Source of the DNA: Candidatus Nomurabacteria bacterium
GTDB taxonomy: Bacteria > Patescibacteriota > Saccharimonadia > Saccharimonadales > Saccharimonadaceae
Assembly: GCA_031262565.1 (NCBI GenBank)
Contig: JAISHL010000025.1
Span: 1-17,599 of the forward strand
Direction: 5' to 3'
DNA: 17,599 nt
How positions within the stretch are numbered: position 1 is the first letter of the stretch; every line of letters starts with the position of its first letter. Below the pieces are notes generated by a model. That model did no database searches and was not told the origin of the DNA. It was given only the letters and a program-made list of their open reading frames with translations. Shown here piece after piece: positions 1-17,599 of the stretch. Made by a program: the position numbers and the translations under genes.

Positions 1-775
1 ATCCCTCTGGAATCATGCCGACAACCGCTGCCGTCGCATAAACAATTGCCTCGCGCCAGTTATTATAGTCAATCCGCAATTGCCCCCAAACAATGATCGG
101 CGCAACCACGATCAACATCAACGAAATCCATTTTAATAATTTATTTGTGCCGTCCAATAATTCCGACTTAGCTCGCTGAAATTTTTTCGCTTTCAAAGTC
201 AATTGATACGAATATGACTCCACGCCAACTTTTTCCGCCCGCATTACGCCTGCACCAGCCACGACAATCGCACCCGACAAAACTTTTTCGCCATCAGTTT
301 TTACGATCGGATCGGATTCGCCCGTCAATAAACTCTCGTCAATCTCCAATTCACTTGAATCCAAAATCGTGCCGTCCGCCACAATCTGATCGCCCAGTTT
401 TAGTTTGATTAAATCATCTTGCACAATTTCCGACACCGCAATCGTTTCTGTTTTACTGTCGCGAATCACCGCCACTGTCGCAGCATTCAAAATCGCAAGT
501 TTGTCTAACATTCGCTTCGCTCGCAACTCCTGAAAAATCCCAATCCCCGCATTTACAACAATCACCACACCAAACAAGACATCATAAGGAGATTTACTGA
601 CCACAAAAACTATGACCGCCAACGCCAAAATCAAAATATTAAACCGCGTCAAAAGATTCGCCCGCAAAATATCAACCACGCGACGCGACGATTGATTCGG
701 CGTTTTGTTTGTCAGATCGCGTTTTTTACGATCCTCAACTTCCGCACTAGTCAGACCATGGAGTTTTTTACTCAT
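1..775 (-). CDS. Cation-transporting P-type ATPase, N-terminal part (cut by window edge)
   Basis: Reading the minus strand from the ATG at 775 gives 258 open codons with no stop before the window edge, so the C-terminal part lies outside. The protein has the P-type ATPase layout: a cytosolic N-terminus, two membrane segments near residues 43-59 and 64-80, the actuator domain with DESLLTGES at 146-154 (TGES is the dephosphorylation motif), another membrane helix near 214-231, and GMIPEG at 253-258, the M4 ion-site motif of the P2-like/CtpE-type group. The phosphorylated Asp (DKTGT) and nucleotide domain would lie in the missing part. The family pumps cations across the membrane using ATP; the ion cannot be told from this half. 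A TATAGT box ends 7 nt before the ATG, so the mRNA is probably leaderless. Divergent from obg. Confidence 0.93.
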   Translation of the reverse strand, partial: MSKKLHGLTSAEVEDRKKRDLTNKTPNQSSRRVVDILRANLLTRFNILILALAVIVFVVSKSPYDVLFGVVIVVNAGIGIFQELRAKRMLDKLAILNAATVAVIRDSKTETIAVSEIVQDDLIKLKLGDQIVADGTILDSSELEIDESLLTGESDPIVKTDGEKVLSGAIVVAGAGVMRAEKVGVESYSYQLTLKAKKFQRAKSELLDGTNKLLKWISLMLIVVAPIIVWGQLRIDYNNWREAIVYATAAVVGMIPEG

Positions 776-782
776 AATAATT

Positions 783-788
783 ACTATA
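783..788 (-). promoter_or_regulatory. -10 box of the P-type ATPase gene (leaderless)
   Basis: TATAGT on the minus strand, preceded by TGT (extended -10), with only 7 nt between it and the ATG at 775. Transcription would start at or next to the start codon. No convincing -35 is visible. Confidence 0.55.
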
Positions 789-827
789 ACATAATTTGGC
801 TTTTTTCGCTATTTTGCTTCTGTATGT

Positions 828-833
828 TATAAT
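828..833 (+). promoter_or_regulatory. -10 box of obg
   Basis: Perfect TATAAT preceded by TGT (extended -10); no strong -35. It lies 27 nt before the obg ATG, leaving a short leader that carries the AGGAG ribosome binding site at about 851-855. The 85-bp gap 776-860 thus holds two divergent promoters. Confidence 0.6.
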
Positions 834-851
834 ATGGTAAATTATGATTAG

Positions 852-2147
<1,296 letters not shown>

Positions 2148-2181
2148 GTTAATTTAACAACAAAAACGCCTAAAAATCATC

Positions 2182-2210
2182 TTGTAAAACCAACTAGCTT
2201 GTGCTAAACT
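2182..2210 (+). promoter_or_regulatory. Promoter of the 2215-2341 RNA
   Basis: TTGTAA at 2182-2187 and TAAACT at 2205-2210 are separated by exactly 17 bp (each 4/6 to consensus). Start of transcription would fall near 2216-2218. The same stretch can also fold as CTAGCTTGT (2194-2202) with ACAAGCTGG (2215-2223), so a longer RNA starting upstream is the alternative. Confidence 0.45.
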
Positions 2211-2214
2211 AATT

Positions 2215-2341
2215 ACAAGCTGGTGCGCAAGCGGGGCGTTATGAATCCCGTTTGCAAGATAAATAAAAACATAAAAAGCCCCAGGGTGGGCGCGCAACAG
2301 CAAAAATCAAAAACTGCTCTGACTTCTCCGGGCGGTTTTTT
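2215..2341 (+). ncRNA. Unassigned structured small RNA (about 125 nt)
   Basis: The 244-bp gap between obg and the AEC gene contains no ORF but folds well. P1: GCTG (2219-2222) and TGCGC (2224-2228) pair with CAGC (2298-2301) and GCGCA (2292-2296), with one mismatch. P2: GCAAGCGGG (2227-2235) pairs with CCCGTTTGC (2247-2255), overlapping P1 by two bases. P3: GCCC (2278-2281) with GGGC (2288-2291). An A-rich linker (about 2256-2277) joins P2 and P3. GGGGC at 2233-2237 could instead pair with GCCCC at 2278-2282, giving an alternative fold or pseudoknot. It ends in an intrinsic terminator. I do not recognise it as SRP, 6S, tmRNA, RNase P RNA or a known riboswitch. Having a terminator before the AEC gene, which has its own promoter, argues for a stand-alone RNA over a riboswitch. 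Confidence 0.55.
2309..2341 (+). terminator. Intrinsic terminator of the small RNA
   Basis: AAAAACTGCTC (2309-2319) pairs with GGGCGGTTTTT (2330-2340) through 11 bp including two G-U pairs, with a 10-nt loop and a T6 tail. Confidence 0.8.
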
Positions 2342-2357
2342 GTTTTACGGCGAAGTT

Positions 2358-2385
2358 TTGCCAGATGCGCTCATGATGATATAAT
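2358..2385 (+). promoter_or_regulatory. Promoter of the AEC permease gene (leaderless)
   Basis: TTGCCA (2358-2363, 5/6) and perfect TATAAT (2380-2385) with a 16-bp spacer. Only 6 nt separate the -10 from the ATG at 2392 and no ribosome binding site is visible, so translation probably starts at the mRNA 5' end. Confidence 0.7.
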
Positions 2386-2391
2386 GTTTTT

Positions 2392-3324
2392 ATGCAAATT
2401 GATTACGGTATATTTTATTCATCGCTCGCAACAATCGTTTTAATTATCGCTGTCGGCTATTTCATCTCCAAAATGAAGTGGTTCAACGAGAGTGCGAACA
2501 AAGCTATCGTGACAATTTTACTAAACATCGGCTTGCCGTGCGCGCTGTTTTATTCCTTTCCGGGTGAATTTTCGCAGCAGCATTTAACGAATTTTCTATG
2601 GGGCGTTGGTGGCGGAATTTTGGTTTTTCTAGCAGCGGTCGTAGTTTCAAAAATTTTATTCCCGCGTAAACGAAATCCGAAAAACTACTACGAATCGCAA
2701 TTTGCCTACATTTTTAATAACGCCAGTTTTCTCGGCTTTCCTCTCGTCAGTGCGATTTTTGGACAAGACGGACTCGTGCCATATAGTGGTTTCATTATCA
2801 TTTTCAGCATAACTTTATTCGGCTACGGCGCGCCGTTAGTCAGCGGTCGACTTCATATCAAAGACATTCTAAAAGCCTTTATAAACCCAAATGTCATCGC
2901 TGTTATTCTCGGTTTTTTGGTATTTTTATTCAGCCTACAATTGCCAAAATTCGCTAGCGACACAATCCATTACGTTGGCTCGATCACCACGCCAATGAGT
3001 TTAATTTGTATCGGTTTCATGTTGTCGCGCGCCAAAATTCGCCAAGTTTTTCGCAAATTTAACGTGGTCTTCGTCTGTGCAGCGCAACTTTTGATTGGAC
3101 CAATGTTGACTTTCGCCGTTCTAAAACTTATCGGCGCACCACATAGTGTCATCTCAATTTTGGTTTTGATTCAAGCTCTGCCAACCGCAACTACTCTCGC
3201 CCTCTTCGCCGAAAAATACCGCGACGACACTGGTAATGCATCCGAAATTGTCGCCGTTTCCACGGTTTTGTCGGCAGTCAGCTTGCCGATCATTATCATG
3301 GTCATGAATGTGATAAATAAGTGA
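2392..3324 (+). CDS. AEC-family transporter (auxin efflux carrier-like permease)
   Basis: A 310-residue, very hydrophobic protein with about ten predicted membrane helices in two halves, each of the AEC fold. Family marks include the NNASFLGFPL stretch at 109-118 (the conserved Asn and GFPL of the first half), NPNVIAVILG at 165-174 opening the second half, and QALPTATT at 261-268, matching the second-half proline/small-residue motif. Bacterial members export small organic acids or other anions in the inner membrane; the substrate cannot be read from sequence. It ends in TGA, evidence for standard code. The next gene, a hydroxyacid-dehydrogenase-like protein, begins 12 bp later but has its own -10, so they may share metabolism (acid production and export) without strict co-transcription. 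Confidence 0.9.
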   Translation: MQIDYGIFYSSLATIVLIIAVGYFISKMKWFNESANKAIVTILLNIGLPCALFYSFPGEFSQQHLTNFLWGVGGGILVFLAAVVVSKILFPRKRNPKNYYESQFAYIFNNASFLGFPLVSAIFGQDGLVPYSGFIIIFSITLFGYGAPLVSGRLHIKDILKAFINPNVIAVILGFLVFLFSLQLPKFASDTIHYVGSITTPMSLICIGFMLSRAKIRQVFRKFNVVFVCAAQLLIGPMLTFAVLKLIGAPHSVISILVLIQALPTATTLALFAEKYRDDTGNASEIVAVSTVLSAVSLPIIIMVMNVINK

Positions 3325-3330
3325 TATAAT
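3325..3330 (+). promoter_or_regulatory. -10 box of the dehydrogenase-like gene (leaderless)
   Basis: Perfect TATAAT beginning directly after the AEC stop codon and ending 6 nt before the ATG at 3337; no ribosome binding site lies between. The -35 would be inside the AEC gene and is not clear. Confidence 0.55.
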
Positions 3331-3336
3331 ATCTGC

Positions 3337-4245
3337 ATGAATCTTTATATTTATTGTCAGAAAAATAGCTCGCCAACCCCTACCCAAACTGAATTGTTGA
3401 CCACAAAATTTGATAACGTTTTTCAAATTCATGAAGCGGATTTTACTGATATAAAAAATGATCAATCCGAGAAGATTGTTGCGCTCGATCCCGACGTAAT
3501 AGATTGGAAGTTTCCAAACGATTTGATAGATGATATCCCAAATCTTCATGCAATTTGTCTGCAAACAACTGGCTATGAATGGATTGATAGCAACTATTGC
3601 CGAAACAAAAACATCGCCGTTGCAAATGTGCCAAAATACGCGACAAATGCAGTCGCCGAGAAGGCTTTATTTATGGCGCTAGCTTTGGCGAAAAAGTTTC
3701 CATTATTCGCTCGTGAAGGAAAAATGAATTGGGATACAGAATTTATCGGTGGCGACATACGAGATAAACCAACCGACATTATTGGTTTTGGCGCGATCGG
3801 TCAGCGACTGGCAGAAATTTTGACTCCGCTGGTTGGCGAAAAAGAAATTTGCTATTACTCGCGCCATAAACAAGACACAAAATATCACTACACGGATTTT
3901 AACGACATGTTGGCGAAATCAGAATATATGTTCGTGACAGTTGCAAAAAATAATGAGAGTCTGGCGCTATTTGACGATTTGTCGAAGTTTAATAAAAATA
4001 TGAAAGTTGTCATCATAGCTAACGGTTTTGAAAAAGTGGCGGAGCGGATGGCAAAAATGGTTGAGTGTGGCGATTTGGGCGGCGTGGCTTTTGAGAGCAA
4101 CGACCTCAGTCACGAATATCATGACAATGTTTTTGTAACTCCGCCAAATGCATATTACACCGCGGATTCATTAGTAAATATGTTTGAAATTTGGGTTGAT
4201 ACAATGATTTCAGCTATCGACAAACCTAAAAACTTAGTGAACTAA
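3337..4245 (+). CDS. D-2-hydroxyacid dehydrogenase-like NAD-binding protein with altered active site
   Basis: 302 residues with the two-domain plan of D-isomer-specific 2-hydroxyacid dehydrogenases. The substrate-side N-terminal half has the family segment NVPKYATNAVAE (97-108). The Rossmann domain carries IIGFGAIGQRLAE (148-160), a GxGxxG dinucleotide motif. The catalytic parts look wrong: where the family has NxxRG with the essential Arg, this protein has IIANGFEKVAE (226-236); where it has TPH, it has TPPNAYYT (268-275), with no His. It may have lost oxidoreductase activity, bind an unusual substrate, or act as a sensor. The family usually reduces 2-keto acids with NAD(P)H in the cytosol. 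Probably leaderless. Family assignment is firm, activity is not. Confidence 0.82.
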   Translation: MNLYIYCQKNSSPTPTQTELLTTKFDNVFQIHEADFTDIKNDQSEKIVALDPDVIDWKFPNDLIDDIPNLHAICLQTTGYEWIDSNYCRNKNIAVANVPKYATNAVAEKALFMALALAKKFPLFAREGKMNWDTEFIGGDIRDKPTDIIGFGAIGQRLAEILTPLVGEKEICYYSRHKQDTKYHYTDFNDMLAKSEYMFVTVAKNNESLALFDDLSKFNKNMKVVIIANGFEKVAERMAKMVECGDLGGVAFESNDLSHEYHDNVFVTPPNAYYTADSLVNMFEIWVDTMISAIDKPKNLVN

Positions 4246-4260
4246 TTTTCAAAATAAAGA

Positions 4261-4289
4261 TTGACGGGCATAAATAAACTTGATATAAT
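4261..4289 (+). promoter_or_regulatory. Promoter of tRNA-Ala
   Basis: TTGACG (4261-4266) and TATAAT (4284-4289) with exactly 17 bp between, the strongest promoter in the window. Transcription would start near 4296, about 15 nt before the mature tRNA. Confidence 0.85.
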
Positions 4290-4310
4290 TTTCTTGCTAA
4301 GCTAAGATTT

Positions 4311-4386
4311 GGGGACATAGCTCATCTGGTAGAGCGCAGCATTCGCATTGCTGAGGTGGTCGGTTCGAGTCCGATTGTCTCCACCA
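4311..4386 (+). tRNA. tRNA-Ala (anticodon CGC)
   Basis: A 76-nt cloverleaf. Acceptor GGGGACA pairs with TGTCTCC, including the G3-U70 wobble that marks alanine tRNAs. The anticodon stem CAGCA/TGCTG holds the loop TTCGCAT, giving anticodon CGC (reads GCG). The T loop is GGTTCGAGTCC. A discriminator A and encoded CCA end the gene at 4386. It is a single tRNA with its own promoter and terminator. Confidence 0.97.
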
Positions 4387-4396
4387 CAGTTATTAT

Positions 4397-4440
4397 ATAG
4401 ACGTTTTCAGAAAAAAACTTTGAGAACGTCTATTTTTATT
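4397..4440 (+). terminator. Intrinsic terminator after tRNA-Ala
   Basis: ATAGACGTTTTC (4397-4408) pairs with GAGAACGTCTAT (4422-4433) with one G-U pair, followed by TTTTTATT. Confidence 0.88.
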
Positions 4441-4441
4441 A

Positions 4442-4474
4442 TTTATAATGAAATGAGATTTTTCGCATTATAAA
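4442..4474. repeat. AT-rich inverted repeat
   Basis: TTTATAATG (4442-4450) and CATTATAAA (4466-4474) are perfect inverted copies 15 nt apart, between the tRNA terminator and the RRM promoter. It could be a protein-binding dyad or a minus-strand hairpin; nothing else supports a role. Confidence 0.4.
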
Positions 4475-4497
4475 AACAAATCATAACCAAATTGCCC

Positions 4498-4526
4498 TTG
4501 CACTTTTTTCAATAAACTGATACAAT
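4498..4526 (+). promoter_or_regulatory. Promoter of the RRM protein gene
   Basis: TTGCAC (4498-4503) and TACAAT (4521-4526, 5/6) with a 17-bp spacer. Transcription would start near 4533, leaving an unusually long leader of about 150 nt. Confidence 0.7.
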
Positions 4527-4533
4527 GTTTACC

Positions 4534-4680
4534 AACAGAGATGATTTCGCGATAGTTCACTTATCAGAGATGGTCGACTCTCTGGTAACGTAGGAAAATA
4601 ATTTAGAATGACGATATAGTTAACTCAGCAAGAACCGCAGTAGCGGATTTTTTGGGTTTATATCGTCGATATTAAGGAGA
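4534..4680 (+). promoter_or_regulatory. Structured 5' leader of the RRM gene, probable post-transcriptional control region
   Basis: CAGAGATG occurs twice (4536-4543, 4565-4572). The second copy forms a hairpin, CAGAGA (4565-4570) with TCTCTG (4579-4584). GACGATATA (4610-4618) pairs perfectly with TATATCGTC (4659-4667), enclosing a small hairpin CCGC/GCGG (4635-4638 and 4643-4646) that is followed by A and six T. That inner hairpin resembles a weak terminator, while the outer 9-bp stem ends just before the AAGGAG ribosome binding site (4674-4679). This layout suits control of elongation or of ribosome access, for example by temperature or by the RNA-binding product itself. The mechanism is inference; the pairings are read directly. 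Confidence 0.5.
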
Positions 4681-4686
4681 AAATTT

Positions 4687-5070
4687 ATGAAAAAACTATT
4701 TGTAGGCAGCCTAGCTTGGGCAACAACAGATGACACATTGCGCGCATTTTTTGAACAATTCGGCACAGTAACAAAAGCGGAAGTTGTCCGCGAAAAAGAA
4801 AGCAATCGCTCGCGCGGTTTCGGTTTCGTTGAAATGGAAAATGACGAAGAGGCTGAAAAAGCAATCGCCGAGGGTGAAGGTAAAGAATTAGACGGTCGCA
4901 ACATTACAGTTAGCGAATCAAAACCACGCGCAGAGGGCGATCGCCCACGACGCAGCGGCGGTTTCGGTGGCGGTAATCGCGGTGGCTTTGGTGGTGGACG
5001 TGGCGGCTATGGTCGCGACAACAATCGCAATAACGGTGGTGGCAACAGCTTCCGTCGTCGCGAGTGGTAA
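4687..5070 (+). CDS. RRM-domain RNA-binding protein with glycine/arginine-rich tail
   Basis: 127 residues: one RNA recognition motif (about 2-78) with RNP2 LFVGSL at 4-9 and RNP1 RGFGFVEM at 43-50, both keeping the aromatic residues that stack on RNA bases. A flexible tail (about 82-127) is rich in Gly, Arg, Asn and Phe in RGG-like repeats. This is the layout of bacterial glycine-rich RNA-binding proteins (cyanobacterial Rbp type), small cytosolic proteins often tied to cold response. The ATG follows AAGGAG with 7 nt spacing. Long structured leader upstream and a terminator downstream make it a single-gene unit. Confidence 0.94.
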   Translation: MKKLFVGSLAWATTDDTLRAFFEQFGTVTKAEVVREKESNRSRGFGFVEMENDEEAEKAIAEGEGKELDGRNITVSESKPRAEGDRPRRSGGFGGGNRGGFGGGRGGYGRDNNRNNGGGNSFRRREW

Positions 5071-5115
5071 TTATATAATAATTTTGTCATGCTGACAAAA
5101 AACTAATTACCCACA

Positions 5116-5142
5116 GGCACGCTATATATAGTGTGCCTTTTT
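5116..5142 (+). terminator. Intrinsic terminator after the RRM gene
   Basis: GGCACGCTA (5116-5124) pairs with TAGTGTGCC (5129-5137), one G-U pair, then five T. A second palindrome, TTTTGTCA/TGACAAAA at 5082-5100, lies between the stop codon and this terminator and may stabilise the 3' end. Confidence 0.85.
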
Positions 5143-5209
5143 GTATTTTACCCACTTTTTCGTCATTTTCAGCCTATAAAACCCACATTTTTCTCTTGTC
5201 TACATTTAA

Positions 5210-5218
5210 TGGTATAAT
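5210..5218 (+). promoter_or_regulatory. Extended -10 promoter of the 5226 gene (leaderless)
   Basis: TGG followed by perfect TATAAT (5213-5218), 7 nt before the ATG at 5226. No good -35. It decides the start: the longer reading frame from 5133 would begin upstream of the promoter and within the terminator's T run. Confidence 0.6.
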
Positions 5219-5225
5219 TGAAAGC

Positions 5226-5993
5226 ATGAACACGAAGACTAAGCCGAAAACAAACTGGCTGTTTGTGGTTTTGCGAACCCTAGCCGCATCGCCAGCGATT
5301 TTGGCGTCGATTTATTTCATGGAGAGAATGATAACTGCGGTCGATATGGTGGCGGGCGAAAATCAATCTTTTGAGTCGTTTGGCGTTCTAATTGTAGGAA
5401 TTTTCACAACTGTTCTTATAAATAATTTCGTGAGCTTTTTGAATAAACTATTTATGACTTTAGCTAATCAAAGCGTCGCGGAAGATAAGATAAGATCAAA
5501 AGTTGCAAAAATAGCTTTTATAATCAGACTCGTTTTCGTGGCGACATTCGCAACGTTTTGGTCGCTCGGAATTATCATGTATATATTTCTCAGTGGCGAG
5601 GCGGAGTTTGACATATTCACTGTTATGTTATTCTTCATGGGGCTAGGTTTTTGCGCGGCATGTTATGGCTATTTGCTTTACGGCATTATGCGACTTCAAG
5701 GCAAATCTAGAATCGACGGCACCGAAGATATGCGACTGGTTGAGAAAATTTCTACAGTAATTTTTGCAATCGCGTGGGCGATTTTCGGGATTCTCGCCAT
5801 GATCGCGGGCGGTAGTGAAATTGCAAATCTCCAAAACAACCAAGAAGCATTCGCTACTTTCGTCATAGTCCTTGGTCCGCTAGTTTATATAGCGCAAAAA
5901 TATATTCTCCGACATATATTAAAATCAATCAATAATAAGAGGCGCGACATCAAAACAGCCGAGATAATTAAAACAAAATACGCTCAAAAATAA
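5226..5993 (+). CDS. Membrane protein of unknown function, about six helices
   Basis: 255 residues from the ATG chosen because of the TATAAT 7 nt upstream. Hydrophobic segments lie near 11-32, 52-74, 95-122, 130-155, 174-196 and 208-227, separated by short charged loops; both ends are Lys-rich, suggesting a cytosolic N- and C-terminus (positive-inside). I see no motif linking it to a known transporter or enzyme family. It converges on htpX with 3 bp between stop codons and has no visible terminator. Confidence 0.8.
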   Translation: MNTKTKPKTNWLFVVLRTLAASPAILASIYFMERMITAVDMVAGENQSFESFGVLIVGIFTTVLINNFVSFLNKLFMTLANQSVAEDKIRSKVAKIAFIIRLVFVATFATFWSLGIIMYIFLSGEAEFDIFTVMLFFMGLGFCAACYGYLLYGIMRLQGKSRIDGTEDMRLVEKISTVIFAIAWAIFGILAMIAGGSEIANLQNNQEAFATFVIVLGPLVYIAQKYILRHILKSINNKRRDIKTAEIIKTKYAQK

Positions 5994-5996
5994 TAT

Positions 5997-6893
5997 TTAC
6001 ATCTTGTCTATGTTCTTCATCAAGCGCGCAATTCGATCATCCAGCGGCGGATGTGTCGAGAAAAGCTTTGACCAAAAGCCAGCTTTCATTGGGTTCGCAA
6101 AGAATAAGTGCGCCGTCGAAGAATTTTGCCTCTGCATTGGTCGACCAGCGGTTTTTAATTTCTCGAGTGCCATCGCCAAACCTTCTGGATCGCGAGTTGT
6201 CAACGCACCGCTCGCGTCCGCCAAATATTCGCGCTGTCGCCCCACCGCCAGCTGAATCAGTGGTGCAACAATTACAGCAATAATATAAGCCGCTATGCCG
6301 ATAAGTAGCAAATACACACCAGCATTACTATTATCGTCATCACTATTGCGACCCCGACCGCCAAACAATGACGCTCTAAGTAGAAAATCCGCGATTAGAG
6401 CTATGGCGCTAACTAGCCCGAACGTTATCATATTGACGCGAATATCGTAATTCTTTATGTGGCTGATCTCGTGCGCCAAAACCGCTTCCAGTTCCCTCTT
6501 GTCCATGATTTCAAGAAGACCAGTGGTCACAGCGACCATTGCATGCTCAGGATTGCGTCCAGTCGCGAATGCGTTAGGAGCTGGATCTTGAATAATAAAA
6601 ACTCGCGGCATCGGCAGTCCTGTGGTGATCGCCAGATTTTCCACAATTCGATAGAGCTCGGGCGCATCTTTTTTCTGAATCTCGTGACCACCGTTAACCG
6701 CGACAGCAATGCGACCAGCGATAAAATACTGAATTATCGTATAAAACAGCACCACTGAGATTATTATGATCGCAGGCGTAATGTCTCCGCCAGCCAAGAA
6801 GCTCGCCAGAAAACCCAGTCCGCCGATAATCGCCAAGAATACCGCCATAATAATGACGGTATTTCGCTTATTTGCCGAGATAGCTTTATACAT
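5997..6893 (-). CDS. htpX: M48 family membrane zinc metalloprotease HtpX
   Basis: A 298-residue HtpX, which in bacteria degrades damaged or misfolded membrane proteins with its active site facing the cytosol. Two N-terminal membrane helices (about 12-34 and 39-60) precede the catalytic domain with HEISH at 141-145 (H141, E142, H145) and the third zinc ligand in REYLAD (E222, 221-226). Two further hydrophobic stretches lie near 155-175 and 193-216. The C-terminal STHPPLDDRI segment (279-288) is typical. It begins 3 nt after the lemA stop codon with no clear ribosome site, so it is probably translationally coupled to lemA, a pairing common in many bacteria. Confidence 0.95.
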   Translation of the reverse strand: MYKAISANKRNTVIIMAVFLAIIGGLGFLASFLAGGDITPAIIIISVVLFYTIIQYFIAGRIAVAVNGGHEIQKKDAPELYRIVENLAITTGLPMPRVFIIQDPAPNAFATGRNPEHAMVAVTTGLLEIMDKRELEAVLAHEISHIKNYDIRVNMITFGLVSAIALIADFLLRASLFGGRGRNSDDDNSNAGVYLLLIGIAAYIIAVIVAPLIQLAVGRQREYLADASGALTTRDPEGLAMALEKLKTAGRPMQRQNSSTAHLFFANPMKAGFWSKLFSTHPPLDDRIARLMKNIDKM

Positions 6894-6896
6894 AAA

Positions 6897-7463
6897 TTAG
6901 AATTGCACTTTTGGCACTTCTTCAACAGCTGCGCGATCTTCAACTTCAAAGAACTCGCGTTGTTTGAAGCCAAACATTGCTGCAAAAATATTGCTTGGAA
7001 AAGTCTGAACTTTGGTGTTTAATTCACGCACACCACCGTTATAGAAACGGCGAGAAGCTTGAACTTTATCCTCAGTGTCGGTAATTTCCGCCTGCAACTG
7101 TTGGAAGTTTTCAGTTGCGCGAAGTTGTGGGTAATTCTCCGCAACTGCAAACAATGACTTCAACGCGTTCTCAAACTGACCTTCTGCTTTAGCAGCTGCC
7201 ACTGGACCTTGCTTTGCCGCGTCCATAATTGCCGCACGAGCCTGCGTAACACTTTCAAAAACTGAGCTTTCATGTTTTGCATAGCCCTTAACAGATTCAA
7301 CTAAGTTCGGAATCAAATCAGCGCGACGCTTCAACTGAACCGTAATATCACTCCACGCCTCATCAACGCGAACTTTCAATTTGACTAAACCGTTATAGCT
7401 AGCGATCAAGATGATCAGCAATAATACTACAACCCCGATAACAATCCACAACCAAACTGGCAT
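6897..7463 (-). CDS. lemA: LemA family membrane protein
   Basis: 188 residues: a single N-terminal membrane helix (about 4-22) followed by a helical, coiled-coil-rich domain with LemA signatures, including VDEAWSDITVQLKRRADLIP (33-52), the NLVESVKGYAKHE stretch after it, and RFYNGGVRELN (139-149). The start at 7463 is preferred over an in-frame upstream start at 7511 because GGGAGG lies 8 nt before this ATG and the helix then sits at the N-terminus. LemA's biochemical role is unclear; it is commonly encoded with HtpX or other proteases. One nucleotide separates it from the stop of the upstream 32-residue ORF. Confidence 0.95.
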   Translation of the reverse strand: MPVWLWIVIGVVVLLLIILIASYNGLVKLKVRVDEAWSDITVQLKRRADLIPNLVESVKGYAKHESSVFESVTQARAAIMDAAKQGPVAAAKAEGQFENALKSLFAVAENYPQLRATENFQQLQAEITDTEDKVQASRRFYNGGVRELNTKVQTFPSNIFAAMFGFKQREFFEVEDRAAVEEVPKVQF

Positions 7464-7464
7464 A

Positions 7465-7563
7465 TTATTTTCCTCCCTTATTGTTATTAGAAACAATCGC
7501 CGATACAGCAATAACCGTCACACAGATGATTGCCGTAACAATTATAGGTGTCCAATCAGACAT
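7465..7563 (-). CDS. Small 32-residue membrane peptide leading the lemA-htpX operon
   Basis: From ATG at 7563, preceded by AAGGAG with a 6-nt gap (TAAA plus context), a 33-codon frame encodes a short N-terminus (MSDWTP), one hydrophobic stretch of about 18 residues (7-24, Ile/Val/Ala-rich) and a polar NNNKGGK tail. It ends in TAA one nucleotide before the lemA ATG, and its last codons (GGA GGA AAA) form lemA's ribosome binding site, so the two are coupled. A single-span peptide is the simple reading; it could modulate the protease pair, or simply serve as a leader ORF. No family recognised. Confidence 0.65.
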   Translation of the reverse strand: MSDWTPIIVTAIICVTVIAVSAIVSNNNKGGK

Positions 7564-7581
7564 ATTTTACTCCTTAATTTA

Positions 7582-7603
7582 ATTATATAACGTTAACATT
7601 ATA
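7582..7603 (-). promoter_or_regulatory. Promoter region of the small peptide-lemA-htpX operon
   Basis: Two TATAAT boxes on the minus strand, at 7598-7603 and 7582-7587. The first overlaps the stop codon of the upstream membrane protein gene and would give a leader of roughly 28 nt; the second would place the transcript start at the AAGGAG site itself, so the first is preferred. Confidence 0.5.
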
Positions 7604-8984
7604 TCACGTTTTTAGTTTTTACAAAACATTTTCGCCGCTCAATTATCAAATAGTAACCGCCATAAACCACGAAAAATATTATGACATAAGCGACGAATAA
7701 TAGTGAAAGATATAGCGCATCAAAGTTTAGACCGAAAATATTCACATTTATCACGGGCAACGAGTTGGCGATTGGCGAATTTTGTGTAAAAGCAAAGTTC
7801 GGATAAATCGCATTCACCTCGCCATATTTTGCGCCAGTCATAGATGTAATGAATTGCGAAACCGCCGCCGCGATAAAAATTACGACTGCGTAATATATCA
7901 TTGGAATTACACTGTTACGCAGCCTAAATTTGAACTCACCAAGCAAAGTTGGCAACACGCAAATCATAAACAAAACGCAGTGTGTGAAGCAAAAATACAA
8001 AAAAGAATAATTGAAAACCGTGCCAAAATTTGACATTTCGTCCCTGCCAAAATAGACAAAAACCGCCAGCGCGCCAGCCGCATGCACAAAAAACGCGATA
8101 TTATTCAAAACTTTTTTCTTCAAAAAAATCGCCAGCGCCGCCACAGGAACGCCAATATTGCAAATAAACAGCGGAATGAACGCCAAAATCGTGTAATAAA
8201 CATTATAGCCGTCACCAATCAACATCGACGCCTTGCTCATATATTGCACCAACAGTGCCAAAGCCAGCACGCGGAGATATTTATACCTCGTCTGGCTGCT
8301 TTTATTTTTCAAAAAACGATACACCAAAAATGTCACAAAAAACACGGTCGCCAGCGCCAGAAAATGCCAAACCGTGAAGTTTTTGAATTTCAGAAAACTA
8401 TATAAAGCACTGTCGGGCGCAACCAATCTTCCCTCGCCAAAAATATTATTAAACAAATTCAGTGGCATTGTAATGAGAAAAATCGGCAGAAAATTCGCGA
8501 ATTGTTTTGTTTTTTGCGCGCGGTTTTGCGTGGAAGTTTTTTCGGTTTTTTGCCCACCCAGCCAGAGGGTCGTTGCGATAATCGCCATTAAAACGCTTTG
8601 CAAAATGAACAATATTAGAACCAAAATCTTCGGCATGAACATATTGAGATTCCAGTAAATTTCTTGATACGAATTGACGGGAATTTTCGCCAGATTTATA
8701 TATTGATTAGTCCAAAATAGCGAGAGTAGCGGCGTGAGGACGAGCAAGGTTTTAATCGGTGCATCAAATCGTTTAGTTTTTAGAAAAACCGCAACGGGAA
8801 TCGCCACCAAGCCAGCAAGTTTCAGCCACTGTAACAGAGTAAAAATCGCGTCGCCAAAATTTTGAATATGCCCGAACGAATAAAAATAATTGAACGAAAA
8901 AAAGCTAGCGAACGAGACCGCAAGCAAAATAATCGTCAGAGTAATCTGCGTGATGCGAAGTTTTTTGGCAGATATTTTCAACAT
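7599..8984 (-). CDS. Polytopic membrane protein, YwaF/TMEM164-like
   Basis: 461 residues with about ten or eleven membrane helices. The second half recalls the YwaF/TMEM164 (intg_mem) family: PLFICNI at 271-277 resembles the family PLHxC segment (here without the His), HAAGALAVF at 301-309 the small-residue turn after it, and FTHCVLF at 333-339 the conserved H-containing helix. Function of that family in bacteria is unknown. I chose ATG 8984 over the in-frame TTG 8996 because a GATAAT box (8996-9001) overlaps the latter and no ribosome site supports it. It lies between the surface beta-helix gene and lemA, suggesting an envelope role. Family link is tentative. Confidence 0.72.
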   Translation of the reverse strand: MLKISAKKLRITQITLTIILLAVSFASFFSFNYFYSFGHIQNFGDAIFTLLQWLKLAGLVAIPVAVFLKTKRFDAPIKTLLVLTPLLSLFWTNQYINLAKIPVNSYQEIYWNLNMFMPKILVLILFILQSVLMAIIATTLWLGGQKTEKTSTQNRAQKTKQFANFLPIFLITMPLNLFNNIFGEGRLVAPDSALYSFLKFKNFTVWHFLALATVFFVTFLVYRFLKNKSSQTRYKYLRVLALALLVQYMSKASMLIGDGYNVYYTILAFIPLFICNIGVPVAALAIFLKKKVLNNIAFFVHAAGALAVFVYFGRDEMSNFGTVFNYSFLYFCFTHCVLFMICVLPTLLGEFKFRLRNSVIPMIYYAVVIFIAAAVSQFITSMTGAKYGEVNAIYPNFAFTQNSPIANSLPVINVNIFGLNFDALYLSLLFVAYVIIFFVVYGGYYLIIERRKCFVKTKNVI

Positions 8985-8995
8985 AGCTTTTACCA

Positions 8996-9001
8996 ATTAT
9001 C
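8996..9001 (-). promoter_or_regulatory. Possible -10 box of the 461-residue membrane protein gene
   Basis: GATAAT on the minus strand (5/6), 11 nt before ATG 8984, which would give a leader of only about 4-5 nt. No clear -35. Confidence 0.35.
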
Positions 9002-9028
9002 GGCGCGGATTTTTAATGCGTCGTGAGA

Positions 9029-11749
9029 TTATTTTAGCATAAAACGGGCAACGAGTTTAACTATTGCAAAAATTCCGCCCGTTGATCCAAGAATAATAGT
9101 GGCAACAACAAGTATTACAGTTGCCGTGTCGGATGATTTTTGATCGGAATTATTATCTTCGTTTTTGTTTGTTTGCTTTTTAGCGTCTTCATGCTTCTTT
9201 GAGCCTTTATTTTCCGCAACTTCAAGTTGCTCCTCTTCATTGTCTTCTCTTGCAGATTCCGAATTGCTTTCTGTTGTTGGGGCGCTATTCGTCTTTGGAG
9301 CAACAGAATAACTGTCCGATCTAGGTGTGGCGGAATTAACCTCAGATGGATTTACGGCTACTTCAGGTTCGCTATTTTCTGGGGAGTCTTGCTCGGTAGC
9401 AACTTGATTTTCTGCTGGTTCTTTATAACCAATTTGACTAGTTAAGATATTATCAAAATTAGGAATGACTTTCCTAACCTCCGCCAAACCAGAATCGCTT
9501 AATTCAAAATCTTTGCCATATTCCTTAAAAATAGAAGTTCCGTCTTCCAGTAATTCCGTTTTAGAATAAAAAGTGTTTTCCTCCGTGCTATTTAAGTCCG
9601 CAACTCCGCCCTTTCCGTCGCCTGGCTTGTTTGCCCCCACCACAACGTTGTTCCTAAAAATATTCGTATATGACGGAGCGTTCTTCAGAGCATATTCGTT
9701 TAGTGCCGCCAACACCTCTGCCTCCGCTTGTTTCTGAGCCGCCTCGTCCATTTTCTTCACCTCTTCCAGTCCGCCCAGCTCCGCTAACTTCGCCTCCACA
9801 ATTCCCTGCATAGCCGTGTGGTGTTCTAATTTGAAATAATCGTAAAATTTGCGGGCGTAAAAGTCTGGGCTATTATAATGTTCCAGATATAGATCCGTTA
9901 AAACATTATTAGTTGTGGTGATTTTTTCAAAAATGCCATTTTCAGAATAGCCGCCCATGGAATACAGCCACATAAACCAGTTGTTTTGAATCATTTGGTC
10001 ATTAGCACCCGCCCACGACTGAAAATACGCCACCCATTTGTAACCCGCTATAATGTTATTTTCTATTAACCCAAACTGTGCGCCATTGGTTTTAATTGGG
10101 ACATTGCCCGTAAAATGGGAGTCATAAAAAATGTTGTGGTGGATGTGGGGCGTAATGGCGCCATCGTCTGCAAAAATCGCTTGCTGACCGTAACCTCCGT
10201 AGCCGTTACCTATGTCGTGAAAATAATTGTAGCGAATTTCAATCCCCATTACGGACGGATCTCTGCCGTAATAAATAGCCCCCATATCCGAAGCCTCCAG
10301 AACGGCGTTATATATTTCATTTTTTTCTATAATAATATCATTTGAACCTATACCAATTATCTGGTGCGGATTATTATAAATCTCATTATTACGAATTACG
10401 AGCCCCATGCTGGCGGCGCCAATTGCGGGAACGTAAGACTGGCTGAGGCGATTTGCATTGTCATGGATTTTATTATTTTCTATTACGTTATTTCCATATT
10501 TGAAGTCTTTTACGCTGCCACCGTAAACAGTTACTCCGCCATTTGCGTTGTCATAAATGTGCGAATTTTTAATGGTTATATTATACCCGCCAAAAGATGC
10601 TGCACTAGAGGAATTATGAGCAATTACGCAGTTATCTATGGTGATATTATTTGTGTCGCTCTGAAAATCTAAGAACTTTGCGCCGCTATATTTAAAGTCC
10701 AAATCTTTAAAAATTAAGTTATCTGCTTCGCGAACTAATAACATAGAGTCCTGCAAAGTGGAAATATAAACATCTGCGGTTTCATAATCTTCCGTGGGGT
10801 AAAAATAGACTTTTTTGTTTTCTAAATCATTATAACTTTCGCCTGCCACATCAATTTCATCCAGCACATTTAAGAAGTAAAACGGGTTATTGTCATATAC
10901 GCCAAAGTCATTCCAGCCAACATCTATTTGTTTTGTTGTCTTATTAAAACTCTTCACGCTTGCCATGTCGTCTTGCCATGAATAATGCAAGTAGCCGTGA
11001 ATATAAGCGCCTTTTAGGGTTTCATCCGTCCAAAGATTTGCGCGGTTTTCTGTGTCTTCAAAAGACATATTGAAGCTTTTTACCAAATCTCCCACATAGT
11101 CATGATCTGTGTAGCCATCATTTATAATATCCGTCCTAAGTTTTGAATTTTCCGCCGTTTTATTTGGGTAGCGCGCTGGCGTTAGGGCGTTTTCTCCAAA
11201 ATAAACCGTTGGCAAGTTACGCGTGCGCTTTTCAATTGTCTTCCCCGTATATTCATCAACTTCGTCATGAACTAAGGGCTGAAGTTCTATATTTGTAGCG
11301 GAATAGTCTAATACTAGCAATTCATTGCGAGCGGTGGGGTCTATAATACGGTTTAAAATATTCTGGTCTGTAACTTTTGAGATGTTATTTTTGCCAATTT
11401 TCTGACCACCAATGAAGGTTACTTTTTCGTTTTTTACGGCTTGGTATGTGATGGGGGCGTTTTCATAACCAGAATCTTGATTATCTAATTTAATTTGACT
11501 GTCTAAAAAATATTCCCCGCCGCGAAAGTTAACAGTGATGGGCCGAGGGTTTTCTACGTTATTTTCTTTGTTCTGCTGTTTGATTTCTCTGATTTTTGCT
11601 TGAACTTCCTCAAAAGTCTGGAACTCTTCGCTGCCGTCTGCAGCAACGTAAAGATTTATAGGTTCAGAGGAGTTATTTGTGGAATTTGCGGAGGCAACTG
11701 GAATTAAAGCTATAATGAAGGCTGAGATTAAAAATATTTTCTTAAACAT
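9029..11749 (-). CDS. Secreted, membrane-anchored right-handed parallel beta-helix protein (GH141-like)
   Basis: 906 residues. Signal peptide 1-21 (MFKKIF start, cleavage after ASA). The mature N-terminus has the layout of beta-helix glycoside hydrolases related to GH141: PRPITVNFRGGEYFLDSQI (68-86) and a following SGYENAPITYQA stretch. The beta-helix core (about 340-600) has repeated NNxI turns such as NNEIYNN and NDIIIEKNEIYNA, and contains SDMGAIYYGRD (487-497), a motif typical of this group. A Ser/Glu/Asn/Thr-rich linker (about 776-874) leads to a membrane helix (about 876-898) and a short basic tail, so the domain is displayed outside and tethered. AGGAG lies 5 nt before the ATG. Likely a glycan-degrading or glycan-binding surface protein; the substrate is unknown. 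Confidence 0.88.
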   Translation of the reverse strand: MFKKIFLISAFIIALIPVASANSTNNSSEPINLYVAADGSEEFQTFEEVQAKIREIKQQNKENNVENPRPITVNFRGGEYFLDSQIKLDNQDSGYENAPITYQAVKNEKVTFIGGQKIGKNNISKVTDQNILNRIIDPTARNELLVLDYSATNIELQPLVHDEVDEYTGKTIEKRTRNLPTVYFGENALTPARYPNKTAENSKLRTDIINDGYTDHDYVGDLVKSFNMSFEDTENRANLWTDETLKGAYIHGYLHYSWQDDMASVKSFNKTTKQIDVGWNDFGVYDNNPFYFLNVLDEIDVAGESYNDLENKKVYFYPTEDYETADVYISTLQDSMLLVREADNLIFKDLDFKYSGAKFLDFQSDTNNITIDNCVIAHNSSSAASFGGYNITIKNSHIYDNANGGVTVYGGSVKDFKYGNNVIENNKIHDNANRLSQSYVPAIGAASMGLVIRNNEIYNNPHQIIGIGSNDIIIEKNEIYNAVLEASDMGAIYYGRDPSVMGIEIRYNYFHDIGNGYGGYGQQAIFADDGAITPHIHHNIFYDSHFTGNVPIKTNGAQFGLIENNIIAGYKWVAYFQSWAGANDQMIQNNWFMWLYSMGGYSENGIFEKITTTNNVLTDLYLEHYNSPDFYARKFYDYFKLEHHTAMQGIVEAKLAELGGLEEVKKMDEAAQKQAEAEVLAALNEYALKNAPSYTNIFRNNVVVGANKPGDGKGGVADLNSTEENTFYSKTELLEDGTSIFKEYGKDFELSDSGLAEVRKVIPNFDNILTSQIGYKEPAENQVATEQDSPENSEPEVAVNPSEVNSATPRSDSYSVAPKTNSAPTTESNSESAREDNEEEQLEVAENKGSKKHEDAKKQTNKNEDNNSDQKSSDTATVILVVATIILGSTGGIFAIVKLVARFMLK

Positions 11750-11779
11750 GGCGACTCCTGAATTATCTTGATTTGAGAT

Positions 11780-11808
11780 ACTATACCATATGAGAGGCGG
11801 GCAGTAAA
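11780..11808 (-). promoter_or_regulatory. Promoter of the beta-helix gene
   Basis: On the minus strand, TTTACT (11803-11808) and TATAGT (11780-11785, preceded by TGG) with a 17-bp spacer; leader of about 25 nt carrying the AGGAG site. Confidence 0.65.
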
Positions 11809-11860
11809 GGGAGTAGCTAATATAAAAAGATTTTATTAGACCGCAAAAAGATTAAACAAA

Positions 11861-11898
11861 CAGGTGCGGCCTGCGTTATTCAACACTGGCGACACCTG
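11861..11898. other. Intergenic hairpin between the beta-helix and Fic genes
   Basis: The stretch 11809-12042 has no convincing gene. CAGGTG (11861-11866) pairs with CACCTG (11893-11898), with an inner GCC/GGC pairing (11869-11871, 11888-11890). There is no T run on either strand, so it is not a clear terminator. Confidence 0.3.
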
Positions 11899-12008
11899 CC
11901 TATGCATTAAATTTTAGCAGGATTCTTGCACTAAATCAACTTTTAAATCTTGATCCACACCGTAAACATTATTGAGATTTTGCTTATAACTTTAGAACCT
12001 ATTTCTAC

Positions 12009-12032
12009 CATTTTGGTCAATTTACCAAAATG
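12009..12032. repeat. Perfect 9-bp dyad downstream of the Fic gene
   Basis: CATTTTGGT (12009-12017) and ACCAAAATG (12024-12032) are perfect inverted copies around a 6-nt centre. It lies 3' of the Fic gene and its coupled short ORF and could end that transcript or be a protein site; no T run follows. Confidence 0.45.
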
Positions 12033-12042
12033 ATCATTTATG

Positions 12043-12108
12043 TTATAACTGGATTTTGTAGCAGCGATTTATGTACGCTTTTATACGGTTTTTAATATTA
12101 TCATTCAT
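12043..12108 (-). CDS. Possible 21-residue ORF coupled to the Fic gene
   Basis: An ATG overlaps the Fic TGA stop as ATGA, with GAGGAGG 4 nt upstream (encoded by the Fic protein's last Glu codons), the strongest ribosome site in the window. The frame gives 21 residues (MNDNIKNRIKAY start, basic, one Cys) before TAA. It may be a real small partner, or the remnant of a longer gene after deletion. No family recognised. Confidence 0.3.
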   Translation of the reverse strand: MNDNIKNRIKAYINRCYKIQL

Positions 12109-13031
12109 ATTTCCTCCTCATATTCGTCAATGCTGTCGGCGATCGTCATTACAATCAACATTTCTAGCGGGTCATAGTTTTCGTTCATTTGTGCGTCCTC
12201 CAAATATTTATAATATGCGGTGCGTTTATCGCGCGGAATGATTGGCGGAAAAATGCCATTTTGTAACGCCAAACCAAGCAAAATCAGTCGCCCCGTTCGA
12301 CCGTTACCATCGGAAAATGGGTGAATTTTCTCAAACTCGGCATGCGTCATCGCCATGAGCCCGATCAAATCAGTTGTCTCACTATTTAATTGGTTGCACA
12401 AATTCTGGATTGCAGTTGGAATATTTATAAAGTTTACAAGTGGCACATGCGCACCCATAATTCGTGCGCCGTGATTGCGATATTCGCCAGCGTTTGAAAT
12501 TATTCCCGACATGAGCCTGAGGTGAATCGCTCGAATCAAATCTGGCGTCCATGCGAACGGGCGATATTTGTCGTTTAATTCATCAAGTAGAAAGTTCAGT
12601 GCGGTTTGATGATTTATTGCCTCGCGCTGCTCTGTGGCGGTGCGATTTTTTAGAACTTTGTTATCGAAAATCACATCAGAAACGTCGGAGGCAGTCATTG
12701 TGCTACCCTCGATTGAGTTTGTGTGATATGTCAAATTAACAGTGATATTGTCGAGCAAATTGCGGTTTGCTATTAGTTTTTTGGCTGTCAATTTTGTTCG
12801 CGTCGCTATGGTTTTTAGTGTTTTTAGCTTATCTATATCAACCGAACTTGTCCCGACAATATTGTCATAGACTCGGTCGATTTTCGCAATGTAGTCCGTG
12901 CGCGTCGGCGTTGATTTTGCATTCACCCAACTGTTTACAGTGGCGAACGACACTCCAATTTCGCCAGCTAGCTTTTCCTGCGACCACCCGCTGGCGGTCA
13001 AAATTTGTTTGAGTTTTTGATCGTAATTCAT
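12105..13031 (-). CDS. XRE helix-turn-helix / Fic domain protein (class II AMPylase)
   Basis: 308 residues. An N-terminal XRE-type HTH (about 4-50; WSQEKLAGEIGVSFATVNSW at 16-35 is the helix-turn-helix) is fused to a Fic domain. The catalytic loop HPFSDGNGRTGR (237-248) is complete, with His237 and the phosphate-binding residues. TNSIEG at 104-109 fits the [ST]xxxE[GN] inhibitory motif placed before the Fic core, which defines class II Fic proteins. The family usually transfers AMP from ATP to hydroxyls of target proteins; the HTH suggests DNA binding and self-regulation. I use ATG 13031 over the TTG at 13067, because that TTG is the -35 element. Palindromes on its promoter support autoregulation. 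Confidence 0.92.
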   Translation of the reverse strand: MNYDQKLKQILTASGWSQEKLAGEIGVSFATVNSWVNAKSTPTRTDYIAKIDRVYDNIVGTSSVDIDKLKTLKTIATRTKLTAKKLIANRNLLDNITVNLTYHTNSIEGSTMTASDVSDVIFDNKVLKNRTATEQREAINHQTALNFLLDELNDKYRPFAWTPDLIRAIHLRLMSGIISNAGEYRNHGARIMGAHVPLVNFINIPTAIQNLCNQLNSETTDLIGLMAMTHAEFEKIHPFSDGNGRTGRLILLGLALQNGIFPPIIPRDKRTAYYKYLEDAQMNENYDPLEMLIVMTIADSIDEYEEEI

Positions 13032-13038
13032 ATTACTA

Positions 13039-13080
13039 ATGGTAGCAAACTTTATAAAGTCCGTCAAGTCTTTATAAAGT
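13039..13080 (-). promoter_or_regulatory. Autoregulatory promoter/operator of the Fic gene
   Basis: On the minus strand: TTGACG (13062-13067), 17-bp spacer, TACCAT (13039-13044), then 7 nt to the ATG, so the mRNA is probably leaderless. The 12-bp perfect palindrome ACTTTATAAAGT (13049-13060) sits exactly in the spacer. A second core, CTTTATAAAG (13070-13079), lies upstream of the -35, its centre 20 bp away, about two helical turns. Binding by the protein's own HTH would block RNA polymerase. Confidence 0.7.
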
Positions 13081-13161
13081 TATGGCGGTTATGTAAAATT
13101 ACTTTCGCTTTTTGCGACTATCTTGGAGAAAATCCTACACTGTAAATACTTCTATTAAAGA

Positions 13162-16100
13162 CTAAATTAGTTCAATAGGATTAAATGTTAGTTTTGCTTC
13201 TTCGGCGGTTAAAATTTCGCGAGATAAGCCTTTGTCGATTTTATCTTTTAAATATCCGCGGGCTGCGATATTAAAAGCAGCCTGCTTATCAGCGTCGCAA
13301 ATATGATGACAATCTACATACGGACAAACATAAACGCCAATATTACCACGAGATTTTCCTGCTCCAAATTTTTCTTGTAGTTTAGCAAATTTTTCTTCGC
13401 CTAACGTCCTCTCAACTATTTTCATCCCGCCAAATAAAACTTTTTTATCCTCATCAACAAACATATTTGGACGCATCGCTTTATAGATCGCCGAGCGTAA
13501 ATCCTTACCCGCCATCTTATCTCCGACTTTTCCACCTTTTATATAACATCTGACTTCTTTTTCGTCTGACTCATCAGTACTCTGCTTGTTTGCTATGTTT
13601 GGAATTTTGACCGTGGCTAAACCGTCTTCATTGATTGTAGCAATCTCGGTTTCATAATTGTCCGCAATATCTAGGCTAGTCCATTTATGACATTTGGTGC
13701 AAAATTGCGAAGTACCCGCTGCTGGCGGGGTTAAACCCCAAACAACTGCTTGATGTCTATTTTTTGGCTTCCCATCTTTTTGTTCAATATTTCCCCAAGC
13801 CTGATTATTATCCGCTTTCTCAGCATCAGTCGTTCCAAAAATATCTCCACGCTTTATGCTATCATAAATCTTTTTAATTTTATTCTTACCAAATTCCAAC
13901 CCAGATATTTCCATTTCGAAAGATAACCTTGCTTGATAACGAATACTTAAATCTTCAAGCCTTGCTTTATAATACCCCAATGTATTTTCTCTAATTTTTG
14001 CTATTTTTGTATCGGCGGATGTGAATGTTGCTTTTACTTGTTTTGCTCGCAAATCATTTACGGCAATATTTAATTTCTGATGACTGCCAGATGTAATAAA
14101 TTCTTCATCTTCTTTCAGATCAAAAATCTTTACTTTCCCGTCACTTACTTCAATCACGCAAACCGCCAAACCGTATTCACCAACGTCAACACCCATAAAG
14201 CGATTCGGCTTAATATTCTCGCTACGGTCAATCATTTTTTTCGGATTTGGATTTGGATTTAATTGAAAACCTTGAACGGTAATCACGCGATTATTTTCTT
14301 TACTGTAAACTTTTTTATTGCCTTTGTGATAAAATGGGTCTTTATATTTTATACGTTTGAGTTCCGGATATTCTCCATCCCAATCAATAAGCCAATCTTG
14401 CTCTACCAAAGAAAAAGCACCTTGAAAATCTAAGCCGCATTTCTTTCCTACAAACTCACCAGCCCCTTCTTTTTTGCCAGTTTCTTTATTCTTCTTTTTT
14501 ATTTCATGGCTATGTTTGCCAAAAAGCCAATCCAAAAATTGCGTTTGATAATACGACGTGCGAATCTCCAAAAAATATCCGCCATCATTAAATTTCTTGA
14601 TGTTTTGATATTCTTTCTTCTCTTTGTCATCTTTACACTCGCTCAAATCCTGAAAATTGTGTAAGTCAAATTTGTTTGATTTGTGCGATATTCTTATATT
14701 CTGCATTTTAGGCACATCAGTCGTTAGATCAGGAAAAACATAACCATACTTATCACCACATTTCGCCAAATATACCTGCGACCCACTCGTCGCTTGTATC
14801 ATGTAATGACTAATAATTTCTCGTTTTGAAATAATCGCCGCTAAACCAGATAATTCACTATGTGCGTTACGAAGGTTGATAGATATTTTTCGCCCTTCTT
14901 CTGTCGTCAGCTCATTGGTTGTATAAACTAAATCAGAAATCATAACCTTGGATAAATTTGCGAAATCACGAATGACATTTTGTTTTGCGAAATTAGTTTT
15001 TACCTTATCAAATAAATCACTAAAATTACAAATTGTTAAGATATCTTTCAATGACATTGTGTTTTCTATCGGCAGCTCTCTTAGTCTGCCTTTAGATTTT
15101 GCTAACGGGGATAAATAATAGCTTGCTTGCAATTTAGCTTTTTTCTTGCCATCTTTATCTTTATATCTCTCATCAAAATCAACATCTAATTTACTCTGTA
15201 TTTCTGAAAGCACCCCATAAATAACAGATGTCCTATCATTATTTAGGTTATCCCATACTCTTGCTAAGGTTTCAACTTTTTTCGATTCAAATATAACATC
15301 GTCTTGCAATTTTAAGATCTCTTCACCATAAACCGTTTTTATTACTTCAATTTGTCTTAATATGTTCTGTTTGGCATTATAGGCTTTCTTGAATCTTTCT
15401 TGATTTCCTTCACCGAAAAACAATGGTGAATTTTGGATCTTTTGGTCAAGTCTTGCTCGGAGCGGATTTTTATTACTTTTTTCTTCCGTTCCGCCATCAT
15501 CTCGTTTCTTCTTATCTGGTAAAAAACTAGGATTAGCTTGGCAAAATTCATTCAGACTACTCCTTAGATCTGCCTGCATATCGAAAATAACATCTGTTTG
15601 TTCTCGTTTAATTTTACATTTTACCAATAATTCACGAATTTTTTGCTCATATTTGTTCAATTCAACAAAACCTTCTTCTTTTTTCGGTTTTGGCGGGAGT
15701 TCTTTCGGCAAATCTGGAATTTTGACAAGATAATCATTTAATAACTCGCAATCTTGATAAAATCGTTCGTTCACCAAACTATCTTTTTGAGATTTTTCTT
15801 TTAATTCAGCTGTGGCATTTCGTAAATCAATTAACCCCTTAATAGTTTCCAATTGTTTCGTTTCGCGGTTTTTATACCAACTAGCAAGTGCTTTCATAAA
15901 GTCTGTGCGATATTCTGCCCAACTGGAGATTAATTTGGGTAACGGAATCCGTTTAGTGTATTCCGCAATCTCATTAAATCGCTTTTTCAGTATTTCTTTT
16001 TGCCCATTATCCCATTTGAATATTTTGGCTTGTTTTTCTATCTCCTCCGAAATACTGGAATCGTTCTTAAAAATATCAGGAAAATACCGCAAAAAAGCAT

Positions 16101-17028
16101 TAACCATTCCGCCACTATTGCCAATTCCGATAAAAGTAGTTGCAGATTTTTTATCAGTTTTATTTTGATAATAATCAAGTAATTTATCAAAAAAAGCCGT
16201 GCGGTTTGTCATATCTAAATCGTCAATTTTGAAATTTGGATCACACGCAAACACCAATTCTGTCTTTAAGTCAATTTTCTCATTATCACCCTCCTCGTTA
16301 TCGCTACTACCATTCAAATCAATGCCAAAAACTCTCGCTTTCAATTCTTGATAATTGCCACCGTTTTTATCATATTCTTTTCTCAACTTCACAAATTCAC
16401 TAGCGACATTTTCAAGTTTTTCCTTGGCTTCCGACTTAATTTGACTAATTTTGTTACCATTCGCGTTTTCAACTTTTTCAAAATGTTCATCTTTTGCTAA
16501 GTTATAAATAAGAACTTTTTGTTCATCTCCTTGCTTTTTCTTATCGTTTTGCCCAATATCTCGCGGATCTTTCGGAAACCATTCGGCAAATTTATTGTAA
16601 TCAAGTAAATTCTTGACATCATCATTAATCTTGTCAAAAATTGCACGCACATCAGTTTGGCAACCAAACAAACTGCCAGCTAAAATTGGCAGTGCACCTT
16701 TCTTACCAAAAGCACAACCCAGCGACAAGGTTTTAATCCATAAACCCAAAATCGTGTATGGTTGCTCAGGCAAGCTATTGTCTTGCTGTCGTTTTTTCCG
16801 CCACTCTACAAAATCTGAAAAATTTGTATTTCCGTAGAGAATTTTATAGTCATTTTTAATTGCGTCTAAAACATCTTTCTTTAGGTCGCTGTCATTGACG
16901 TTGGCAAGGGGATATTTAATAGACCGAATGCTTTTAGTTCCACCAGAATATGCTATGCGAGCGTCGTGTAGGCGGTAGCCACGTTTTCCTTGTTTGCGCT
17001 TTTCTTGTTTTTTGCGATTCTTTTCCAT
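13162..17028 (-). CDS. cas12d: CRISPR-associated RNA-guided DNA nuclease Cas12d (CasY), type V-D
   Basis: A complete 1,288-residue Cas12d, the single effector that cuts DNA under crRNA and scoutRNA guidance. Family segments I recognise: GYRLHDARIAYSG (17-29) and SIRSIKYPL (33-41) at the N-terminus, TFIGIGNSGG (298-307), and RTSYYQTQFLDWLFG (823-837). The split RuvC nuclease is intact: RuvC-I GVDVGEYG with D948, RuvC-II FEMEIS (1037-1042; E1038 or E1040), RuvC-III CDADKQAAFNIA with D1245/D1247. A zinc-ribbon-like insert has CTKC (C1110, C1113) and CPYVDC (C1235, C1240). There is no HNH domain. AAAGGA lies 11 nt before the ATG. The gene looks more A+T-rich than obg, consistent with transfer. 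Array and putative scoutRNA lie immediately upstream; no adaptation genes in the window. Confidence 0.97.
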   Translation of the reverse strand: MEKNRKKQEKRKQGKRGYRLHDARIAYSGGTKSIRSIKYPLANVNDSDLKKDVLDAIKNDYKILYGNTNFSDFVEWRKKRQQDNSLPEQPYTILGLWIKTLSLGCAFGKKGALPILAGSLFGCQTDVRAIFDKINDDVKNLLDYNKFAEWFPKDPRDIGQNDKKKQGDEQKVLIYNLAKDEHFEKVENANGNKISQIKSEAKEKLENVASEFVKLRKEYDKNGGNYQELKARVFGIDLNGSSDNEEGDNEKIDLKTELVFACDPNFKIDDLDMTNRTAFFDKLLDYYQNKTDKKSATTFIGIGNSGGMVNAFLRYFPDIFKNDSSISEEIEKQAKIFKWDNGQKEILKKRFNEIAEYTKRIPLPKLISSWAEYRTDFMKALASWYKNRETKQLETIKGLIDLRNATAELKEKSQKDSLVNERFYQDCELLNDYLVKIPDLPKELPPKPKKEEGFVELNKYEQKIRELLVKCKIKREQTDVIFDMQADLRSSLNEFCQANPSFLPDKKKRDDGGTEEKSNKNPLRARLDQKIQNSPLFFGEGNQERFKKAYNAKQNILRQIEVIKTVYGEEILKLQDDVIFESKKVETLARVWDNLNNDRTSVIYGVLSEIQSKLDVDFDERYKDKDGKKKAKLQASYYLSPLAKSKGRLRELPIENTMSLKDILTICNFSDLFDKVKTNFAKQNVIRDFANLSKVMISDLVYTTNELTTEEGRKISINLRNAHSELSGLAAIISKREIISHYMIQATSGSQVYLAKCGDKYGYVFPDLTTDVPKMQNIRISHKSNKFDLHNFQDLSECKDDKEKKEYQNIKKFNDGGYFLEIRTSYYQTQFLDWLFGKHSHEIKKKNKETGKKEGAGEFVGKKCGLDFQGAFSLVEQDWLIDWDGEYPELKRIKYKDPFYHKGNKKVYSKENNRVITVQGFQLNPNPNPKKMIDRSENIKPNRFMGVDVGEYGLAVCVIEVSDGKVKIFDLKEDEEFITSGSHQKLNIAVNDLRAKQVKATFTSADTKIAKIRENTLGYYKARLEDLSIRYQARLSFEMEISGLEFGKNKIKKIYDSIKRGDIFGTTDAEKADNNQAWGNIEQKDGKPKNRHQAVVWGLTPPAAGTSQFCTKCHKWTSLDIADNYETEIATINEDGLATVKIPNIANKQSTDESDEKEVRCYIKGGKVGDKMAGKDLRSAIYKAMRPNMFVDEDKKVLFGGMKIVERTLGEEKFAKLQEKFGAGKSRGNIGVYVCPYVDCHHICDADKQAAFNIAARGYLKDKIDKGLSREILTAEEAKLTFNPIELI

Positions 17029-17064
17029 TACGCCATTAATCCTTTCTTAAAATAAAAAAGCACC

Positions 17065-17088
17065 TTTACAATCTGTTGTTTTAGAAGG
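17065..17088 (+). promoter_or_regulatory. Left copy of a 24-bp inverted element, probable scoutRNA promoter
   Basis: Begins TTTACAATCTGTT and matches, at 22 of 24 positions, the reverse complement of 17412-17435. It contains TACAAT (17067-17072), a 5/6 -10 box reading rightward; the -35 region is weak. The start of transcription would be near 17079. Confidence 0.5.
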
Positions 17089-17164
17089 CTTCAAAAATTG
17101 AAGACTTAGGTGAGAAAGGCTAAAACGATTCCTTTAAACCGTTTGGAACTTACCTAAGATTTTT
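17079..17164 (+). ncRNA. Putative scoutRNA of the Cas12d system
   Basis: Type V-D systems need a scoutRNA, encoded near the array, that pairs with the crRNA repeat over only a few bases. This stretch folds strongly: CTTCAA/TTGAAG (17089-17094, 17098-17103), a 10-bp stem CTTAGGTGAG/CTTACCTAAG (17105-17114, 17149-17158), an inner AAAGG/CCTTT (17115-17119, 17131-17135), and a possible pseudoknot GTTTTAG/CTAAAAC (17078-17084, 17120-17126). CCTTT at 17131-17135 could pair with AAAGG near the repeat 3' end. A -10-like box upstream and a T run after the long stem favour the plus strand, but the minus strand carries longer repeat-complementary pieces, so the strand is uncertain. Confidence 0.5.
17105..17164 (+). 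terminator. Stem plus T run ending the putative scoutRNA
   Basis: The 10-bp stem at 17105-17114/17149-17158 (one G-U pair) is followed by ATTTTT (17159-17164). The large 34-nt apical region contains further pairing, so this is an atypical intrinsic terminator. Confidence 0.4.
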
Positions 17165-17251
17165 ACTAGAGAAAGAGTGAAAATTTTCGCTCGTCAAAGG
17201 CAAAACCTTATGCCGAGCGGCGTCAAATAAATTGACAACCGCGAGACAAAG
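17165..17251. other. Structured non-coding stretch between scoutRNA and array
   Basis: No ORF. CGCTCG (17188-17193) pairs with CGAGCG (17214-17219), enclosing GCA/TGC (17200-17202, 17211-17213); GTCAA/TTGAC (17222-17226, 17232-17236) forms another hairpin. On the minus strand it contains GCCTTTG twice (ending the array boundary at 17253 and at 17201), complementary to the 3' end of the repeat. It may be the array trailer or part of a minus-strand scoutRNA. Confidence 0.4.
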
Positions 17252-17407
17252 GCCTTTTCTCCTCTATTTTACGAGGCACTAATGTCTGTTGGGGTGCCTT
17301 TTCTCCTCTATTTTACGAGGTTTCAGCCGATACGTAGTTGCCTTTTCTCCTCTATTTTACGAGGATGAGTTCCGCTAATGGTGCCTTTTCTCCTCTATTT
17401 TACGAGG
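17252..17407 (-). CRISPR. Type V-D CRISPR array: 4 identical 25-bp repeats, 3 short spacers
   Basis: Repeats at 17252-17276, 17296-17320, 17340-17364 and 17383-17407, all identical. Spacers, given on the plus strand: cactaatgtctgttggggt (19), tttcagccgatacgtagtt (19), atgagttccgctaatggt (18). On the minus strand the repeat begins CCTCG, forms a CCTC/GAGG hairpin with an 8-nt loop, and ends AGAAAAGGC next to the spacer; the AAAGGC ending and 17-19-nt spacers fit Cas12d arrays. crRNA therefore reads leftward, in the direction of cas12d, with the leader at the right. Confidence 0.97.
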
Positions 17408-17411
17408 AGTT

Positions 17412-17435
17412 CCCTCTAAAATAACAGATTGTAAA
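17412..17435 (-). promoter_or_regulatory. Right copy of the 24-bp inverted element, leader/promoter of the array
   Basis: Minus strand begins TTTACAATCTGTT; TACAAT occupies 17428-17433. Transcription would start near 17421, 14 nt before the first repeat. The -35 is weak. The element lies on the leader side expected from the repeat orientation. Confidence 0.5.
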
Positions 17436-17442
17436 TGTACAA

Positions 17443-17470
17443 TTAACTACTAAATATGGTATCATATAAT
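17443..17470 (+). promoter_or_regulatory. Promoter of the right-edge gene
   Basis: TTAACT (17443-17448, 4/6) and perfect TATAAT (17465-17470) with a 16-bp spacer, reading away from the array. Confidence 0.55.
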
Positions 17471-17499
17471 GGTTAAAATTCAATAATTTAGGGGATTTT

Positions 17500-17599
17500 A
17501 TGCGAAATAAACATGCTTTATCACAAACTAGCGAGAGCGTCAATAATGCAAAAATAAATCAACAGAAAGCCAGTAAACGTGTGTCATTGTGGCTACCTT
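17500..17599 (+). CDS. N-terminal fragment of an unidentified protein (cut by window edge)
   Basis: ATG at 17500 with AGGGGA 5 nt upstream and a promoter at 17443-17470 opens a frame that stays open for 33 codons to the window edge. The visible part is polar and basic (MRNKHALSQTSES start, then Lys/Gln/Asn-rich) and turns hydrophobic at the edge (SLWLP), as before a membrane segment. It could be a neighbour of the CRISPR system or unrelated; it does not look like the start of Cas1 as far as can be seen. Confidence 0.6.
   Translation, partial: MRNKHALSQTSESVNNAKINQQKASKRVSLWLP

What the first reader, a model, noticed from the sequence alone, without database searches (positions are those of the whole stretch)
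17065..17435. Convergent, near-identical promoter elements bracket the scoutRNA and CRISPR array
A 24-bp element starting TTTACAATCTGTT appears at 17065-17088 on plus and at 17412-17435 on minus, 22/24 identical. Each holds a -10-like TACAAT reading inward. The right copy is where the array leader should be, so the left copy would drive a plus-strand RNA, the putative scoutRNA. That would give equal, linked expression of two RNAs that work as a pair, and I know of no description of such a shared convergent leader in Cas12d loci.
Basis: partly seen in the sequence, partly recalled or inferred. Interest (0 to 1): 0.85.

Follow-up and report, generated by a model that had tools for sequence, protein, structure and literature searches.

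The report
Leader and anti-leader bracketing Cas12d array
In this CRISPR-Cas12d locus, and in the comparable relatives tested, the leader beside the guide-RNA array has a matching reversed copy just behind the helper (scout) RNA, so one transcript could fold back and join the two; its role is unproven.

Summary
The inverted pair is real: 17062-17088 (+) and 17412-17438 (-), 24/27 identical, beyond chance. It is general: 9 of 9 testable Cas12d loci have a significant inverted match between the array leader and the region after the array. Between divergent clades the sequence differs completely, yet it still matches within each locus. Five of five loci whose scoutRNA is not beside the array show no such match.

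The scout-like core (17105-17158) reads, by comparison, on the minus strand like the array and cas12d, not plus. No sigma-70-like promoter passes at either TACAAT. The left copy follows the scout core, within 1 nt in 6 of 9 loci and 16-21 nt in 3. I propose an RNA-level 'anti-leader': the pre-crRNA leader pairs with the scout's 3' flank (predicted mean pairing 0.49-0.94 in 9 of 9), coupling scout and array. Wobble bias is weak (p=0.095), pair counts inside one clade give no support, and no RNA data exist. I found no report of this in the papers searched; the original scoutRNA paper was not held.

The parts
17062..17088 (+). left copy of the inverted element; read on the minus strand it is the 'anti-leader', after the scout core and 33 nt before the cas12d start codon
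17412..17438 (-). right copy: leader block, ending 4 nt before the first repeat on the minus strand
17252..17407 (-). CRISPR array, 4 identical 25-nt repeats and 3 spacers of 18-19 nt; crRNA strand taken as minus
17105..17158 (-). scoutRNA core: outer stem, GUUCC, inner hairpin, GCCUUU, outer stem
   Evidence: strand is an inference from comparison
17115..17120 (-). GCCUUU, complementary to the 3' end of the repeat (AAAGGC)
17089..17103 (-). short hairpin between scout core and anti-leader (window, L002 and L004 have 16-21 nt here; in the 6 other tested loci core and copy lie within 1 nt)
13162..17028 (-). cas12d, 1288 aa
   Evidence: NF033951, 1068.6 bits, cut-off 250
17500..17599 (+). start of a cas1-like gene cut off by the window's end (33 aa seen; 7 of 9 residues match L002's cas1-like ORF)
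   Evidence: E 8e-04, short match; Cas_Cas1 in the corresponding ORF of L026
17443..17470 (+). sigma-70-like site TTAACT-16-TATAAT pointing to the cas1-like gene
17495..17524 (-). sigma-70-like site GTGATA-18-TAAAAT upstream of the leader block, pointing to the array (weak; such sites are not clearly above chance)

Best explanation
The two copies are the two strands of one RNA helix, not two promoters. The pre-crRNA is transcribed on the minus strand from upstream of the leader block and runs leader, array, scoutRNA and on towards cas12d. The transcribed leader (17438-17412) pairs with the anti-leader (17088-17062) that follows the scoutRNA. Because the leader block ends 2-7 nt before the first repeat in 7 of 9 loci, and the anti-leader begins within 1 nt of the scout's outer stem in 6 of 9, the helix would place the scoutRNA beside the first (newest) crRNA repeat, adding to the 5-6 nt of direct scout:repeat complementarity. 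Shown by sequence: the pair, its generality, its locus-specific match between divergent clades, the scout-like core. Inferred: strand of the scoutRNA, read-through transcription, helix formation in vivo, and its use. I give about 0.28 overall to preferential loading or maturation of the first crRNA; the rest of this reading is a more general closing, protecting or scout-releasing helix.
For: Inverted match in 9 of 9 testable loci (0-3 of 1000 shuffles reach the score); direct orientation scores 8-13, at the shuffle level. Own leader against own copy scores 15-27; between window, L005, L009, L011, L017 and L026 foreign pairings score 7-15: complementarity is kept while the sequence changes. Eight of the 9 loci could be placed in the Cas12d tree (L009's protein is too partial) and lie in three separate places, while the 5 loci without the pair fall in one clade of 7. 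Ensemble folding: leader block pairs with anti-leader at mean P 0.49-0.94 in 9 of 9, with repeat 1 at 0.01 or less; with the leader block shuffled, 5 of the 9 loci tried gave means of 0.01-0.40. Inside the window/L002/L003/L004 clade leaders agree 22-27 of 28 with each other, copies 16-21 with each other, and copies 18-24 with their own leader. Scout strand: L004 repeat AAAGAC with scout GTCTTT. In L009 the copy lies after the first scout core, with no cas12d behind it in the stretch read.
Against: No RNA-seq or 5' end. The wobble excess expected from RNA pairing is only suggestive: 14 compatible against 7 incompatible transitions, p=0.095; 25:13 (0.036) and 8:4 (0.19) with other alignment settings. 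In the one alignable clade 88.4% of cells pair (40 of 500 shuffles as high) and 2 pairs change on both sides, which 250 of 500 shuffles reach. Inside that clade the match is not locus-specific: 3 of 4 copies fit another locus's leader better than their own (window 25 v 24, L002 24 v 23, L003 21 v 18 of 28; likewise L002's leader against the window's copy, 23 v 19). Inverted DNA repeats fold on either strand, so folding does not choose the strand. RNA duplexes over 100-nt leaders did not clearly beat shuffles in L003, L005, L011 and L026, and L004 was just above the lowest shuffle. In L005 and L009 the block ends 44-45 nt from the repeat, so the geometry argument fails there. Scout core ends, and so the gaps, were set by eye. 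Sigma-70-like sites: 6 of 9 leaders against 2.9 expected, and L009's falls inside its block, so whether the block is transcribed is open.
Confidence: 0.52

Rival explanations
1. Convergent inward promoters: TACAAT is the -10 of both; the left one drives a plus-strand RNA (scoutRNA or an antisense RNA to it).
For: TACAAT is present in both; L004's copy side holds TATAAT with TTAAAA 18 nt away, overlapping its aligned block, and L003 has an inward site outside its block; orientation is inverted in 9 of 9.
Against: No sigma-70-like site at either TACAAT; on the copy side a site overlaps the block in 1 of 9 loci. Between divergent clades the match is locus-specific rather than a shared promoter consensus, and in 7 of 9 loci it runs to within 2-7 nt of the repeat. 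The scout core reads on the other strand.
Confidence: 0.12
2. Paired DNA site: both copies are bound by one protein (a regulator of array, cas1 and cas12d, or Cas1 itself recognising the leader), and site and protein co-evolve lineage by lineage.
For: Would also give matched pairs that differ between clades but are shared inside one; in 8 of 9 loci the copy ends within 34 nt of the cas12d start or overlaps it, and in the window a cas1-directed promoter-like site lies just outside the right copy.
Against: Matched blocks are long (17-55 nt in the alignments); orientation is inverted in 9 of 9 although a binding site would not need that; L009's copy is not upstream of cas12d. No candidate regulator was tested.
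Confidence: 0.17
3. RNA pairing, but its target is cas12d: the leader RNA (in cis, or freed by processing) covers the 5' UTR or start codon of cas12d mRNA and limits its translation, or the helix splits cas12d mRNA from the guide RNAs.
For: The anti-leader ends 8-34 nt before the cas12d start in window, L002, L003, L005 and L026 and reaches or overlaps it in L004, L011 and L017.
Against: In L009 the copy follows a scout core and no cas12d lies behind it in the stretch read, to 3000. The copy's place relative to the scout end varies less (-1 to 21 nt) than relative to the start codon (-14 to 34 nt).
Confidence: 0.13
4. History, not function: repeated inverted duplication or gene conversion between leader and scout flank, or inversion of the array-scout segment, keeps the copies alike.
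For: Matched within a locus and different between clades is also what gene conversion gives.
Against: Copies are short and lie at similar anatomical positions. Array and scout keep one order and strand in the 9 loci, followed by cas12d in 8; no inverted locus seen. Copies differ from their own leader by 4-10 of 28 in the window's clade, and 3 of 4 fit another leader better, which is not fresh homogenisation.
Confidence: 0.06

Closest known systems
scoutRNA of type V-C/V-D (Harrington et al. 2020, Mol Cell; not held in the library, known here from passages of PMC8616872, PMC9522604 and PMC11127173 and from recall)
   Same: A short structured RNA with a few nucleotides complementary to the crRNA repeat; here GCCUU against AAGGC.
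   Different: No leader pairing is mentioned in the passages I read; here the RNA's 3' flank is complementary to the array leader.
Leader-repeat hairpins of II-A and VI-B systems (PMC13187072: abstract and found passages read; it describes Liao et al. 2022, which I did not read)
   Same: A transcribed leader base-pairs to control guide-RNA maturation; in II-A it also speeds the first crRNA.
   Different: There the leader pairs with the first repeat. Here pairing of the block with repeat 1 is predicted at 0.01 or less, and the partner is an anti-leader behind the scoutRNA. V-D crRNAs are repeat-spacer (recalled), so blocking an extra crRNA at the first repeat would not be needed.
Cas12c2 tracrRNA (PMC9522604, passage read)
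   Same: Helper RNA joined to crRNA by several short duplexes.
   Different: Those duplexes use the repeat, so serve every crRNA; the anti-leader can serve only the leader-proximal end.

Membership tests
Type V-D CRISPR-Cas | Cas12d effector | tested here: met
   NF033951 1068.6 bits, cut-off 250
Type V-D CRISPR-Cas | CRISPR array beside the effector | tested here: met
   4 repeats 17252-17407
Type V-D CRISPR-Cas | cas1 nearby | tested here: inconclusive
   gene cut off after 33 aa; 7 of 9 residues match a cas1-like ORF of L002; Cas_Cas1 met in L026
scoutRNA | short complementarity to the crRNA repeat | tested here: met
   14 of 14 cores with a known repeat hold the complement of its last 5 nt; 1 of 14 (L009b) holds it on the opposite strand too. 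Partly circular, as I picked cores by eye with this motif in view; the L004 co-change is the independent part
scoutRNA | RNA expressed and required for cleavage | not testable with these tools
   no RNA or assay data
scoutRNA | match to a described RNA family | tested here: not met
   no Rfam 15 match up to E=1 in 16900-17599; I know of no Rfam family for scoutRNA (recall)
Leader-repeat hairpin (II-A / VI-B type) | leader pairs with the first repeat | tested here: not met
   P 0.01 or less for the block in 9 of 9 full transcripts. The 60-nt leader alone against the repeat is reached by 4-13 of 500 shuffles in 4 of 9 loci (window, L003, L009, L026) and by 49-238 in the other 5
Convergent sigma-70 promoter pair | -35 and -10 with 16-18 nt spacing in both copies | tested here: not met
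   none at either TACAAT in the window; other promoter classes not covered

The most novel reading that the evidence does not exclude
V-D loci encode a leader-to-scoutRNA helix in one transcript that hands the scoutRNA to the first, newest crRNA: a built-in single-guide-like link that favours the latest spacer, reached by a route different from the leader-repeat hairpins of II-A and VI-B.
Probability: 0.28. Interest if true: 0.85.

Novelty: new variant of a known kind. Interest (0 to 1): 0.7.

Why it matters
How Cas12d gets its scoutRNA onto crRNAs with so little complementarity is, as far as I know, open. A leader/anti-leader match in 9 of 9 testable loci from several branches of the Cas12d tree gives a directly testable element, bears on how the array and its helper RNA are co-expressed and matured, and tells anyone rebuilding a V-D locus which flanking sequences may matter. 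It also supports placing the scoutRNA on the array strand.

Tried and rejected
Promoter reading: tested with a sigma-70 scan in the window and 8 relatives; not supported, not excluded. My first idea, that a plus-strand scoutRNA is an inverted duplicate of leader plus first repeat, was dropped once GUUCC...GCCUU appeared to be the conserved strand. A conserved upstream TATGATA box in leaders, first taken as the array promoter, reads as well or better as a cas1 promoter (TTAACT-16-TATAAT in window and L004, TTAACT-16-TAAAAT in L003), so the array start is unsettled. Leader-repeat hairpin: inconsistent, not favoured. Transposon or inverted-terminal-repeat reading: both cas genes lie outside the pair; not pursued. 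RNA duplexes over 100 nt are blurred by long extensions and do not separate own from foreign partners everywhere. In L012 and L013 the leader matches the scout-upstream region in DIRECT orientation (25, 0 of 500; 20, 6 of 500), AT-rich, not explained. Two scans of viral contigs and one search of plasmids returned no relative.

Tested 9; other architecture 5 (L012, L013, L014, L016, L018; for L014 and L018 the stretch after the array was too short to test); not testable 7, because leader, array or upstream part is off the contig or was not found (L006, L007, L008, L010, L015, L019, L020). I saw the matches by eye first and then tested all 9. For the scout core I used 17 cores of 16 loci; L006, L013, L014, L015 and L016 were left out. 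The tree has 18 rows; L006, L009 and L020 are not in it.

Full report
Observation. The inverted pair is exactly as described and slightly longer: 17062-17088 (+) and 17412-17438 (-), 24 of 27 identical, 323 nt apart. No window shuffle of 200 holds two such matches, and none of 1000 shuffles of the leader and the facing region reaches the alignment score. In the held genome a 19-nt core pattern hits these two places at 0 mismatches and two others at 3.

Setting. The minus strand carries cas12d (13162-17028; NF033951 1068.6 bits against a cut-off of 250). Upstream of it, in minus-strand order, come the leader, four 25-nt repeats (17252-17407), a scout-like core (17105-17158), the left copy, and the cas12d start 33 nt on. 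A cas1-like gene starts at 17500 (+) and is cut by the window's end.

Relatives. I gathered 21 non-redundant Cas12d loci from one scan of genome contigs (17 loci) and searches of whole genomes. Nine have a leader, an array and a scout-side region that can be compared (window, L002, L003, L004, L005, L009, L011, L017, L026). Five have the scout away from the array. Seven lack a needed part on the contig.

The pair is general and, between clades, locus-specific. Local alignment of the 150-nt leader with the reverse complement of the region between array and cas12d start (in L009, 256 nt after the array) scored 15 to 27 in 9 of 9 loci; shuffles reached it 0 (window), 0 (L002), 1 (L003), 0 (L004), 3 (L005), 0 (L009), 0 (L011), 0 (L017) and 0 (L026) times in 1000. 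The direct orientation scored 8 to 13. L005 and L003 are the weakest. Between window, L005, L009, L011, L017 and L026 the foreign pairings scored 7 to 15 against 15 to 27 for their own. So the sequence is replaced between clades but the match inside each locus is kept. Inside the window's own clade it is not locus-specific: L002's leader fits the window's copy better (23) than its own (19). In the Cas12d tree the eight placeable loci with the pair lie in three places (window with L002-L005; L026; L011 with L017), while the five with a separate scout are in one clade of seven. Those five show no inverted match: 9-15 on the scout side, reached by 99-494 of 500 shuffles, and 10-14 after the array in the three that could be tested, reached by 130-345 of 500.

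Which strand is the scoutRNA? The core I recognise in 16 loci tends to fold into an outer stem, UUCC, an inner hairpin and GCCUU, although the best single fold does not show the outer stem in every locus. Folding energies alone do not settle the strand. GCCUU is the complement of the repeat's 3' end, AAGGC, and 14 of 14 cores with a known repeat hold the complement of its last 5 nt; part of that is circular, since I looked for this motif. The independent evidence is L004, whose single remaining repeat ends AAAGAC and whose scout reads GTCTTT. In L012 and L014, by eye, a promoter-like sequence stands before the core on the cas12d strand. I therefore place the window's scoutRNA on the minus strand. 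The left copy then follows it.

What the copy does. In six of nine loci the copy begins within 1 nt of the scout core's end as I set it; in window, L002 and L004 16-21 nt lie between (in the window a short hairpin). On the leader side the block ends 2-7 nt from the first repeat in seven loci and 44-45 nt away in L005 and L009. In the folded transcript of each locus the leader block pairs with the copy at mean probability 0.49 to 0.94 and with the first repeat at 0.01 or less. With the leader block shuffled 12 times, the five loci tried gave means of 0.01 to 0.40. Within the window's clade, leaders are alike (22-27 of 28); copies agree 16-21 with each other and 24, 23, 18 and 24 with their own leader (window, L002, L003, L004). 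Copies thus resemble the leaders more than each other, as expected if the copy has to follow the leader, but three of the four fit another locus's leader slightly better than their own (25, 24 and 21).

Against the promoter reading: no sigma-70-like site passes at either TACAAT, one copy of nine (L004) has such a site overlapping the block, and the matched sequence is not shared between clades. Against my own reading: wobble-compatible transitions exceed incompatible ones only 14 to 7 (p=0.095; 25:13, p=0.036, and 8:4, p=0.194, under other settings); pair counts in the alignable clade hardly beat shuffles (88.4% paired, 40 of 500; 2 double changes, 250 of 500), though every slid register pairs far less (33-51%); the 100-nt duplex search is not clear in several loci; and the array's transcription start is unknown (6 of 9 leaders hold a sigma-70-like site, 2.9 expected; in L009 it lies inside the block).

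Literature. Searches 'scoutRNA' (18 papers), Cas12d/CasY with tracrRNA, leader and anti-repeat, leader RNA with spacer prioritization, Cas12d with scoutRNA, CRISPR array and transcription, scoutRNA with leader sequence and CRISPR array, tracrRNA with leader RNA, Cas12 and pre-crRNA and class 2 tracrRNA evolution gave no listing that points to a leader/scoutRNA match. Of the 18 scoutRNA papers I saw passages of six (PMC8616872, PMC9067536, PMC9522604, PMC11127173, PMC11246509, PMC7889808); I also saw passages of PMC6509639 and the abstract and passages of PMC13187072. The original scoutRNA paper is not held, so I cannot say that it does not mention the element.

Verdict. A real and general feature of the V-D loci that could be tested and, as far as I could search, undescribed. 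The best reading is an RNA leader/anti-leader helix that couples the scoutRNA to the array, at about even odds; its exact use is open.

Noticed in passing
L009:2720-3000: Bifidobacteriaceae locus with two scout-like cores in a row after the array; the leader's inverted copy lies between them.
   Followed up: partly
L004:3744-3768: Same-genus locus whose array has shrunk to one repeat with a changed 3' end (AAAGAC), matched by a change in the scout core (GTCTTT).
   Followed up: partly
window 17189-17218; L004:3804-3830: A hairpin-like stretch GCTCGGCA...TGACGAGC between array and scout core, shared by window and L004; GCTCGGCA is not found in L002 or L003.
   Followed up: no
L012:3815-3910 and 8555-8650: Leader region resembles the scout-upstream region in direct orientation (score 25, 0 of 500 shuffles; L013 20, 6 of 500), AT-rich; perhaps shared promoter sequence where the scout is a separate unit.
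   Followed up: no
window 12105-13067 (-): Fic/DOC-domain protein with a helix-turn-helix, directly downstream of cas12d.
   Followed up: no
window 9029-11749 (-): 906-aa protein with a right-handed beta-helix region.
   Followed up: no
window 17062-17088 and 17383-17438 (-): On the array strand the anti-leader resembles the 5' half of the repeat (CCTC-TAAAATA against CCTCGTAAAATA) in the window's clade, by eye; the scout's 3' flank may derive from a decayed repeat.
   Followed up: no
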